From contig JAHBUR010000005.1 in assembly GCA_019637975.1 (NCBI GenBank), positions 62,001 through 126,000 of the forward strand: a stretch of 64,000 nt of DNA, in the 5' to 3' direction. How positions within the stretch are numbered: the stretch's first letter is position 1; each line of letters starts with the position of its first letter. This document shows positions 1 through 64,000 of this stretch, piece by piece. The notes under the pieces are model-generated. The model had not been told where the DNA came from, searched no databases, and saw only the letters and a list, made by a program, of their open reading frames with translations. The translations under genes and the position numbers were made by a program. This stretch comes from Bacteroidota bacterium (GTDB lineage: Bacteria; Bacteroidota; Ignavibacteria; UBA10030; UBA6906).

Positions 1-87
1 CTGAAACGAACTCTATTCTGTTTGCGCCTGGTTCAGGTTTTCTCAAGGCGACAGCAACCTCGCCCTTCTGGACGCGACAGACCAAAC

Positions 88-1101
88 CTATGTGACGAGA
101 AACGTCAACAGGTAGATACTGTCCTCCGAGGCGCTGGCTACGACTACTTCATGCTTACCCTTGGGAGTGAGGAGTCCCAAGTCAAACGTAATCTCGCCTA
201 TAAGGTCATCATTCCTTCCCTGAATCGGATTGTTGTCATAATCCCACAACTGGACTCTATGTTTGCCGATTGACTTGGAAATTTCGAGATTTGGTGAAAC
301 TGTTTGTCCACCTTTTACATCTTCATAATTCTTGTTGGCCGGCCATACTTTTTGCCCGTTGATATTGATGTACAGGTTATCAGGAGCCCGGTTAGCATCG
401 ATTTTGGTCGCGATCCAGCTCCCCAATGATACTGCACCGACCACGAAGGCGGCTCCGCCAACGGAAACGCCAATGATCGGGCTGGCACCAACTGCTGCCA
501 AACCGACTCCCCCCAAAGCAAACCCGATACCCGTCGAGATCTCCGCCACGAGATTGTTGACACCAATGTCAATACCGCTCGCCGGCCTGATGCATTTTAC
601 TTCGAGAAGCCGGAGTGTTGCGGACTCAGGAAACACCTCCCACCTCACCTCCTTATGATCCTGGGTTATCTTGCGGCCTTTCACCCCATCTGCGTACATG
701 TGAATGCCGGAGTGTGTATTCGTAATAACAAAACTGTTGGGTTGATATCTCTTCGACAGATCCCAAAACTGGTTCCCTCCGTTCATCCAAGTCCACAACC
801 AAAGCGGATGTCCCGGCTCTTTGTACTGGCGGTCGCTGCTATAATCGCTTCTTGATGTACACACAACCTGCCATTCATTGAGCTTGGTCGCGAGACTCCA
901 ACCACGCCCCTGATAATATTTCAGCAGGAATTTTTGATTGTCGTTGCCGGTAAATTCACTGAGGATAAGATTCGTTCCGTCTTTTGCATCTCCGGACAAG
1001 GTTAAGAACCCGCCCGACTGGGGATCCCTGATGAAGCAGTTCTTAAAATTGATAGTAGTGCGGGTCAGATCATCCGGCGCTTCAATCGGGAAATTTGACA
1101 T
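88..1101 (-). CDS. beta-trefoil lectin-like / glycine-rich membrane-active / C2-like protein
   Basis: This 337-residue protein has no signal peptide. Residues 15-160 carry three spaced motifs of the QxF/QxW kind (NQKFLL, NQFWDL, VRWEVF) in a layout like a ricin-B beta-trefoil. Residues ~180-235 form a long stretch of Gly, Ala, Val and Ile able to make a membrane hairpin. The C-terminal ~100 residues (LYININGQKVW, then LWDYDN and LIGEITFDL) resemble a C2-type beta sandwich. The start has AGGAG upstream at good spacing. It is the last gene of the bioY operon, 25 bp after the SnoaL-like gene. A carbohydrate- or lipid-binding, membrane-inserting role is inferred from domain order only; I do not recognise a named family. 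Confidence 0.75.
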   Translation of the reverse strand: MSNFPIEAPDDLTRTTINFKNCFIRDPQSGGFLTLSGDAKDGTNLILSEFTGNDNQKFLLKYYQGRGWSLATKLNEWQVVCTSRSDYSSDRQYKEPGHPLWLWTWMNGGNQFWDLSKRYQPNSFVITNTHSGIHMYADGVKGRKITQDHKEVRWEVFPESATLRLLEVKCIRPASGIDIGVNNLVAEISTGIGFALGGVGLAAVGASPIIGVSVGGAAFVVGAVSLGSWIATKIDANRAPDNLYININGQKVWPANKNYEDVKGGQTVSPNLEISKSIGKHRVQLWDYDNNPIQGRNDDLIGEITFDLGLLTPKGKHEVVVASASEDSIYLLTFLVT

Positions 1102-1126
1102 CCTTCACTTCTCCTTTCGTCTGGCT

Positions 1127-1507
1127 CTAAAACATACCATGTTCGTTCGGCGATTTTTCAGGAACTGCTTGCACGATATCCCACGCCTCGACAATCCGCT
1201 CCGCCTCAAAGCGGAAAATATGTACAACAGCAGCGCCCCGGTCTTCAGGGTGTTGCCTGATGCGTGAAAAGATCGCCACTCTATCACCGTCCTGCAGGGC
1301 AAACTGAACCTCAAGAATTTTGTCGGGACTCTCCAACGCATTTGCCTGCATCGCTTCCCGCAATGAATCGGCGTCACCACGGAAGTAGGGATTGTGGTGA
1401 CGGAACCCCGGCCCGATGTAACGGTCGTAAGCTTCCCGGACTTTGCCTGCGGCAACAAGTGTGAGGAAACCGGCGGCGGATTCTTTCAAGGACTGGGACG
1501 GCGGCAT
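1127..1507 (-). CDS. SnoaL-like / NTF2-fold protein
   Basis: The 126-residue product has the composition and motif order of small SnoaL-like (NTF2 fold) proteins: an N-terminal helix pair (AAGFLTLVAAGKVREAY), the FRHHNPYF motif, then alternating strands ending in EAWDIVQ. The family includes polyketide cyclases, isomerases and many proteins of unknown substrate, so no reaction can be assigned. I chose the ATG at 1505-1507 because family members start close to this point; a GTG at 1540 would add 11 residues but has no ribosome site. It lies between two small operon genes. Confidence 0.75.
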   Translation of the reverse strand: MPPSQSLKESAAGFLTLVAAGKVREAYDRYIGPGFRHHNPYFRGDADSLREAMQANALESPDKILEVQFALQDGDRVAIFSRIRQHPEDRGAAVVHIFRFEAERIVEAWDIVQAVPEKSPNEHGMF

Positions 1508-1549
1508 AATCCCGAGCTTTGATTGTAGAGGTTGAAGCACATGGTGCGA

Positions 1550-1837
1550 TTACTTCTTGTCGAAATTATGCTGTGCGAGGATTGTGCCGAGATCATCAAT
1601 TGTGAACTTGGTGAGCTGCACTATCGTAGAGCGGGTTCGGTAGGCGGGAGGAACCAACAAGGCGGCCTGTTCCTTAGTCTCGACATCGGCAATCATCCAC
1701 GCCTTGTGGACTGCGTCCGAGCAGCCCCACTCCGCCGTTGAGACGAAATGCGAACCCGCCCCAAGAAGCAGTTCGATGGCTCGCCCGCATTCGCCGGGGG
1801 TCGGGTCGTGCGAGACTTCAATAAGAAATCTTGGCAT
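1550..1837 (-). CDS. small alpha/beta protein of unknown function
   Basis: A 95-residue protein starting MPRFLIEVSH, behind an excellent AAGGAGG ribosome site. Its size and strand-helix-strand pattern suggest a ferredoxin-like dimeric alpha+beta barrel like YCII or muconolactone-isomerase-type proteins, but this is inference. It keeps a His at position 10 and a Cys-containing loop (STAEWGCSD). It lies 61 bp after the small lipoprotein and 42 bp before the SnoaL-like gene, so all three are probably co-transcribed. Confidence 0.7.
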   Translation of the reverse strand: MPRFLIEVSHDPTPGECGRAIELLLGAGSHFVSTAEWGCSDAVHKAWMIADVETKEQAALLVPPAYRTRSTIVQLTKFTIDDLGTILAQHNFDKK

Positions 1838-1898
1838 GGTGGATTTCCTCCTTCTTTATGTATCAAGAACCGTATGTACAACACATCGAGCGGTTGAA

Positions 1899-2177
1899 CT
1901 ACCCGCCCCGCCCGATAGCGCCCAACGTGATTATCGTAAGAAGTGCAACTATAACAGCGACAAAGACGATAACGCGTTTCTGCTTCTCGACAGATTCCCG
2001 TTCACCGGCATTGGTAGGTCCGGTTCGAACTGTGTCGCTGAATTCAGTCGTTGAACTCGCGGCAACAACCGCCGCATCCGATACTCTGCCGCGAGGCAGT
2101 TGCGGTGTTTCCCTTGATGCGGCACAACCGGCAATCGAAACAACGAATACAAACCCGACAAGACTGAGAAACTTCAT
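1899..2177 (-). CDS. small lipoprotein with C-terminal membrane helix
   Basis: I place the start at the ATG 2175-2177 because it opens a signal peptide (MKFLSLVGFVFVVSIAGC) with a good lipobox IAGC, and because AAGGTAG sits just upstream. The mature part is ~40 residues rich in Ser, Thr and Ala, followed by a basic patch (EKQKR) and one strongly hydrophobic C-terminal segment (VIVFVAVIVALLTIITLGAI). Lipid anchor plus C-terminal helix suggests an envelope protein anchored twice. It follows bioY by 29 bp. No family recognised. Confidence 0.65.
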   Translation of the reverse strand: MKFLSLVGFVFVVSIAGCAASRETPQLPRGRVSDAAVVAASSTTEFSDTVRTGPTNAGERESVEKQKRVIVFVAVIVALLTIITLGAIGRGG

Positions 2178-2206
2178 TTCTACCTTGTATAACGTTTGCA
2201 GCAACC

Positions 2207-2770
2207 TTAACCCAACTTCCTCCACCTCTTCGCCACCTCAAAGTAGATCGTCGAAGCCGCAAACAGCTTCAGAACATCCCACCACGAAAAAATCAGGAAG
2301 CCGGAGGTGAACGCCGTCGAAAGATCTTTGATGTAGAATGCATAGAGGTGAATTGTGCCTGATGTGAAGATCACCAGCAATCCAGCGAACATCGAAGCGA
2401 GAACCGCCGGGTAGCTTCTGAACTGTTGCACGAGATACCCGACAAGTGCCGCCGCCACGGGAAAGGCAATCAAGTAGCCGCCGGTAGGTCCGAGCAGTTT
2501 CGCAAACCCGAATCCGCCGAGCGAGAATACCGGCGCGCCAAGCGCCCCGACGGCAAGATAGAGCATCATGCTGAGCGCACCGTTTCGTGCCCCCAAAAAC
2601 GCCCCTGCGAGAAGCACGAACAACGTTTGCAGTGTGTACGGTACGGGAACGTTGGGAATTTCCACACGGGCGCCGAGCGCCGTCGCTGCGGCAAATGCCG
2701 TTATCCAGAGCGTTTGCGAAAGTACGCTTGTTGCAACTGCCGGTTTCGTCAGGATCGCGTTTGTACTCAT
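2207..2770 (-). CDS. bioY: BioY biotin transporter (S component)
   Basis: The 187-residue membrane protein matches the BioY family: an N-terminal helix ending in GARVEIPNVPVPYTLQTLFV, then LGARNGALSMMLYLAVGALGAPVF and GPTGGYLIAF, which are hallmark motifs. BioY is the biotin-binding S unit of ECF transporters and may also work alone. No EcfA/T genes are adjacent. The ATG at 2768-2770 (MSTNAILTK) is preferred over a frame that opens 96 bp upstream because it has GGAGA at proper spacing and gives the usual length. It heads a five-gene minus-strand operon. I saw no BirA-type operator upstream. Confidence 0.93.
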   Translation of the reverse strand: MSTNAILTKPAVATSVLSQTLWITAFAAATALGARVEIPNVPVPYTLQTLFVLLAGAFLGARNGALSMMLYLAVGALGAPVFSLGGFGFAKLLGPTGGYLIAFPVAAALVGYLVQQFRSYPAVLASMFAGLLVIFTSGTIHLYAFYIKDLSTAFTSGFLIFSWWDVLKLFAASTIYFEVAKRWRKLG

Positions 2771-2819
2771 ACTGTCTCCATCTGTTGTTTTGTTGGTAGG
2801 AAATAGGAATGAACTACGG

Positions 2820-2850
2820 TCAAAATACTGATTGGGGTAGAGAGAATCAA
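2820..2850 (-). promoter_or_regulatory. Bacteroidota-type promoter for the bioY operon
   Basis: On the minus strand TTG (2850-2848) is followed after exactly 20 bases by TATTTTGA (2827-2820), fitting the -33 TTTG / -7 TAnnTTTG pattern. It is divergent from, and only 5 bp away from, the -33 element of the carboxypeptidase promoter. Confidence 0.55.
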
Positions 2851-2855
2851 TTGCC

Positions 2856-2886
2856 TTGTGGTTCACGACATCATTCCGTACTTTTG
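2856..2886 (+). promoter_or_regulatory. Bacteroidota-type promoter for the M14 carboxypeptidase
   Basis: TTG at 2856-2858, a 20-base spacer, then TACTTTTG at 2879-2886, which matches TAnnTTTG exactly. The start codon lies 44 bases downstream. Confidence 0.65.
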
Positions 2887-2930
2887 TTCAGGTATCCCCC
2901 AATTGTTCTCACCAAATTTGGAGTTCAATG

Positions 2931-5900
2931 ATGTTCCGCAGAGTCACGTTCATTTTCATAGCCGCATTCTGTTTTGCCGTTGCGTATGCGGCGGAAACAT
3001 TCAAACAAGTCAGTATTTTCGTCCCCGACAAAGCAACGCTTGACCGCATCTGGTCGACGGGCATTGATCACGAGGGCTCGGATGGCAAAATCGGCGGCAT
3101 GATGGAGTTTGTTGCCGGCGAGTTCGAGCTTCAGGAACTTGACCGTCAGGGTATCAATTACAGTGTTGTGATTGATGACCTCGCCGCATACTACGGGCAG
3201 CGGCTTTCCGGCGGCCCGGTGAATGCTCTCGGCTTCGGCCTCGGCAGCATGGGGGGCCACTACACACTTCAGGAAGTGATCCAGCAACTCGACTCGATGC
3301 GCCTTCTCTATCCAAATCTGATTACAGTTCGCGATTCCATCGGACGCTCGCAGCAGGGTCGTGCAATCTGGATTGTGAAGATCGGCAGCAATCAAAGTGC
3401 GGGAACGCCCGAAGTCTTGTACACCGCATTGCATCATGCTCGTGAACCCGCGGGCATGATGTCAACTATCTATTACATGTGGTGGCTGTTGGAGAATTAC
3501 ACCTCCGACATTCGCGCAACGTATCTCGTAAACAACCGCCAGCAGTGGTTCATCCCCGTCGTCAATCCCGATGGCTACGAATACAACCGCTCGACGAATC
3601 CGAACGGTGGAGGAATGTGGCGCAAAAACCGTCGGGATAACAGCGGAAGTTTTGGGGTAGATTTGAACCGCAACTACGGACCGATGTATATGTGGAATGC
3701 GTCGAACGGCGGTTCCAGCACAACGCCCAGCAGCGATACGTACCGCGGCCCCTCGCCCTTCTCCGAACCCGAAACCCAGGCAATCGATAACTTCATGCGA
3801 TCGCGCAACATCAAGACGTGCCTCAACTATCATACATACGGCAGCTACCTTATTTATCCCTGGGGATATTTGTCGAGAGAGAATGGCGACTCGCTGACGT
3901 ACCGCGACTGGGCCTACTTCATGACGGCATATTCAAGAGCAACGAACGGCACCGATCAGCAAACAGTGAACTACTCGACCCGCGGCAACTCCGATGATTA
4001 CATGTTCGGCGACACAACCAAACCGATTGCCTATGCGATGACACCGGAAGTCGGGATTGAAACCGACGGATTCTGGGCGCCTTCGGCGAGAATTTTGCCG
4101 CTTGCGATGGCCTTTCACCCGACGAACATGCTGCTTGCCTATTTTGCCGGACAGTACACAACGGTTGTCCGACATGAGGTTCAGGATGGCAATAATGGAT
4201 TTTTGAATAGAGGGGAGAACTTCTCGCTTGTTGCGACGTTGAAGAACAAAGGCGTCGGTTACGGCAGCATGCTCTCCGTGCAAGTGACAAGCAGTCTTCC
4301 GACTGTTCAGTTTGCGAGTCCCGTTCTCATCAACCAAATAATGCCGCAACAAGAGCGCCAGGTACTTCTGAGCGGGACCGTTGCAACGAATGCAACGGAA
4401 GGAGTCCCCGTTCAGTTTTATGTGAGGATTACCGACGGCGACGGATATCTGAAAATCGACACGCTTCAATACTTCATCGGCACGCCCTCCGTGTTGTTTG
4501 CAGACAGCGCATCAAACGGAACCGGCAACTGGAACACCGGAACAGGCTGGGGCACAACATCCAACGCGCATACTCCCCCGTTCGCCTTCACCGACAGCCC
4601 GACGGGCAACTATGCGACGAACGCAAACAACTCCCTCACGCTGAACAACGCCATCAATCTTGCCGGCTACAATCACGCCCAGTTGAAGTTCTGGACGAAG
4701 TGGGCAATTGAGCCGACGTGGGACTTTGCAACGGTCGAGATTTCATCCAACAACGGAACTACGTGGAACATGCTGCGCACGGAACTGTCGCATTTCGGTT
4801 CGGAACGCAGTGGCAGCCGCCAACCGGCGGGCTCGTGGGGCTACGACAGCTACACACCGGGCGGTACGTGGGTCGAGCAGTCGGCGGATTTGTCAAGCTA
4901 TGTCAATTCGCCAATCAAGTTGCGGTTCCGAATGTCTGCGGACGGGGGAGACAATCGCGACGGGATTTATGTTGATGATATTCGCGTGTACGGTTTTACA
5001 ACTATCGCGCCGCCACCGGATACGGGCATTGTTGTGTTCCCGTCAGAATTTGCATTCAAGGGACCCACGGGGCGAGTGTTCCGGGATTCGTTGAAGATCA
5101 AGAATATGACGGCGGGACAAGTCTCGGTCAATCTCGTCGAATCCGGACAAACTGATGCTGCAATCTCCGGCGAAACGAATCATGGAGATGGATTCAATCT
5201 GCAATCAATCATTGGCAAATTGCGACCGGCGTTTCAGCGGGCAGCCCTCACGGCTTCCTCATTTATTGGAGGCGGAGAACCGACAAGCAACCCGTTGGCG
5301 TACACGACGATTCTCACGGACGAACGGGGTGAAGTCGGGCCTGCGGCCGCGGATATTTATCGTGTGCAGTACCAGTTCAGAACCGGCCCATTGGGTTCGT
5401 ATCATGACTTCAAGGTGGTAATGAACGATCTTCCCGATACCAACATCGTTATTATTCTCTCCATTGATACGGATCAGGATTTTGGAACGGGACGATTCCC
5501 GACTCCATTGGGACTCGGCTTACCTTCGCGTGACATCGGATCAGAGCGGGAAATTCTGATCGACGCAAGCGGAATACTGATCGACTCGCTCACCGGCTTC
5601 GGAAGGATTCGTGCAGGCGTCGTCGTCAGCACGGAAAACGATACGCTTACGATTGTTGGACTGCCGTTCTTGTTGAGCATCCAACGCGATAGCGTACTGA
5701 CCATCGGAACCGAAACCGCCATCGGCGGCATTACAGTCAGTTCGCTGAACGATCCTGACGGGAAGATGAACATCGGCTTTCTCTCATCTCACATACAACC
5801 CAATGCAAATCCCCTCCCGGATTTTGCTCCGCAGATAGGTCACGCCAACATCGGCGGCGAGACAGGCGTCTCGTGGCTGACGTTCAAACCAACGAACCTT

Positions 5901-6668
5901 CTTCTCGAAAGTAACGACTCGGCAATGGTGCAGGTGACGGCTCTGGCCGCGAAACCTGCCGGAGCATTCAACGCCAACATTGCATTGCAATCTCCGGGAA
6001 GAGTTTCTGTGAACGTTCCCATCACGATGAACGTGTCAACGCCACCGTCGCCGGTTATTCAGGTTTCTCCGACAATCGTTCGCGATACGCTTGTGGTTGG
6101 AGACAGCATTACGAATATCATCAACATCCGAAACAACGGAGGCGGAACCCTGAATTTTGCGGTGCTGGACACTTCCGCTGCATCGTGGATAACCCTGACG
6201 CCGCAGGTTGGCACAGCCGACTCGGGCGTGACGGTTGCTGTCTCGATGAACGTCAAGTCTGCCGGCTTGCGCATCGACACGACGTATGCAGTTCGGCTCT
6301 TTGTGGTTAGCAACGATCCGAACTCAACCACAGTACCTGTCGAACTGACGCTGCGAGTCAAGAGCGTGACATCGGCAAGCCCTGGGGGCACGATTCCCGC
6401 ATCGTTCGCCTTGCATCAGAATTATCCCAACCCGTTCAACCCCGAAACGAACATCAGTTTCGATTTGCCGTGGAGTTCGCATGTGAGCCTGAAAATCTTC
6501 AACCTGATCGGACAGGAAGTCGCTGCTGTTGTGGAAGGCCGGCTTGAAGCAGGAACGCATGTGTACAAAGTCGGCAAAGACCGGCACGGGCTATCGAGCG
6601 GTGTGTACTTCTACCGTCTGTACGCAGGCGAATCTGTTGCCACACGCAAGCTCGTTTTGTTGAAGTAA
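2931..6668 (+). CDS. secreted M14 zinc carboxypeptidase with type IX sorting domain
   Basis: A 1245-residue exported protein. A signal peptide (ending AYAAET) precedes an M14 metallocarboxypeptidase domain: HxxE zinc pair H169/E172 (HHAREP), the NPDGYEY loop, the substrate-site segment DLNRNYGP, third zinc ligand H301 (NYHTYGSY) and general base near E373 (MTPEVG). Next come a CARDB/Ig-like stretch, a jelly-roll domain with NWNTGTGWG, further beta-sandwich domains, and the C-terminal NYPNPFNPET...LVLLK sorting domain cleaved by type IX secretion. It should act at the cell surface or outside, trimming peptides. The second ATG (2931) has the better spacing from GGAG. All M14 ligands seem present. 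Confidence 0.93.
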   Translation: MFRRVTFIFIAAFCFAVAYAAETFKQVSIFVPDKATLDRIWSTGIDHEGSDGKIGGMMEFVAGEFELQELDRQGINYSVVIDDLAAYYGQRLSGGPVNALGFGLGSMGGHYTLQEVIQQLDSMRLLYPNLITVRDSIGRSQQGRAIWIVKIGSNQSAGTPEVLYTALHHAREPAGMMSTIYYMWWLLENYTSDIRATYLVNNRQQWFIPVVNPDGYEYNRSTNPNGGGMWRKNRRDNSGSFGVDLNRNYGPMYMWNASNGGSSTTPSSDTYRGPSPFSEPETQAIDNFMRSRNIKTCLNYHTYGSYLIYPWGYLSRENGDSLTYRDWAYFMTAYSRATNGTDQQTVNYSTRGNSDDYMFGDTTKPIAYAMTPEVGIETDGFWAPSARILPLAMAFHPTNMLLAYFAGQYTTVVRHEVQDGNNGFLNRGENFSLVATLKNKGVGYGSMLSVQVTSSLPTVQFASPVLINQIMPQQERQVLLSGTVATNATEGVPVQFYVRITDGDGYLKIDTLQYFIGTPSVLFADSASNGTGNWNTGTGWGTTSNAHTPPFAFTDSPTGNYATNANNSLTLNNAINLAGYNHAQLKFWTKWAIEPTWDFATVEISSNNGTTWNMLRTELSHFGSERSGSRQPAGSWGYDSYTPGGTWVEQSADLSSYVNSPIKLRFRMSADGGDNRDGIYVDDIRVYGFTTIAPPPDTGIVVFPSEFAFKGPTGRVFRDSLKIKNMTAGQVSVNLVESGQTDAAISGETNHGDGFNLQSIIGKLRPAFQRAALTASSFIGGGEPTSNPLAYTTILTDERGEVGPAAADIYRVQYQFRTGPLGSYHDFKVVMNDLPDTNIVIILSIDTDQDFGTGRFPTPLGLGLPSRDIGSEREILIDASGILIDSLTGFGRIRAGVVVSTENDTLTIVGLPFLLSIQRDSVLTIGTETAIGGITVSSLNDPDGKMNIGFLSSHIQPNANPLPDFAPQIGHANIGGETGVSWLTFKPTNLLLESNDSAMVQVTALAAKPAGAFNANIALQSPGRVSVNVPITMNVSTPPSPVIQVSPTIVRDTLVVGDSITNIINIRNNGGGTLNFAVLDTSAASWITLTPQVGTADSGVTVAVSMNVKSAGLRIDTTYAVRLFVVSNDPNSTTVPVELTLRVKSVTSASPGGTIPASFALHQNYPNPFNPETNISFDLPWSSHVSLKIFNLIGQEVAAVVEGRLEAGTHVYKVGKDRHGLSSGVYFYRLYAGESVATRKLVLLK

Positions 6669-7010
6669 CGTAGGACGATCAACACATCTCAGTGCTCGCC
6701 GGCGTCTGCCGACGACGGCGGGCAGCTTTGGGTTTGCGGTCGTACGGATTTCTTGCACGATCGAAGAATGCAAACACCGTGACAGCAACCAATGTGTACA
6801 GAGCAACGGTGAAAACCGTGCACAAGAAACATGACCAAGTTTGTCACATTTGTCGTGAAGAATTTTCCAAACCCGCAACTTTTCTCTTGCAATTCCCGGC
6901 ATCCGGAAGTATATTGCAGCCGTCAAAGGCAGAAGTAGAATTGCCTGCAATCTCAAACTGTTCCGTTCTTTGACGTGAGGTGAGTTGATGTCGGGTGTAA
7001 TTGTGGAAGA
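6669..7010 (+). other. non-coding gap after the M14 gene
   Basis: I see no convincing gene here. Around 6706-6724 a short GC-rich inverted sequence resembles a dispersed hairpin but lacks a T tract, so it is a weak terminator. A promoter candidate lies at 6887-6917. Confidence 0.5.
6887..6917 (+). promoter_or_regulatory. Bacteroidota-type promoter candidate
   Basis: TTG (6887-6889), 20 bases, then TATATTGC (6910-6917). It would read into the heptamer array and the truncated lipoprotein gene. Confidence 0.45.
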
Positions 7011-7092
7011 CTCGCCACTCGCCACTCGCCACTCGCCACTCGCCACTCGCCACTCGCCACTCGCCACTCGCCACTCGCCACTCGCCACTCGC
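7011..7092. repeat. heptamer tandem array CTCGCCA x ~11.7
   Basis: Eleven perfect copies of CTCGCCA run from 7011 to 7087, followed by CTCGC. Because 7 is not a multiple of 3 and the unit creates no stop, all six frames stay open and each strand encodes one seven-residue repeat in every frame. Such frames are by-products of the array and should not be annotated as genes. Confidence 0.95.
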
Positions 7093-7227
7093 GAGCGACA
7101 GAACTGTTTCTTTGTGGAGGAGAAGATGAATGTTCAAACTGCGGCACACTTGTTCTCTAATCACACGTCTACACCAGTACATAACGGTTCAGAAAACCGT
7201 TGCCGTCATTGGAAGGAGAACATCAAA

Positions 7228-7545
7228 TTGAAAGCCCTTCTCCATCTCGTACGTCTTTGCTTACTGTTGTTGAGTTCCTGCAAGAAGGACGAATCGTGTA
7301 CGACGTGTGCCGGCACCAAACCAGGCAAACGTGACTTTGTGTGGACGATTGACACACTCTCCTACCCCGGCAGCTTCCAAACACTCATGCGCGAGATCTG
7401 GGCGACCAGCCCTACGAATGTGTACGTAGTCGGGCACAATGACCAACCAGGACCAGGGACAATGTTCAGGTACGACGGAGCGCGCTGGGCGAAACGGTCT
7501 CGTCATCATAGGAAGGAGGTAATGTTGTGTATGAACGCCCGATAA
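7228..7545 (+). pseudogene. truncated lipoprotein (N-terminal fragment)
   Basis: A TTG start at 7228 with GGAAGGAG upstream opens a lipoprotein signal (LLHLVRLCLLLLSSC) followed by KKDESC and a segment (WTIDTLSYPGSFQTLM, then WATSPTNVYVVGHND and FRYDGARW) that I recognise as the start of the long beta-propeller lipoproteins often mislabelled glucosyl transferase in this phylum. The family normally continues for several hundred residues. Here the frame meets unrelated sequence at ~7500, runs through the first copy of the direct repeat and stops at 7545. It is best read as a gene broken by rearrangement at the repeat. A short functional lipoprotein of 105 residues cannot be excluded. Confidence 0.6.
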
Positions 7546-7609
7546 CAACACCGCCACTGTGCTGGTAACACAGCGGCGGCGTACTACTCAAACAAAAGAC
7601 CCCGACGGA
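7511..7609 (+). repeat. direct repeat copy 1 with Shine-Dalgarno and hairpin
   Basis: A 99-bp element nearly identical to 8668-8764. It begins with GGAAGGAGGT, carries a mini-frame ATG AAC GCC CGA TAA (7531-7545), then an imperfect hairpin: arm 7551-7561, loop 7562-7568, arm 7569-7579, 10 of 11 bases paired. The 57 bp from 7540 to 7596 are identical in both copies. Confidence 0.9.
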
Positions 7610-7648
7610 AGATGGAGCGTTACAAAAGAGAATGAAACGGAGATAGAC

Positions 7649-8662
7649 ATGAATCGAATCACAATAGGCGCGTTGCTGCTGGCCGCACTGTTACCCCTTT
7701 CATGCAAAGATTGTGGCACAGACGGAGGGACTAACAACGGAGGAGGAAAAATCAATCCCAACATACTACTTGTAAAGTCCTGTTGCGACGACCCGTTCAT
7801 TGGTGGACAATACAGGATGGGGACATGGAGGGAAAATGTCATCTACATAGGCTCACCTTTCAGACGCATCACATTGAACTCGATCTTGGGTGTCGAACGT
7901 GACACTCTTATCTACTTGTTCGGCAGGCATCGATTCATATCGAACTTGAAAGGCCGAAGGATTATGATGGTACGATCAAACTATGCGGATGTCTCATCTG
8001 GGCAACTTGTGGAGTTCGATGACGAAACGTTGACATTGAGGTCGCTATGCGACAGTACTTACAACATCTCCAGTGCCATCTATTTGCCAAATGAAAATCG
8101 ATGCGTTTATTATACCTACGGGAATTCAACTAGACAAGTTGTTGCCGGATACTACGCCCTTGATCTTGCCACGCTTCAAGATAGCCTTCTCTTCCAATAC
8201 GTTTCAGAGATTGGTCCGAACGAAGTCGTAAACGGTTTTGACATAAGCCCGAACGGAGGTAAGCTTCTCTTTCCCGTCAACCGAAGAACCGAGCGACCAC
8301 TCATTGTCGAGCACTCCCTTGCTTCGGGCGTACGAGAAACACTTAGCGTTGTTCTTGAACGCCAATTGCTCTGGCTTCGGTATCACCCGTCAGGAAATCA
8401 AATTCTCTATTCGAACTACCCAGTCGGTGCAGGAGGCCATACCGTAGCCGATGATGGCGAAATCGGAGTCATCGACCGCTCAACGTTGACCAAGAGGATA
8501 CTTGATGTGAATACAAACCCGGGTGGGCTCTCCGTGAGTGTCTTTCCCAATTGGTCTCCGGACGGAAGACACATCGTGTATGGTAGTGCCAAAGGTCCTG
8601 TGTCAGAACCCCCGGGGGCATTGTCATTCTATTCGTTGTACATCTTGAGGGATGTCAATTGA
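7649..8662 (+). CDS. beta-propeller (TolB/WD40-like) lipoprotein
   Basis: A 337-residue lipoprotein. The ATG at 7649 has GGAGA upstream and opens a signal peptide with lipobox LPLSC, then a Gly/Asn-rich linker (GTDGGTNNGGGK). The rest has blade-like repeats: FDISPNGGKLLF, RYHPSGNQILYSNY and FPNWSPDGRHIVYG are typical of TolB/PD40 propellers. It should sit on the outer membrane, periplasmic or surface side; no catalytic site is apparent. It is flanked on both sides by copies of a ~98-bp direct repeat, which suggests it arrived or is exchanged as a cassette. The reading frame can be extended upstream to a GTG at 7559 inside the repeat, but the signal peptide argues against that start. Confidence 0.8.
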   Translation: MNRITIGALLLAALLPLSCKDCGTDGGTNNGGGKINPNILLVKSCCDDPFIGGQYRMGTWRENVIYIGSPFRRITLNSILGVERDTLIYLFGRHRFISNLKGRRIMMVRSNYADVSSGQLVEFDDETLTLRSLCDSTYNISSAIYLPNENRCVYYTYGNSTRQVVAGYYALDLATLQDSLLFQYVSEIGPNEVVNGFDISPNGGKLLFPVNRRTERPLIVEHSLASGVRETLSVVLERQLLWLRYHPSGNQILYSNYPVGAGGHTVADDGEIGVIDRSTLTKRILDVNTNPGGLSVSVFPNWSPDGRHIVYGSAKGPVSEPPGALSFYSLYILRDVN

Positions 8663-8667
8663 GACAA

Positions 8668-8764
8668 GGAAGGAGGTGAATCTATATAAACGCGCGATAA
8701 CAACACCGCCACTGTGCTGGTAACACAGCGGCGGCGTACTACTCAAACAAACGACCCCGACGGA
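8668..8764 (+). repeat. direct repeat copy 2 with Shine-Dalgarno and hairpin
   Basis: The second copy starts 6 bp after the propeller lipoprotein stop. It keeps GGAAGGAGGT and the hairpin (arms 8706-8716 and 8724-8734, loop 8717-8723). The mini-frame has lost its ATG (ATA AAC GCG CGA TAA). Differences from copy 1 are concentrated between the ribosome-site-like sequence and the hairpin. Confidence 0.9.
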
Positions 8765-8770
8765 TTGACG

Positions 8771-8803
8771 TTGGCATTGCCAACGGGGGAGCCGTATTGT
8801 TTG
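8771..8803 (+). promoter_or_regulatory. weak Bacteroidota-type promoter candidate
   Basis: TTG at 8771-8773 and TATTGTTTG at 8795-8803 with a 21-base spacer. The -7 element has one extra base compared with TAnnTTTG. It would serve the large HExxH gene, whose ATG is 70 bases away. Confidence 0.3.
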
Positions 8804-8872
8804 TGACACAATATAACGAATCCGTTGTTTCTTTCCCAATCCAAGGAGCAACACATTTCAAGGAGTTCATCC

Positions 8873-11800
8873 ATGCACACGAGATCAACATATCTTTGGT
8901 TGATAGCGGCGCTGTCTTTCTTGAGTGCGCTTCTGTCCAACACGGCTATTGCTACATCTCCGGCTTTTCCGCCATCTGTTACAATCAACTCCATGGAGAT
9001 CATTGGAGAACCGACTGAAGGAAAGACGGTAGAACTGAAGATCGCTTACACAGCGTACGTTAATGGTCAGGCGCGATTCATCCTGAATTACCCGGGATAC
9101 ATCCGACCGACAAATCTTCTTTCCGGAGTTTCACTCATGGAAGAAACAGTCACGTTGGTTGCCGGGCAGACTGCAGAGCGCCGCATATCACTGCAGGTCG
9201 AACAATCAGGCGCGTCGCTCATCTCTGCAGGAGTGATTCTTTCTCCCCCTCTTGCCGGCTACTCACGCGGCGATTCACGATTCCTGAGTATTGAATCTAC
9301 CGACAAGAGCTTTCGGATTTATGATGATCGTGCTCCCGGCGAGCCTAATGTGAAAAGAGTTGTTCCGCATTATGGAGCGGATAATCCACTGAAGGGTGGA
9401 GGTGAACCGATGGGGGTGAATACAACGTACAATGTTTCAATCACCGGAAAAATTGATTACTACAATCAGAATTTCGAGGTTTATCAAGGTCTCTACGGCA
9501 ACTATGTCAAGCTCTGGTTTCGCAACACAGCGAATCCGAACGAATGGTATCATCCCGTGTATGCTGGTGATTGTTACGGGACTCGTCACACACACTACGA
9601 CATGCTTGACGCGAACGGGAATTACAACTTCAATTTTACGTTCAACGGCGATCTGAGCGGCTATAACCAGGTTCTTGTTTTGGTGGAAAGAGGCAATCCG
9701 GCTTCATGGATGCCTGTTCAACAAAATGGCATTGAGAGCTGGTGCAACAATGCCGTTACAGTCTACTTCTCCCTTTCCGAAGCCGTTCAGTATTCAATCA
9801 ACGGAAGCAATCCTAACATTGTGTTGACGAATGCCAACGCACAAGTCAATTGGCAGGACGGTGCCATCTTTCGGAATATGATTCTCGCGCGAGAATTTGT
9901 CATTCAACGCTATGGAGGAAATCCCCCATTCACAACCGCCCCGATTGAAACCCGACGTGGAAGCATTAATGGCGGCTTGTTTAGTGTGGTTTGGAGCTTG
10001 GAGCGCGGATTTCACTGGTACGTTACAATCGGGCACGCATGGACAGAACCGACGGTCGTTACGCACGAATACGGTCACTATGCAAACTTTAACATGTGGG
10101 GTCAGAACGTTGCCGAATGGTTTCTTTCAAATGATAACCTGATTGAAGGATGGGGGATTTTTTACTCTTTTGCGGCTAGAAACTATATCAACAAGGTCTA
10201 CGGTGATGGAGTCTTCTCCCCAAGTTCCCTCACCAACGACAACACAGAACTTGGTCCGTTCTATGTATCAGGTTCTCGATACCGCAACATCAGCTACGCG
10301 TACAATGGCGAGCCGATGAAGGCCGCAATTGGCTGCTATCTCTGGAATCTCTATGACGGCTACGCAGGTGAAGGTTTTGAAATGTCAACCTATGATCCTG
10401 GGGATAATGATGACATTTCCGGTTTGTCGAACACAGTTTTTGAAACGATGCGAAACCTTGACGTTGGACAGAGAATCGCGGGTGTGCCGTCTTATCACCA
10501 GTATTTCAAGTCGAACGTCTCATCAGCCACTCATCTGTCCATTGACGATATCTACCGGTTTATGTTCGACGACCTTTACAATATTCCAGCACACAAGATG
10601 AGATCACCACAAGTGAAGGAAATTGGAGTAATAACACTGTCGCAAGTCGATATACGGTTCTCATGGGTTCCACAAAGCTATCCCAGTTTCTATTCGGAAA
10701 CAAATCCACCAAACGAGTATCGCATCTATAAGAATGATGGCGGAATTTGGAATCTTGTTCGAACCGCCCCATACGGTTCATCCTCGGTACTCGTGACCAT
10801 TGCAAATCCCCGAGGCCAATATAGAGTCACTTCAGCAAATTCGAGTGGGGATTCTTATGGTGCGCCAGAAGTGAACATCGTTGCAGTAGTGCTCACCCCT
10901 GCTGCATATGTTGAACCTGGTGGGTCTGGCGGTACATATCGTGTAAACGGAAACCCCGTTGGCGAGAGTTGGCAGACCTATGCAATCGCAGGTCAGCAGA
11001 TGACTATTGAGGCTCTGCCACCGAATTCCGAGTGGGTCTTTGTGCAATGGAGTGATGGCAACAAGGACCAATTACGAACCATACTCGCCAGTGAAGTCAG
11101 CTTGTTGGCTCTTTACAAAAAACACCTCGCCTCCTCGCTTGCCGTCGCTACCTCGCCCAACAGCCAGCGGAAGCTTTCGGTTGACAAGGGAGAGATAGAC
11201 TCGAAAGCCGCGCTTACCTACGCCAGCGGCGGGGAAATCTGGCTGAGCGAAAGCGATGGCTCGCTCGGCACATTCACGAACGAGTTCAGGGTCAGCGATG
11301 GCAGCGGCAACTTCAATTTTCCGTCCGTGGTTGCCACATCAAGCATAGGTACTCCGCCGAGTCCGGGCGACGGCTTCAGCAGCTCCCCGCCGCATATTGC
11401 TGTGGTGTACCAAAAAACATTTGAGAACGGCTTGGGGGTATCTTTTCGAGAGAAGAGCGGGGAAGCATGGGAGAATCCCGCTACGTTGGAGAGCTACAAT
11501 TTTGGTGTGGTCAACGCAACTCCTGTAATCGGTCGAACAGGGTGTGAACATTTCCCCCAGTTTACTGTTGTTTGGGTTCGGGGAGAAGGACTGAAATACA
11601 GGCACCGTTCAGCGGGCATTTGGAACCCGAGCCCACAAAGCGTACCCGGGAGTACTTCGGGCGATGTGAGGCCCAGCATCTCCACAGGGTACATGAACTA
11701 TGATCCAAACTACCACGGTACAGCGCCGCTGTTTCTGAGCTACGACAACAGCACAAGTATATTTCTCCAAAGAATCAACGGAGGAACATTCCAGACGCGG

Positions 11801-13153
11801 GAAACCATCTGGCAAACTACCGGCACGTTTGCGGGCAAATCACAAGTTGCCGCCGATACGCGCAATTCTTCGGAGCTTCATGCACATGTTGTGTGGGAAA
11901 ATCTCTCTGCCATAGTCGGTCCGAATGAGGAGGAAGAGGAACAAGATGATATTCAACTGCAAAGCTCTGTCATGCACAGAAGGAAGGTCGGCAATACGCT
12001 GGGTTGGGTCACGGAATTTCGCAGCTTCGACACAGGAGAACACTACTACCATCCCACCGTTGCATTGTTGGATGACGGCACGGCGCGTTGGGCGTGGGAT
12101 AACGGAATGGATTGCTTCAAAGCGCGGTGGGACGGTTCGTCATGGGAGGTCACGGACTACCAACCATACACGGCGCACCCAACTCTTCCGGGAAACGGCA
12201 CGTCGGGTTTACTGTACTCGGCTCCCTTCCTTTCCATGAGCCTCAGCGGCGCCCCGTATGCCATTGAGCAACGGGATCAATCCGATGCAGTCCCGCGAAT
12301 CGAAACAGCATACAGCAGACGTGTTGCCGGGGCGATAGCGCCCGCCAAAGGGGAACCGCCCGCGGCAACCCGGAAACGACCGGGATTCAGCATTGAACTC
12401 CGTCAGGTGCAATTGAAACTGGCCGACGGCTCACGCGTTGGGGTGGAGTTTGTGCAGACGCGAAGCAATCAAACAACTGCTTGGGAGATGATGCAAACCC
12501 GTCCCGTGATGTTGACTGCAGCCATTGAGAGTGTTTTCGTCAGAGGAATTGTTCAACTCGACTCGGCACAACGCCTCGGAGGATCGGTACGTATCAGCTT
12601 TGATCTGATTGACAATCAGACGGGGAACCTGCTCGGCAAGTTGGGAACGGAACGGGTCTTCACAGCCGATACGGTGAAGGGATTTCGCATCAAGCACCGT
12701 ATCGCGCCGTTTGCCGGGCGTGAAGTCATCATCCGACCGGCCATACTCGGGTTGAACGAAAGAGATATGAAGTTCGAATTCGTCCACGTACACACGATCC
12801 GTGTGGACACGAACTCCATGCGGCCAATCCTCTCGCCGACATTGCTGAAGCAAGAGCCGCTGCAAGGTCCAACGGAGTTTGCGCTGCATCCGACCTATCC
12901 CAACCCGTTCAATCCCTCAACCACCATCCGTTACGAACTCCCCGAAGCCGTCCATGCTTCGCTGGTGATCTATGATGTGATGGGGAGAAAAGTGGCGGAG
13001 TTGGTCAATGGGACGCATGAGGCGGGTTATTACGCTGCAACGTGGGATGCATCCGGTGTTGCCAGCGGCGTGTACTTTGCGCGGTTCACGGCAACGGATA
13101 TGAGCGGAGGTGTACGGCTGAACAAAGTGAGTAAGTTGGTGTTAACGAAATAG
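8873..13153 (+). CDS. giant secreted HExxH metalloprotease-like protein with type IX sorting domain
   Basis: 1426 residues; start fixed by AAGGAG and a signal peptide ending near TAIATSP. N-terminal beta domains (1-200) precede a zincin-like region: HEYGH at 398-402 (VVTHEYGHYANF) and a Glu 23 residues further (E425 in IEGWGIFYS), consistent with a gluzincin zinc site. Then come a fibronectin-like segment (SQVDIRFSWVP), one InlB B-like repeat (YVEPGGSGGTYRVNG...FVQWSDG), a propeller-like region with an acidic EEEEEQDD loop, and the type IX sorting domain (YPNPFNPSTTIRYELP, ending LVLTK). It probably degrades extracellular protein, but the substrate is unknown. The part before ~11120 looks more AT-rich than the part after it, hinting at a mosaic gene. 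Confidence 0.88.
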   Translation: MHTRSTYLWLIAALSFLSALLSNTAIATSPAFPPSVTINSMEIIGEPTEGKTVELKIAYTAYVNGQARFILNYPGYIRPTNLLSGVSLMEETVTLVAGQTAERRISLQVEQSGASLISAGVILSPPLAGYSRGDSRFLSIESTDKSFRIYDDRAPGEPNVKRVVPHYGADNPLKGGGEPMGVNTTYNVSITGKIDYYNQNFEVYQGLYGNYVKLWFRNTANPNEWYHPVYAGDCYGTRHTHYDMLDANGNYNFNFTFNGDLSGYNQVLVLVERGNPASWMPVQQNGIESWCNNAVTVYFSLSEAVQYSINGSNPNIVLTNANAQVNWQDGAIFRNMILAREFVIQRYGGNPPFTTAPIETRRGSINGGLFSVVWSLERGFHWYVTIGHAWTEPTVVTHEYGHYANFNMWGQNVAEWFLSNDNLIEGWGIFYSFAARNYINKVYGDGVFSPSSLTNDNTELGPFYVSGSRYRNISYAYNGEPMKAAIGCYLWNLYDGYAGEGFEMSTYDPGDNDDISGLSNTVFETMRNLDVGQRIAGVPSYHQYFKSNVSSATHLSIDDIYRFMFDDLYNIPAHKMRSPQVKEIGVITLSQVDIRFSWVPQSYPSFYSETNPPNEYRIYKNDGGIWNLVRTAPYGSSSVLVTIANPRGQYRVTSANSSGDSYGAPEVNIVAVVLTPAAYVEPGGSGGTYRVNGNPVGESWQTYAIAGQQMTIEALPPNSEWVFVQWSDGNKDQLRTILASEVSLLALYKKHLASSLAVATSPNSQRKLSVDKGEIDSKAALTYASGGEIWLSESDGSLGTFTNEFRVSDGSGNFNFPSVVATSSIGTPPSPGDGFSSSPPHIAVVYQKTFENGLGVSFREKSGEAWENPATLESYNFGVVNATPVIGRTGCEHFPQFTVVWVRGEGLKYRHRSAGIWNPSPQSVPGSTSGDVRPSISTGYMNYDPNYHGTAPLFLSYDNSTSIFLQRINGGTFQTRETIWQTTGTFAGKSQVAADTRNSSELHAHVVWENLSAIVGPNEEEEEQDDIQLQSSVMHRRKVGNTLGWVTEFRSFDTGEHYYHPTVALLDDGTARWAWDNGMDCFKARWDGSSWEVTDYQPYTAHPTLPGNGTSGLLYSAPFLSMSLSGAPYAIEQRDQSDAVPRIETAYSRRVAGAIAPAKGEPPAATRKRPGFSIELRQVQLKLADGSRVGVEFVQTRSNQTTAWEMMQTRPVMLTAAIESVFVRGIVQLDSAQRLGGSVRISFDLIDNQTGNLLGKLGTERVFTADTVKGFRIKHRIAPFAGREVIIRPAILGLNERDMKFEFVHVHTIRVDTNSMRPILSPTLLKQEPLQGPTEFALHPTYPNPFNPSTTIRYELPEAVHASLVIYDVMGRKVAELVNGTHEAGYYAATWDASGVASGVYFARFTATDMSGGVRLNKVSKLVLTK

Positions 13154-13177
13154 CTCTCCGTCCAAGTACTCTCAGGG

Positions 13178-13210
13178 AAAAAGCCGCATCACGAGATGCG
13201 GCTTTTTCTT
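13178..13210 (+). terminator. intrinsic terminator after the HExxH gene
   Basis: Perfect stem AAGCCGCATC / GATGCGGCTT with an ACGA loop, followed by a T-rich tail (TTTTTCTTT). Confidence 0.92.
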
Positions 13211-13249
13211 TAATCTTTCTTAATATATTCAGTCAAAAAGCCCCATTTC

Positions 13250-13280
13250 TTGCACTCCACTTCCCTTTTGCGTATCTTTT
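13250..13280 (+). promoter_or_regulatory. Bacteroidota-type promoter for prs
   Basis: TTG (13250-13252), 20 bases, TATCTTTT (13273-13280). This implies a leader of about 85 bases before prs. Confidence 0.6.
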
Positions 13281-13370
13281 TCGCGCTGAAAAGTACAGGT
13301 TCTGCTGTAGGTTAAGCCTCCCCTGCTGCACGTCCCGATTGTTGCAATCTAAATTTCGCACGAAACCTGA

Positions 13371-14312
13371 ATGGCAAGCGAGCTTAAGGTATTTTCAGGA
13401 CGCTCCAACCGGCCACTTGCTGAGAGGATCTCAGGCGAGTTGGGGAAACCGTTGGGAAGCTGTGAAATCAAGGACTTCAGCGACGGGGAAATGTGGGTGA
13501 AGTACAGCGAGAACATTCGCGGCTGCAATGTGCATATCATCCAGTCGACGAATCCTCCGGCCGAGAACCTGATGGAACTGCTGATCATGATTGATGCAGC
13601 GAAGCGGGCATCGGCAAGGAGAGTAACGGCGGTGATTCCGTATTTCGGCTATGCGCGGCAGGATAGAAAAGACCAGCCCCGCGTTTCGATTACGGCAAAG
13701 TTGACGGCGAATCTGATTACCGTAGCAGGCGCCGACCGCGTGATTACGATGGACCTGCACGCTCCGCAGATTCAGGGATTCTTCGACATTCCCGTGGATC
13801 ACCTGTACTCGTCTGCTGTGCTGGTGAAGTATTTCAAGGCTCATTCCATTGAAAACCTTGCGGTTGCTTCACCCGATGTTGGCGGAATCAAGATGGCACG
13901 GGCATATGCCAAACGCCTTGAAGCGGAGTTGGTGGTTATCGACAAGCGCCGCCCGAAGCAGAACGAGGCCGAGGTCATGAACATCATCGGCGATGTCAAG
14001 GGAAAGAACATCCTGATTGTTGATGATTTGATTGATACAGCCGGAACTCTTTCCAACGCCGTCATAGCCTTGCAGAAGGCGGGGGCAAAAGATGTGTATG
14101 CTGCGGCAACACATCCCGTGTTATCCGGCGCAGCGATCGAACGAATCAACAAGTCGAATCTGAAGAAGATCGTCGTTACCGACACGCTGCCGTTGAAGGT
14201 GCAGTCCCCGAAAGTGGAGGTTGACAGCATCGCGCAATTGTTCGCCGAGGCCATCAAGCGGTCGTACAAGCATCAATCAATCAGCACGCTGTTTGATATT
14301 GACAAGGGATAA
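13371..14312 (+). CDS. prs: ribose-phosphate pyrophosphokinase
   Basis: Makes PRPP from ribose 5-phosphate and ATP in the cytoplasm for nucleotide, His and Trp synthesis. 313 residues is the normal class I length. Visible signatures are FSDGEMWV near the N-terminus, PYFGYARQDRK (ATP site), the MDLHAPQIQGFF segment, KRRPKQNEAEV (flexible loop) and the PRPP-binding motif VDDLIDTAGTL. It starts a translation-related run with rplY, pth, rpsF, rpsR and rplI, an order common in many bacteria. Confidence 0.97.
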   Translation: MASELKVFSGRSNRPLAERISGELGKPLGSCEIKDFSDGEMWVKYSENIRGCNVHIIQSTNPPAENLMELLIMIDAAKRASARRVTAVIPYFGYARQDRKDQPRVSITAKLTANLITVAGADRVITMDLHAPQIQGFFDIPVDHLYSSAVLVKYFKAHSIENLAVASPDVGGIKMARAYAKRLEAELVVIDKRRPKQNEAEVMNIIGDVKGKNILIVDDLIDTAGTLSNAVIALQKAGAKDVYAAATHPVLSGAAIERINKSNLKKIVVTDTLPLKVQSPKVEVDSIAQLFAEAIKRSYKHQSISTLFDIDKG

Positions 14313-14390
14313 CGGTTTGTGTTGATGCGGGAATTGACGGGAATTGAAAAGAGGAACTAATTCTAGAACATCAGTTTTGCAAGGAGTGTT

Positions 14391-15059
14391 ATGGCTGAAA
14401 TTACGTTGAACGCGGAACTCAGAACCGCAACCGGGAAATCGGCAAAGCGTGTCCGGTGGGAGGGCAAGATTCCCGGCGTGTACTACGCACACGGCGAAGA
14501 GAATATTCCCATTCAGGTTCCGAAGCTGAGCCTCGATCCCCTCATCTATACGTCAGAAACACGCGTAATCGATTTGCGGGTCGGCGACATAAGCAAAAAG
14601 GCGATTCTCCGGGATCTGCAATTCGATCCGGTCACTGACCGGGCGATTCATTTCGATCTGCAAGGCCTGCAGGAAGATGAGGAGATAACACTTGAGGTGC
14701 CGGTTGTTCTCGTCGGAGGAATACCTACGGGAGTTCGCGATGGCGGCATGCTGCAGCATATTATGCACAAAGTGAAAATTTCCTGTCTGCCGAAGCACAT
14801 TCCCGGAAAGATTGAATTGAATGTGGCCGGTCTCGGGATTAATCAGTCGATGTACGTTCGTGAACTGACAATTCCGAACGTTACTGTTCACGAGGACCCG
14901 GATGATCCGGTCGTGTCGGTTGTTCCGCCGACCGTTGCCAAGGAAGCGGCCCCTGCAGAGGCGGCAGCTGCGGAGGCTCCGAAAGAACCCGAAGTTGTCG
15001 GCAAGGGCAAGAAGCCTGAAGAGGGCGGCGAAGCAGCCGAGGGCGAGAAGAAGAAGTAA
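14391..15059 (+). CDS. rplY: 50S ribosomal protein L25 (CTC form)
   Basis: A 222-residue L25 of the long general-stress (CTC/TL5) type that binds 5S rRNA. The N-terminal L25 domain (LNAELRTATGKSAKRVR, IPGVYYAHGEE, VIDLRVGD) is followed by the beta domain containing HIPGKIELNVAGLGI. The last ~40 residues are a low-complexity Ala/Glu/Lys tail (KEAAPAEAAAAEAPKEPE), variable in this family. The site AAGGAG precedes the ATG. It lies 78 bp after prs and 9 bp before pth. Confidence 0.96.
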   Translation: MAEITLNAELRTATGKSAKRVRWEGKIPGVYYAHGEENIPIQVPKLSLDPLIYTSETRVIDLRVGDISKKAILRDLQFDPVTDRAIHFDLQGLQEDEEITLEVPVVLVGGIPTGVRDGGMLQHIMHKVKISCLPKHIPGKIELNVAGLGINQSMYVRELTIPNVTVHEDPDDPVVSVVPPTVAKEAAPAEAAAAEAPKEPEVVGKGKKPEEGGEAAEGEKKK

Positions 15060-15068
15060 TCACGCTGA

Positions 15069-15668
15069 GTGGCTGACGAGTCCATCATTGTCGTCGGGCT
15101 GGGGAACCCCGGCTTCGAGTACGAAGACACGAGACACAATGTCGGATTCATGGTGGTCGAGGAAGTCAGCGTGCGGTTAGGCAGCATGTGGAAGCCGGGG
15201 AAAGGCGAATATCTCTTCACCACCGCGATTGTTGATGGAAAGCAGGTGGTGCTGGTAAAGCCGCTCACGTACATGAACAACAGCGGGTCGGCGGTGGTGG
15301 AGGTGCTTGAACGGTTTCCTGCCCGCATCGAAAACGTACTGGTGGTTGTTGATGATTTGGCGCTGGAACTCGGCACCATCCGCATACGGGCAAAAGGAAG
15401 CGATGGCGGGCATAACGGACTTCGCTCACTGATCTACTATCTGAATTCGAACGAGTTCCCCCGCATACGATGCGGCATACAACAAAAGGAGAAGCCGCCG
15501 AAGCGTGACGTAGCGGATTTCGTCCTCTCTCCTTTTGAGAGTGACAGGCGGGATGAGGTTGAGATGATGATCCGCAACGCAGCCGATGCCGTTGAAGAGT
15601 TCTTCCGTTCCGGCATTGAGCGGACGATGAATCTGTACAATACACGAAGCAGGGACATTTCTGAGTGA
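15069..15668 (+). CDS. pth: peptidyl-tRNA hydrolase
   Basis: Releases tRNA from peptidyl-tRNA that drops off the ribosome. The 199-residue protein has the full bacterial Pth signature: VVGLGNPGFEYEDTRHNVGF with the catalytic His in TRHNVG, the KPLTYMNNSG motif, DDLALELG, and GGHNGLRSL. The start is GTG, only 9 bp after rplY, so translation is probably coupled. Confidence 0.97.
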   Translation: MADESIIVVGLGNPGFEYEDTRHNVGFMVVEEVSVRLGSMWKPGKGEYLFTTAIVDGKQVVLVKPLTYMNNSGSAVVEVLERFPARIENVLVVVDDLALELGTIRIRAKGSDGGHNGLRSLIYYLNSNEFPRIRCGIQQKEKPPKRDVADFVLSPFESDRRDEVEMMIRNAADAVEEFFRSGIERTMNLYNTRSRDISE

Positions 15669-15749
15669 GTTGTTCTTCCGGGATGTGAAGGACAAACCGC
15701 ATCACGAAGCCCTCTACTCTTCAATTCGCCACCCGGCGATTATTGAAGG

Positions 15750-15798
15750 GTCACACTAAACCTGTCCGCCGCGAACACGGCGGGCATCATTAGAAGTC
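15750..15798 (+). promoter_or_regulatory. probable S6:S18 leader motif
   Basis: Between pth and rpsF a CTAA (15755-15758) can pair with TTAG (15790-15793), enclosing a single-stranded stretch with CCTGT, and a strong hairpin CCGCCG (15766-15771) / CGGCGG (15778-15783). A closing stem, an unpaired stretch next to a CCG, and a GC hairpin just ahead of rpsF is the layout known for the mRNA structure through which the S6:S18 complex represses its own operon. Assigned by eye. Confidence 0.5.
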
Positions 15799-15815
15799 CA
15801 AAGGGAGGTGACATC

Positions 15816-16220
15816 ATGGACAAGCACAAAACGTACGAATCCACCGTTATCATTAACGCGTCGCTGGATGACCCTCAGATTGAGGCAATCGTCACGCGGA
15901 TTGCGGAGTTGATAACAAAGAACGGCGGGAGCCTTGCGGCTCTGAACAAATGGGGACGCAAGCGTCTTGCATATTCCATCAACAAGAAAACCAACGGGTT
16001 CTACGTGAACTACGAGTTCACAGCCCCGCCTTCATTGATTGCAGTGCTCGAACGTTCGTACCAGCTCGACGAAATGGTTCTTCGCTATCTCACTATAGCG
16101 CTCGACTCAAAGGCGCTCGCTGCAAAAGCAGCGTTACCTGTCGCAGAGCCGCCGGCTGAACAACCGGTTCCTGTACGCGAACCGCTGTTCAAGGAAACGG
16201 ACGAACCGGCAGCATCATAA
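15816..16220 (+). CDS. rpsF: 30S ribosomal protein S6
   Basis: A 134-residue S6 with the usual opening KTYESTVIINASLDD, the conserved NKWGRKRLAYSINKK block and the NYEFTAPPSLI strand; S6 pairs with S18 on the platform of the small subunit. The C-terminal tail (PVAEPPAEQPVPVREP) is a Pro-rich extension absent from short S6 proteins. GGGAGGTG gives a strong ribosome site. Followed 29 bp later by rpsR. Confidence 0.97.
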   Translation: MDKHKTYESTVIINASLDDPQIEAIVTRIAELITKNGGSLAALNKWGRKRLAYSINKKTNGFYVNYEFTAPPSLIAVLERSYQLDEMVLRYLTIALDSKALAAKAALPVAEPPAEQPVPVREPLFKETDEPAAS

Positions 16221-16249
16221 CTCATCAACGATAGGACAAGGAGCTTACA

Positions 16250-16516
16250 GTGTATAATTCACCGCGAAAACCGCGCCGCGAGAAGGAAGGTCAGATGCCC
16301 CGCAAAAAGCGGACATGCCGCTTCTGCGACGCGAAAGAACTCTACATCGATTACAAAGACGAAAAGAAGCTGCAGCGCTTCACCACCGAGCAGGGCAAAA
16401 TCATTCCGAAGCGCATCACCGGCACGTGTGCAAAGCATCAGCGACAACTTGTTTCCGCAATCAAGCGTGCACGCCACCTTGCGTTGCTGCCGTTTGTTTC
16501 CGATGCCATTCGCTAA
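16250..16516 (+). CDS. rpsR: 30S ribosomal protein S18
   Basis: 88 residues. It keeps the S18 core ([47 protein letters not shown]). The CRFC pair with further Cys and His residues may bind zinc. The start is taken as GTG at 16250 with AAGGAGC upstream. Part of rpsF-rpsR-rplI. Confidence 0.97.
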
Positions 16517-16540
16517 CGTGCCCACGAGGAGAATCAAGTC

Positions 16541-16984
16541 ATGAAAATCATACTACGCAAAGAGCATGAGAAACTGGGCAACATCGGCGAAGTGGTTGAT
16601 GTGAAAGACGGCTACGCCCGCAACTACCTTTTCCCGCGTAACATTGCCTACCCCGCAACAAAGGGAGCAATGGCCGCGCTCGAGGAGGAGAAGAAGCAGG
16701 CAGGTCGCCGGGTTGCAAAGGAACGGAAGGGAAGCGAAAAACTCGCCGCCGACCTGGAGAAAGTCTCCATCACCATTCAAATGAAGGTGGGTGAAGATGA
16801 GAAACTCTTCGGCTCCGTCACGTCACAAATGATCGCCGATGCGTTGAAGGAACAGAATTTCAATATCGACAAGCGTATCATCGATCTTGAAGAACCTATC
16901 AAGGCGCTCGGCATTTACAGCGTGAATGTGAAGCTGCATCAGAACGTCACCGCCGTCGTGAAAGTCTGGGTCGTTCGGGAGTAA
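16541..16984 (+). CDS. rplI: 50S ribosomal protein L9
   Basis: A 147-residue L9 with both domains: the 23S-binding N-terminus (KIILRKEHEKLGNIGEVVDVKDGYARNYLFPR split by the usual Gly/Asp loop), a long connecting helix (EEEKKQAGRRVAKERK) and a C-terminal domain containing KLFGSVTSQMIADAL. It ends the operon and is followed by an intrinsic terminator. Confidence 0.97.
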   Translation: MKIILRKEHEKLGNIGEVVDVKDGYARNYLFPRNIAYPATKGAMAALEEEKKQAGRRVAKERKGSEKLAADLEKVSITIQMKVGEDEKLFGSVTSQMIADALKEQNFNIDKRIIDLEEPIKALGIYSVNVKLHQNVTAVVKVWVVRE

Positions 16985-17010
16985 GTCCGCCACACCCTGC
17001 GAGAAAATCG

Positions 17011-17046
17011 TGCCCGTTTCCTTCTTCAGGGAACGGGCATTTTCTT
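17011..17046 (+). terminator. intrinsic terminator after rplI
   Basis: Stem TGCCCGTTTCC / GGGAACGGGCA with one G-T pair, loop TTCTTCA, followed by TTTTCTTC. Confidence 0.85.
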
Positions 17047-17139
17047 CGTCTGAGTTGACCTTCCCCCTCTTATTCCTTTTCTTGTAGCCCAACGGCAAGC
17101 CGCCCAGAAACCGCCACACACAATAAAAGGGACTCCCCC

Positions 17140-18093
17140 ATGCCGGTGTTTCCGAAGCCGTCGTTCCCGTTCGACTTCGATGTGCAGCAGGAGATTCAGC
17201 GCCTGCGCAAGCACAAACAAATCCGCGCCATACCGCCGAAGAAGAATGCACGCCTGCTTGTTGCAACGTGGAACGTTGCCAATTTCGGAGCACAGATGCG
17301 GCAGGATGCCCATCTCGGCCTCATTGCAGAAATCATCAGTTGGTTTGACATCGTCGCCCTTCAGGAATGCAGGGAGAACTACGGACATCTGTTTGACGTG
17401 CATGCCAAACTTCCCTCTTCGTATCGCGTGATCATGTCCGACGTTGCCGGCAACAATGAACGAAAGGCATTCCTCTACAACAGCAGAAAACTCAGACCGC
17501 TGGAAGAGGTTGGTGAGATTGCCTTCCCTCCATCCGAATACAAGAACGTTAAACTCCCCGGTGTAACACAATTGTTCAACGGCTTCGATCGCACGCCGTA
17601 CTTTGCGACATTCGAGGCGGGGAATACGTCGTTCGTTTTCGCCAACGTCCATCTCTACTACGGAGATACCGGAAAGAAATCCATCGAACGTCGTTCGTTG
17701 GAGACCTTCGCCGTTGCACGCTGGGCGGACAAGCGAAACAGAAGCAACTTTTCGTTCACCCGTGAACTTGTGGCGTTGGGCGACTTCAATCTTCCGAAAG
17801 TAAGCCCCGACGATCCCATCTTCAAGGCCCTCACAAAACTCGGGCTGGAACTTCCGAATCATTCTTCGCAGATCGCTTCCAATCTTGCCAACGATGCCTT
17901 TTACGATCAGATAGCAGTTCTTCCGAAAACAACCCAGCATACATTCTCCGGCAACAAAGGTGTGTTCGATTTTGATGCCGTTCTATTCCCCGACCTGTGG
18001 GGGAATGGCAAGAACAAAAAGAATTTCGACGCGTATTTGCGCTATTATGTTTCCGACCACCGTCCGATGTGGATGGAATTCAAGATTGGATAG
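17140..18093 (+). CDS. endonuclease/exonuclease/phosphatase-fold (EEP) protein
   Basis: A 317-residue cytoplasmic protein of the EEP superfamily (DNase I / AP endonuclease / phosphodiesterase fold). Motifs in order: VATWNVANFG with the metal-site Asn, VALQECREN with the metal-binding Glu, VFANVHLYYG with the catalytic His, VALGDFNLP with the Asp/Asn pair, and the terminal YVSDHRPMW with the active-site Asp-His. The set appears complete, so it should be an active Mg-dependent phosphodiesterase. The substrate (DNA, RNA, lipid or nucleotide) cannot be told. It is the first gene of a tight cassette with a membrane protein (44 bp downstream) and an amidase. Confidence 0.88.
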   Translation: MPVFPKPSFPFDFDVQQEIQRLRKHKQIRAIPPKKNARLLVATWNVANFGAQMRQDAHLGLIAEIISWFDIVALQECRENYGHLFDVHAKLPSSYRVIMSDVAGNNERKAFLYNSRKLRPLEEVGEIAFPPSEYKNVKLPGVTQLFNGFDRTPYFATFEAGNTSFVFANVHLYYGDTGKKSIERRSLETFAVARWADKRNRSNFSFTRELVALGDFNLPKVSPDDPIFKALTKLGLELPNHSSQIASNLANDAFYDQIAVLPKTTQHTFSGNKGVFDFDAVLFPDLWGNGKNKKNFDAYLRYYVSDHRPMWMEFKIG

Positions 18094-18136
18094 TATGTAA
18101 CCCCTTTCCCCTCACAATGATGTAAGGAGAAACGTC

Positions 18137-19201
18137 ATGTTCGACCTTATCGACAGTCTCATTGCCACCATTACGGTCGTGTTGCTCTTGAGCCTGATAG
18201 TTCAATCCATCCAGCAGATTACCAAACAGGTATTCCACATGAAGTCAAAGCTGATGGAACGTGAACTGATGGCGCTGCTGACCAACACCCCGTACAAGCG
18301 AACGTGGAAGCCTCAACTCATGCAATTCAATGAAGCGGCTGCAAAGCATCCCCACGTCAAGCAACTTGTGGACAACATACGGGACAAACTCTCCGGGTTC
18401 GGGTACAACGATGCAGGCATGCTGGAGGGGATGAACAAGGAAACATTTTTCAAAATGGCGGGTGATCTGTTCGACACAACCGAGCTTGAGCAGCGCGATC
18501 GTTCGTCTCTCTCTCCATCGGAAAAAGATGAAATCGAGAAGAAAGCCCGATTTCTGGAAAAAGCCCGTTGGGATATCGAGCAGTGGTACGATCTCACAAT
18601 CACGTCGTTCAAAGATCACTACGAACGGCGAATGAAGATGTGGGCGTTTCTGATGGGCGCCGTGGTTGTTGTGTGGCTGAATGCAAACATCTTCGACATC
18701 TACAAAGAATTCAGCACGAACCGCGTTCTGCGGGATTCCGCCGTGAAGATCGGTGAGCGCCTCGCCGCAACGCCGAAGGATTCCCTTATCATTGCGAAAG
18801 CAGTAGACGGCAGTGATTCCGTACAGTATGTCCCCGACAGTGTTGCATTCAAGGCGATACAAACACATATCAGGTTCATCGACTCGACAGTGAATGCCCA
18901 GTCGTTCCAGCTCATGCGTTGGAACACGCCGTCCGGAACGCCATTGAGCTGGAATGCAGGAGTCATACTTTCAGCAATCTGGGAGAACATACTCGGATGG
19001 CTTGGTATGACGTTGCTCGTCGGACTGGGCGCCCCGTTCTGGTATGACATTCTGAAGACCATCGTCGGCCTGAAGGAACGTGCTCGCGGCAATGTGCAAG
19101 GCGGCGGACAAACCAGCAGCAACATCGATCGGGAGAGATTAGCACACGAATCTCGCACTCCGACTCCCCCCGCAACCGGCGACACACCGGCATACGGTTA
19201 A
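18137..19201 (+). CDS. membrane protein of unknown function, three predicted helices
   Basis: 354 residues. One helix at the N-terminus (LIATITVVLLLSLIVQSI), then ~130 mainly helical charged residues, a second helix near residue 175 (FLMGAVVVVWLNANIF), ~90 hydrophilic residues, and a third near residue 290 (IWENILGWLGMTLLVGLGAPFWYDILK). The last part carries the compact motif GLGAPFWYDILK just after the helix, then a Gly/Ser/Pro-rich tail. I do not recognise a characterised family. It lies between an EEP nuclease-fold gene and an amidase gene, so the trio is probably one functional unit. Confidence 0.82.
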   Translation: MFDLIDSLIATITVVLLLSLIVQSIQQITKQVFHMKSKLMERELMALLTNTPYKRTWKPQLMQFNEAAAKHPHVKQLVDNIRDKLSGFGYNDAGMLEGMNKETFFKMAGDLFDTTELEQRDRSSLSPSEKDEIEKKARFLEKARWDIEQWYDLTITSFKDHYERRMKMWAFLMGAVVVVWLNANIFDIYKEFSTNRVLRDSAVKIGERLAATPKDSLIIAKAVDGSDSVQYVPDSVAFKAIQTHIRFIDSTVNAQSFQLMRWNTPSGTPLSWNAGVILSAIWENILGWLGMTLLVGLGAPFWYDILKTIVGLKERARGNVQGGGQTSSNIDRERLAHESRTPTPPATGDTPAYG

Positions 19202-19225
19202 AGAGCAGAAAAAGGAGAAATGACT

Positions 19226-20023
19226 ATGGCATTCAAGGAGAAATACACCATCACACCCCGCTACCTGACATCAAACACCAAGCGGCGCTCAGGTTTGAAA
19301 ATGTCACCCGGCGTGAAGTTCATTGTTGCGCACGACACCGGCAACCCGAACTCCACGGCAAACGGCAACGTGCGCTACTACGAAAACTCACGCAACGAAA
19401 TGAGCGCATCAGCGCATCTCTTTGTCGATGACAGGGAGATTCTCGAGTGCATCCCCGCCCTCACAGGTCCGCCCGAAAAGGCCTGGCATGTACTCTACGG
19501 CGTTCCGACTGACAATCAGTTGTTCGGCTTCAACGCAAACGACGCGGCAGTCGGAGTCGAGTATTGCTTCGGCAACAACATCAACGCGGATGAGGCATAC
19601 GCCCGATTCGTGTGGGTGATGGCGTTCATCTGTTACAGGTTCGAGCTGGATCCGCGAAAGTCCATTGTGGGACATTTCTTTCTCGACCCGAACAGAAAAA
19701 CCGACCCCGTGACGGGTCTTGCTCGCAGCCGCCGGACGTATGAGCAACTTCTGGAACACGTCGTTGAGGAATATGAAGAGTGTACGAAAACCGAACTTCC
19801 CGCCGTTTCTCTTCCCATAAAGAAAGGGGGGACGGTCAAAGCGACCGTCCGATTGAATGTCCGAAAGGGAGAGCCGAACACAATGTCGCAGATCGTTCAG
19901 TCGGTTGATCCGGGAACCACTCTCGCGTACGAATCTTCGGTGTTAGGGCAACCCATCAACGGTAACCCGAAATGGTACAGGGATGCGAACGGGAATTACT
20001 TTTGGAGCGGCGGAGTAGTGTGA
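19226..20023 (+). CDS. N-acetylmuramoyl-L-alanine amidase with C-terminal SH3-like domain
   Basis: 265 residues. The N-terminal two thirds are an amidase_2 (PGRP/T7 lysozyme-like) domain: first zinc His in FIVAHDTGNP, the SAHLFVDD strand, and the late IVGHFFLDPNRKTDP motif supplying the second His and catalytic residue. The C-terminal ~65 residues (VRLNVRKGEPNTMSQIVQSV ... KWYRDANGNYFWSG) form a bacterial SH3-like wall-binding domain. There is no signal peptide, as in phage endolysins, so export would need a partner. I use the second ATG (19226) because it is 8 bases after GGAG. It lies 24 bp after the membrane protein gene. Confidence 0.88.
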   Translation: MAFKEKYTITPRYLTSNTKRRSGLKMSPGVKFIVAHDTGNPNSTANGNVRYYENSRNEMSASAHLFVDDREILECIPALTGPPEKAWHVLYGVPTDNQLFGFNANDAAVGVEYCFGNNINADEAYARFVWVMAFICYRFELDPRKSIVGHFFLDPNRKTDPVTGLARSRRTYEQLLEHVVEEYEECTKTELPAVSLPIKKGGTVKATVRLNVRKGEPNTMSQIVQSVDPGTTLAYESSVLGQPINGNPKWYRDANGNYFWSGGVV

Positions 20024-20058
20024 ACCACCCCGGTGTTGTGCCGACGAGATGATGGAAA

Positions 20059-20094
20059 CATGGGGAATTTGCCGCTCCCGGTGAGTTCCCCGTG
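20059..20094 (+). terminator. hairpin after the amidase gene, no T tract
   Basis: CATGGGGAA (20059-20067) can pair with TTCCCCGTG (20086-20094) with one G-T pair and an 18-base loop. There is no T run, so termination is uncertain. Confidence 0.4.
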
Positions 20095-20114
20095 GCCGCA
20101 TTCATCCCCGTACC

Positions 20115-20145
20115 TTGCTTTTCCTTCCTAAACAACGTATTTTTG
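20115..20145 (+). promoter_or_regulatory. Bacteroidota-type promoter for korAB
   Basis: TTG (20115-20117), exactly 20 bases, then TATTTTTG (20138-20145), a full match to TAnnTTTG. The predicted transcript has a leader of about 110 bases before the korA ATG. Confidence 0.65.
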
Positions 20146-20157
20146 TGCACAGAGATG

Positions 20158-20228
20158 TTGTAATTACGTACAATTTCTAACCGATGGCAGAATCGGCTTC
20201 TCGAAATGAGAAATGTCGATTTTTTTTT
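20158..20228 (+). promoter_or_regulatory. candidate transcription attenuator in the korA leader
   Basis: Three elements lie between promoter and start codon. Hairpin TTGTA (20158-20162) / TACAA (20169-20173). Hairpin CCGAT (20181-20185) / ATCGG (20192-20196). Terminator-like stem AATCG (20191-20195) plus TTCTC (20198-20202) pairing with GAGAA (20208-20212) plus CGATT (20217-20221), followed by nine T (20220-20228). The second hairpin and the terminator share bases 20192-20195, so they exclude each other, which is the logic of an attenuator or riboswitch. No known riboswitch class is recognised. Confidence 0.5.
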
Positions 20229-20261
20229 ATCAACACTACTCAATAACTACAGAGATGAGGT

Positions 20262-22103
20262 ATGGGACGAACTGTTAAAACCCTCGAAGATGTCACGATT
20301 CGCTTCGCGGGTGATTCCGGAGACGGCATGCAACTCACCGGAACGCAATTTACCAACACTGCAGCCGCGCTCGGCAACGATCTGAGCACGCTGCCCGACT
20401 ATCCGGCGGAGATTCGCGCCCCTGCGGGCACAACCTACGGCGTCAGCGGCTTTCAGATTCACTTCGGCAGCACGGATATTCTCACGCCCGGCGACACCTG
20501 TGACGTTCTCGTTGCCATGAATCCGGCCGCGCTGATTACCAATGTGAAGATGCTGCGGGAAAACGGAACGGTTATCGTCAACGAAGACGCGTTCAACGAG
20601 AAGAACTTCAAGCTCGCCGGAATTACCAGTAACCCGCTCGAAGACGGTTCGCTCGGACATTTTCAAGTGTACAAAGTTCCCATCAGCAAAATGACGAGCA
20701 ACGCACTCGCCGATATGAATCTCTCAACAAAGTTCATCGACAAAACGAAGAACTTCTTCGCACTCGGTTTAATGTACTGGATGTACAACCGTCCGCTGGA
20801 TCAATCAATCCGCTACATCCAGGAGAAATTCAAAAAAGATCCGCAGGTCATTGAAGCCAATACACGCGTGCTTCATGCAGGCTACAATTACGGCGACACC
20901 GTCGAGATCTTCACTACACGTTACGAAGTGAAGCCGGCGAAACTGGCTCCCGGCAAATACCGGAACATCATGGGCAATGTTGCCACCGCTCTCGGACTTG
21001 TTGCCGCTGCGAAGAAAGCAGGCCTTGAACTCTTCCTCGGCAGCTATCCCATTACGCCGGCAAGCGATATTCTCCATGAGCTTTCGACGATGAAGAATTT
21101 CGGCGTCAAGACGTTTCAAGCCGAAGACGAGATTGCCGCCATTTGTTCGGCAATCGGCGCGTCGTATGCGGGAGCGTTGGGCGCGACAACCACCAGCGGT
21201 CCGGGTATGGCACTGAAGACCGAGGCAATCGGCCTCGCAATCATGCTGGAACTTCCGCTCGTGATCGTGAACGTTCAACGCGGCGGGCCAAGTACGGGAC
21301 TTCCGACAAAAACCGAACAGGCCGATCTTCTGCAAGCAGTGGTGGGAAGAAACGGTGAAGCCCCGCTGTGCGTCATTGCCGCTTCAACGCCTGCCGATTG
21401 CTTCTCGACTGTGTACGAAGCAGCCCGTCTCTCCGTCAAGTTCATGACTCCGGTTATTTGTCTGACAGACGGCTACGTGGCAAACGGTGCCGAGCCCTGG
21501 CTGATTCCGAACGTTAATGACTTGCCTGATATTCCGGTAACCTTTGCGAAAGATAAGGAGACATTTCAGCCCTATGCGCGTGACGAGAAGACTCTTTCAC
21601 GTCCGTGGGCGATTCCCGGAACGCCCGGACTCGAGCATCGCATCGGCGGATTGGAAAAGGAGCATATTACAGGTAACATCAATTACGATCCGGACAACCA
21701 CGATTTCATGATCAAACTCCGCGGAGAAAAGATCGAACGCATTGCTGATGATATCCCGCTACAAACGGTGGAGGGCGACAACGAAGGCGATCTGCTCGTG
21801 CTCGGTTGGGGCAGCACGTACGGCTCCATCAAATCCGCGGTGACAGAAGTACGCGAAGCGGGATACTCCGTTTCGCATGCTCATCTTCGCTATATCAATC
21901 CGTTCCCGAAGAATCTCGGTGAGATTCTTTATAAATTCAAGAACGTGTTGATTCCCGAAATCAACAACGGCCAGCTCATCAAGCTCATCCGATCGAAGTA
22001 CTTGATTCCCGCCGTCGGATTCAATATGGTCAGAGGGCTGCCGCTACGGTCAGAAGAAATCGAACAGAAAATTTACGATATACTTGGAGTCCAGAATGGC
22101 TGA
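20262..22103 (+). CDS. korA: 2-oxoacid:ferredoxin oxidoreductase subunit alpha (2-oxoglutarate type)
   Basis: 613 residues: a fused gamma-alpha KorA. The N-terminal gamma domain has FAGDSGDGMQLTGTQF, and the alpha part begins around residue 230 (GNVATALGLVAAAKKAGLEL) with GSYPITPASDILHELS and a TSGPGMALKTEAIGL block. With KorB it converts 2-oxoglutarate (or a related 2-oxoacid) and CoA to the acyl-CoA with reduction of ferredoxin, reversibly. That reaction serves the TCA cycle in either direction. The last 8 bp overlap korB. The leader contains an attenuator-like structure. Confidence 0.94.
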   Translation: MGRTVKTLEDVTIRFAGDSGDGMQLTGTQFTNTAAALGNDLSTLPDYPAEIRAPAGTTYGVSGFQIHFGSTDILTPGDTCDVLVAMNPAALITNVKMLRENGTVIVNEDAFNEKNFKLAGITSNPLEDGSLGHFQVYKVPISKMTSNALADMNLSTKFIDKTKNFFALGLMYWMYNRPLDQSIRYIQEKFKKDPQVIEANTRVLHAGYNYGDTVEIFTTRYEVKPAKLAPGKYRNIMGNVATALGLVAAAKKAGLELFLGSYPITPASDILHELSTMKNFGVKTFQAEDEIAAICSAIGASYAGALGATTTSGPGMALKTEAIGLAIMLELPLVIVNVQRGGPSTGLPTKTEQADLLQAVVGRNGEAPLCVIAASTPADCFSTVYEAARLSVKFMTPVICLTDGYVANGAEPWLIPNVNDLPDIPVTFAKDKETFQPYARDEKTLSRPWAIPGTPGLEHRIGGLEKEHITGNINYDPDNHDFMIKLRGEKIERIADDIPLQTVEGDNEGDLLVLGWGSTYGSIKSAVTEVREAGYSVSHAHLRYINPFPKNLGEILYKFKNVLIPEINNGQLIKLIRSKYLIPAVGFNMVRGLPLRSEEIEQKIYDILGVQNG

Positions 22104-23133
22104 TACAATCACTCAAGACAAAACAACGCCCGTCAAACTGACGATCAAGGATTTCCAGTCCGACCAGGATGTGCGGTGGTGCCCGGGTTGCGGCGACTAC
22201 TCAATTCTCGCCCAGGTACAGAGGGTGTTTCCCGAATTCCCTCACGCAAAAGAGAACTTTGTTGCTGTATCCGGTATCGGATGCTCGAGCCGATTTCCGT
22301 ATTACATGGATGTGTACGGCATTCACGGCATTCACGGCCGAGCGACGGCAATTGCTTCGGGAGTGAAGATTGCAAACCCGCTGCTTGATGTCTGGGTGGC
22401 AACGGGTGACGGCGACGGGCTCAGCATCGGCGGCAACCACATGATTCACATGTTGCGCCGCAATCTGAACATCAAGGTACTTCTTTTCAACAACCAGATT
22501 TACGGACTTACAAAAGGACAGTACTCCCCCACGTCGTTGTTGGGACAGGTCACGAAATCCACGCCGGTCGGGGTCATCGATTATCCGTTCGTTCCTGTGT
22601 CGCTGGCGTTGGGCGCGAGCGCAACATTCGTTGCGCGCACAATGGATCGCGACCCGAAGCATTTACAGGAGATGGTACGCAGGGCGGAAAAGCATCAGGG
22701 TTCCGCATTCCTTGAAATTTATCAGAACTGCAATGTGTTCAACGACGGGGCGTTCTTCCAGTTCACCGAGAAGGAGACTCGCGACAATACCATTGTCTAT
22801 CTTGAACACGGGAAACCGCTGGTGTTCGGGAAGCAAAAGGAGATGGGAATCCGTCTCAACGGCTTCACGCCCGAAGTCGTGAACACCACCGAAGGGAAAT
22901 ACTCCGTCAGTGATCTTCTCGTTCACAATGAGCAGGATTCGACGCTTGCGTTCATTTTAGCCGACATGATTCACAATCCCGAATTGCCCCGGCCGATGGG
23001 CGTGTTTCTATCCCAGCAACGCCCGACATACGAGCATCAGGTTGAGGATCAGATTGCGAAAGTGAAGGCGAAGAAAGGCGAAGGCGATTTGCAGAAGTTG
23101 TTGGATGGGGACGAAACGTGGGTGATCCAATAA
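22096..23133 (+). CDS. korB: 2-oxoacid:ferredoxin oxidoreductase subunit beta
   Basis: 345 residues, the thiamine-diphosphate subunit. Near the N-terminus it has VRWCPGCGDYSILAQV (TPP/cluster Cys pair), then VSGIGCSSRFPYYM, HGRATAIASGVK, and WVATGDGDGLSIGGNH with the GDGD metal/TPP motif, followed by NNQIYGLTKGQYSPTS. The ATG at 22096 is chosen over an in-frame TTG at 22084. It overlaps the korA stop by 8 bp, so the subunits are translated together. A terminator follows. Confidence 0.95.
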   Translation: MADTITQDKTTPVKLTIKDFQSDQDVRWCPGCGDYSILAQVQRVFPEFPHAKENFVAVSGIGCSSRFPYYMDVYGIHGIHGRATAIASGVKIANPLLDVWVATGDGDGLSIGGNHMIHMLRRNLNIKVLLFNNQIYGLTKGQYSPTSLLGQVTKSTPVGVIDYPFVPVSLALGASATFVARTMDRDPKHLQEMVRRAEKHQGSAFLEIYQNCNVFNDGAFFQFTEKETRDNTIVYLEHGKPLVFGKQKEMGIRLNGFTPEVVNTTEGKYSVSDLLVHNEQDSTLAFILADMIHNPELPRPMGVFLSQQRPTYEHQVEDQIAKVKAKKGEGDLQKLLDGDETWVIQ

Positions 23134-23162
23134 CCGTTTTTCGACGAACCGTTTGCATGACA

Positions 23163-23189
23163 AAAGGGAGGCTCTTCGCCTCCCTTTTT
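23163..23189. terminator. bidirectional terminator between korB and a convergent lipoprotein gene
   Basis: Perfect 10-bp stem AAAGGGAGGC / GCCTCCCTTT with loop TCTTC. It has a T run after it on the plus strand and A-rich sequence before it that gives a T run on the minus strand. Confidence 0.92.
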
Positions 23190-23200
23190 CGTTCAGACAA

Positions 23201-23587
23201 TTACCCTTTTACTGCGTAATGTTTGAGTTTCGTTGCACACTCCAGCCGACCTGCCCCCCTCGCAAAGCCGTAATTCTCAATCCTTGTATCGTTTTCGGAA
23301 AGTTCGACGGTAAATCGTGCCCCGACGGGATCCGCGCAACGATTGTCAAGCGGCAGCCATGCCTGAACCACAGGAATTCCGGCCGCTATCAACTCCGAAA
23401 GAAGCGTCTCCGGATTGACGAGATTTGAATTGTAGAAGAAGATGAACGACGTCGAACCAAACTGAGGTACTTCGTTCACTCCAATTTCGGAAACGACAAA
23501 TGCCCGGGCGTCAATGGTGTTCGTTTCCTTGCAAGCACCGAAACCTGTTAACAACGAAAAAACAACTGCAAAGCGGATTCCCTTCAT
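23201..23587 (-). CDS. small secreted lipoprotein of unknown function
   Basis: 128 residues from the ATG at 23585-23587, which lies 7 bases after AGGAG. The signal peptide (MKGIRFAVVFSLLTGFGAC) ends in a lipobox-like GFGAC. The mature part has two Cys pairs (CADPVGARF, LECATK) that may form a disulfide, and a central hydrophobic segment (SFIFFYNSNLVNPETLL). No family recognised. It is transcribed alone. Confidence 0.7.
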   Translation of the reverse strand: MKGIRFAVVFSLLTGFGACKETNTIDARAFVVSEIGVNEVPQFGSTSFIFFYNSNLVNPETLLSELIAAGIPVVQAWLPLDNRCADPVGARFTVELSENDTRIENYGFARGAGRLECATKLKHYAVKG

Positions 23588-23631
23588 ACACACTCTCCTT
23601 TCTCAACAAACACTTCTCCCCTTTGTCTATG

Positions 23632-23662
23632 CGAATGTATCTATGAAGTGACTGAGATGCAA
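23632..23662 (-). promoter_or_regulatory. Bacteroidota-type promoter for the small lipoprotein
   Basis: On the minus strand TTG (23662-23660), 20 bases, then TACATTCG (23639-23632), one mismatch to TAnnTTTG. It lies 45 bases upstream of the ATG. Confidence 0.45.
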
Positions 23663-23745
23663 CGTTGAACGCTGCGTATCCTTTCTTGTTGTCATCGGAT
23701 TGAGTATATTAATTGAAAATTCAACGGAATTCTCACGTTCTATTG

Positions 23746-24750
23746 ATGAATCAGGCAATTCAGGCAGTCGCTGAAGTACTTAAGAAACACAGAACTTTCG
23801 TTCTCACGACACACGTCAATCCCGACGGCGACGGGCTTGGCTCCGAAGTAGCGCTTGCCGAGTGGCTCGCCGGTCAGGGCAAGTTGGTTCACATTCTCAA
23901 CCACAGCGCTACGCCCGACTTCTATTTCTTTCTCGACCCAGGCAATCGAATCAAGCAATTCAACGAAGCGACTGATGCTCGCACTTTCGCCGAGGCTGAT
24001 GTCATTGTTGTTTTGGATACGAACCACACGGACAGGGTTCGTTCGATGCAGGCACATCTTCTCAGCAGCAAGGCAATCAAAGTGTGCATCGACCATCATC
24101 TTGATCCGGAGGAGTTTGCAGATCACTATCTTATCGATGATGATGCAACTTCAACCGGCGAACTTGTATACCGCTTGCTGGTTCATCTGAATGGAAGCAG
24201 CCTCTCCCCTCTTATCTCGCAGGCTCTATACTGCGCAATTATGACGGATACCGGCTCGTTTCGCTTCCCTCGTGTCGATGCGGAGATTCATCGAATCGTT
24301 GCACACCTGATAGAATGCGGCGCCGATCCCGTTCGGATCTATCACGAAGTATACGAACAATGGACTGCAGGTCGTGTGCAGTTACTCGGCGACGCTCTCG
24401 CCAGTTTGCGAACAGAATATGATGGCCGACTCGCTCACATAACCATCACGCAGAACGATCTGAAACACACCGGCACAACAGAAGTTGACACGGACAACTT
24501 CACGATCTACCCCATGCAAGTGGCAGGAGTGGTAGCGGGAATTCTGTTTCTCGAATTGAAGGACGGTATCAAAATGAGTTTCCGGTCGAAAGGCGATATT
24601 CCCATCAACGAACTCGCAAAGGAATTCGGCGGCAACGGACATAAGAACGCAGCCGGGGCCAGACTCTATGGCTGCACACTCGCCGACACAAAGGAAGAAG
24701 TTCTGAGTGCAGCATCCAAGTACATTAACAACGGGGGAATTCCTGCATGA
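23746..24750 (+). CDS. nrnA: DHH-family phosphoesterase, NrnA-like oligoribonuclease/pAp phosphatase
   Basis: 334 residues with DHH and DHHA1 domains. Metal motifs: THVNPDGDGLGS, VVLDTNHTDR, the DHH motif CIDHHLDP, a later Asp in IMTDTGSFRFPR, and the C-terminal GGNGHKNAAGARLY. NrnA-type enzymes finish degradation of short RNA fragments and dephosphorylate pAp; exact preference is not visible. An in-frame TTG at 23713 exists, but the ATG at 23746 matches family N-termini. The stop overlaps the pepA start (ATGA). Confidence 0.88.
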   Translation: MNQAIQAVAEVLKKHRTFVLTTHVNPDGDGLGSEVALAEWLAGQGKLVHILNHSATPDFYFFLDPGNRIKQFNEATDARTFAEADVIVVLDTNHTDRVRSMQAHLLSSKAIKVCIDHHLDPEEFADHYLIDDDATSTGELVYRLLVHLNGSSLSPLISQALYCAIMTDTGSFRFPRVDAEIHRIVAHLIECGADPVRIYHEVYEQWTAGRVQLLGDALASLRTEYDGRLAHITITQNDLKHTGTTEVDTDNFTIYPMQVAGVVAGILFLELKDGIKMSFRSKGDIPINELAKEFGGNGHKNAAGARLYGCTLADTKEEVLSAASKYINNGGIPA

Positions 24751-26255
24751 TTGCATTTCGCACTGAGCACGCAAGTCTGGCACGAATACAAGCCGATGTC
24801 GTGGCGTGTTTCGTTTCTGAAGATAAACCTGCGTACAAGCACCATACAGCTCTTCACACACAGCAGTTCCCGAGTCTGTCGCCGGCTTTCCAGGCAGGAA
24901 CGTTCACCGGGAAATTCCAGGAAACCATCACCCTCTTCCCTTCCGAAAAAAAGGTTACGCTGCTTCTTGTCGGGCTGGGTAAGAACGAGCAACTGTCGAT
25001 TGAACGAATCCGCAAAGCGGCTGCAACCGCGGCAAAGACGGCACACTCCCTGAAGGCAAAAACGCTTGCCCTCGTTGTTCCTGACCCGGCAACAATTTCA
25101 TCGGAACATTTCGAGAGTGATGAATACCCTGTCAGCGTTGCGCTTGTTGAGGGTTCGGGTCTCAGTCTATACAGATTCAACAAATATCTGACCGTAGAGA
25201 ACAGCGGAACGATTTCCGTCAAGCGGATTACGCTCGTTGCCAATAGTGCTGGCGGGTTGCGGGATATCAAGAATGCTGTCGCATTTGCTACTACTCTCGT
25301 TGAAGCGACATGGCTCGCCCGCGATCTTGCCAACGCCCCGCCGAACGAGATCTATCCGGAAACTCTCGCGCAACATGCGAAGCAGGCAGGAAGGAAGAAC
25401 AGGATTTCTGTAACTGTTTTGGATGAGAAGAGAATCCAACGTCTGGACATGGGCGGTGTTCTTGCCGTTGCCAAGGGAAGCGAGAAACCGCCGCGCTTCA
25501 TCATCATGGAGTACAACAAGAAGCGTAACATCCCGACCATCGTACTTGTCGGCAAAGGCGTCACGTTTGACTCGGGCGGCATTTCCATAAAACCCGCTGC
25601 AGGAATGGGCGAAATGAAAATGGATATGGCCGGGGCGGCGGCCGTCATAGCAACAATGCAGGCCGCGGCAAAACTCAAGCTCCCCATTCATCTCGTCGGA
25701 CTTGTGCCTGCAGTCGAGAACCTTCTTTCCGGCAGGGCGATGAAACCCGGAGACATCATCACGCATCTAAATGGCAAAACATCCGAGGTGGATAATACTG
25801 ATGCGGAAGGACGGCTGATTCTCGCAGATGCCCTCTCGTTCGCTTCGCGTTACAGGCCCGGGATTGTCATCGATTTGGCAACGCTTACAGGTCACGTTGT
25901 TGTGACTCTCGGCCACTTCGCGACCGGAATGCTCGGCAATGACCAGACAACAATGGACATGTTGAAAGAGGCCGGTGAACGGACGTACGAACGTGTGTGG
26001 CAACTTCCGATGTTTGATGAGTACGAGAAATTGAACAAAAGCGACGTTGCCGATGTTAGGAATTCAGGAGGACGGGCTGCCGGAACCATTACCGCAGCCT
26101 TCTTCCTCAAACAATTTATCGGGGAGTACAAGTGGGTTCACCTCGACATCGCGGGCACGGCCATTCTCTCAGAACCATCGGATTATATTCCCAAAGGAGG
26201 CTCGGGTGTCGGTGTACGGTTGCTTGTTGATTTTCTTCGTCATTACAAGACGTGA
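24747..26255 (+). CDS. pepA: leucyl aminopeptidase (M17)
   Basis: 502 residues, the usual cytosolic hexameric M17 size. The N-terminal macro-like domain is followed by the catalytic domain: LVGKGVTFDSGGISIKP (Lys and Asp metal ligands), MKMDMAGAAAVI (Asp), and the signature NTDAEGRLILADAL with Asp, Glu and the bicarbonate-binding Arg. It removes N-terminal residues from peptides in protein turnover. Overlaps the upstream gene by 4 bp. Confidence 0.96.
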   Translation: MIAFRTEHASLARIQADVVACFVSEDKPAYKHHTALHTQQFPSLSPAFQAGTFTGKFQETITLFPSEKKVTLLLVGLGKNEQLSIERIRKAAATAAKTAHSLKAKTLALVVPDPATISSEHFESDEYPVSVALVEGSGLSLYRFNKYLTVENSGTISVKRITLVANSAGGLRDIKNAVAFATTLVEATWLARDLANAPPNEIYPETLAQHAKQAGRKNRISVTVLDEKRIQRLDMGGVLAVAKGSEKPPRFIIMEYNKKRNIPTIVLVGKGVTFDSGGISIKPAAGMGEMKMDMAGAAAVIATMQAAAKLKLPIHLVGLVPAVENLLSGRAMKPGDIITHLNGKTSEVDNTDAEGRLILADALSFASRYRPGIVIDLATLTGHVVVTLGHFATGMLGNDQTTMDMLKEAGERTYERVWQLPMFDEYEKLNKSDVADVRNSGGRAAGTITAAFFLKQFIGEYKWVHLDIAGTAILSEPSDYIPKGGSGVGVRLLVDFLRHYKT

Positions 26256-26284
26256 ATTGTCAGAGGAATTAAGAGGAGGGTAGA

Positions 26285-27643
26285 ATGAAACGCATGATGG
26301 TTGTGTTGACGGCGGTGCTGCTGATAAGCTCAGTCCGGGCGCAGCAACAAGGGACACCGCAGCCCCAGGTTCAAGCCGAAACGCCGCAGTTCGTGTTCTA
26401 CGAAGCAATCAATCTCGTCGATCAGGACTCAACAAGATCACGTATCGATATTCCGTACCGGATCGATAACAACTTCTTCATTGCTGTGAAAAATACCGAA
26501 GCTTCCCTCCAATCGCCATTCATGCGGCGGGGAGAAGTGTTGATTGAATTGCTGGACAAGAACGGTATGTCAAAGGCGCGTGATATTAGCCGCTTTACGA
26601 ATCCTGCTTTCAGCACGGAATCCCTTTCTGATGAGAAGAATTGGCATCACGGCATCGCATCATTTTCGGTAGAGCCGGGCGAGTACACGATCGTCTTTGA
26701 GATTGATGATTTAGAGTCCGAGCGCAAATTCCTTGAACGGAATAAAAAGATCGAGGCAGCGCGCTTTGCCGGAACTACACTGCTTGTGTCAACCCCCGTC
26801 TTCATCCAGACTGTACGGAATGACACACTCATGTTGCAAAACTTCGGCGGCAATATCGGTTTCGGCAGCACGGCTTCCCTCTATCTCCAACTCTACTCCG
26901 ACGTATTGACGGCGGAGCCGGTTCGTGTCGAATATACGATTTCGACGCAGCCGTTCATGTTTCAGGATCCAAAGGTGATGGCGTCCGACACGATCAACCA
27001 ACTCCCGCTCTTACAGCCACGACCTTCCGTCGGAGCGGCAGAGAATTCCGCACCGACATATATCCTTGCGCCCGATGATGGCGGAGAGAACACGTCGGCC
27101 ATTCTTGTCTCTTTGGGCGCGGAGAAACTCCCCCTGCGTCCGTTCATGTTGGAGATGCGAATCATGCAGGGAACGCTCTCCGCAACTCTCAAGAAACCAT
27201 TCCTGATGGTGTGGCCTGAAATGCCATCTTCGCTGCGTGACGTGGATTTCGCCCTTGAGGCACTACGGCACATTACGCGGGAAGAAGAACTCGACTCGCT
27301 CAGAAGAGGCCAACGTGATGCCCGGCTCCGAAGCCTCGAGGAATTCTGGAAACAGAAAGATCGTACACCCGACACCGACTACAATGAAGTGATGGTGGAA
27401 TACTATCGTCGCGTGGATTATACCATGCGCACCTTCAGTTCGATGAAAGGAGGCGACGGCTACAAAACCGACCGCGGCCGGATCTATATTCTGTACGGCC
27501 CTCCTTCAAAGACCGAACGCTCGCTTGACCCTAACGCGGGCTATGTCGAAGTATGGTTATATGAAAAGCTTGGCAGAAAATTCGTTTTTCGTGACCAATC
27601 ACGCTCGGGCAACTACACATTGGTGGCAACACAAAATCTCTGA
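26285..27643 (+). CDS. exported GWxTD-domain protein
   Basis: 452 residues. A signal peptide (MVVLTAVLLISSVRAQQQ) leads to a beta-rich N-terminal region (QFVFYEAINLVD ... DIPYRIDNNFFIAV) and a C-terminal GWxTD-type domain with FSSMKGGDGYKTDRGRIYILYGPPS, where Tyr replaces the usual Trp. This domain is typical of Chlorobiota/Ignavibacteria and Acidobacteria periplasmic proteins of unknown biochemical role. It is 29 bp after pepA and shares TGATG with pdxA, so it belongs to the operon. Confidence 0.85.
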   Translation: MKRMMVVLTAVLLISSVRAQQQGTPQPQVQAETPQFVFYEAINLVDQDSTRSRIDIPYRIDNNFFIAVKNTEASLQSPFMRRGEVLIELLDKNGMSKARDISRFTNPAFSTESLSDEKNWHHGIASFSVEPGEYTIVFEIDDLESERKFLERNKKIEAARFAGTTLLVSTPVFIQTVRNDTLMLQNFGGNIGFGSTASLYLQLYSDVLTAEPVRVEYTISTQPFMFQDPKVMASDTINQLPLLQPRPSVGAAENSAPTYILAPDDGGENTSAILVSLGAEKLPLRPFMLEMRIMQGTLSATLKKPFLMVWPEMPSSLRDVDFALEALRHITREEELDSLRRGQRDARLRSLEEFWKQKDRTPDTDYNEVMVEYYRRVDYTMRTFSSMKGGDGYKTDRGRIYILYGPPSKTERSLDPNAGYVEVWLYEKLGRKFVFRDQSRSGNYTLVATQNL

Positions 27644-28632
27644 TGCGCAATAGCAACAAGCCCGTCATAGCAATCACGGTCGGTGATTTCAACAGCATTG
27701 GACCCGAAGTGACGCTCAAAAGCCTCCGGGCTCCCGCCGTCCGGAAGGCTTGTCGTATTGTCCTCATCGGGCCGCGTGAGGTGTACTCGTACTACTCCGG
27801 TCAATCGTGGTTTGATCCCCCGACCGGATTCTCGCTCATTGAGACGCCCTCAGTTTCTCTGACCAACATCTCTCCCGGAACACTCTCGAAGCAAGCAGGC
27901 GCAACAGCCGCGTTCGCCATTGAAGCCGCCGTCAGAGCTGTTCAATCCGGCATCGCTGATGCAATCGTGACAGCGCCTGTTTCAAAGCAGGCGTTGCATC
28001 TTGCAGGTATTGATGTTCCGGGTCAAACGGAAATGGTGCAACATCTGTCGAATTCGCCGAAGGTTGCAATGATGCTTGTGTCGCAAACAATGCGCGTCGG
28101 ACTTGTCACTATTCACGTCCCGATTAAAAATGTCGCGAGCATGATTACAAAGCAACTTCTTCGGGAAAGAATTGCTATCATTCATTCGGCATTGCGGACA
28201 GATTGGAGAATCCGCAAGCCCAAGCTTGCCGTTCTCGGACTCAACCCCCACGCAAGCGAAGGCGGGGACATAGGGAATGAAGATGTGAAAATTGTGGCGC
28301 CCGTGGTAAAGGAATTTCAGAAGAAAGGAATGAACATTGAAGGCCCCTTCCCCGCCGATGCATTCTTCGGAACATACAAGCCGGGCATATACGACGGCAT
28401 TGTCGCAATGTACCATGATCAGGGATTGATTCCGCTGAAGATGTCCTCGTTCGGCAAAGCGGTCAACATTTCCGTCGGACTTAACATCGTCCGGACGTCG
28501 CCCGATCACGGAACAGCATTTGATATTGCGGGAAAAGGAATAGCCAATCCTGGAAGCATGATTGAAGCCATCATGCTTGCGGCACAAGTCGTACAAAACA
28601 GAAGGTACGCCCAAAAAGCAGGAAGAACATGA
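27643..28632 (+). CDS. pdxA: 4-hydroxythreonine-4-phosphate dehydrogenase
   Basis: 329 residues. PdxA oxidises 4-phosphohydroxy-threonine on the way to pyridoxal phosphate in the DXP-dependent pathway. Signatures: AITVGDFNSIGPEV at the N-terminus (the family has GDPxGIGPE, so Asn-Ser is a small variation), APVSKQALHLAGIDVPGQTEM, LGLNPHASEGGDIGNED with the metal His, and MYHDQGLIPLKM plus RTSPDHGTAFDIAGKG. Overlaps the GWxTD gene by one base and ftsE by 4 bp. Confidence 0.94.
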   Translation: MRNSNKPVIAITVGDFNSIGPEVTLKSLRAPAVRKACRIVLIGPREVYSYYSGQSWFDPPTGFSLIETPSVSLTNISPGTLSKQAGATAAFAIEAAVRAVQSGIADAIVTAPVSKQALHLAGIDVPGQTEMVQHLSNSPKVAMMLVSQTMRVGLVTIHVPIKNVASMITKQLLRERIAIIHSALRTDWRIRKPKLAVLGLNPHASEGGDIGNEDVKIVAPVVKEFQKKGMNIEGPFPADAFFGTYKPGIYDGIVAMYHDQGLIPLKMSSFGKAVNISVGLNIVRTSPDHGTAFDIAGKGIANPGSMIEAIMLAAQVVQNRRYAQKAGRT

Positions 28633-29291
28633 TTCAGTTTTCCAACGTCACGGCGGCGTTCGACGGACACAATGTTCTGGAAGATGTGTCTGTGCAGATC
28701 AACCCCGGCGAATTCGTCTTCGTCGTCGGGCAAACGGGCAGCGGCAAAAGCACACTGCTCCGGCTGATGTACATGGATGTGATGCCGGAAAAAGGAGCCG
28801 TTATCGTCGGCAAATACAACTCGCAGGCAATTCAGAAGAAGGAGAAGCCCTACCTGCGGCGGACGCTCGGCATTGTGTTTCAGGATTTCCGCCTGATGGA
28901 AGACAGAAGTGTGTTTGAGAATGTCGCGTTCACGCTGCATGTAACAGGCACGCCGAGGAAAGATATCAAGAAAAGCGTGCTGCGGGCGCTTGCCGATGTG
29001 GGCCTGAGCCACCAGCGCAACAAAATGGCGCTCGAACTTTCAGGAGGCGAGCAACAACGTGTAGTCATTGCGCGGGCGCTTGTGAACGACCCCCTCTTCC
29101 TTCTCGCCGACGAACCTACAGGAAACCTCGACCCCACAACATCGTGGGACATCCTGCAACTTCTCAAAACCATTAATACTCGTGGCACTGCCATAATCAT
29201 GGCAACTCATAACCACGATCTGGTAAAGCGGATGAACGCGAGGGTGATTGAGATTCGTGACGGGAAGTTGTTTGAGGTGAAGGACTTCTAA
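28629..29291 (+). CDS. ftsE: FtsE cell-division ABC ATPase
   Basis: 220 residues with all ABC motifs: Walker A VGQTGSGKST, Q-loop VFQDFRLMEDRSV (the FQDFRL form is typical of FtsE), signature LSGGEQQRVVIARAL, Walker B FLLADEPTGNLD and switch His in ATHNHDL. FtsE partners FtsX to activate septal peptidoglycan hydrolases. No ftsX follows: the gene ends the operon and a non-coding stretch comes next, so the partner must be elsewhere. LolD is a weaker alternative. Confidence 0.88.
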   Translation: MIQFSNVTAAFDGHNVLEDVSVQINPGEFVFVVGQTGSGKSTLLRLMYMDVMPEKGAVIVGKYNSQAIQKKEKPYLRRTLGIVFQDFRLMEDRSVFENVAFTLHVTGTPRKDIKKSVLRALADVGLSHQRNKMALELSGGEQQRVVIARALVNDPLFLLADEPTGNLDPTTSWDILQLLKTINTRGTAIIMATHNHDLVKRMNARVIEIRDGKLFEVKDF

Positions 29292-29308
29292 GCCGGATAC
29301 TCATCAGC

Positions 29309-29317
29309 GGGGGGGGG
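29309..29317. repeat. nine-G homopolymer
   Basis: G9 in the intergenic stretch 18 bp after the ftsE stop. Length may be polymorphic or a sequencing error; no gene start is close. Confidence 0.8.
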
Positions 29318-29366
29318 CAGAATCTCTTCAGATTTATATACGTTTGCTTTGGACACCGGGAGAAAG

Positions 29367-29445
29367 AGGGATGAAGGACGCAGAGCACGGGGAGGGAAAA
29401 CTCAAAATCATGACTCTGTGCTCTCAGCGTCTCTGCGATGAAAAC
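29367..29445. repeat. dispersed CGCAGAG/CTCTGCG-type intergenic repeat
   Basis: The stretch contains GACGCAGAGCACGG (29377-29390) and, inverted, CTCTGTGCTCTCAGCGTCTC (from about 29414). This low-complexity sequence, ending CTCTGCGATGAAAA on the plus strand, resembles a degenerate repeat seen between genes in many unrelated bacterial genomes. It can fold on itself and may end transcripts from both sides. Confidence 0.55.
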
Positions 29446-29454
29446 CCTCGCCAC

Positions 29455-29691
29455 TTACCCCGCCACCGCCTCCACTCTCTTCACCTCGGGTACAGCTTTC
29501 ATCACAGCGCGTTCGACGCCGGCGCGCAATGTCAAAACTGAAAGCGGACAAATCATACAGGTTCCTTCCCACTTCAACTCTACAACACCCGTTTCAGATT
29601 TGAAGCGAAGGAACTTCACATCGCCGCCATCAGCCTGCAGGTAGGGACGGCATGTTTGAAGGGCGAGTTCTATTTTTTCGGAAATATCCAT
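29455..29691 (-). CDS. NifU-like Fe-S scaffold (Nfu domain)
   Basis: A 78-residue stand-alone NifU C-terminal domain: ALQTCRPYLQADGGDVKFLRF followed by the cluster motif GTCMICPLS (CxxC) and ERAVMKAVPEVKRVEAV. Such proteins carry Fe-S clusters to target enzymes. It lies 61 bp downstream of mrp, another Fe-S carrier, and is probably co-transcribed. Confidence 0.9.
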   Translation of the reverse strand: MDISEKIELALQTCRPYLQADGGDVKFLRFKSETGVVELKWEGTCMICPLSVLTLRAGVERAVMKAVPEVKRVEAVAG

Positions 29692-29752
29692 TACGGAAAA
29701 AAGGAATCCTTCTGCGTTGACTCGGCAATGATGAAGGATGCCTTCACGGTAT

Positions 29753-30838
29753 TCACATCAACTGAATATCGATTGCCGGTGCTGCTTCCTGCTGCGAGTT
29801 GCGGATACTGACTTGCGCCGCCAGATTGCGTGCGATGTTCTGGATAATATCCCCCTGCGCCTTGTAGCGCTCGTCAAAAACAACGGGCTTCCCGGTATCT
29901 CCGCCTACTCGTATTGATGTGTAGATGGGGATGTCGCCGAGGAACGGCACACCCAATTCTTCCGCTGCACGCTTTCCGCCGCCGTTGTCAAAAATTTCTT
30001 CGCGATGTCCGCAGTGGGAACAAGCGAAGTAGCTCATGTTTTCCACGATGCCGAATACGGGCACGTTCACCTTTTGGAACATGACGAATCCTTTGCGCGC
30101 ATCGGCAAGCGAAATATCCTGCGGCGTCGTGACAATGACGGCCCCCGTCAGCGGGATGGTTTGCACAAGCGTCAGTTGAATGTCGCCCGTGCCCGGAGGA
30201 AGGTCGAAAACGAGATAATCCAACTCTCCCCAATCAACGTCAGACATGAACTGCTTGACTGCACCGCTCGCCATCGGGCCGCGCCAGATCACTGCCTGCA
30301 TCGGATCGACAAGAAAACCGATGGACATTACTTTCACCCCGTATTTTTCCATCGGCTGAAGGCGCTGATTTTTCACCATCGGGCGTCCGGTCAATCCCAT
30401 CATCAGCGGGATGCTCGGCCCGTAGACGTCGGCATCCACCAGCCCCACCTTTGCCCCGTCTTTCGCAAGTGCCACGGCAAGATTGACCGCAACAGTTGAC
30501 TTCCCGACACCGCCTTTCCCCGAGGCAACAGCAATTGTATTGCGGACGCCGGGCAGCACATCCTCTTTCTGCTTATTCTCATGACGGGTGACGTTGGATG
30601 TCATCTCAATGGAAACCGCACCGACGTCAATCGAGCTGCGTATCGCCTGCTCCGATTGTGCTTTCAACTCGTCACGAACCGGACAGGCCGGTGTCGTGAG
30701 TTCAATGTCGAAGCTGAGATTGCGTCCATCGATCTTCACATTCTTCACAAAATTCAGCGCGACAATATCACGATGAAGGTCGGGATCTTTAACGACTTTC
30801 AATGCTTCGAGAACGTTGGCTTCGGTCAATTGTCTCAT
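29753..30838 (-). CDS. mrp: Mrp/ApbC iron-sulfur cluster carrier ATPase
   Basis: 361 residues. An N-terminal MIP18-like (DUF59) domain (EALKVVKDPDLHRDIVAL with TTPACPV) is followed by a MinD/Mrp ATPase: deviant Walker A SGKGGVGKSTVAV, DADVYGPSIP, the LPPGTGDIQLT switch, and the cluster CxxC in YFACSHCGHRE. It binds and delivers Fe-S clusters in the cytoplasm. GGGAG precedes the ATG. It pairs with the Nfu gene immediately downstream. Confidence 0.95.
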   Translation of the reverse strand: MRQLTEANVLEALKVVKDPDLHRDIVALNFVKNVKIDGRNLSFDIELTTPACPVRDELKAQSEQAIRSSIDVGAVSIEMTSNVTRHENKQKEDVLPGVRNTIAVASGKGGVGKSTVAVNLAVALAKDGAKVGLVDADVYGPSIPLMMGLTGRPMVKNQRLQPMEKYGVKVMSIGFLVDPMQAVIWRGPMASGAVKQFMSDVDWGELDYLVFDLPPGTGDIQLTLVQTIPLTGAVIVTTPQDISLADARKGFVMFQKVNVPVFGIVENMSYFACSHCGHREEIFDNGGGKRAAEELGVPFLGDIPIYTSIRVGGDTGKPVVFDERYKAQGDIIQNIARNLAAQVSIRNSQQEAAPAIDIQLM

Positions 30839-30893
30839 GGATTACTCCCTGTGGTTCTATCAATTCAACGAGACAGGAGTCTCGCTCTACCTC

Positions 30894-32111
30894 TCAGATT
30901 ACTTTCATCCTCTTGCCGACTTTCTCGAAGGCTTCGAGAGCCCGGTCAATATCTTTCCTGCTCAATGCGGCAGAAATCTGTGCCCGCAACCGCGCTTCGC
31001 CTTTCGGCACAACGGGAAACCACAAGCCTTTGATGTACACGCCTGCCTTCAGCAACGCTTTACTCATGTCCTGTGCAACCGCCGCCTCACCCAACATAAT
31101 CGGGACTATGGGATGATCGCCTTCGAGGATCGTGAAGCCGAGGCTGGCGATTTCTTTGCGGAAGTACGCGGTATTTTTGTGCAGTCGTGTCACAATCGAC
31201 TTGTCTTTCATAAGAAGGTCGAACGCCGTTGTCGCACCGTACACAATTGGCGCAGGAAGGGAGTTGGAGAAGATATATGTTCGTGCCTTTTGCCGCATAT
31301 ACGAGATCAGCTCTTTCTTGCCGCTGATGTACCCGCCGGCGGCTCCGCCGATTGCCTTACCGAGTGTTCCGGTCAGCACATCAATCTTGCCGTGAACCCC
31401 TTTTGCTTCCGGAGTTCCGCGCCCGCGCTTCCCGCAGACGCCGACCGCGTGTGAATCATCAACAAACAGAATTGCGTTATAGTTCTTCGCTACCGCAACC
31501 AGCTTGTCGAGATGCGCAAGATCGCCTTCCATGCTGAACACGCCGTCTGTAGCAATAATCCGCAAGCGATAATCGGCGTTCTTATCTTCCTCAAGCTGCC
31601 GGATAAGATCATCCACGTCGTTGTGTTTGTAGATTTTCCTGTCCGTTATCTCCGCTTTGCATAACCGCTGTCCGTCAATGATACTGGCGTGATTGAGACG
31701 ATCGGAATAGATGACATCCTTGTACGTTTCATATCCCAACTTCTCATTTGTTAACGAAGCAAAGAATGCTTCGTTTGCCGCCCAACAGGAGGAAAAGAGA
31801 ATGGTGTCTTCCGTTCCGAGAAACTTCGAGATCTTCTTTTCAAGATCGAAATGAATACCCTGCGTGCCGCAAATAAACCGGACGGACGCAACGCCGTACC
31901 CGTATTCGTTGATTCCCTTGATCGCCGCCTTTCTGACTGCCGGATGATTGGAGAGCCCGACATAGTTGTTTGACGCAAGCATCACTACCTTTTTGCCATT
32001 CACGCGGACGACGCCATCTTGCGGCCCTTCAAGCGGTACTTCATACTTGAATGTTTTTGTTTCTTCAAGCTGTTGAAGCTCTTTTGAAACGAGTTCCAGA
32101 TAATTCGGCAT
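30894..32111 (-). CDS. kbl: 2-amino-3-ketobutyrate CoA ligase (glycine C-acetyltransferase)
   Basis: 405 residues of the alpha-oxoamine synthase family of PLP enzymes. Kbl cleaves 2-amino-3-ketobutyrate with CoA to glycine and acetyl-CoA in threonine breakdown. Signatures: [36 protein letters not shown], and the PLP Lys in [18 protein letters not shown]. The ICGTQ and [17 protein letters not shown] blocks favour Kbl over BioF. No tdh lies next to it. Confidence 0.9.
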
Positions 32112-32151
32112 AGTGTATTCTCTTTGGATGTTGGTTGGTGGTGGAAAGCCC

Positions 32152-33531
32152 TTACCCCGCCTTCTTTACAAGCCGAGCGGCGAACGAGCCGTCCATTCCG
32201 TGCTTGTGCGGGAATGTTTCGACGAACCCCTCCGCATTCACGAGATCGCTGCTGAAGAACTTGCCTGCATGTTCCAATTCAAATTCCGGGTGTGTCGCAA
32301 GAAACTTCCTTACCACTTCCTGATTCTCCTCCGGCTCGGTCGAACAGGTACTGTACACGACCACGCCGCCCGGCTTGACAAGCCGTGAAGCATTTTCCAG
32401 CAACCCGGCTTGAATCTTGCTGAGCTTGACGATATCAGAAACATCCCGCTTCCATTTCAGGTCGGGTTTCTTGGTCAACACGCCGAGTCCGGAACACGGC
32501 ACGTCGAGCAGCACACGGTCAACAGGGTCATACTCGAAAGACGACGCATCAGCAACAACAAGCTTCACATTCTTCAATCCCAATCTGTCGCACGCTGCCC
32601 TGATGAAGCTCAATTTCACTTCATACTTGTCGATCGCGAGGACTTCGCCTTGATTCTTCAGAATTTCGGCAATGTGAGTCGTTTTGCCGCCGGGAGCTGC
32701 ACACATATCCATTACACGCTCGCCGGGTTGGGCACCGAGCAGGAGGCAGGGCAATGCGGCGCTTTCGTCCTGAATCGTAAACATTCCGCCCCGGAACATT
32801 TCATTTTGTCCGATACGCGGAAAGCTCTTTACTTTGATGAAGTAGTTGATATGGTTCGAGCCCTGATATTGGATTTGCTGGGCTTCAAATTGCCGCAGTA
32901 ACGTCGCGGGCTCTGTCCTGAGTTTGTTGATCCGAAGAGTAAGGGGCGGACGCTCGTTGTTGACACTGAGCAACTTCCTGGTTTCTTCGCCGCCGAACCT
33001 TCCCACCCAACGCTTCACCATCCAATGCGGATGGGAGAACATAACGGAGAGGTACTGCACCTCATCATTCGCCGGGTCAGGATAGCGGATGCTCTCGATG
33101 TTCCGGATGATGTTGCGGAGAACTGCGTTCACAAGCCCGGCGGGCTTATCTCCCCGGATACGCTTGATAAACTCGACCGCTTCGTTGACAGCAGCCGGAT
33201 GCGGGATTCGCTCAAGATACAGAATCTGGTACAAGCCGACTCGCAGCGCATTTTTTACATTGATTTCAGATTTCGCAAAATTCCCGTGCGAGAAGCCGTT
33301 CAACACCCAGTCGAGTTTGTTCTGCCAGCGCAGAACGCCGTGAACCAATTCCGTCAACAACCCTTTGTCAATATCGGGCAGGTCGCCGGAGCGAAGTTCG
33401 TTGTCCAGCAGTTTGTCGAGATACGCGTCCGTCCGCTCCACACGGTTCAGAATTTTCACGGCGGTGCCGCGAACCCCGTCATACAGGTTGCGTTTCTGTT
33501 CAACGGTATTATTATGCGTCTGATTTGTCAT
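32152..33531 (-). CDS. rsmB: 16S rRNA m5C967 methyltransferase
   Basis: 459 residues from the ATG at 33531. An N-terminal NusB-like RNA-binding domain ([21 protein letters not shown]) precedes the SAM methyltransferase: [26 protein letters not shown], the first catalytic-site motif [15 protein letters not shown] and [12 protein letters not shown] with the nucleophilic Cys. The frame is open for a further 50 codons upstream, but that part looks non-coding. The ribosome site is weak, so the start is uncertain. Confidence 0.93.
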
Positions 33532-33649
33532 GATGCGGGATCGATTCATGGCAAGCGCAGGTGATGCAATGAGGAATACCGAACGAGGAATGCTTGATAC
33601 ATCCAAGGTGCATGAAGCGCGCTCAAGAAAATGTTGCGTACAAGACGAC

Positions 33650-33690
33650 TGTGGCGCCCGACTGCCGACCGGCATGCACAAGGCGCCACA
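33650..33690. terminator. perfect 9-bp inverted repeat between rpmE and rsmB
   Basis: TGTGGCGCC (33650-33658) and GGCGCCACA (33682-33690) are exact inverses. The 23-base loop contains a smaller TGCC/GGCA hairpin. It follows rpmE on the minus strand but lacks a T tract, so it may be a protein-assisted terminator or an RNA-processing site. Confidence 0.5.
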
Positions 33691-33719
33691 AGATTGTTAC
33701 AGCGTACAACAGGCCTGCT

Positions 33720-33938
33720 CTATGCCGCCGGGGTTTCGGCCTTCTTCGCGTATTTCCGGTTGTATTTTTCAACACGCCCTGCAGAGTCAACCAGCTTCTG
33801 GCGCCCGGTAAAAAAAGGATGACAAGCGGAACAAATTTCAAGTTTCAAATCACCAATGGTTGTGCGGGTTTCGAAGGTGTTGCCGCACACACATGTGACG
33901 GTAGCTTTCTTATACATCGGATGAATGCCGGGTCTCAT
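33720..33938 (-). CDS. rpmE: 50S ribosomal protein L31 (zinc-binding type)
   Basis: A 72-residue L31 of the Cys-containing (C+) type: [17 protein letters not shown], then [29 protein letters not shown]. The Cys pair plus CSAC fits the zinc ribbon of zinc-replete L31. It precedes rsmB with a 188-bp spacer that holds an inverted repeat. Confidence 0.97.
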
Positions 33939-33989
33939 TCTGCCCCGTTCCTTTCAGCAAAACAAATGAATTCTTTGAATTAAGTGCAT

Positions 33990-34021
33990 TAAAGATACAC
34001 AAAACGTCGGAGAGACGCAAA
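33990..34021 (-). promoter_or_regulatory. Bacteroidota-type promoter for rpmE
   Basis: On the minus strand TTTG (34021-34018), 20 bases, TATCTTTA (33997-33990). It overlaps, head to head, the promoter region of the outer-membrane protein gene on the plus strand. Confidence 0.6.
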
Positions 34022-34044
34022 CCGACTTTCCCCGGCCGATTTCC

Positions 34045-34075
34045 TTGATATTTCGATATTGAATTGATAGATTGG
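34045..34075 (+). promoter_or_regulatory. Bacteroidota-type promoter for the PorV/PorQ-like gene
   Basis: TTG (34045-34047), 20 bases, TAGATTGG (34068-34075), one mismatch in the TTTG part. The ATG is 33 bases downstream. Confidence 0.5.
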
Positions 34076-34108
34076 AAGCACGCAGTTCACTTGTGAAGGA
34101 GATTCCCG

Positions 34109-35059
34109 ATGAAACACACACGGTTGTTTGCGCTGGCAGTAGTCCTCGCATCGTTTCCACTCACTCTTGCAATAAGCGGCAGCAATTCGACGTACGATTT
34201 TCTCAGAACAGATGTCGGGGCACGCGCCGGCGCGCTGGCGGGCAGCTTCGTCACCATCACCAATGATCCCGCAACGATTTTCTACAATCCGGCCGGACTG
34301 GGCACGCTGGAGGAGCCAATGGGCTCGCTCGGGTTCTTCAAACATCTGCTTGATATCAATTCAGGATATGCAACATACTCACAGCCTATTTCCGACGTCG
34401 GGCATTTCGGCGTCGGTGTGTTGTATGTTAATTATGGATCGTTCGATGAGACGGATGACTTCGGTAACAAAACAGGAAATACGTTCAGCGCAAGCGATCT
34501 CGCATTCAGCTTCGGATATTCCAATACGATAGACGAGAATCTCTACTGGGGAGCGAATGCAAAGTTCATCTACTCATCCATTGCGGGTGTGAAGTCAACG
34601 GGACTTGCCGCCGATCTCGGGATTCTGTATACCATACCCGAAAGCCGCGTTACGCTCGGCGCAAGCCTTAGAAACCTGGGAACACAGTTGACCTCATATC
34701 TCTCCACGAAAGAGAATCTGCCTGTTGATTTTGTAGTCGGCGCATCTGTCGTGCCGAAAGGGATTCCCCTCCTTCTGAATCTGAATTTTCACAAGCTGAA
34801 TGAAGAAGCAGAAACGTTCGGCGACAGGTTCAAAGCGTTTTCCATCGGCGGGGAGTTCACGTTAAGCCGCGTATTACAGGCGCGGGTAGGCTACAGCAAT
34901 GAACAACGACAGGAATTGAAGACCGGAGCTTCCGCAGGACTTGCAGGATTTTCGGGAGGAATTGGAATTACTGTCAAGGAATACAAAGTGGATTACGCAC
35001 TTTCGTCGCTCGGCTCAATCGGCGCTTTGCATCGTATTACCATAGGGGCGATTTTCTAA
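34109..35059 (+). CDS. PorV/PorQ-family outer-membrane protein (type IX secretion)
   Basis: 316 residues. A signal peptide (LFALAVVLASFPLTLA) is followed by GSNSTYDFLRTDVGARAGALAGS and NDPATIFYNPAGLG, the hallmark opening of PorV/PorQ-type barrels. The rest alternates amphipathic strands and ends in Phe (ITIGAIF), as outer-membrane barrels do. The GSNSTYDFLR start is closest to PorQ, whose family members act with the PorU attachment complex; some homologues only transport lipids or hydrocarbons. Its presence fits the type IX cargo found elsewhere in the window. Confidence 0.85.
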   Translation: MKHTRLFALAVVLASFPLTLAISGSNSTYDFLRTDVGARAGALAGSFVTITNDPATIFYNPAGLGTLEEPMGSLGFFKHLLDINSGYATYSQPISDVGHFGVGVLYVNYGSFDETDDFGNKTGNTFSASDLAFSFGYSNTIDENLYWGANAKFIYSSIAGVKSTGLAADLGILYTIPESRVTLGASLRNLGTQLTSYLSTKENLPVDFVVGASVVPKGIPLLLNLNFHKLNEEAETFGDRFKAFSIGGEFTLSRVLQARVGYSNEQRQELKTGASAGLAGFSGGIGITVKEYKVDYALSSLGSIGALHRITIGAIF

Positions 35060-35083
35060 CTTCCAACAGTCAGGACAACGGAC

Positions 35084-35118
35084 AGCCGTTGCTCATCAAG
35101 AGCGACGGCTATTTTTTT
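35084..35118. terminator. terminator between convergent PorV/Q-like and ZIP genes
   Basis: AGCCGTTGCTC / GAGCGACGGCT with one G-T pair and loop ATCAA, followed by TATTTTTTT on the plus strand. Confidence 0.88.
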
Positions 35119-35129
35119 GCGTTCGTGGT

Positions 35130-35885
35130 TCAATGAGCGTGATGAAAATAGGCAGACACCAGCATCTGGCCCACATAGAAGAGCGCCATCCCGCCAAACA
35201 CAAGTACGGGAATTATCCGATTTTTGGAATGATTGATTTCCGGAATCAGATCGCTTGCACCGACGTAGGTTGCAATTCCTGCCGAGAAGGCAAAAGCCTT
35301 TCCCACAATTTCTTCATTCACGCTCGCCAGGAAGAACACACTGACGATGCCCAGCATTGTTGCAACCCCGATCGCCGCCGATGCGAGAAACGCGGTTCGC
35401 CTCCGGTGTTCCGCGGCCAGCATCACCGAAGCAATCGTCAATCCCTCCGGAATCTTGTGAAGAAGAACTGCTATGAAGATGAGAAGTCCGAGAGAGAAAT
35501 CAAACTGCATGCCTGCCGAAATCGCAAACCCGTCGAAGAACGCGTGAATGAAAAGTCCCGCAAACGTCGACATGCTCGCAATCTTCGACACCATCACATC
35601 GCGATGCGTTTCCTCGCCGAAATGCAGGTGACCGACAATTGTATGTTCAAAGAAGTGCAGCACCGAATACCCCGCCAACATGTACAGAGGAGCCTCGAAA
35701 CCCACGGCGTGAATCCCCTCGGGAATCAACTCCATGAACACAAGGGCGAGAATGAAACCGGCGCTCAGGGCAAGCAGGTATTCCTGGATTTTTTTGGGCC
35801 ATTCTTTGCGAAGAACAACCAACGCCCCGCCGAGAATTTCAGCAAGCGCGGCAATGAGTCCGTAGATGATGATTGTAAGAGCCAT
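35130..35885 (-). CDS. ZIP-family divalent metal transporter
   Basis: 251 residues and about eight membrane segments. ZIP motifs are plain: helix 4 HAFFDGFAISAG and helix 5 LLHKIPEGLTIAS, which supply the His/Glu/Asp metal pathway. A cytoplasmic His-rich loop (HFFEHTIVGHLHFGEETH) and a His-rich C-terminus (YFHHAH) fit zinc or iron handling. It imports or moves divalent metal across the inner membrane; the exact metal is unknown. It lies 5 bp after the TPR gene. Confidence 0.9.
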   Translation of the reverse strand: MALTIIIYGLIAALAEILGGALVVLRKEWPKKIQEYLLALSAGFILALVFMELIPEGIHAVGFEAPLYMLAGYSVLHFFEHTIVGHLHFGEETHRDVMVSKIASMSTFAGLFIHAFFDGFAISAGMQFDFSLGLLIFIAVLLHKIPEGLTIASVMLAAEHRRRTAFLASAAIGVATMLGIVSVFFLASVNEEIVGKAFAFSAGIATYVGASDLIPEINHSKNRIIPVLVFGGMALFYVGQMLVSAYFHHAH

Positions 35886-35890
35886 CGGGA

Positions 35891-37036
35891 TTATTTCATG
35901 TAGGGAGATTTGATGAACTGACGTGCCTGGCTGTGCGAGTCACGATACTCTTTCATTTCCAATACCTTGCGGTATTGGAGCATTGCAAGATCACGTTTCG
36001 ACAACACATCGTGAATGTTGCCTGCCTTGAGGTTGGCCAGCACCATGAAGCCGGAAGGCCCGTCGACGTCGAGTTTTCTGCTCAACTCATCACAACGATA
36101 GAAGTGTTTCAGCCCGGCCTCCGGATTCCCGACCGTCAGTTCATACATTCCGAGGTAGTATTCCGCTTCGCGTTCCGTGCTTGCGCCGTATCCGCGCTGC
36201 TTTTCTTGACATCGTTGTGCGATAACACCGAATACCTCCTTCACTTTCTCCCAGTTTGCCGTCACAACGTAACATCGGCCAAGGTATTTGTGGAACAGCA
36301 TATTATTGGGAAAACGGGCATGGAGTTTCATCGCCAACTCCAACGCCTGCGGATAATCCTTCTCAAACTGGTAATACAATTGCATCAGGAAGTAAGAAGA
36401 CTCTATGCTTGCATACTTTCCTTTTTCCGCGGCAGCCCTGATCTGCCGGATGCCTTTTTCTTTGTCGCCCCGCGGAACGAACAGCAACAGGGGTTTCACA
36501 AAGGGGTATTCGTTGGGAATGACTTCGGCATAGTAGTTATAAATTCCCGAGCCGAGCAGGATGTCGTAGTTGTTCGGATCGAGGGATGACGCCTCCTGCA
36601 CAATCGGTAAGGCTCTCCGCCCGGCATTTGCTGCGTCGAACCAAGAACTGCGGTGGGCCTTCAACCGTCCGCGGAATCCGATTGCGCCACCTTTGAAGAA
36701 GAGGGCCGTAACGTCATTCTCATTTTTGTCGAGCATCTTGTCGCAGAGTTCGACGACAGTCGAGAGTTCGTCGTAGAACCGGTCGTCATACTGCTCGTTT
36801 TCCATGTCAATAAGGATTCTCCACCACGTCACCATCGCACGGAAGAAATATCCCGCCGGATGATTCGGGCGCATCCTGACAAGTTCGTTGAATTCGTTGT
36901 CGGCATTCTCGAATTCAAGATTGTAAACGTATTCGATTCCCTTCAATGTTCTTGCGTCGAAATCCTCGTCACTTTGCGCCGCAAGCGGGGCGGAAACAAA
37001 CAGACACAAAACTGCCAACCGGTACAAACGGATCAC
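35891..37036 (-). CDS. exported tetratricopeptide-repeat protein
   Basis: 381 residues. A signal peptide (LAVLCLFVSAPLAAQ) precedes helical pairs with TPR spacing: YVYNLEFENADNEFNELVRMRPNHPAGYF, QEASSLDPNNYDILLGSGIYNY, YFLMQLYYQFEKDYPQALELAMKLHARFPNN (each written here as a span of the protein), and AEYYLGMYELTVGNPEAGL. It probably scaffolds a periplasmic complex. The GTG start overlaps the CPBP stop by 4 bp (GTGA), so translation is coupled. Confidence 0.82.
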   Translation of the reverse strand: MIRLYRLAVLCLFVSAPLAAQSDEDFDARTLKGIEYVYNLEFENADNEFNELVRMRPNHPAGYFFRAMVTWWRILIDMENEQYDDRFYDELSTVVELCDKMLDKNENDVTALFFKGGAIGFRGRLKAHRSSWFDAANAGRRALPIVQEASSLDPNNYDILLGSGIYNYYAEVIPNEYPFVKPLLLFVPRGDKEKGIRQIRAAAEKGKYASIESSYFLMQLYYQFEKDYPQALELAMKLHARFPNNMLFHKYLGRCYVVTANWEKVKEVFGVIAQRCQEKQRGYGASTEREAEYYLGMYELTVGNPEAGLKHFYRCDELSRKLDVDGPSGFMVLANLKAGNIHDVLSKRDLAMLQYRKVLEMKEYRDSHSQARQFIKSPYMK

Positions 37037-37956
37037 GCCGCTTTTCTCCTCTCCAGAAAATCAACAGTCAGATTTTCGTCCTTGCGCTCGAGTGTGACTA
37101 TGCCTTCAAACGGATGCAGACTTCGTGACAGAACCAGATAGACACCGCACAGCAGAATCACCAACGTTGCCAGGGCGCCGCCTTCGGGACCGTACGCTCC
37201 GCCTGTCATCCACTCAGGCCCGAACTGTGTGAGTTTTGTAAGCTCGTACGACGTGAAATGCATGCCGCTCGTCGGGTAACCGAAGAGTGTTGTTTGAGAG
37301 AAGTTCCACGCAAAGTGAATGCCGAACGGCAGCCACAATCCCCGTGTGCGCCAGCAGGCAAGACAGAAAACAAATGAAACCAGGACTGTATTAATGACTC
37401 CAAATGCACCGGCGTTGGGGTTCCTGATGTGGGCAAAACCAAACAGTACGCCAACAAGTACAGCGGCCGGAATGAACCGTATGCCGCGCACGAGGGTTTG
37501 AAACAGATAACCGCGGAATAAGACTTCTTCGAACATTGCAGCGACCGCAAAAAAGACGATGGATATTCCGAACATCGTAAGTCCTTCAGTCCACGTCACC
37601 TCAACGGCAACCACCTTGACATATCCCGACAGGTACTGGATGCCGAAGATGGCCGTCATCATCAACCAGCCGATAAGGCATCCGATGCCGAGTTCACGCA
37701 TCGTCTGTGCGTTGATTGCAAGTCCAACGGCAGTCAGCGGTTTGCGATTGACAAATTTCGTGACGAGAAATGTCGTAATCACCGTTGCGACGAGGGATGC
37801 CGCCGCAAGGGCAAAGGTGTCCTGGATTCTCAAGAAAAGAATGAGAGGAAGTGTCACGGCCGCCGTTACGGCCGCCAACACGATCAGAAAGAGGGCAATT
37901 TGCCAACCTGCCCGAAGCTCATCGAATTGGTTTTTGAAGATGTTCTTCACATTCAT
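37033..37956 (-). CDS. CPBP-family intramembrane metalloprotease (Abi/CAAX)
   Basis: 307 residues, many membrane helices. The four motifs are present: EEVLFRGYLFQTL (paired Glu and Arg), GVLFGFAHI (FxxxH), and HFAWNFSQT (HxxxN). Members process prenylated or signal-type substrates or confer immunity to peptides; the substrate is unknown. The ATG at 37956 is 9 bases after AAGGG. The next in-frame ATG upstream is too close to that site. Co-transcribed with the TPR and ZIP genes. Confidence 0.88.
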   Translation of the reverse strand: MNVKNIFKNQFDELRAGWQIALFLIVLAAVTAAVTLPLILFLRIQDTFALAAASLVATVITTFLVTKFVNRKPLTAVGLAINAQTMRELGIGCLIGWLMMTAIFGIQYLSGYVKVVAVEVTWTEGLTMFGISIVFFAVAAMFEEVLFRGYLFQTLVRGIRFIPAAVLVGVLFGFAHIRNPNAGAFGVINTVLVSFVFCLACWRTRGLWLPFGIHFAWNFSQTTLFGYPTSGMHFTSYELTKLTQFGPEWMTGGAYGPEGGALATLVILLCGVYLVLSRSLHPFEGIVTLERKDENLTVDFLERRKAA

Positions 37957-37976
37957 GCGTATCATCCCTTGTACAC

Positions 37977-38005
37977 AAAAAGGGTGGGCATGAGCTCCCA
38001 CCCTT
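37977..38005 (-). terminator. intrinsic terminator after the OmpA-family gene
   Basis: Minus-strand stem AAGGGTGGG / CCCACCCTT with a short loop, followed by TTTTTGTG. It separates ompA from the CPBP operon. Confidence 0.88.
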
Positions 38006-38045
38006 CAGCCGGAGGAGGCCGGCTTTTGCTTGTACGTTATGCGCC

Positions 38046-38720
38046 TCAGTAACGAAGCTGGTTCTTTTCCGCAGCTTCTTTCAGATCGTCATTGGCAAAG
38101 ATGGCAATTTCCACGCGACGGTTTTGCCTTTTCCCGTCGGCTGTTTCGTTACCTGCAATCGGCTGCAATTCGCCATAGCCCACGGTGGTAATCCGTGTAC
38201 CTACAACACCCTGACCTTTGGTATAACCTGCAACTGAGTTTGCCCGTGCCTCGCTCAGCTTTTGGTTGAATTCTTCCGAGCCGTCAGAATCCGTATGTCC
38301 CTCGATGAGAACGTTCGTATCTTCGTACTTGTTCAATATCACCGCGAGCTTTGCGATATTGGATTGTGCTACGGGCTGCAACGTTGACTTACCTGTTTCA
38401 AACAGAATTCCTGAATCGAATGTGATTTTTATTCCTTCACCCACACGTTCGACCTTTGCCCCCTCGATATCCTTCTGGATTTCTTCGGCTTGTTTGTCCA
38501 TATACCGTCCAATCAACGCTCCGGCGGTACCGCCAACAGCAGCGCCTATAATTGCACCCAGCGCCGTGTTACCTGCCGCCTTGCCGATTACTGCTCCCAC
38601 AGCACCGCCGGCAGCAGCGCCAATTACCCCGCCCTTAACCGTTTTGCTGGCGCTGCATCCCGACATGACGATCGCTGCAACGACCAGTACCGCTATTACC
38701 GATTTCCACGATGTTTGCAT
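38046..38720 (-). CDS. OmpA-family lipoprotein with glycine-zipper segment
   Basis: 224 residues; the ATG at 38720 follows GGGAGG. A lipobox signal (IAVLVVAAIVMSGC) leads to a glycine-zipper region (GGVIGAAAGGAVGAVIGKA, GAIIGAAVGGTAGALIGRY) and a C-terminal OmpA domain: ITFDSGILFETGKSTLQP, VLIEGHTDSDGSEEFNQKLSEARA, ITTVGYGELQPI and the RQNRRVEIAI end. This YiaD-like design anchors the outer membrane to peptidoglycan. Confidence 0.93.
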   Translation of the reverse strand: MQTSWKSVIAVLVVAAIVMSGCSASKTVKGGVIGAAAGGAVGAVIGKAAGNTALGAIIGAAVGGTAGALIGRYMDKQAEEIQKDIEGAKVERVGEGIKITFDSGILFETGKSTLQPVAQSNIAKLAVILNKYEDTNVLIEGHTDSDGSEEFNQKLSEARANSVAGYTKGQGVVGTRITTVGYGELQPIAGNETADGKRQNRRVEIAIFANDDLKEAAEKNQLRY

Positions 38721-38754
38721 AATGCCTCCCTGTTTTTCTGATTGTCTATGCGAT

Positions 38755-40089
38755 CTACAGGCTGATACCGCTACTAAGATAATTCCGGACTTGAGAAATT
38801 GCAACTCTTTCTTGCTTCATTGAATCACGCTCACGGACGGTGACAGTTTGATTGGCAAGCGTTTCGGAGTCAACCGTAATGCAGAAGGGGGTCCCGACTT
38901 CATCTTGCCGCCGGTAGCGCCGGCCTACTGCGCCGCTGTCATCGTAGAACACACGCATATGCGGGCGCAGCTCCGCTTCGAGTTTGCGCGCAATTTCGGG
39001 CATACCGTCACGATTGACAAGCGGGAACACGGCAGCTTTCGTTGGCGCGAGGCGGGGATTGAACCTCAACACGGTCCGTACCTCGGTTTTGCCGTCGGCT
39101 GTCGGCGCCTCCTCTTCGTTGTACGCATCAATCAGAAACGCCATGAAGGAACGACTTGCCCCGGCCGAGGTTTCGATAATATAGGGAGTGAACTTCTCTT
39201 TCGATTCCTGATCGAAATACTGCATCGATTTGCCCGAGTACTTTTCGTGTTGAGAGAGATCGAAATCGGATCGGTTGTGAATTCCTTCTATCTCGCCCCA
39301 ACCGAACGGGAATTGATATTCAATGTCGTACGCGTCTTTTGCGTAGTGAGCGAGCTTGTCAGGTTCATGTTGATGCCATTGCAGCTTCGCGTTCGTCATT
39401 CCGAGATCGACAAACCATTGCATCCGTTCGGCCCGCCACTTCTCAAACCACTCAACATCGGTTCCGGGCTTGACGAAAAACTGCATCTCCATCTGCTCGA
39501 ATTCCCGTGTGCGGAAGAGAAAGTTCTTCGTGTTGATTTCGTTGCGAAACGCCTTGCCGATTTGCGCAATGCCGAACGGCGGCTTCTGCCGAGAACCGGA
39601 GGCAACGTTCAGAAAGTTGACAAAGATCCCTTGCGCTGTTTCGGGGCGAAGGTAGACGACGGCGCCTTCGTCTTCCACCGGACCGACAAAGGTCTTGAAC
39701 ATGAGATTGAATTGACGGGCTTCGGTGAACTTCCCTTCCGCCTGACACTTTGCAGCTTTTCGCCCTTTATACGCGGGGCTGCCGCACATCGCCTCTTCCA
39801 CCTGGTCGGCGCGGAAACGAGCTTTGCATTCCTTGCAATCCACCATTGGGTCGGTGAAGTTGGCAACGTGCCCCGATGCTTCCCATACGCGAGGATGCAT
39901 CAGAATAGCGGCATCAATGCCTTCGATGTCTTCGCGGTACGTCATGGATTGCCACCACGCATCCTTGATGTTGCGCAGCAACTCGACGCCCAACGGACCG
40001 TAATCCCAGCAGCCGTTGAGGCCGCCATAGATTTCGCTTGATTGAAATACAAAGCCCCGCCGCTTCGCAAGCGAGACGATTTTATCCAT
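38755..40089 (-). CDS. glyS: glycyl-tRNA synthetase (single-chain class II)
   Basis: About 444 residues. Charges tRNA-Gly. Motifs: KRRGFVFQSSEIYGGLNG, motif 1-like WDYGPLGVEL, a zinc-type cluster (CKECKARF ... MCGS), YLRPETAQGIFVNF, and motif 2 FRNEINTKNFLFRTREFEQME. The anticodon domain ends the protein (AVFPLVNRDGMPEIA). The start is unclear. The ATG at 40089 fits homologue N-termini but has no ribosome site. A perfect AAAGGAG (40158-40152) lies 8 bases before an in-frame ATC at 40143, and a TTG at 40161 overlaps that site. Confidence 0.92.
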   Translation of the reverse strand: MDKIVSLAKRRGFVFQSSEIYGGLNGCWDYGPLGVELLRNIKDAWWQSMTYREDIEGIDAAILMHPRVWEASGHVANFTDPMVDCKECKARFRADQVEEAMCGSPAYKGRKAAKCQAEGKFTEARQFNLMFKTFVGPVEDEGAVVYLRPETAQGIFVNFLNVASGSRQKPPFGIAQIGKAFRNEINTKNFLFRTREFEQMEMQFFVKPGTDVEWFEKWRAERMQWFVDLGMTNAKLQWHQHEPDKLAHYAKDAYDIEYQFPFGWGEIEGIHNRSDFDLSQHEKYSGKSMQYFDQESKEKFTPYIIETSAGASRSFMAFLIDAYNEEEAPTADGKTEVRTVLRFNPRLAPTKAAVFPLVNRDGMPEIARKLEAELRPHMRVFYDDSGAVGRRYRRQDEVGTPFCITVDSETLANQTVTVRERDSMKQERVAISQVRNYLSSGISL

Positions 40090-40171
40090 GATACCGGCCG
40101 TATTGGATGGTGCCGGTTTCTGCGGCTTCTGTTCCGTACTGATGACTGTTTCTCCTTTCAACCTCAGGTTG

Positions 40172-40609
40172 CTACTGTGTTTCTTGCTTTATCGTGAATA
40201 CAATACTCTGGTGAATCACTCCGTCCTTCTTGATGTGCATCGTGACGGATTTATCTTCCGATCTTTCCGTAGCAACAACCGTTGCCCCGAACGGAACAAC
40301 CGCACGACTCAGATCGTAATTGAAATTCAACGTGCTGAAAGTTGACGGAACGGCAACACGCATCTCTGTCCGCGAGAATGTCCCGTTGTTGCTTCCAACC
40401 CGTCGGATTCGCACGGATTTGAGGTCGATGTTATGCCCGGCAAGCGACTGCCGCACTGCTGTTTGCAGATCGGGTATCGATGTAACCGCCGGCCCCTCCC
40501 GATTCGCAGTGTGAAAGAACATAATCCCGGCCGTAACGGAAATTACCAGCACGCCACCAAAGGAAAGCAGGAGAGTCCGCCTCGATTGTTTGAAATTCTG
40601 CCGACTCAT
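40172..40609 (-). CDS. single-helix envelope protein of unknown function
   Basis: 145 residues. One N-terminal membrane helix (TLLLSFGGVLVISVTAGIMFF) after a basic start (RQNFKQSRR), then a periplasmic domain of ~110 residues with alternating strands (SVRIRRVG, TEMRVAVPSTF, TLNFNYDLSRAV, SIVFTIKQ). No family recognised. It overlaps the crotonase stop by 4 bp (ATGA) and ends a few bases before the glyS region. Confidence 0.72.
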   Translation of the reverse strand: MSRQNFKQSRRTLLLSFGGVLVISVTAGIMFFHTANREGPAVTSIPDLQTAVRQSLAGHNIDLKSVRIRRVGSNNGTFSRTEMRVAVPSTFSTLNFNYDLSRAVVPFGATVVATERSEDKSVTMHIKKDGVIHQSIVFTIKQETQ

Positions 40610-41388
40610 TTTTTCTTGAAGACGGGCTTTCTTTTTTCAAGGAAAGCCGCCGTTCCTTCCTTGAAGTCCTCGCTGTCACAACACACACCGAACAGCGACG
40701 CTTCAAGCTTCTGCCCGTCGTTGAGCATCGTTTCTTGCGTCATGTTCACTGCCTTGAGCGCCATCCTGATGGCGATTTGTCCTTTACTTGCAATCAACTC
40801 TGCCATCGTCAATGCAGCACTCATCAAATCGGCTTGCGGCACGATTTTGTTGACAAGCCCGACGCGCAGCGCTTCTTGTGCATCCATTTGATTTCCGGTG
40901 AGGATGAGTTCCATCGCCCGGCCTCGTCCAATTAAACGGGCAAGCCGTTGCGTGCCGCCGTAACCTGGAATGACCCCGAGGTTTACTTCCGGTTGACCGA
41001 ACTTCGCATTTTCCGAGGCGATACGTATGTGACACGCAAGCGCAAGCTCGCAACCTCCGCCCAGTGCGTAGCCGTTGACGGCTGCAATCACGGGCTTACC
41101 GAGGTTCTCGATCAAATCAAATACTTCCTGTCCCTTGGCGGAGAATTCCTTGCCCGTTTCCGAATTCAACACCGTCAACTCCTTGATGTCCGTACCGGCA
41201 ACGAACGCTTTCTCGCCCGCTCCCGTCAGAATCACAACATCCACACTGCTGTCTGTTTTGATTTGTGAGAACACTTCCCGCAACTCCGACTTTGCTTGCG
41301 CATTCAGCGCATTCAGTTTGTCGGGACGGTTGATGGTGACGGTGGCGATTCTCTCGTTCGTCTCGAAAAGTAAGGTCTGAAGGTTCAT
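40606..41388 (-). CDS. enoyl-CoA hydratase/isomerase (crotonase family)
   Basis: 260 residues. The oxyanion-hole segments are present (GEKAFVAGTDIKEL and NGYALGGGCELALACH), and both hydratase Glu residues: one in GGGCELAL, one in FGQPEVNLGVIPGYGG. It should hydrate short-chain enoyl-CoA such as crotonyl-CoA. The 5-prime side is a heptamer array lying within ~20 bp of the ATG. It leads an operon with the single-helix protein and glyS. Confidence 0.92.
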   Translation of the reverse strand: MNLQTLLFETNERIATVTINRPDKLNALNAQAKSELREVFSQIKTDSSVDVVILTGAGEKAFVAGTDIKELTVLNSETGKEFSAKGQEVFDLIENLGKPVIAAVNGYALGGGCELALACHIRIASENAKFGQPEVNLGVIPGYGGTQRLARLIGRGRAMELILTGNQMDAQEALRVGLVNKIVPQADLMSAALTMAELIASKGQIAIRMALKAVNMTQETMLNDGQKLEASLFGVCCDSEDFKEGTAAFLEKRKPVFKKK

Positions 41389-41404
41389 TTCTCTATCGAT
41401 CTGG

Positions 41405-41488
41405 TTACTGATTACTGATTACTGATTACTGATTACTGATTACTGATTACTGATTACTGATTGCTGATTACTGATTGCTGATTACTGA
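41405..41488. repeat. heptamer tandem array TTACTGA x 12
   Basis: Twelve uninterrupted 7-bp units from 41405 to 41488: ten TTACTGA and two TTGCTGA (at 41461 and 41475). It fills most of the gap between the nucleotidyltransferase stop (41500) and the crotonase ATG (41388), i.e. the crotonase leader. Confidence 0.95.
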
Positions 41489-41499
41489 TTGCCAAGTTA

Positions 41500-42564
41500 C
41501 TACGCCACTTCCACCCTGCTCTGATCGCCAATCATGAATCTGTGAACTCGCGGCTTTCCCGTCGCTTCAACAATCTCGACGTCGTTGCCGAGAATGCTTC
41601 CCTCAAGCCGCAATCCTACATCAACAATCTTGCAGTCTCGCAACACAATGCTGTACTCGACTTCGCTGTTCCGAACAACAGTCCGGTCGCCGATCGAGGC
41701 AAACGGCCCGATGTAGCTGTTTTCGATGATGCAATTCTTGCCGATAATGACCGGCCCGCGTATCTTGCTGTTGAGAATGCGGGCTCCGCCTTCGATGACG
41801 ACTTTCCCCGCGACATCGGACTGGGCATCAACTTCTCCGTCGATGCGCGGCGCAATCGAATCGAGTATCAGCCGGTTTGCTTCCAACAAATCAACGGGTT
41901 TTCCTGTGTCTTTCCACCAACCTGTGATTTCCGTGTAACCGACTTTGAATTTCTTGTCGATAAGATATTGATGGGCGTCGGAGATTTCAAGCTCGCCGCG
42001 GGAACTCGGTTTCAGCGCTTTGACCGCCTCGAAAATATGGTGGTCGTAGAGATAGATTCCTGCAACGGCGTACTGACTCTTCGGGTGGGAGGGTTTCTCT
42101 TCGACGCCGATAATCTGCCCGTTCTTGATTTCGGGAACGCCGAACCGCTCGGGGTCTTTGACTTTCGACAGCGTCAGAAAGCAATTGCAGCCGCTCTGTT
42201 CGAACTCGTCAATGAACCGCTTGATTCCTCCGACAACCATATTGTCGCCGAGATAGAAAATGAACTTGTCATTTCCCGCGAACTTCTCGGCCAGCATAAC
42301 GACTTGCGCGAGTCCGCCCGGAACCTCCTGCGGAATGTAGGTGATCTTCACACCCCATTTTGATCCGTCGCCGACGTAGTCCGGCACTTCAAGACTGTCG
42401 GCGTTGTGCACAATGGCGATTTCCTTGATACCCGCATCAGCCGCCGCCTCAATCGAGTAATACAGTATCGGCTTGTTGGCAATGGGAATAAGATGCTTGT
42501 TTTGTGTATGCGTAATCGGACGAAGCCGGGTGCCGCGTCCGCCGCTTGCAATCAATGCTTTCAC
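41500..42564 (-). CDS. glucose-1-phosphate thymidylyltransferase, long form
   Basis: 354 residues. N-terminal nucleotidyltransferase with SGGRGTRLRPITHTQNKHLIP (binding loop and Lys), FIFYLGDNMV (metal Asp) and VEEKPSHPKSQYAVAGIYLYD, then ELEISDAHQYLI. Residues ~250-330 form a left-handed beta-helix (IIGKNCIIENSYIGPFASIGD). This long RmlA/RfbA2-like form makes dTDP-glucose or a related NDP-sugar for surface polysaccharide. It lies 4 bp after the DUF2520 gene. Confidence 0.9.
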   Translation of the reverse strand: MKALIASGGRGTRLRPITHTQNKHLIPIANKPILYYSIEAAADAGIKEIAIVHNADSLEVPDYVGDGSKWGVKITYIPQEVPGGLAQVVMLAEKFAGNDKFIFYLGDNMVVGGIKRFIDEFEQSGCNCFLTLSKVKDPERFGVPEIKNGQIIGVEEKPSHPKSQYAVAGIYLYDHHIFEAVKALKPSSRGELEISDAHQYLIDKKFKVGYTEITGWWKDTGKPVDLLEANRLILDSIAPRIDGEVDAQSDVAGKVVIEGGARILNSKIRGPVIIGKNCIIENSYIGPFASIGDRTVVRNSEVEYSIVLRDCKIVDVGLRLEGSILGNDVEIVEATGKPRVHRFMIGDQSRVEVA

Positions 42565-42568
42565 GAAG

Positions 42569-43459
42569 TCAGATCCTCATATTGGAGAAAATCAGATTGT
42601 ACATCATTCTTGCCTGTTCGTGGTCAATGGAGCCCTTCATCTCGGCAAGCCTCGTTGTTTCCGCCGACATCGAACCGTAGTACGGAACAAGATTCGACGC
42701 GAACTGTTGCAGTGCTTCGAAGTGATGCGACACCGTTTCGACTCCGCCGCGGGCAATCGGCCCGCTCAATGATTGTGCGGGAGATGTTCGCGCAGCATTG
42801 TGCAATGCCGCCATGATGATCGGTTCGAAGACGGGATAGAATTTCTTCTCATTCGTCTTAAGAGCTGCAAACATCTGCTCGAGAATCCACAACAATGTTG
42901 TCACGTGGTTTGAAGCAACGACGCAGGCCGCGTGATAGAATGTCCGCATTTCAGGCTTGATGTAGATGGTTTTGCCTTTCAGCTTCGACGCGAGCAGTTT
43001 CGCTTTCCGCATTGCCGCGGCATTGCCGTCAACCCCGTAGTAAATTCCGCGTACTGTCGGCAGAATATCCTTCGGCTCAAAGTCACGCGGGAATGTCTGC
43101 AAGGGATGAAAGGAGAAGACTGTGGCGCCTTTTGCAGCAAGCGGCTCAAGCACATCGGCGTTCTGAATGCCCGAGGCATGACACACGGAGAGTTTCTTGA
43201 AATCGAGATGCGCAACCGCCGCGAGTTTGTGCGCGACTTCTTCAACAACCCTGTGCGGTGTTGTTATCATCACCAGATTCGTTCGCGGAGGAATGGCCGC
43301 CAGAGATGTCGAGACGTTCCGGCACCTCACGTATTTTCCCGTCTTCACTGCCGAACGGTTGCTGCGCGACACGACCGCAACGATCTTATCCCCGCTCGCA
43401 GTCAGAATCTTCCCCAGCACCGAACCGACTTTGCCGGCGCCGACAATTGCAATATTCAC
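42569..43459 (-). CDS. Rossmann-fold DUF2520 protein
   Basis: 296 residues. N-terminal dinucleotide-binding domain (NIAIVGAGKVGSVLGKILTASG) and a helical DUF2520-type C-terminal domain (FYHAACVVASNHVTTLLW, SLSGPIARGG), the layout of NADP-dependent reductases such as 2-dehydropantoate- or F420-type enzymes. HASGIQNADVLEPL and SFHPLQTF are family motifs. Substrate unknown. GTG start; AGGGAG is immediately next to it, so initiation may depend on coupling with the MEMO gene 33 bp upstream. Confidence 0.85.
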   Translation of the reverse strand: MNIAIVGAGKVGSVLGKILTASGDKIVAVVSRSNRSAVKTGKYVRCRNVSTSLAAIPPRTNLVMITTPHRVVEEVAHKLAAVAHLDFKKLSVCHASGIQNADVLEPLAAKGATVFSFHPLQTFPRDFEPKDILPTVRGIYYGVDGNAAAMRKAKLLASKLKGKTIYIKPEMRTFYHAACVVASNHVTTLLWILEQMFAALKTNEKKFYPVFEPIIMAALHNAARTSPAQSLSGPIARGGVETVSHHFEALQQFASNLVPYYGSMSAETTRLAEMKGSIDHEQARMMYNLIFSNMRI

Positions 43460-43492
43460 TCCCTGAGACCTTTCATTCGGTTGGTGGTACGT

Positions 43493-44347
43493 CTATGCCG
43501 GGACATCGGGCGCAGGGCTTTCATAGACTACTGCGGATACATACCCGACAACACTGCTGTAATCCCCGGTCGTATCGCCGGAGGTCGCGTAGTGCAGCAC
43601 TTCAATATTCTTCACGCCGAGACGGTCGAGCGCGGAGAGTACCGCAACAGTTGGTCCGCCGCCGCACGCTTCAGTCCGCCGCGATTCCAGATCGCGCATC
43701 AGTTGTTCATAATCGAAATGCTCAATGTCCCTGATCATGACATCATCAAGATGTCTTGCAGTACCGGATGCATGGAAGTGGGACAAATCCGTGCTGGCCA
43801 CAAACAACGCATTTTCGCCGCGGACTGCAGCAGCGAGGGCTGCGCCGAGATCAAAACAGCATTCCGCCGCCTGATCTCCGGCAACAACCGGCAACACTTT
43901 GAACGATTGCAGCGCCTTTTGCAGGAACGGAAGCTGCACTTCCAGCGCGTGTTCACTCCGGTGCCCGTCCTCCGAAGCATAAATAGTGGCATTCGCATCA
44001 AGCAACCGCTCGCGCAGGGCTGTGTTCACTTCAACCGCACCGAGCGGCGTCACGTACAGATCACCTGAATACACGGAGACACCTCTGAAAAACTCCCGAT
44101 GACTGGGCGAGACTACAACAACGGTGTCGTACGCCTCACCCCGAAGCATTGCGTATGCACACGCAGCCGTCAAACCCGAATATACGTATCCGGCATGCGG
44201 CGCAATGATACCGCGAATTCTGCCGGCAACGCTTCTCCTCTCCGCTTGTTCGAACAAGCTGTCAATTTCTTCAGCCAATTCCGCAGGGTCGGCAGGATAG
44301 AACATCCCGGCAACGACGGGAAAGCGTGCTGTGCGCGCTGTGCTCAT
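43493..44347 (-). CDS. amrB: AmmeMemoRadiSam system protein B (MEMO family)
   Basis: 284 residues of the MEMO1 / LigB-like dioxygenase fold. Opening FPVVAGMFYPADPAEL, IIAPHAGYVYSGLTAA (metal His), VVSPSHREFFRG, EHALEVQLPFLQ and FVASTDLSHFH (Asp-Leu-Ser-His) are all typical. The system couples MEMO, AMMECR1 and a radical SAM protein, function unresolved. ATG at 44347 follows TAGGAG; a TTG two codons upstream is less likely. It lies 9 bp after AMMECR1. Confidence 0.93.
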   Translation of the reverse strand: MSTARTARFPVVAGMFYPADPAELAEEIDSLFEQAERRSVAGRIRGIIAPHAGYVYSGLTAACAYAMLRGEAYDTVVVVSPSHREFFRGVSVYSGDLYVTPLGAVEVNTALRERLLDANATIYASEDGHRSEHALEVQLPFLQKALQSFKVLPVVAGDQAAECCFDLGAALAAAVRGENALFVASTDLSHFHASGTARHLDDVMIRDIEHFDYEQLMRDLESRRTEACGGGPTVAVLSALDRLGVKNIEVLHYATSGDTTGDYSSVVGYVSAVVYESPAPDVPA

Positions 44348-44356
44348 GTCCAACTC

Positions 44357-44911
44357 CTAATGAAGCACATCGGCTTCCTGAGCAATCTCTGCTTCAAAAA
44401 CAAAAAGTTCCACCTCCGGAAATCGCCAGGCGTACGGTGGAAGTCCGGCTTTTTGCATCGCTGCTTTGAGGAAAGTCTCGCGGTCGAGAGCATATTCTGC
44501 CGCCACCTGGGGAAGAAGCAACCCGCGTTGTTTGCCCAAGGCAACTACCAATCCGTGCATGCCGAGTTCAATCTCCTCGGACCCGGTGATGCGGTGGAGC
44601 GGAGAGAGAACCGACACCTCGAGAGTCGCCTCTTCCACTTCCGCTAGTGTCATTGGAGGAAAACGGGGATCGTCAAGAGCCGCTTTTACGGCAACTTCCG
44701 CTACAACTTCAACGACCGGTTTTTCCGATTCGATCTGGCCGATGCACCCGCGCAATTTGTGGTCAATCCGGATTGTCACAAATGCTCCGGCAGATTGTTC
44801 CAGACCCCCGGTTGTTGAAGCGGGAAAATGAAACTCCTGCCGCTTCAACGCGCATGTAATGGCCTTGCGCGCAACAGCCAATAACTCCTGCTTCTCTTCC
44901 TGCGATAACAT
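44357..44911 (-). CDS. amrA: AmmeMemoRadiSam system protein A (AMMECR1 family)
   Basis: 184 residues with the AMMECR1 signature: GAFVTIRIDHKLRGCIGQIES (the LRGCIG motif), DPRFPPMTLAEVEEATLEVSVLSP, and KQRGLLLPQVAAEY. It is the first gene of the operon AMMECR1-MEMO-DUF2520-nucleotidyltransferase. The third member of the system, the radical SAM protein, is not next to it. Confidence 0.93.
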   Translation of the reverse strand: MLSQEEKQELLAVARKAITCALKRQEFHFPASTTGGLEQSAGAFVTIRIDHKLRGCIGQIESEKPVVEVVAEVAVKAALDDPRFPPMTLAEVEEATLEVSVLSPLHRITGSEEIELGMHGLVVALGKQRGLLLPQVAAEYALDRETFLKAAMQKAGLPPYAWRFPEVELFVFEAEIAQEADVLH

Positions 44912-44956
44912 GGCCTTTAGTCCCGTTTTTCCCGGAAGAAGCCGCTCTGAACAAAG

Positions 44957-44987
44957 AAAACCTAACTAAAAACCGTGCGAGTTTCAA
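44957..44987 (-). promoter_or_regulatory. Bacteroidota-type promoter for AMMECR1-MEMO
   Basis: On the minus strand TTG (44987-44985), 20 bases, TAGGTTTT (44964-44957). It lies 46 bases upstream of the AMMECR1 ATG. Confidence 0.5.
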
Positions 44988-45069
44988 GCAAGCAGATCCC
45001 GCGGCACCCCGGAGATATCTGAAGAAAATCACGAAAGAATTCTCGAACTTCATTTCGTGGGATTCTCTT

Positions 45070-45100
45070 TTGACTTTTGAAAACGACAAGCGTATATTTC
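45070..45100 (+). promoter_or_regulatory. Bacteroidota-type promoter upstream of the sigma-54-type regulator
   Basis: TTG (45070-45072), 20 bases, TATATTTC (45093-45100). If used, the transcript has a leader of ~375 bases. Confidence 0.5.
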
Positions 45101-45482
45101 GGCTGAACGTTTACCTACCTCATTCATCCGGTTCAAGTTCATTCTCATATCATCGATAATTAGACTTACCGCTTCAGCAGGATCTATCAGGGCGTCCGGC
45201 TACAGCACGGTAATTCCGGCACGATTCAATCGAGAACCAGGAACTCGATCGAAAACGGCCGCGAGTTGTGCAGAAAGGCATAGTAGTTCATAGCTGTGTG
45301 CTTACTGCGCGACAAATTCTGCAATTCATTGCAACTGGGACGATATCCAAGAAACAGAAGCAAATTGAATGCAGAACAATAAAAGTGCTACTATGCTTTG
45401 ACTATCTGCCGGCATATTCCTATTCCGGACGCCGGTGTAAACGCTCCGCATACCTCTGCGGAAACAACTTTCGGGAGGGAAT
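45101..45482 (+). other. long structured leader/intergenic region
   Basis: About 380 bases without a credible gene. Hairpins include ATCGAG (45229-45234) / CTCGAT (45244-45249) and CCGCA (45446-45450) / TGCGG (45457-45461), the latter just ahead of the GGGAGGG ribosome site. No known RNA family recognised. Confidence 0.5.
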
Positions 45483-46862
45483 ATGGATACCCTGCTTCTT
45501 GTCGACCGCGACAAATCGTTTCAGGAACGTGCAGCTTCCTATTGGGGAACGCATTTTTCCGTCATCTGCGCAGACAGCATTAACCCGGCACTCGAAGCCC
45601 TCACAACACGCAAAATCGATGTAGTGCTGATCGAAATCTCGTTCCTGACCGGAGATGTGAACCTCATCACCCGCATCAAGAAAGAATTCGATCCCCATCT
45701 TCCTGTGATTGTTCTGTGCGAACAGGGCAACCTCGATCAGGCTATTACCGCGATGCGAAGCGGAGCCTACGATTTCACACTCAAAGGACTCAATCCCGAA
45801 CTCCTCTTCGAAAAAATTGCCGGCGCCCTCCGATTCCGGGAGTCGGAAATGCATCTGCAGCTCCTTCACACAAACGCTGCCGAAAAGCACGATCGCTTTG
45901 TGTTCGCAAGTGATGCCATGAAGAAAATCCATTTTGAAATCACCCGACTTGCAGAGCAGAATTTTGATGTGCTACTGTGCGGAGAAACCGGAGTTGGCAA
46001 GGACTTACTGGCGTTCGAACTTCACCGTCGCAGCAGCCGTGCGGCAAAGCCCTTTATTACGCTTCCCATGCGCTCGTTGAGCGAGACGTTGATCGAATCC
46101 GAGTTGTTCGGTCACGAAAAGGGGGCGTTCTCCGGAGCCGACAGTATGAAAATCGGAAAACTGGAAGCCGCCAACCAGGGAACATTGTACATTCCGGAGA
46201 TTTCAACACTCACTGAATTGTTGCAGTTGAAGCTTCTTCATTTTCTACAGTACAAAACCATCACGCGGGTCGGACAGGATTCGAGAAAGCCGGAAATACC
46301 TCTCGATGTCCGGTTGGTGTTTGCCACGAACAAACGTTTGGAAGATGAGGTGGAAAGAGGACATGTTCGTGAGGATTTCTACTACCGAATCAGCGGCGTT
46401 ACGATCATGATCCCGCCGCTTCGCGAACGGGTCGACGATATCGAGCCTCTCTTCAGGTACTTCCTGGGCAAGTACACGCCTCTGACAACTGCGCTGCCCT
46501 TTTCCATTGCCGACGAACTTCTTGATGCTCTGCGGCACTATCGGTGGCCCGGCAATGTGCGCGAGATTGAGAATTGCGTGAAACAGATTCTTGCAAAGTC
46601 AAGCAACAACATGCTGAACATATCTAATCTTCCGTTCTCGGTCGAAAGTGCCGAAGCAGGTGAAACCTGTCGCGTTTGTCTCGGGACAAAGTTTGCGAAT
46701 TTCACCAAGTACTCTCAGGCTGAGACACAATTCAAACGGGCATATTTTTCCGTTCTGATGGAGCATGTCGGAAATAACATTTCACTTGCCGCGAAAGCAG
46801 CCGGAATGACACCGCAAGGACTTCGCAAGGCACTCAAAACATTGACTCTGGATAGACATTGA
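45483..46862 (+). CDS. sigma-54-type response regulator with degenerate receiver and Walker B
   Basis: 459 residues, NtrC-like order. Receiver (1-120): acidic pocket D8/D10 kept, but the phospho-acceptor is Glu51 (VVLIEIS), the usual Thr/Ser is C79 and K101 is kept. AAA+ domain: Walker A GETGVGKD (167-174), sigma-54 loop GAFSGA (214-219) in place of GAFTGA, Walker B GTLYIPEI (233-240) with Pro238 where Asp is expected, and LRERVDDIEPLF late. A Fis-type HTH closes it (LAAKAAGMTPQGLRKAL). The Glu may mimic phosphate and make it constitutive. ATPase activity is doubtful without the Asp. A -24/-12 site lies 130 bp downstream. Confidence 0.9.
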   Translation: MDTLLLVDRDKSFQERAASYWGTHFSVICADSINPALEALTTRKIDVVLIEISFLTGDVNLITRIKKEFDPHLPVIVLCEQGNLDQAITAMRSGAYDFTLKGLNPELLFEKIAGALRFRESEMHLQLLHTNAAEKHDRFVFASDAMKKIHFEITRLAEQNFDVLLCGETGVGKDLLAFELHRRSSRAAKPFITLPMRSLSETLIESELFGHEKGAFSGADSMKIGKLEAANQGTLYIPEISTLTELLQLKLLHFLQYKTITRVGQDSRKPEIPLDVRLVFATNKRLEDEVERGHVREDFYYRISGVTIMIPPLRERVDDIEPLFRYFLGKYTPLTTALPFSIADELLDALRHYRWPGNVREIENCVKQILAKSSNNMLNISNLPFSVESAEAGETCRVCLGTKFANFTKYSQAETQFKRAYFSVLMEHVGNNISLAAKAAGMTPQGLRKALKTLTLDRH

Positions 46863-46993
46863 CTTTCTGCTCATACCGTTTGTACCATTCCTTCGAGAAA
46901 CGCTTGTTTACGAAAAAGTAACCTGAGTTTCTTCCTCACTCCAACCTATCCATAATAAGCTTCAAAAAGGTATCAATTTCGCCGGGTAATCGC

Positions 46994-47008
46994 TGGCACG
47001 TCGTTGGC
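46994..47008 (+). promoter_or_regulatory. sigma-54 -24/-12 promoter candidate
   Basis: TGGCACG (46994-47000), four bases, TGGC (47005-47008). The -24 half is perfect and the GG-N10-GC spacing is exact; the -12 half has TGGC instead of TTGC. Expected start near 47020, ahead of the zinc-ribbon gene and the cargo gene. Confidence 0.5.
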
Positions 47009-47028
47009 GAAAGCTAACCTGAATCCAG

Positions 47029-47304
47029 ATGTTGAGTGTCTCTTTCCCCAAGAGAAGAGGAGTGATTCAGAACGCAGCCAATCAAGGTCGGGATGTTGTT
47101 GTACGAACCCGATACAAACTCTGTCCGCACTGCGCCAATTTTTCCGAGTTTTCGGCGCAGCAGGTCTTCTGTATTGTTTGTGGTGTTAAGTTGCTTGAGG
47201 ATTGCAGCCAATGTCGGGAGCCAATAATCTATCCAACGGCCCGATACTGTCCGGCGTGCGGAACACGGTTGGTAAGAAACGGGAGAGATTCTGAGCTTAC
47301 ATAA
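47029..47304 (+). CDS. small double zinc-ribbon protein
   Basis: 91 residues with four Cys pairs: LCPHC, FCIVCG, DCSQC and YCPACGTRL. This is the double zinc ribbon layout, used for protein or nucleic-acid contacts. The N-terminal 30 residues look unstructured, so the true start may lie inside; an in-frame GTG at 47062 follows AGAGG closely. If the -24/-12 site is used, the ATG at 47029 would be almost leaderless. Confidence 0.6.
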   Translation: MLSVSFPKRRGVIQNAANQGRDVVVRTRYKLCPHCANFSEFSAQQVFCIVCGVKLLEDCSQCREPIIYPTARYCPACGTRLVRNGRDSELT

Positions 47305-47481
47305 CTCCCGAAGATTCGCAGAGGAAATATCTAGAGGTCGCATACTAATTTGTTCAACAATCAGAAAGGGGGTATTGACGCACTTTGTATGAAACGGAAA
47401 CCCAACACTTCAGTTGAAGTCCCCCGTCTCCCAAACGAGAGAGAGACTCAACAGCTCATTCACAATTCAGGAGACACAACA

Positions 47482-49848
47482 ATGAGAATCGTTTCTTTGT
47501 GTATTGTTTTTCTTTTCGTCTGTTTGCTTTTGTGCAGCAATAGCGACGCCCTCGCGGGTGTTGGTACGGTTACGGTACAACTCAAAGCGAGCGATGGAAT
47601 TGCCGGCGTTGCCAATGCCAAGGTGTCGTATTTCAAGGGTGGAAAGCAGCTTCTCGGTTATACTGATGCCAATGGTGATTTTAGTGCCTACATTACAGAC
47701 ATTGCCGGCACCACGACAATTCACCTCGAGCCTCCCTCCGGAGGAAACAGAATATGGCTTCTAGTTGATCCGGGAACCAATCCGACACTCACAGCACAGA
47801 TGGTTGCCGTAACCATTGATCTAAAGACCTGTGCAGGCGCTTCACTGACGGGTGAGGCCTTCTATTACAAAGGTGGATTTACGAGCTTGGGCAATACTCC
47901 TGTCATCGTCGACCTTCTTCCTTACACGGGTCTCGGCCCCGGCCAGGGCAACTACGATTTCCAAGTGAAATATGATGGTCGCACAAGCCAGATCCACACG
48001 CAGGATGTTTCTGTTGATCCAGTTGTTGTTTTCAAGACAACAAAAGTCTCGCTCTTCGGCAGCAATATCCTCTGGTACAATAACGGATGGAAACCATTTA
48101 CAAGTCCCAAGGAGGTAATGGGGGGTACAAGCAATAGGTACGGCAACATTGCGTGGGCTGATTTCAAATTTGATGGTTCAGGAAGTCCAACCGTCACGAT
48201 GAACATTGATGGCTGCAACCTCACAGGTGGGTACCTGAAATTGGTAGATGAAGCAGGCAATCCACTCGGCAATTTCCCTCCTGAGTATCCGGGAGAGACA
48301 CGCATTCTGAAGTACAAGTATCGTTGCGGCGGCACTTGGGGTCCTGAGACCGCGTTCAAGACCGATGCCAACGGCAAGTTCTTCTACGCGATCGACGCAG
48401 GTTGCACCAACTGGGACAAGAAGATCACGCTGACTCTGAATCAGACTTCACTGGAACAAGATGTAACTGTCAACTCTGTTTTCCAAGCTGCCAAGGTGAA
48501 CGTTAGCCTGGCTACGTGCAATCCCGCTGCGCCTTTGGCAGGTGGCGTCGTGGAACAAGGCGGCGGCCACTGGTACACCCATGGCACAACGAACGGCACA
48601 GGTACAGTGTCATTCTACACATTCCCCGGAAATATCAAGGTGAGGATGAGCTACAACTACGGGAGCCAAACCCTAAACTCGGTCCCAATTGTCGCTGGCG
48701 TCAATCCTATCAACTTCACGACAACCACTGTGAATTTCTACTATGGCGGGACAATAAAAATCCAAGTTGGCGGATGGCCTACTATAGCGATGCCGATTGA
48801 ACTTCTTCCCGGTACATACGGGTTCAGATTCGGCAGCACACAGGTAAGCGGAATTAGCATTAGTAGCTGCGAAATGAACAAGGCATTTCTCACCGTTGTC
48901 GATGAGAATGGTAACGGTGTTGCCGGCGGCAAAGCGAGACCGGCGTATGGTGGCACGTGGGGCTCCACGCTTCCGGGTGAAACGAATGCCAACGGAATCT
49001 TGCTGGCTGACATACCCCCTGGATTTACCAAGATTGAAATGACGGTCAATCAGGGTTCACAGGAACAGACGTTGGCACAGTTGAACGCCTCTAACTATAA
49101 GTGGGTTACTCAAATTCTTCGTGTTTGGCTCCATGACCATGCCAACGCGGCGATCACTGATCAACTCGGTGTTCTTGACCAAGGTGGCGGTCATTGGGTC
49201 ACGTGGGGCAATCTTAATGCTTTGGGATATAGGGATGTTCAGCTATTCCCTCGATCCGGTGCCTACACATTCAGGATGAACTACAATTGCAATGCACAAA
49301 CACTGAACCCTGTTGTGAGCGTAAGCGCTGGAATCCAGAATTTCTACTTCCAGACTGGTGAGGTTATTGGTCCCACCGCGACGCAATATCAGGGCTGCGG
49401 GTGGTCCACATTTACGAATCCAATGGAGCAGATGCCCGGTACCCGCGCATTCAAGTTCAATGATGGCACTCCGCAAACCAACTTCACAATTGTTGCGGGG
49501 CAGATACTCACAATTCCGGCGGGAACGTACACACTGCCAAAAGAGCCTGTTCCCGAACAGCAAACACCGACTACGTTTGGCCTCTCGCAGAACTTCCCGA
49601 ATCCTTTTAACCCATCCACGACGATTCGTGTCGCCCTTCCTGTTGACGCAACTGTTAGCCTTGTTGTGTACAACACGCTGGGTCAGAAGGTGGGAGAGTT
49701 AATGAACGGAACCGTGAGCGCTGGCTATCACGATGTCACGTTTGACGCAAGCAACCTTGCGAGCGGGCTCTATATCTACAGAATCGCTGCCCGAGGAGCT
49801 GACGGCAAGGAATTCAGCAGCGTCCAAAAAATGTTGCTGATGAAGTAA
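47482..49848 (+). CDS. type IX-secreted repeat protein, paralogue 1
   Basis: 788 residues. AGGAG and a signal peptide (FLFVCLLLCSNSDALAG) fix the start. The body repeats a beta-rich module of ~100 residues with recurrent signatures EQGGGHWYTHG / DQGGGHWVTWG, MSYNYGSQTLN / MNYNCNAQTLN, and GGW ... ELLPGTYGFRFG / GCGW ... EQMPGTRAFKF, related to prealbumin-like carboxypeptidase-regulatory folds. The end is a type IX sorting domain (NFPNPFNPSTTIRVALP ... LLMK). No catalytic motif is visible. Likely a surface adhesin or glycan-binding fibre. Its paralogue lies downstream. Confidence 0.88.
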   Translation: MRIVSLCIVFLFVCLLLCSNSDALAGVGTVTVQLKASDGIAGVANAKVSYFKGGKQLLGYTDANGDFSAYITDIAGTTTIHLEPPSGGNRIWLLVDPGTNPTLTAQMVAVTIDLKTCAGASLTGEAFYYKGGFTSLGNTPVIVDLLPYTGLGPGQGNYDFQVKYDGRTSQIHTQDVSVDPVVVFKTTKVSLFGSNILWYNNGWKPFTSPKEVMGGTSNRYGNIAWADFKFDGSGSPTVTMNIDGCNLTGGYLKLVDEAGNPLGNFPPEYPGETRILKYKYRCGGTWGPETAFKTDANGKFFYAIDAGCTNWDKKITLTLNQTSLEQDVTVNSVFQAAKVNVSLATCNPAAPLAGGVVEQGGGHWYTHGTTNGTGTVSFYTFPGNIKVRMSYNYGSQTLNSVPIVAGVNPINFTTTTVNFYYGGTIKIQVGGWPTIAMPIELLPGTYGFRFGSTQVSGISISSCEMNKAFLTVVDENGNGVAGGKARPAYGGTWGSTLPGETNANGILLADIPPGFTKIEMTVNQGSQEQTLAQLNASNYKWVTQILRVWLHDHANAAITDQLGVLDQGGGHWVTWGNLNALGYRDVQLFPRSGAYTFRMNYNCNAQTLNPVVSVSAGIQNFYFQTGEVIGPTATQYQGCGWSTFTNPMEQMPGTRAFKFNDGTPQTNFTIVAGQILTIPAGTYTLPKEPVPEQQTPTTFGLSQNFPNPFNPSTTIRVALPVDATVSLVVYNTLGQKVGELMNGTVSAGYHDVTFDASNLASGLYIYRIAARGADGKEFSSVQKMLLMK

Positions 49849-49908
49849 GACCTGAAGGCCCAGACTGTTTGGGAGACAGGCGGTTTCGTTTGGGTCGTCG
49901 AAGACGCA

Positions 49909-49954
49909 GAGGGCACTCCAACAGATTCGTCTGAGGGAGTGCCCTCGACTGTTT
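49909..49954 (+). terminator. terminator after paralogue 1
   Basis: Perfect 11-bp stem GAGGGCACTCC / GGAGTGCCCTC with a 16-base loop, then GACTGTTTT. Confidence 0.7.
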
Positions 49955-50066
49955 TGCTGATACCCCAGAAATCTGCGGCCACAGAGAAGAAACTGCGGAT
50001 CGTGAGTTGGGGGAAACTCTGGTTCTCAGAGGGGTAACTACTGTTTCTTTTGGAGATCTTTGAACA

Positions 50067-50096
50067 TGAAAGACCTGTAAATACGCTGGTCTTTCA
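50067..50096. repeat. perfect 9-bp inverted repeat upstream of paralogue 2
   Basis: Arms 50067-50075 and 50088-50096 with a 12-base loop. No T tract follows. It could be an operator or an mRNA leader hairpin. Confidence 0.55.
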
Positions 50097-50232
50097 GCAT
50101 TGGCAGTACGGCATGACTTTTGGCTTCACCTTCATCTAAAACAGGCTGTACCCGTCAAGTGCCTTGCTCAAATAGTTGCAAGGATTTAGAAACAACAACA
50201 ACTCCATCAAACTTAGAGAGGGGAGTACAACC

Positions 50233-52485
50233 ATGAACAAAAACAAGTATGTTGTCGCGACGATTGGTGCCATACTCGTGCTGATAATCGCGATGGGAAC
50301 TGCATTTTCTCAGACGATTCCTGTTACTGTTTGCCTCAAAGCAAGTGACGGAATCACTGGATTGCAGGGTGCGGTGGTAGAATACGCCCCAGGCGGAACA
50401 TGGTTTTCTTTTGGAACCACTGGTATCGACGGTTGCGTTTCTCTGGGGCTTGATGCGAATTATACCAATGTGAAGATTAAGATTGCGTACAACCAAGGGA
50501 GTCGGCAGCTCACTCAGAACATACAGACGAATCCCAGCTACAATTTCCAAACCAGCGAGACTTTCGTTCAAGTGATTGATCATCTGGGCAATCCAATCTC
50601 AGGTGCACTTGTTAGTCAAGGTGGTGGTTACTGGTATGATCATGGCTACACTGGCGTTGATGGAAAATACATGCTTCAGTTGTTTCTACCCGATTTGTAC
50701 AAATTCAAGGCAACGGTGAACCATACAAGCCTGACTCTAGAGAGCCAGCCAATGCCAATAGTGTTCCAGACCGGCTTGGTGCGGCGGGACAATGACTATG
50801 CAGGCACAATCAGATCTTCATTGATTGGAGGTTGGCAGTATCTTTGGCCGACTCCCGGTTCATCAGTTGAGATGCTTCCAGGAACATATTCCATGCAGTA
50901 CAATCCTATTCCCGCTGGCGGATCGCCTGAGGCGGTAACGGTTGTTGCCGGGCAGGTCAAGGTAATTCCATGGGGTGGCGCCGTCACATCATACACTCTT
51001 ACGTATACAGCTGGTCCAGGCGGCACGCTCGCAGGCACGACCCCACAGACTGTAGCCTCAGGCGGAAACGGGACACAGATAACGGCAGTACCCGATCAAG
51101 GATATCACTTCGTCAGTTGGAGCGATGGCGTGCTGACTGCATCGCGAACGGATGCGAATGTCACGGCAAACATTGACGTGACAGCGAACTTCGCCCTTGA
51201 CACGTATCAGTTGACTGTTATTTCAGCGCCGGGCGGTTCCATCACAGCACCCGCTGCCCTGCCAACAGCCGTAGAACACGGCGTCCCGACACCGATAACG
51301 GTAACCCCTGTAGCAGGTTATACGTTCAACGGGTGGATTGTCGAAACGGGTACGGCAACTTTGGCTGATGCATCCCAGTCGAGCACAACCGTAACATTGA
51401 CCTCAGGCAACGCTACCGTTAAAGCAACATTTACAGGTCTACCCGGAACCATTTGCGGTACAGTGAAGGCAGGTACTGTTCCGCTGGAGAATGTAAAAGT
51501 CGAGTTACGCGATGGCAATGGCGAATTAGTGGACTGGCTCTACACCAATACTGCGGGCTACTACTGTTTCAACACCGTTAATCCCGACAACTACCAGGTA
51601 CTCATTGTCAAACCGCTCGGGTATGCCATTGATCCGAACTATCAGAACATAGCTCTCATGCCCGCAGAGACAAGAACTGTGGATTTCGTTCTCACAAATG
51701 TTGTTCTCTGCAACAGGGCGAGGGACTTCTCCTATTGGAAGCATCAGTTCGAAACACACAGGTGTCGCAGGCATAATTGGCAGGAAAGCCTTGAAAAACT
51801 GAACGGCTACATTGCCGCCGTGCATCAATATTATACGCCGCACTTCCCGATATTTGCAAGCCTGACTGACAAGGACAATTGGGAAGATCTCTTCACAATG
51901 CGCAGCAATCACCCGATGCGAAAGAAGGCCATCAAGCAATTGGCCGCCCTTGTAATGAACTTCGTCTCGCTGAAGATCGGGCAAAACACCATCGTCACCA
52001 GAGACAACAAAACAGCTGGCGATGTACTGACGTACGTGTCCCAACTCGTCACCAACAGCACCTCGAATGACGATAACCTCGCCCGCCAACTCGCAATGAA
52101 GGTGAACGATGGCGACAAGATCCCCGCTGGAATCGTGCCTGATGGATCAATTCTGTACAAGGGGAGCAGCGGAAATCACAACATCAACTGGGGATTCGAT
52201 ATCCCGAAGGAATACGCCCTTGAGCAGAATTATCCGAATCCGTTCAACCCCTCGACGATTATCAGATTCGCTGTTCCTGTCGAGGGGAATTTGAGCCTTG
52301 CAGTGTTCAACACTCTTGGTCAGCAACTCATGGAATTGATGAACGGAACGGTGAATCCCGGAACGTATGAGGTTCAATTCGAAGCATCGAGTCTTGCCAG
52401 TGGCTTATACTTCTACAGAATTGCCGCCAAGGGGTCGGATGGCAGCACGTTCAGCAGCGTCCGAAAAATGTTGCTCATGAAGTAA
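50233..52485 (+). CDS. type IX-secreted repeat protein, paralogue 2, with InlB-type repeats
   Basis: 750 residues; GGGAG and the signal peptide (ATIGAILVLIIAMGTAFSQ) fix the start. The N-terminal third shares modules with paralogue 1 (VSQGGGYWYDHGYTG, GGWQYLWP ... EMLPGTYSMQY). Then come two InlB B-like repeats (YTAGPGGTLAGTTPQ ... HFVSWSDG and VISAPGGSITAPAA ... YTFNGWIV), a SdrD/CarboxypepD-like domain (CGTVKAGTVPLENVKVEL), a ~140-residue helical domain rich in Trp, His and Arg (FSYWKHQFETHRCRRHNWQ), and a type IX sorting domain ending LLMK. The sorting domains of the two paralogues are nearly alike. Confidence 0.88.
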   Translation: MNKNKYVVATIGAILVLIIAMGTAFSQTIPVTVCLKASDGITGLQGAVVEYAPGGTWFSFGTTGIDGCVSLGLDANYTNVKIKIAYNQGSRQLTQNIQTNPSYNFQTSETFVQVIDHLGNPISGALVSQGGGYWYDHGYTGVDGKYMLQLFLPDLYKFKATVNHTSLTLESQPMPIVFQTGLVRRDNDYAGTIRSSLIGGWQYLWPTPGSSVEMLPGTYSMQYNPIPAGGSPEAVTVVAGQVKVIPWGGAVTSYTLTYTAGPGGTLAGTTPQTVASGGNGTQITAVPDQGYHFVSWSDGVLTASRTDANVTANIDVTANFALDTYQLTVISAPGGSITAPAALPTAVEHGVPTPITVTPVAGYTFNGWIVETGTATLADASQSSTTVTLTSGNATVKATFTGLPGTICGTVKAGTVPLENVKVELRDGNGELVDWLYTNTAGYYCFNTVNPDNYQVLIVKPLGYAIDPNYQNIALMPAETRTVDFVLTNVVLCNRARDFSYWKHQFETHRCRRHNWQESLEKLNGYIAAVHQYYTPHFPIFASLTDKDNWEDLFTMRSNHPMRKKAIKQLAALVMNFVSLKIGQNTIVTRDNKTAGDVLTYVSQLVTNSTSNDDNLARQLAMKVNDGDKIPAGIVPDGSILYKGSSGNHNINWGFDIPKEYALEQNYPNPFNPSTIIRFAVPVEGNLSLAVFNTLGQQLMELMNGTVNPGTYEVQFEASSLASGLYFYRIAAKGSDGSTFSSVRKMLLMK

Positions 52486-52511
52486 CCATCGCAATATCAA
52501 CGACTCAACAG

Positions 52512-52546
52512 GAGGCACATACGCAAGTGTGTGCCTCGCCTTTTTT
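52512..52546 (+). terminator. intrinsic terminator after paralogue 2
   Basis: GAGGCACA / TGTGCCTC stem, followed by GCCTTTTTT. Confidence 0.9.
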
Positions 52547-52565
52547 CCACCCATTCGCTGCGTCA

Positions 52566-52596
52566 TTGCAACTCTTTTCTGACTTCCCTACCTTGG
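52566..52596 (+). promoter_or_regulatory. Bacteroidota-type promoter for the phosphohexomutase
   Basis: TTG (52566-52568), 20 bases, TACCTTGG (52589-52596), one mismatch to TAnnTTTG. Confidence 0.5.
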
Positions 52597-52609
52597 GAAG
52601 GCTTAAACC

Positions 52610-52651
52610 GGTCAAATTCCAGATTTCAAATTCCAGACTCCAGACTCACAT
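52610..52651. repeat. degenerate heptad array next to a start codon
   Basis: Successive 7-mers TTCCAGA, TTTCAAA, TTCCAGA, CTCCAGA, CTCACAT (52617-52651) lie directly before the phosphohexomutase ATG and replace any ribosome site. Confidence 0.6.
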
Positions 52652-52653
52652 TC

Positions 52654-54036
52654 ATGTCCCTCATGATCTCCATCTCCGGCATCCGCGGGATTGTCGGAGA
52701 AAGTCTTACGCCCGATGTCGTTGTCAAATACGCTGCGGCATTTGGTGAGTACTGCAAAAGGATCAATCCTAAAAACCCCGAAGTTGTGCTGGGACGGGAC
52801 GGCAGAATCACCGGCAAAATTATCGCAAACATTGTCTCTTCCACCCTTCTTTCCACGGGCGTGAATGTACGCGCTGTAGGCATTTGCCCGACGCCGACCG
52901 TTGCGCTCGCAATAGAACAACTGGGAGCGGCCGGCGGAATATCCGTGACGGCAAGCCACAATCCAATGCAATGGAACGGACTGAAGTTCTTCGCTTCCAC
53001 AGGATTGTTTCTTGATGCAGAGGAGAACAAGGAAGTTTGGAAGACTGCCGACAACAACGAGGCGACGTTCACTTCGTGGGAGAAGATCGGCACACATACA
53101 GCCGATGATTCCTGGATTCGGAAACACATCGATGCGGTGCTTGCTCTCCCCTATCTCGATATCGAGAAGATCAGAAATAGAAGGCTGAAAGTTGTGCTGG
53201 ATGCGGTCAATTCTGCAGGCGGCATCATAGCACCCGTTTTTCTGCGGGAACTCGGTTGCGAGGTCGTCGAAATGAACTGCGACGTCAGCGGTGTATTTGC
53301 ACACACGCCGGAACCGATTCCCGAAAACCTCACCGATTTGTGCAATCGCGTCAAGTCGGAGAAGGCCGATATCGGTATCGCGGTTGACCCTGATGTTGAC
53401 CGGCTTGTTCTCATTACAGAAAACGGAGAGCCCTTTGGCGAGGAATACACAATTGCCTCGGCTATAAAATTCGTTTTGGAAAAAGAAAAACAAGCCGGCC
53501 GGACGTTCACACAGTCCGTTGTCGTCAACCTCTCGACAACTCGCGCAGTTGACGACATCGCCGCAGAGTACGGTGCAAGAGTCCACCGCACGCCAGTTGG
53601 CGAAATAAACGTCGCCAAACACATGAAGAACATCGGTTCGATTATCGGAGGCGAGGGAAGCGGCGGCGTCATTCTCCCTGCTGTTCATACGGGACGTGAC
53701 GCCATTGTTGGGATTGGTTTGATTCTGCAATTGCTGGCTGATTTTGGTGGAACAGTGTCTCAACTCAAATCGAGCCTGCCTCAATATCAGATAGCAAAAG
53801 GTAAGATTGAGTTGGGCAAGATTTCACCGGATGATGCACTGAAAAGAATCCGCCGGTCGGTCAGTGTCGATGCACGCGTAGACACGAATGATGGCCTGCG
53901 CATTGATTATGCCGACTACTGGGTTCATCTGCGTAAATCCAACACCGAGCCTATCGTGCGTGTGATTGCCGAGGCGCGAACTATGGGAAAGGCCGCAGAA
54001 GTCGTTCAGAAGTTCAAGCAACAGATCTTGACGTGA
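52654..54036 (+). CDS. phosphoglucosamine mutase-like alpha-phosphohexomutase
   Basis: 460 residues. All four active-site regions are present: phosphoserine loop VTASHNPMQWNGLKF, metal loop DPDVDRLVL, sugar loop GEGSGGVI, and phosphate loop RKSNTEPIVRV. The start SISGIRGIVGESL matches GlmM-type enzymes, which make glucosamine 1-phosphate for cell wall and LPS; phosphomanno/glucomutase activity is possible. Start taken at 52654 (a second ATG is at 52663); no ribosome site is seen. The stop overlaps the GH127 start (GTGA). Confidence 0.88.
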   Translation: MSLMISISGIRGIVGESLTPDVVVKYAAAFGEYCKRINPKNPEVVLGRDGRITGKIIANIVSSTLLSTGVNVRAVGICPTPTVALAIEQLGAAGGISVTASHNPMQWNGLKFFASTGLFLDAEENKEVWKTADNNEATFTSWEKIGTHTADDSWIRKHIDAVLALPYLDIEKIRNRRLKVVLDAVNSAGGIIAPVFLRELGCEVVEMNCDVSGVFAHTPEPIPENLTDLCNRVKSEKADIGIAVDPDVDRLVLITENGEPFGEEYTIASAIKFVLEKEKQAGRTFTQSVVVNLSTTRAVDDIAAEYGARVHRTPVGEINVAKHMKNIGSIIGGEGSGGVILPAVHTGRDAIVGIGLILQLLADFGGTVSQLKSSLPQYQIAKGKIELGKISPDDALKRIRRSVSVDARVDTNDGLRIDYADYWVHLRKSNTEPIVRVIAEARTMGKAAEVVQKFKQQILT

Positions 54037-55913
54037 ACGCGCCTGCAAAAGCAGTTCTTGCTGCACTCTCAGCCGGGCTCGCCGCCTGGCTTGCCAACCC
54101 GCCATTAATTACCGAGCAGACAGGGAGCCGCTTTCGATCTGCCGCAATACATCCCGTTGCCGATGTTTTCACTCCCCTGCCCCCCTCGACTGTGGAATTC
54201 AGCGGATTTCTGGAAAGAAGGTACAACGCGAATATCAGTAACTGGCTTCTCACAAAAAACGAGGACTCGTTGCTCTCGTGCTACACCCGACGCCCGGGCG
54301 CTTATGCATGGCAGGGTGAGCATGTCGGCAAGTGGATTCACGCGGCAACGCTTGCATGGGCTAATACGCGCAATGCCGAACTGCGTCGGAAACTGGATCG
54401 TGTCGTGGCAACACTTCTCTCAACACAACTCGATGACGGTTATCTCGGCACGTACCCTATCGGTTTTCATTGGAGCAGACGGAATGAATACAAATGGGAT
54501 GTGTGGGTTCACAAGTACAATCTTATCGGATTGCTGACGTACGCGGAGTTCACCGGATCCGCAGAAGCACTGAAGGCGGCCAAGAAAATAGGAGATCTCC
54601 TGATTTCAACATTCGGGCCACGCGGAAGGATGAGCCTCAACAAACAAGGACCGCACAGCGGTATGGTATCCGGCAGTATTCTGGAACCTGTTCTCCTCCT
54701 CTATCGCGCAACTTCTCAAGAACGCTATCTCCAATTTGCCCTCTTCATAACGAACCAGTGGGAACAATCGGGCGGCAACAAACTCATCAGCTCCCTCACA
54801 AACGGAACTTCCGTTCGCAACACGGGCAACGGCAAGGCATACGAAATGCTCTCCTGCCTCGTTGGATTGAGTGAACTCTATCGCGCGACGGGAGATTCAA
54901 CGTACTTGCTTCCCGTCCTGAACGCATGGAACAACATCAAACACCATCAACTTCTGCCGACCGGCAGCGGAAGCCGTGGGGAGTTCTGGCTGAAAGAGAA
55001 TGACACATGCGGTGACGCGTGTGACGGATTGGGTGAAGTGTGTGTTACCGTCACGTGGATGCAGCTGAACCAACAACTGCTCAGACTAACAGGCGATGTT
55101 CGTTACGCGGATGAATTGGAACGGACCATCTACAACCATCTCGCATCGGCTCAAAAGTCCGATGGCTCCGCATGGTCGTACTTCACAAATCTGCAAGGGA
55201 AAAAAAACTATTCTCCAAAACAAACCTGCTGCTCTTCAAGCGGACCGAGAGGATGGGCTTCCCTGCCGATGTACGCGTACATGCTTGCGCAAGATGGTGT
55301 CGTTGTCAATGTCTTCTCAACCGGCAAAGCGACGATGACACTTCGCTCTGGTGAATCAGTAACAGTCACTCAAACGACAGAGTATCCCGCGAACGGAGAT
55401 ATCCGCCTTGTTGCCAAGGCATCAAACCCTGCAAATTTTGCGGTTTACATCCGTATTCCATCATGGTCTCAACTGGAAGACAGACCGCCGGTATCCGGAC
55501 AATACTCACGCTTCATTTCAGATGAGAATGGCGTTTTGGACACTCGTCTACGCCTTAAAATCCCGACCTATTTCGAGAGAAATCTGCTTAACCCGGCCTC
55601 CGCAACACTTATCCGTGGCCCGCAAGTTCTGGCTCTTGACGGGAGGTTCAATCCGCCGTCGACACTTGCAAATCCTCCTAATCTTCAAGTATTCCCCCAG
55701 TTTGCCGAACCTATACAAGGGTCATTTGACATCGACGGTCAACCTGTTTACAAATTGCTGGCAAATCGTTATACTGCCAAGGCAAAACCGGATCGTCCCG
55801 ATGCCATCGTGCTCATGCTCAGTCCATTCTCATCAGCCGGTGCTGAGGGTACGTTCTACAGAGTGTGGCTCCCCGTTGCCCGCGAATCAAGCGCAACTCA
55901 TCCACAGCAATAA
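54033..55913 (+). CDS. GH127-like beta-L-arabinofuranosidase-type glycoside hydrolase
   Basis: 626 residues of the GH127/DUF1680 family. An alpha/alpha-barrel runs to ~residue 430 (GEHVGKWIHAATLAWANT, DGYLGTYP, HKYNLIGLLTYAEFTG), followed by beta domains (VYIRIPSWS). The zinc-thiolate active site is recognisable: GEVCVT with Glu and Cys, and the double Cys in KQTCCSSSG, one being the nucleophile. It should release arabinofuranose or similar sugars. The N-terminus (AALSAGLAAWLA) is a weak signal-like segment. GTG start coupled to the phosphohexomutase. Confidence 0.85.
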   Translation: MNAPAKAVLAALSAGLAAWLANPPLITEQTGSRFRSAAIHPVADVFTPLPPSTVEFSGFLERRYNANISNWLLTKNEDSLLSCYTRRPGAYAWQGEHVGKWIHAATLAWANTRNAELRRKLDRVVATLLSTQLDDGYLGTYPIGFHWSRRNEYKWDVWVHKYNLIGLLTYAEFTGSAEALKAAKKIGDLLISTFGPRGRMSLNKQGPHSGMVSGSILEPVLLLYRATSQERYLQFALFITNQWEQSGGNKLISSLTNGTSVRNTGNGKAYEMLSCLVGLSELYRATGDSTYLLPVLNAWNNIKHHQLLPTGSGSRGEFWLKENDTCGDACDGLGEVCVTVTWMQLNQQLLRLTGDVRYADELERTIYNHLASAQKSDGSAWSYFTNLQGKKNYSPKQTCCSSSGPRGWASLPMYAYMLAQDGVVVNVFSTGKATMTLRSGESVTVTQTTEYPANGDIRLVAKASNPANFAVYIRIPSWSQLEDRPPVSGQYSRFISDENGVLDTRLRLKIPTYFERNLLNPASATLIRGPQVLALDGRFNPPSTLANPPNLQVFPQFAEPIQGSFDIDGQPVYKLLANRYTAKAKPDRPDAIVLMLSPFSSAGAEGTFYRVWLPVARESSATHPQQ

Positions 55914-55925
55914 CAACTTCTGACA

Positions 55926-56432
55926 ATGGCAGAACTCGAACCTTGGCTGCGTGGCCCGGTTGCAGGCATCGATTCACTTCTTCAACCGGTTGCACATTCT
56001 CTTTTGCAAGCCCGGGAAGATCTTCCCCTCATTGTTGGTGGTCTGACAAACGAGCAACTGTGGGCAACTCCGGGTGGAGCTGCTTCGATCGGATTTCATC
56101 TCAAACACATCGCGGCAAGTCTTGACAGGTTGTACACCTATGCACGAGGCGGGAAACTCAGCGAAACTCAACAAGCCGCCCTTCGCATAGAGAAGGAGCC
56201 CGAGAGTCGGAACGTCGAAGAACTTCTCTCATTGGCAACGGTACAAATCGACACAGCTCTGCAACAAATACGCGAAACACACCTCGACGCTCTTAATGAA
56301 ACATGTCCGGTCGGGCGCGCAGCCATCCCGGCTACACGGTTCGGCCTGCTCTGCCACGGCGCCGAACACGTACAGCGCCACATCGGTGCAATCATTGCGA
56401 CGGCGAAAGTTGTGAGAGAGTACATCCGATAA
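55926..56432 (+). CDS. DinB-family four-helix protein
   Basis: 168 residues of the DinB/YfiT-like four-helix bundle. Metal-binding His positions are visible in FHLKHIAASLDRLYTY and HGAEHVQRHIGAI. The family includes thiol-dependent transferases (bacillithiol, mycothiol) and many unknowns. It follows the GH127 gene by 12 bp and is probably co-transcribed, though no functional link is clear. Confidence 0.85.
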   Translation: MAELEPWLRGPVAGIDSLLQPVAHSLLQAREDLPLIVGGLTNEQLWATPGGAASIGFHLKHIAASLDRLYTYARGGKLSETQQAALRIEKEPESRNVEELLSLATVQIDTALQQIRETHLDALNETCPVGRAAIPATRFGLLCHGAEHVQRHIGAIIATAKVVREYIR

Positions 56433-56462
56433 CTATAGCACGAGATAGGTACGGGCATTCCC

Positions 56463-56861
56463 ATGAAGGACGCAATTCGAGAATATTTGAAGGACAAAGG
56501 ATGTGCTGAACATGTTGTGAAAGGCGGCCTGCAGGGCTTGGTTGAAATGTGGGAGACCATCGTTACAGAAATCTCCCACGGCTATGATTTGACGTTTGAA
56601 GACTATCTGAGTGATATGGACACGCGTCAGCTTCTCGAAGAAGTGAAGCCCCTTGCCACGACTGCAGCGCACAAGTCACTTGTCAGGAAGCTCGGACGCA
56701 TTGATGCGATCATGAGAACTCTCGTCGAGCCAACGCGGCAAGCGATACCGGGCGACCATATCGCACAGGAACGGAGTTGGATTCCGGCCAGACATTGGTG
56801 GTACTTCAGCAAACCCAGGCACCTTGGCCCCGACTTGCGGGAGGAAATGGAGAATTTGTAG
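56463..56861 (+). CDS. hypothetical helical protein
   Basis: 132 residues, mainly helical and charged (REYLKDKGCAEHVVKGGLQG, VEMWETIVTEISHGYDLTFE) with an aromatic segment near the C-terminus (RHWWYFSKPRHLG). No export signal or known domain. It follows DinB by 30 bp. I do not recognise the family. Confidence 0.7.
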   Translation: MKDAIREYLKDKGCAEHVVKGGLQGLVEMWETIVTEISHGYDLTFEDYLSDMDTRQLLEEVKPLATTAAHKSLVRKLGRIDAIMRTLVEPTRQAIPGDHIAQERSWIPARHWWYFSKPRHLGPDLREEMENL

Positions 56862-56940
56862 CCTTTCATCCTCCTGGTAAATCTCGTATCTTCGTTGCAG
56901 TTGTATTCAACACGCACCCACTTCGCAAACCGGAACCAGC

Positions 56941-57213
56941 ATGACACTCTGCAAGGTCACAGGCACAATCGTCGCAACACAGAAAAAAGAGCAGCTTAAC
57001 GACAAAAAGATTCTGCTTTGCCAGCCGATCTCGCTTGACGGGAAAGCCATCGGGCGCGACGTTCTTGCCCTTGACAGTGTGGACGCAGGAATCGGGGACA
57101 CCGTGCTTGTCGTGCAAGAAGGCGCGGCGGCAGCGCAAATTCTGAAACGGACGGATGTGCCGGTTCACAGCATAGTCGTGGCCGTTGTTGACGGACTGGA
57201 TGTTGCGGAGTAA
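56941..57213 (+). CDS. EutN/CcmL-family microcompartment vertex protein (orphan)
   Basis: 90 residues with the full EutN/CcmL pattern: CKVTGTIVATQKKEQLNDKKILLCQPIS, VLALDSVDAGIGDTVLVVQEGAAA, and SIVVAVVDGLDV (spans shown in pieces of the fold). Such proteins form pentamers that cap the corners of bacterial microcompartment shells. No hexameric shell protein or encapsulated enzyme is nearby, so it may serve a distant locus or have another job. It is 5 bp before dprA and may be transcribed with it. A weak promoter-like TTT-N20-TATCTTCG lies at 56864-56894. Confidence 0.9.
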   Translation: MTLCKVTGTIVATQKKEQLNDKKILLCQPISLDGKAIGRDVLALDSVDAGIGDTVLVVQEGAAAAQILKRTDVPVHSIVVAVVDGLDVAE

Positions 57214-57218
57214 AAGGG

Positions 57219-58346
57219 ATGCGGATCGATCTTCGGGAACTTCTCACCCTCTCCACGATTCCCGGGATCGGCTCGACCCGGCTGATCAATCTCCTCTCCC
57301 ACTTCAATGATTCGCATCGGGTCGTTACCGCCCCGGCAAAAGATCTCGTACGTGTGCAGGGCATTGAGAAGAAGACGGCTCTCTCCATTGTAAACTTCTT
57401 CCGCGATTCGGGTGCCGCACATGCACAGCGGTATGTTGACGACCAGCTTTCCCGCCTCAACAAAGCCGAAGCACGCATCGTGACGTTCTGGGACAAGGAG
57501 TATCCCGCCAACCTTAAGAACATCTTCGACCCTCCTGCATTTGTTTTCGTGCGGGGTAGAATTCTGGATGAAGACAAGTATTCCGTTGCTCTCGTCGGTA
57601 CACGCAGCGCTACACCATACGGCATTCGGATGGCGCAAAAATTCGCCGAAGGATTCGCATCGCTCGGCATCACAACTGTAAGCGGACTTGCCCGAGGTAT
57701 TGATACCGTCGCCCATTCATCAACCCTCAAGGAACGTGGCAGGACGATTGCCGTTCTCGGATCGGGGGTGGATTCCATTTATCCTTCGGAAAACAAAGAA
57801 CTCGCCAACCGCATCGTCCGGTCCGGCGCATTGATCTCAGAGTTCCTGATGGGCGCAAAGCCTGACGCTCCCAATTTTCCAAGACGCAACCGCATCATCA
57901 GCGGCATCTCGCTCGGTACGGTCATTGTGGAGACGGGAATCGAAGGCGGCGCTATGCTTACCGCCTCCCTGACATTTGATCAGAATCGGGAAGTGTTTGC
58001 AATTCCGGCGGCAATTCAGGATAGGAAAAAGTGCGGAACGCATCTGCTCATCAAACAGGGAAAGGCATCACTTGTCGAAACCGTTGAAGACGTCATAGCT
58101 ATTCTGGCGGCGCAGCTCAAACCTGTGATCGGCAAGGCGCCATCCGCAAAACACACCCCCTTACCCGAACTCACCGTATTCGAACAGAAACTCATCGATG
58201 CGCTGGGCGAACAGCCGATACACATTGACGCCCTCGCCGAACGCGCAGGATTCCCGACCTCCGATACACTTGTTCATCTTCTTTCTTTGGAGTTCAAAGG
58301 TGTTGTAAGGCAACAACCGGGGAAGATGTTCGTCCGCATTTCGTAA
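57219..58346 (+). CDS. dprA: DNA-processing protein DprA (Smf)
   Basis: 375 residues. An N-terminal HhH-like region (LLTLSTIPGIGSTRLINLLSH) precedes the Rossmann DprA core: VALVGTRSATPYG, TVSGLARGIDTVAHSS, TIAVLGSGVDSIYP, FPRRNRIISGIS and GGAMLTA, then a winged-helix C-terminal domain (GEQPIHIDALAERAGF). It loads RecA on incoming single-stranded DNA during transformation. Confidence 0.95.
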   Translation: MRIDLRELLTLSTIPGIGSTRLINLLSHFNDSHRVVTAPAKDLVRVQGIEKKTALSIVNFFRDSGAAHAQRYVDDQLSRLNKAEARIVTFWDKEYPANLKNIFDPPAFVFVRGRILDEDKYSVALVGTRSATPYGIRMAQKFAEGFASLGITTVSGLARGIDTVAHSSTLKERGRTIAVLGSGVDSIYPSENKELANRIVRSGALISEFLMGAKPDAPNFPRRNRIISGISLGTVIVETGIEGGAMLTASLTFDQNREVFAIPAAIQDRKKCGTHLLIKQGKASLVETVEDVIAILAAQLKPVIGKAPSAKHTPLPELTVFEQKLIDALGEQPIHIDALAERAGFPTSDTLVHLLSLEFKGVVRQQPGKMFVRIS

Positions 58347-58374
58347 GCTGTTTCCCGTACTGACGTAGCTCACA

Positions 58375-58410
58375 AAAAGAGGGCCAGAAGCTAAAAGCCC
58401 TTTTCTCTTT
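58375..58410 (+). terminator. terminator after dprA
   Basis: AGGGC (58380-58384) / GCCCT (58397-58401) with flanking A-rich and T-rich arms, followed by TTTCTCTTT. Confidence 0.6.
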
Positions 58411-58461
58411 GCTTGAATTTGGCTATTTTGATTGCAGTTACAGCAATAGCGGAAAGGATGT

Positions 58462-59022
58462 ATGCTCATAATTGGCGAAGTTATGGTAGACGATGCTGTT
58501 CCTGTAACAGACTTCTGTTGCGACCTGAGACAATGTAAAGGCGCATGCTGTACGTTGGAGGGCGGTCGAGGGGCTCCGTTGGAGGACGAAGAAGTGCTGG
58601 AAATTGAGAAGGCCTATCCCATCGTCAAGAAATACCTCGACGAGGAGAATCTCCAGACAATCGACGTGAGGGGTCTGTACGAGGGAACGAAAGGCGATTT
58701 CTCAACTACGTGTATAGAACGTCGCGCATGTGTCTTTGTGTATTATGATGCAGGTATCGCCCGTTGCAGTTTCGAGAAAGCATTCCTGAACGGAGAGATT
58801 GATTGGCGCAAACCGGTTTCGTGCCACCTGTTTCCGATCAGGGTTCGCAGTGACGGAGGCAAGCTACTCAAGTACGAACAAATAGAAGAATGCGCCCCGG
58901 GCCGCTCGCGGGGCAGAACCGAAGAGGTAGCCCTCATCGATTTTCTGAAGGAACCTCTTGTACGCAAGTACGGAGAAGCGTGGTATCACAAGCTTGTTAC
59001 ATCTAAACAAAAAGTAGGATAG
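58462..59022 (+). CDS. DUF3109-family Cys-rich protein
   Basis: 186 residues with the Cys layout of DUF3109/YkgJ-like proteins: FCCDLRQCKGACCTLEGGRGAPLE, CIERRACVFVYY, ARCSFEKAF, SCHLFPIRV and EECAPG (segments of the conserved Cys clusters). The Cys residues probably hold zinc or an Fe-S cluster. The biochemical role is unknown. It lies 16 bp before rpoN. Confidence 0.88.
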   Translation: MLIIGEVMVDDAVPVTDFCCDLRQCKGACCTLEGGRGAPLEDEEVLEIEKAYPIVKKYLDEENLQTIDVRGLYEGTKGDFSTTCIERRACVFVYYDAGIARCSFEKAFLNGEIDWRKPVSCHLFPIRVRSDGGKLLKYEQIEECAPGRSRGRTEEVALIDFLKEPLVRKYGEAWYHKLVTSKQKVG

Positions 59023-59038
59023 CTGTTTTGTCAACCCG

Positions 59039-60514
59039 ATGCTGAATCTCTCACTCCAACATAAGATGATGATGAAGCTGTCGCCTCAGCAGGTGCAATA
59101 CCTGAAGATGCTGCAGCTTCCGACATTGGCCCTTGAACAGAAGATAAAGGCCGAGTTGGAGATGAATCCCCTTCTTGAGGAAGGCATCGAGGACGAAGTA
59201 GAAGTTACCGAAGATCAGTTGGAACAAGAAAAAATGGAATCCGCTTCCGAGGAAGGCGCTGAAGAGGCTGTCAAGGCGGACGAGGCAGCCAAAGCGACGA
59301 AAGAAGAAGAGTACTCGCTCGACGACTATCTCAAAGATGAATACACCGGACACAAGGCAGCCGAGCCGTTCGATGCTGAAGAAAAGGAAGAAATTCCGCT
59401 CGCTGATTCCGTACCGTTGTACCATCGCCTGCTCGAACAGTTTACGTTGCTCGAATTGGACGACGAAGAAGCTCTCGTCGGGCCGGAGATAATCGGCAAT
59501 TTGGATGAAGACGGGTATCTACGGAGGGATTTGAGTTCTATTGTTCAAGACCTGAACCTTTCACACGGGACCAGTATAGAACTCAAGAAGGCCGAAGGTG
59601 TGTTGTTCAAAATTCAACGACTTGATCCGGTCGGCGTCGGGGCACGCACGTTGCAGGAGTGTCTGATCGTTCAGGTCGAGATGAAAGAGATGGATGATCA
59701 CTACCTCAAGTTGATCACGCTACAGGTCCTGAAGGAGTTTTACGAAGACTTCACCATGCGGCACTTCGAGGAGCTTGCCAAGAAACTGAACATCACCCTC
59801 GATGATTTGAAACGGGTTATTGACGTTATTCAACATCTCAACCCGAAACCCGGAGAAGGCGAGTTTACAGCGCACGAGAACTATGTTGTTCCCGATTTCA
59901 TCGTCACGCAATCAGATGACGATTTCGTCATCACCCTGAACGATAGGAACATCCCCCCTCTTCGCATCAACAAGCAGTACAAGAACTTGATGTCGAAGCG
60001 AAAGAAAGACGGCGTGCCGACGGAAGCCAAGGATTTTATCCGGCAGCGATTTGAGGCGGCGAAATGGTTCATCAGTTCCATTCACCAGCGGCGCGAAACA
60101 ATGTTGAAAGTGATGCGCACAATCGTGGAAAAACAGCGGGAGTTTTTCGAGACCGGCGAAGGGCTGAAGCCCATGATCTACAAGGATATTTCTGAAGTCA
60201 TTCAGATGGATATCTCTACAATCAGCCGCGTCGTCAACAGCAAATTTGTGCAGACGGATTACGGTGTATTTTCGCTGCGTCATTTTTTCAGCGACTCCAT
60301 CAGCACCACCGATGGCGAAGAAATTTCCAACAAAGAAGTGAAGAAGAAATTACGGGAACTCATCGATGCAGAAGACCCTCTGAAACCCCTCAGTGACGAT
60401 AAACTGGCAAAACTCCTGAACGATCAGGGCTTGAACATCGCACGGCGGACGGTTGCAAAATATCGGGAAGCGATGCTGATTCCTGTAGCACGACTTCGGC
60501 GTCGGCTCACATAG
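59039..60514 (+). CDS. rpoN: RNA polymerase sigma-54 factor
   Basis: 491 residues. Region I is Gln/Leu-rich ([28 protein letters not shown] in pieces) with NPLLEEG, then an acidic region II ([22 protein letters not shown]). The core-binding domain follows, then the HTH, and the RpoN box [12 protein letters not shown] is intact near the C-terminus. It directs polymerase to -24/-12 promoters and needs an AAA+ activator, such as the regulator at 45-47 kb. It sits with hslV/hslU. Confidence 0.97.
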
Positions 60515-60549
60515 GTCCCTCACCTTCATTTTCTGCGGAGCATTCCTCC

Positions 60550-61086
60550 ATGTCTCACATAATTCGTTCCACAACTGTTCTCGGCCTAACCTGGCAGGGA
60601 AAGAGCGTCATGGGTTCTGACGGACAAGTCACCGTCGGCAATGCCGTCATGAAGCACAGCGCGAAGAAAGTCCGGAAGCTGTACAACAACACCGTTCTCG
60701 CAGGCTTTGCCGGCGCGGCCGCTGATGCCTTCACCCTCTTCACTAAATTCGAGGATTATCTTGAGAAGCACCGCGGTAATCTTGAGCGCGCGGCGGTGGA
60801 GTTGGCCAAGGAGTGGCGGACTGACAAGTACCTTCGCCATCTTGAAGCACTTCTCGCCGTGCTGAACAGCGAAAAATCCCTCATTATCTCCGGTACCGGA
60901 GAACTCATCGAGCCTGATGACGGTATCGTTGCAATCGGTTCGGGAGGAAGCTATGCGCTTGCAGCCGCAAGAATGCTTGTGAAGCACTCGCATCTTTCTG
61001 CCCGTGAAGTTGTTGAAGAATCCCTGCGCACCGCCGGCAGCATCTGCATCTACACGAACACGAATCTGACACTTGAAGAGCTCTGA
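60550..61086 (+). CDS. hslV: HslV peptidase subunit
   Basis: 178 residues, T1 (proteasome-like) family. The catalytic N-terminal Thr follows processing of MSHIIRS; the sequence [21 protein letters not shown] and the [14 protein letters not shown] and AGSICIYTN motifs are typical. It forms the ATP-dependent protease HslUV with the next gene, 3 bp downstream. It follows rpoN by 35 bp. Confidence 0.97.
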
Positions 61087-61089
61087 AGT

Positions 61090-62490
61090 ATGAACGACAC
61101 ACCACAGCCGGGATCCGAACAGCGCGCACGGGAGTTGACCCCGCGTGAAATTGTACGCGAATTGGACAAGTACATTATCGGACAGCAAAATGCAAAAAAA
61201 TCCGTGGCAATTGCTTTACGTAACCGGTGGCGGCGACTGCAAGTCCGCTCCGGCCTGCGCGAAGAGATCATGCCGAACAACATCATTCTGATCGGCCCGA
61301 CAGGTGTCGGGAAAACGGAAATAGCCCGCAGGCTGGCAAAACTCTCGGATGCCCCGTTCATCAAGGTTGAAGCGTCGAAGTTCACGGAGGTAGGCTATGT
61401 TGGCCGCGATGTCGAATCGATTATCCGCGACTTGACTGAATATGCAGTCAATATGGTCAAGGCCGAGAAGCGCGCCGAGGTGAACGACAAGGCAAAGGAA
61501 ATGAGCGAGGAACGCATCCTCGACATTCTCATCCCTCCTTCGCGGAAACGTCACGCTGTTCCCGCGGAAGGGCCGCTCCTCAATACAGATGAGCAGGAGG
61601 ATAACAAGGCAACCCGCGAGAAATTCCGGCAGAAGTTGCGTGATGGCAAACTCGAAGACAAGATTGTCGAGCTTGATGTTCCAGCATCCAACGATGCGCC
61701 GCTGATGCAGGTTATCGGTCCGATGAATCTGGAGGAAATGGGCGTCAACCTGCAGGAAATGTTCGGCGGATTGATGCCGAAGAAGATGAAGAAGCGCAAA
61801 GTAAGCGTGGCGGAGGCCCGGGTTATTCTCGCAAATGAAGAAGCAAAGAAACTGATTGACCAGGATGCTGCCATCAAGCAGGCGCTGCTCAGGGTTGAGA
61901 ACTCAGGCATTGTGTTTCTGGATGAGATTGACAAGATTGCCGGTTCAAAATCGACATCCGGGCCCGATGTGTCACGCGAGGGTGTTCAGCGCGACTTGTT
62001 GCCCGTTGTCGAAGGCTCGAATGTTATGACGAAATATGGAATGGTTCGCACAGATCATATTCTGTTCATAGCTTCGGGGGCGTTTCATATGTCGAAGCCC
62101 TCCGATCTTATCCCGGAACTTCAGGGACGATTTCCGATTCGTGTTGAGTTAAGCAGTCTCACCGAAGACGATTTCGTCAAGATTCTCACCATACCTCAGA
62201 ATGCCTTGATCAAACAATACGCGGCGCTGATTGAAACGGAGGGAGTGGAAGTGGAGTTTTCTGACGACGGAATCCGGGAGATTGCAAAGATCGCAAGCGA
62301 AGTGAATGAGAACGTCGAGAACATTGGCGCCCGCAGGCTGCACACCATCATGACGTCACTCCTCGACGATATCCTCTTCGACGCACCGGATGACCTTGAG
62401 GAGAAGAAGATTCTCATCAATCGTGAGCTTGTGCAATCAAAGCTCTTGAATATTGCCAAGAATCGGGATTTGAGCCGGTACATTCTCTGA
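61090..62490 (+). CDS. hslU: HslU unfoldase ATPase subunit
   Basis: 466 residues. [20 protein letters not shown] opens the Clp/Hsp100 AAA+ domain: Walker [26 protein letters not shown] (GYVG pore loop), an inserted I domain (residues ~110-230), Walker [13 protein letters not shown], and sensor residues in [12 protein letters not shown]. The C-terminus LSRYIL docks into HslV. Complete. Confidence 0.97.
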
Positions 62491-62496
62491 CGGAGA

Positions 62497-62529
62497 CGGC
62501 TTTTGAGGTTTCCACAAGGTTCAAAGCCG
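62497..62529 (+). terminator. hairpin after hslU
   Basis: CGGCTTTTGA and TCAAAGCCG can pair with one bulge; no T run follows, so it is a weak terminator candidate. Confidence 0.35.
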
Positions 62530-62619
62530 CCGGCAACGCCCTTATTCCGTGCTGAAATCAAAGGGGGTGAAAGGCGGGAGCAGGAGGATTTGACGCATCT
62601 CACACGAAAAACATATTAC

Positions 62620-62649
62620 TTGAAAATAGTTGTGAATTCAATATATTGA
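62620..62649 (+). promoter_or_regulatory. Bacteroidota-type promoter for the GldL-like gene
   Basis: TTG (62620-62622), 19 bases, TATATTGA (62642-62649). The ATG is 71 bases downstream. Confidence 0.45.
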
Positions 62650-62720
62650 CATGAGTTATCGCGGTCGAATCAGAACGACAACGACACTGCAACAAGAAAA
62701 CTTTCATACAGGGGAGAATC

Positions 62721-63371
62721 ATGGAGACACACAAGACTGTGTCTGGGGTACAATACGCGCCACCAGTCCACAACGTACGCGCTGAGCCGAACGGAATCGC
62801 CAGATTCTCGAACAGGGTTCAGGGACTCGCGTACGGAGGCGCAGCAGCACTGGTCGTCATCATCGGACTCCGGTCAATTTATGGACGCAATATTCCCACA
62901 TGGCTCGTAATTAGTGCCCTCCTCCTGGAGGCGTGCCTCCTCCTCATGATTGCCGCCGTGTATTACCTTACTCCTGAGGATAAAGGTGGCGCCGCTCCTT
63001 CGACAGAAACTCAGATCCTTTCCGGCGAGAAAGAAATTCTCAACCTCCTGAAGAAAGATATCATCCCCGGAGAGAACGAGATGATTCGTGTACAGCGGGA
63101 GATGTCGGGAAATCAACGGGAAATAGTCAGTGTCCTTCGCCACGAAATACTCGCAGGTCAGCGGGAGATGTACACTTCATTGCGCGAGGATCTGCTGAAC
63201 AGCGGGGCGGAATCACTCCATGTGCTGCAACAAATTGAATCCAACATCAACAAGATCGTCGAACGGGAAATAGAACGGGTTGTGCAGGAGAAAGTTCAGG
63301 ACGTCTTCACATCAATGGTGCGGCAGGAAGTACACAAGTCGCTTGAGTCGCATCGCAACAAGGTTGCGTAG
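62721..63371 (+). CDS. gldL: GldL-like type IX secretion motor protein
   Basis: 216 residues, the usual GldL length. After ~30 polar residues come two helices, VQGLAYGGAAALVVIIGLRS (about 33-52) and WLVISALLLEACLLLMIAAV (about 61-80), then a ~130-residue cytoplasmic coiled coil (EIVSVLRHEILAGQREMY, IVEREIERVVQEKVQ). The AYG start of helix 1 and a buried Glu in helix 2 (E70) mirror GldL, where that Glu is needed for proton-driven rotation. GGGGAG precedes the ATG. The following gene resembles GldM. Sequence is divergent, so this rests on topology plus motifs. Confidence 0.68.
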   Translation: METHKTVSGVQYAPPVHNVRAEPNGIARFSNRVQGLAYGGAAALVVIIGLRSIYGRNIPTWLVISALLLEACLLLMIAAVYYLTPEDKGGAAPSTETQILSGEKEILNLLKKDIIPGENEMIRVQREMSGNQREIVSVLRHEILAGQREMYTSLREDLLNSGAESLHVLQQIESNINKIVEREIERVVQEKVQDVFTSMVRQEVHKSLESHRNKVA

Positions 63372-63407
63372 TCTTGTGAAGAATACTGATACCGGGGAAA
63401 AGATCCG

Positions 63408-64000
63408 ATGAAACAGAAAACGTCATTCTATTTCGTGTTGTACCTCGTCGCGCTTGTGAGTTTGCTGGATGTCATCTCGGAACGCGATGAAGCACAACGG
63501 GAAATAGCAGAAATCCTTGTCCGGAAAATATCGACGGCTCCCGATTTGCAAGTTCCGGATACGCTTATCTGGTTTGCGAAAGACAGCAGTCGCTCGCTGA
63601 TCAGGGTTCGCGGACTTGTCTCGGAAGCCGAAAGAGCAAGCATTCTCTACGAACTGAAATCCCTCAACGGCGGTTTTCCGGCCGGCCTCTCACCCATGAT
63701 CGTCAAAGATTCTGACGGAAACGGAATCATCATGGGGACGATGCCCGAGAAAGGAACCTATACACTTCAGGCATCCGCCGAGGTCAGTCGCGAACTGCCG
63801 AATGATCTTCCGGAATCCGTTCTCGATCTCATCAAGCGACAAATCGGAAACGAGATTCCACTCAAGAGCAATCCGGCCACCTTCACATTACGAGTGGAGC
63901 CTGAACTGGCCGCTCCGCCGAAGCTTACACTCACGGTTGAACCGCCGAAAGACGAGAGATGGATAGTCGGGTCGCCGTATGCAAAGAGCATCTATGTCGG
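63408..64000 (+). CDS. gldM: GldM-like type IX secretion protein, partial
   Basis: The frame opens at ATG 63408 after GGGGAAAAG and runs off the window (197 residues). It begins MKQKTSFYFVLYLVALVSLL, a single helix after a short basic lead, like the helix of GldM. It then goes into a domain with Ig-like strands (SLIRVRGLVSEAERASIL, GTYTLQASAEVSREL, FTLRVEPEL). It seems to have less helical bundle than classical GldM before the Ig-like part. It follows the GldL-like gene by 36 bp. A stop is not seen. Confidence 0.6.
   Translation, partial: MKQKTSFYFVLYLVALVSLLDVISERDEAQREIAEILVRKISTAPDLQVPDTLIWFAKDSSRSLIRVRGLVSEAERASILYELKSLNGGFPAGLSPMIVKDSDGNGIIMGTMPEKGTYTLQASAEVSRELPNDLPESVLDLIKRQIGNEIPLKSNPATFTLRVEPELAAPPKLTLTVEPPKDERWIVGSPYAKSIYV

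Follow-up and report, generated by a model that had tools for sequence, protein, structure and literature searches.

The two direct repeats at positions 7511–7609 and 8668–8764 of the window (the whole 64,000-nucleotide stretch of DNA analysed here) are members of an undescribed, structured intergenic element that is found class-wide. The element is probably a new device for controlling genes and not a mobile cassette. The reading that we prefer, and toward which the balance of the evidence leans, is that the two copies, W1 and W2, belong to a class-wide element encoding a cis-antisense small RNA that faces a tiny reading frame. The family, its structure and covariation, the strand preference of the hairpin P1, the enrichment of the ribosome site and mini-frame, and the gene context were all computed.

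W1 (99 bp) and W2 (97 bp) had been described as direct repeats of ~98 bp with a 57 bp core, and alignment bears this out: 91 of 96 aligned bases are identical (95%), and the longest exact match is 57 bp, starting at 7540 in W1 and 8695 in W2. Each copy also has the Shine-Dalgarno-like sequence ascribed to it, GGAAGGAGGT, on the plus strand at 7511–7520 and 8668–8677. The four-codon frame said to be present in each copy is found in W1 only, where ATGAACGCCCGATAA (7531–7545, MNAR*) uses an inner start within the plus-strand mini-ORF MLCMNAR* (7522–7545); the frame in W2 reads ATA-AAC-GCG-CGA-TAA, with ATA in place of the W1 ATG, and has no start codon. The reported hairpin, P1, is present in both copies (7551–7579 and 8706–8734), with the correction that on the plus strand its 11 bp arms are interrupted by a single A·C mismatch. 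This mismatch in the window hairpin, CCGCCACTGTG-CTGGTAA-CACAGCGGCGG, is a G·U pair on the minus strand, and P1 of W1 is mismatch-free on the minus strand only. W1 is a partial copy consisting of the Shine-Dalgarno site, mini-ORF and P1; it ends at GACGGA without the branched hairpin P2/P3, and folding of its P2/P3 region is no better than that of shuffles (z = +1.7). W2 is complete and reaches past the end of the repeat to about 8806 (8668–8806, plus strand), as defined by covariance models and minus-strand folding (z = −5.3 to −5.9). Its P2 stem (8744–8758 pairing with 8786–8803, minus strand) was found by folding and encloses the P3 hairpin (8769–8785).

A single lipoprotein gene lies between the repeats, as first noted (7649–8662, plus strand, 337 aa); it has a weak PD40 propeller match in a domain search, an ortholog in the sister species and a homolog in genome G053. 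As for the related gene described as cut off by the upstream copy, a propeller-type lipoprotein remnant (7228–7545, within the plus-strand ORF 6985–7545) runs into W1, its frame entering the mini-frame, and by eye it is the same protein type as the intact upstream genes elsewhere (RDFVWTIDT.. motif). On the other side of W2 is a plus-strand gene (8873–13153) for a secreted 1426-aa protein with a type IX secretion tail (Por_Secre_tail, E = 4.5e-7) and an HEYGH zinc-protease-like motif read in the translation. There are also 7-bp tandem repeats (CGCCACT) at 7014–7092, upstream of the lipoprotein remnant, and in the sister species the array is preceded by a related CATTCGC run and a CTTTGACGTG.GGTGAG leader in common with the window, within a different wider gene neighbourhood.

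DNA comparison with the 99 bp repeat reveals two copies only in its own genome and none in plasmids or phages. The sister species Chlorobi bacterium CHB1 (G001) has two DNA-level copies, one on each side of its ortholog of the lipoprotein gene at 7649–8662, and it alone has the exact core among the GTDB genome contigs. A covariance model was built from these four copies (window genome and sister) and re-estimated in rounds. The first model recovered four diverged copies, one of them on another contig of the window genome, and the re-estimated models recovered about 20 and then 53 (model R3, E ≤ 0.001, 391 class genomes, with ~0.4 expected from the E-values). Copies in the window genome lie on contig C7 (E = 4e-7) and, more weakly, contig C17, and others are spread over dozens of genera. 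The initial annotation had held that a lack of any other copies would point to one local duplication; further copies are present in the same genome and in the class. The C17 match (G000:C17:45363; E = 0.14) is weak but convincing as a fourth copy in this genome, with a ribosome site, a hairpin and a P2-like AACGGCAAAC/GTTTGCCGTT pair; the upstream neighbour at this locus (L152) is a type IX-tailed protein, not a lipoprotein. Weak matches without common context (L053, L054, L056, L057, L060 and L063) were left out of the model. In a phylum-wide sample outside the class, matches are no more numerous than expected by chance, except in G421, which has the full layout. No Rfam covariance model matches the window or any of four related loci, even with E relaxed to 1–5, and copies recur elsewhere beside lipoprotein genes, in agreement with the suggestion that the element is undescribed. 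Copies within one genome (W2 and that on C7) have structure in common, not sequence. W1 and W2 are 95% identical and are 83–90% identical to their positional counterparts in the sister species, which suggests gene conversion or recent re-duplication.

Copies usually sit where a propeller lipoprotein gene ends, at its stop codon, and ahead of a gene for a secreted protein that is often a protease with a type IX tail. Of 51 loci with a long ORF upstream, 46 have the stop codon of that ORF between −26 and +21 nt relative to where the element begins. A cysteine near position 19, a lipoprotein hallmark, is present in at least 90% of the upstream proteins that were aligned, and their recognised folds are mostly beta-propellers. 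Type IX secretion tails are present in 16 of 33 downstream proteins, and subtilisin, trypsin, thermolysin or papain domains also occur, protease annotation here meaning domain matches or a motif only. A SusC-like gene is downstream in two loci only (L133 in G184 and L136 in G141), where the element follows a FecR anti-sigma gene, precedes the gene for a SusC-like TonB receptor and folds much better on the minus strand; most downstream genes encode type IX-secreted proteins and proteases.

The initial annotation regarded the repeats as flanking their gene; however, there is normally one element per lipoprotein gene, at the gene 3′ end, rather than a flanking pair. Tandem lipoprotein-element arrays with the secreted-protein gene at the end are present in L102 (G292), L106 (G377), L116 (G210), L126 and L129. 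In G053 (L036) the lipoprotein and secreted-protein gene pair occurs without any element, and the lipoprotein gene is therefore not a payload of the repeats. Judged by its arrangement, the window locus reads as a decaying lipoprotein-element array in which the first gene has decayed and the first element is truncated, the two copies having evidently arisen via tandem duplication of a lipoprotein-plus-element unit. A gene flanked by repeats can thus be an array of gene and RNA units instead of a mobile cassette.

Read on the plus strand, the element consists of the lipoprotein stop codon, AAGGAGGT, often an ATG with 1–7 codons and a stop, an A-rich stretch and P1, followed by a GCAAACAAA-type arm, the inner hairpin P3, a TTTGTTTGC-type arm (completing P2), an A/T-rich stretch and the next gene. 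P1 has about 11 bp, a GTG/CAC apex and a 7-nt loop. Its pairing is maintained by compensatory change: 93.6% of cells are paired, and there are 169 double changes as against 43.8 in shuffled controls and at most 45 when slid. The non-Watson-Crick pairs in 61 hairpins are very unevenly divided on the plus strand, with 47 A·C or C·A, six A·A, three T·G and no G·T; the imbalance between A·C and G·U types is 28:1 outside the favoured mismatch position 6, and 25:2 in matches that were not used for model building. An A·C on one strand is a G·U on its complement, and the pattern of change in P1 is therefore that of a hairpin in a minus-strand RNA. A residues make up a mean of 7.06 of the 10 nt preceding P1, which gives the minus strand a U-tract there; the 10 nt that follow P1 have a mean of only 2.0 T residues. 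After correction for shuffles, P1 folds better on the minus strand in 50 of 65 elements (p = 8e-6), compared with 32 of 63 coding controls. The U-tract behind P1 is poorly developed in W1 and W2, and a terminator scan gave no call for P1.

The P2/P3 region is stable (z < −2 in 28 of 65 elements and 2 of 63 coding controls), with a weak strand preference, the minus strand being the better in 39 of 65 (p = 0.07), and no strand bias in P2 mismatch types (11 G·T and 11 A·C). W2 folded as the predicted minus-strand RNA has z = −5.9. The P2 arms of a locus pair only modestly better with each other than with those of other loci (8.7 versus 7.5), a small margin explained by conservation of the A-rich and T-rich arms, and P2 therefore rests on the fold z-scores and not on covariation. 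Three loci (L081, L103 and L122) have an inverted repeat, GGTTTAAGA..TCTTAAAC(C), immediately past the element, after P2, possibly an operator or a further RNA hairpin.

The ribosome site and the frame behind it are both overrepresented on the plus strand, the search models including the ribosome site and P1, so that the frequency of both among the matches is somewhat inflated. AGGAGG is present in 40 of 64 copies where 1.1 would be expected, and 21 of 55 copies have a closed mini-ORF, starting 5–12 nt after the site and stopping in frame ahead of P1, as against 2.8 expected from shuffled linkers. These mini-ORFs are 2–8 codons long, and the phases of closed frames are distributed 23:10:5; most copies, W2 included, have no closed mini-ORF. 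A conserved mini-peptide was considered and dropped, the sequences being variable (MNIK, MKIK, MRVQ, MVRRR) and many copies having no start codon. The variability of the mini-peptides makes it likely that the act of translation, rather than its product, is what matters.

A promoter-like site, TTGGGA-18-TATATT (8810–8839, minus strand), lies upstream of P2 on the minus strand and is placed for an RNA start at P2; a CCAATC block is conserved in four distant loci. Perfect matches to TAnnTTTG, the established Bacteroides promoter consensus (PMC7366714), number nine on the minus strand where 2.9 are expected, a moderate enrichment, and none on the plus strand; there is thus no TAnnTTTG enrichment across copies indicative of a plus-strand promoter for the downstream gene. 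The promoter-like site, the fold and the strand tests together predict an antisense small RNA of ~110 nt at 8695–8803 on the minus strand, with its 5′ end near 8803 and P1 of W2 as its terminator hairpin.

From these features we infer transcription, promoter, pairing, the direction of regulation, and the existence and effect of the RNA, as follows. A minus-strand promoter beside the start of the downstream secreted-protein gene would drive the ~110 nt RNA, which would fold P2/P3 first and then P1, with its 3′ end at the U-rich tract behind P1. The plus strand of the same region, between the lipoprotein stop and the secreted-protein gene, would present a strong ribosome site and often a 2–8 codon frame whose stop codon lies at the base of P1. 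The antisense RNA would pair with the plus-strand transcript from the 3′ end of the lipoprotein gene into the leader of the gene for the secreted protein. This pairing may repress or uncouple the downstream gene, so regulating the secreted protein relative to the lipoprotein. A ribosome held on the mini-frame could shield the stretch opposite the 3′ end of the antisense RNA and thereby tune repression. More tentatively, and with doubts of our own, we suggest that each lipoprotein/secreted-protease pair has its own cis-antisense RNA facing a ribosome-loading mini-ORF, that translation of its 2–8 codons decides how far silencing reaches, and that this arrangement is class-wide and previously undescribed. 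The abutment of a ribosome site and mini-ORF on the 3′ end of an antisense RNA is unusual, and would make the interplay of translation and antisense pairing directly testable.

A less probable reading, to which we nonetheless give real weight, places the element on the plus strand, with P1 and P2/P3 in the lipoprotein 3′ UTR or secreted-protein gene leader. The ribosome site, the mini-frame, P1 and a terminator-like P2 would then form an attenuator or stabilise the mRNA, and so determine how much lipoprotein is made relative to secreted protein. The plus-strand enrichment of the ribosome site and mini-frame, the overlap or abutment of the lipoprotein stop codon with the ribosome site, and the T-rich stretch that follows the P2 stem on that strand in many copies would all fit. 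However, P1 avoids G·U and tolerates A·C on the plus strand (47:3) and folds worse there in 50 of 65 elements, and P1 and P2 do not overlap, so that no alternative antiterminator is evident. It seems rather unlikely that the hairpins are mere terminators with no regulatory RNA, P1 serving stray minus-strand transcription and P2 both directions. The anatomy of P1 is that of a minus-strand intrinsic terminator, and P2 is near-palindromic with A-rich and T-rich sides; yet a minus-strand terminator between two plus-strand genes presupposes minus-strand transcription, and copies turn up repeatedly at a single kind of gene pair, with the apex, the AAACAAA arm, the ribosome site and the mini-frame in common.

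The initial annotation favored a cassette-exchange or recombination unit for surface lipoproteins, and this is now largely refuted and very improbable; one form that such a unit could take is that of attC-like sites acting on a folded bottom strand. Lipoprotein-plus-element units are tandemly repeated in several genera, and the window genome has an integron-type integrase on contig C38, but the attC core-box pair (RYYYAAC / GTTRRRY) is present in none of the 65 elements on either strand, and no attC-like pair occurs in the 10.7 kb beside the integrase. Moreover, there is no convincing target duplication (the best flanking repeat is 4–5 bp), the stems show compensatory changes, copies within a genome are alike in structure rather than sequence, and the G053 gene pair is conserved without an element. 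The integrase (G000:C38:31569-32510; L154, L158) scores 467 bits, above the curated cut-off, and is also present in the sister species. A MITE or REP-type mobile element was likewise rejected, there being only two close DNA copies in the genome, with the others alike in structure only, and flanking repeats of at most 4–5 bp. Local duplication without function accords with the two close DNA copies and the truncation of W1, and may still apply to that copy, though the compensatory evolution and class-wide recurrence refute it for the family and leave it a very slight chance overall.

Several known systems resemble the element in part. The FopS paralogous small RNAs of Bacteroides likewise form a multi-locus family within the wider group, with genes for outer-membrane proteins as targets, but they are trans-acting, with a conserved 5′ seed and one terminator hairpin (PMC11697453). 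The element loci tested match no Rfam family. STAB-SD is a ribosome site that lies in an untranslated region and prolongs the half-life of the mRNA. This stabiliser of Bacillus cry3A mRNA (reviewed in PMC4113751) resembles the element, at the level of sequence motif, in having a strong ribosome site, GAAAGGAGG, that does not serve a normal gene; it differs in lacking a hairpin family or antisense RNA and in its 5′ rather than intercistronic position. By architecture alone, the element can be likened to CopA and Tap, in which an antisense RNA faces a short leader that is translated and adjoins the gene under control. The CopA antisense RNA of plasmid R1, with its Tap leader peptide, serves plasmid copy control through a trans-pairing loop; the leader peptide is longer than the mini-ORFs described here.

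The closest known system is that of the DonS-type antisense RNAs of Bacteroides polysaccharide loci; by analogy the element would work like DonS, and since its main gene partners differ we do not file it as a member. The site between FecR and SusC-like genes in L133 and L136 is what we take to be the DonS position. Characteristic of the DonS type are a promoter of its own, a downstream susC homolog of a polysaccharide utilization locus, and repression of the operon that the RNA faces. DonS-type RNAs are cis-antisense small RNAs associated with polysaccharide utilization loci (PULs) in Bacteroides, 78–128 nt long and divergent to the downstream outer-membrane-protein operon (PMC7366714, PMC10994844). 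The predicted element RNA, of ~110 nt, would fall within this range, and it would similarly be encoded on the strand opposite to the downstream operon, in the gap that precedes that operon, as judged computationally from the P1 strand tests and position. In both systems a genome can have more than one locus, every locus with a separate copy, and the Bacteroidota-type TAnnTTTG promoter context may also be common to both, the enrichment in the element being moderate. Unlike DonS, the element has as its main partners a propeller lipoprotein and a type IX-secreted protein or protease rather than anti-sigma and SusC genes, has a ribosome site and mini-ORF at the 3′ side of the RNA, and is confined to the class above chance expectation, G421 excepted. 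If our reading is correct, the locus-specific antisense RNA control known for Bacteroides polysaccharide loci extends to uncultured Ignavibacteria-type bacteria, such as members of anammox-reactor communities, and also reaches secreted-protease operons.
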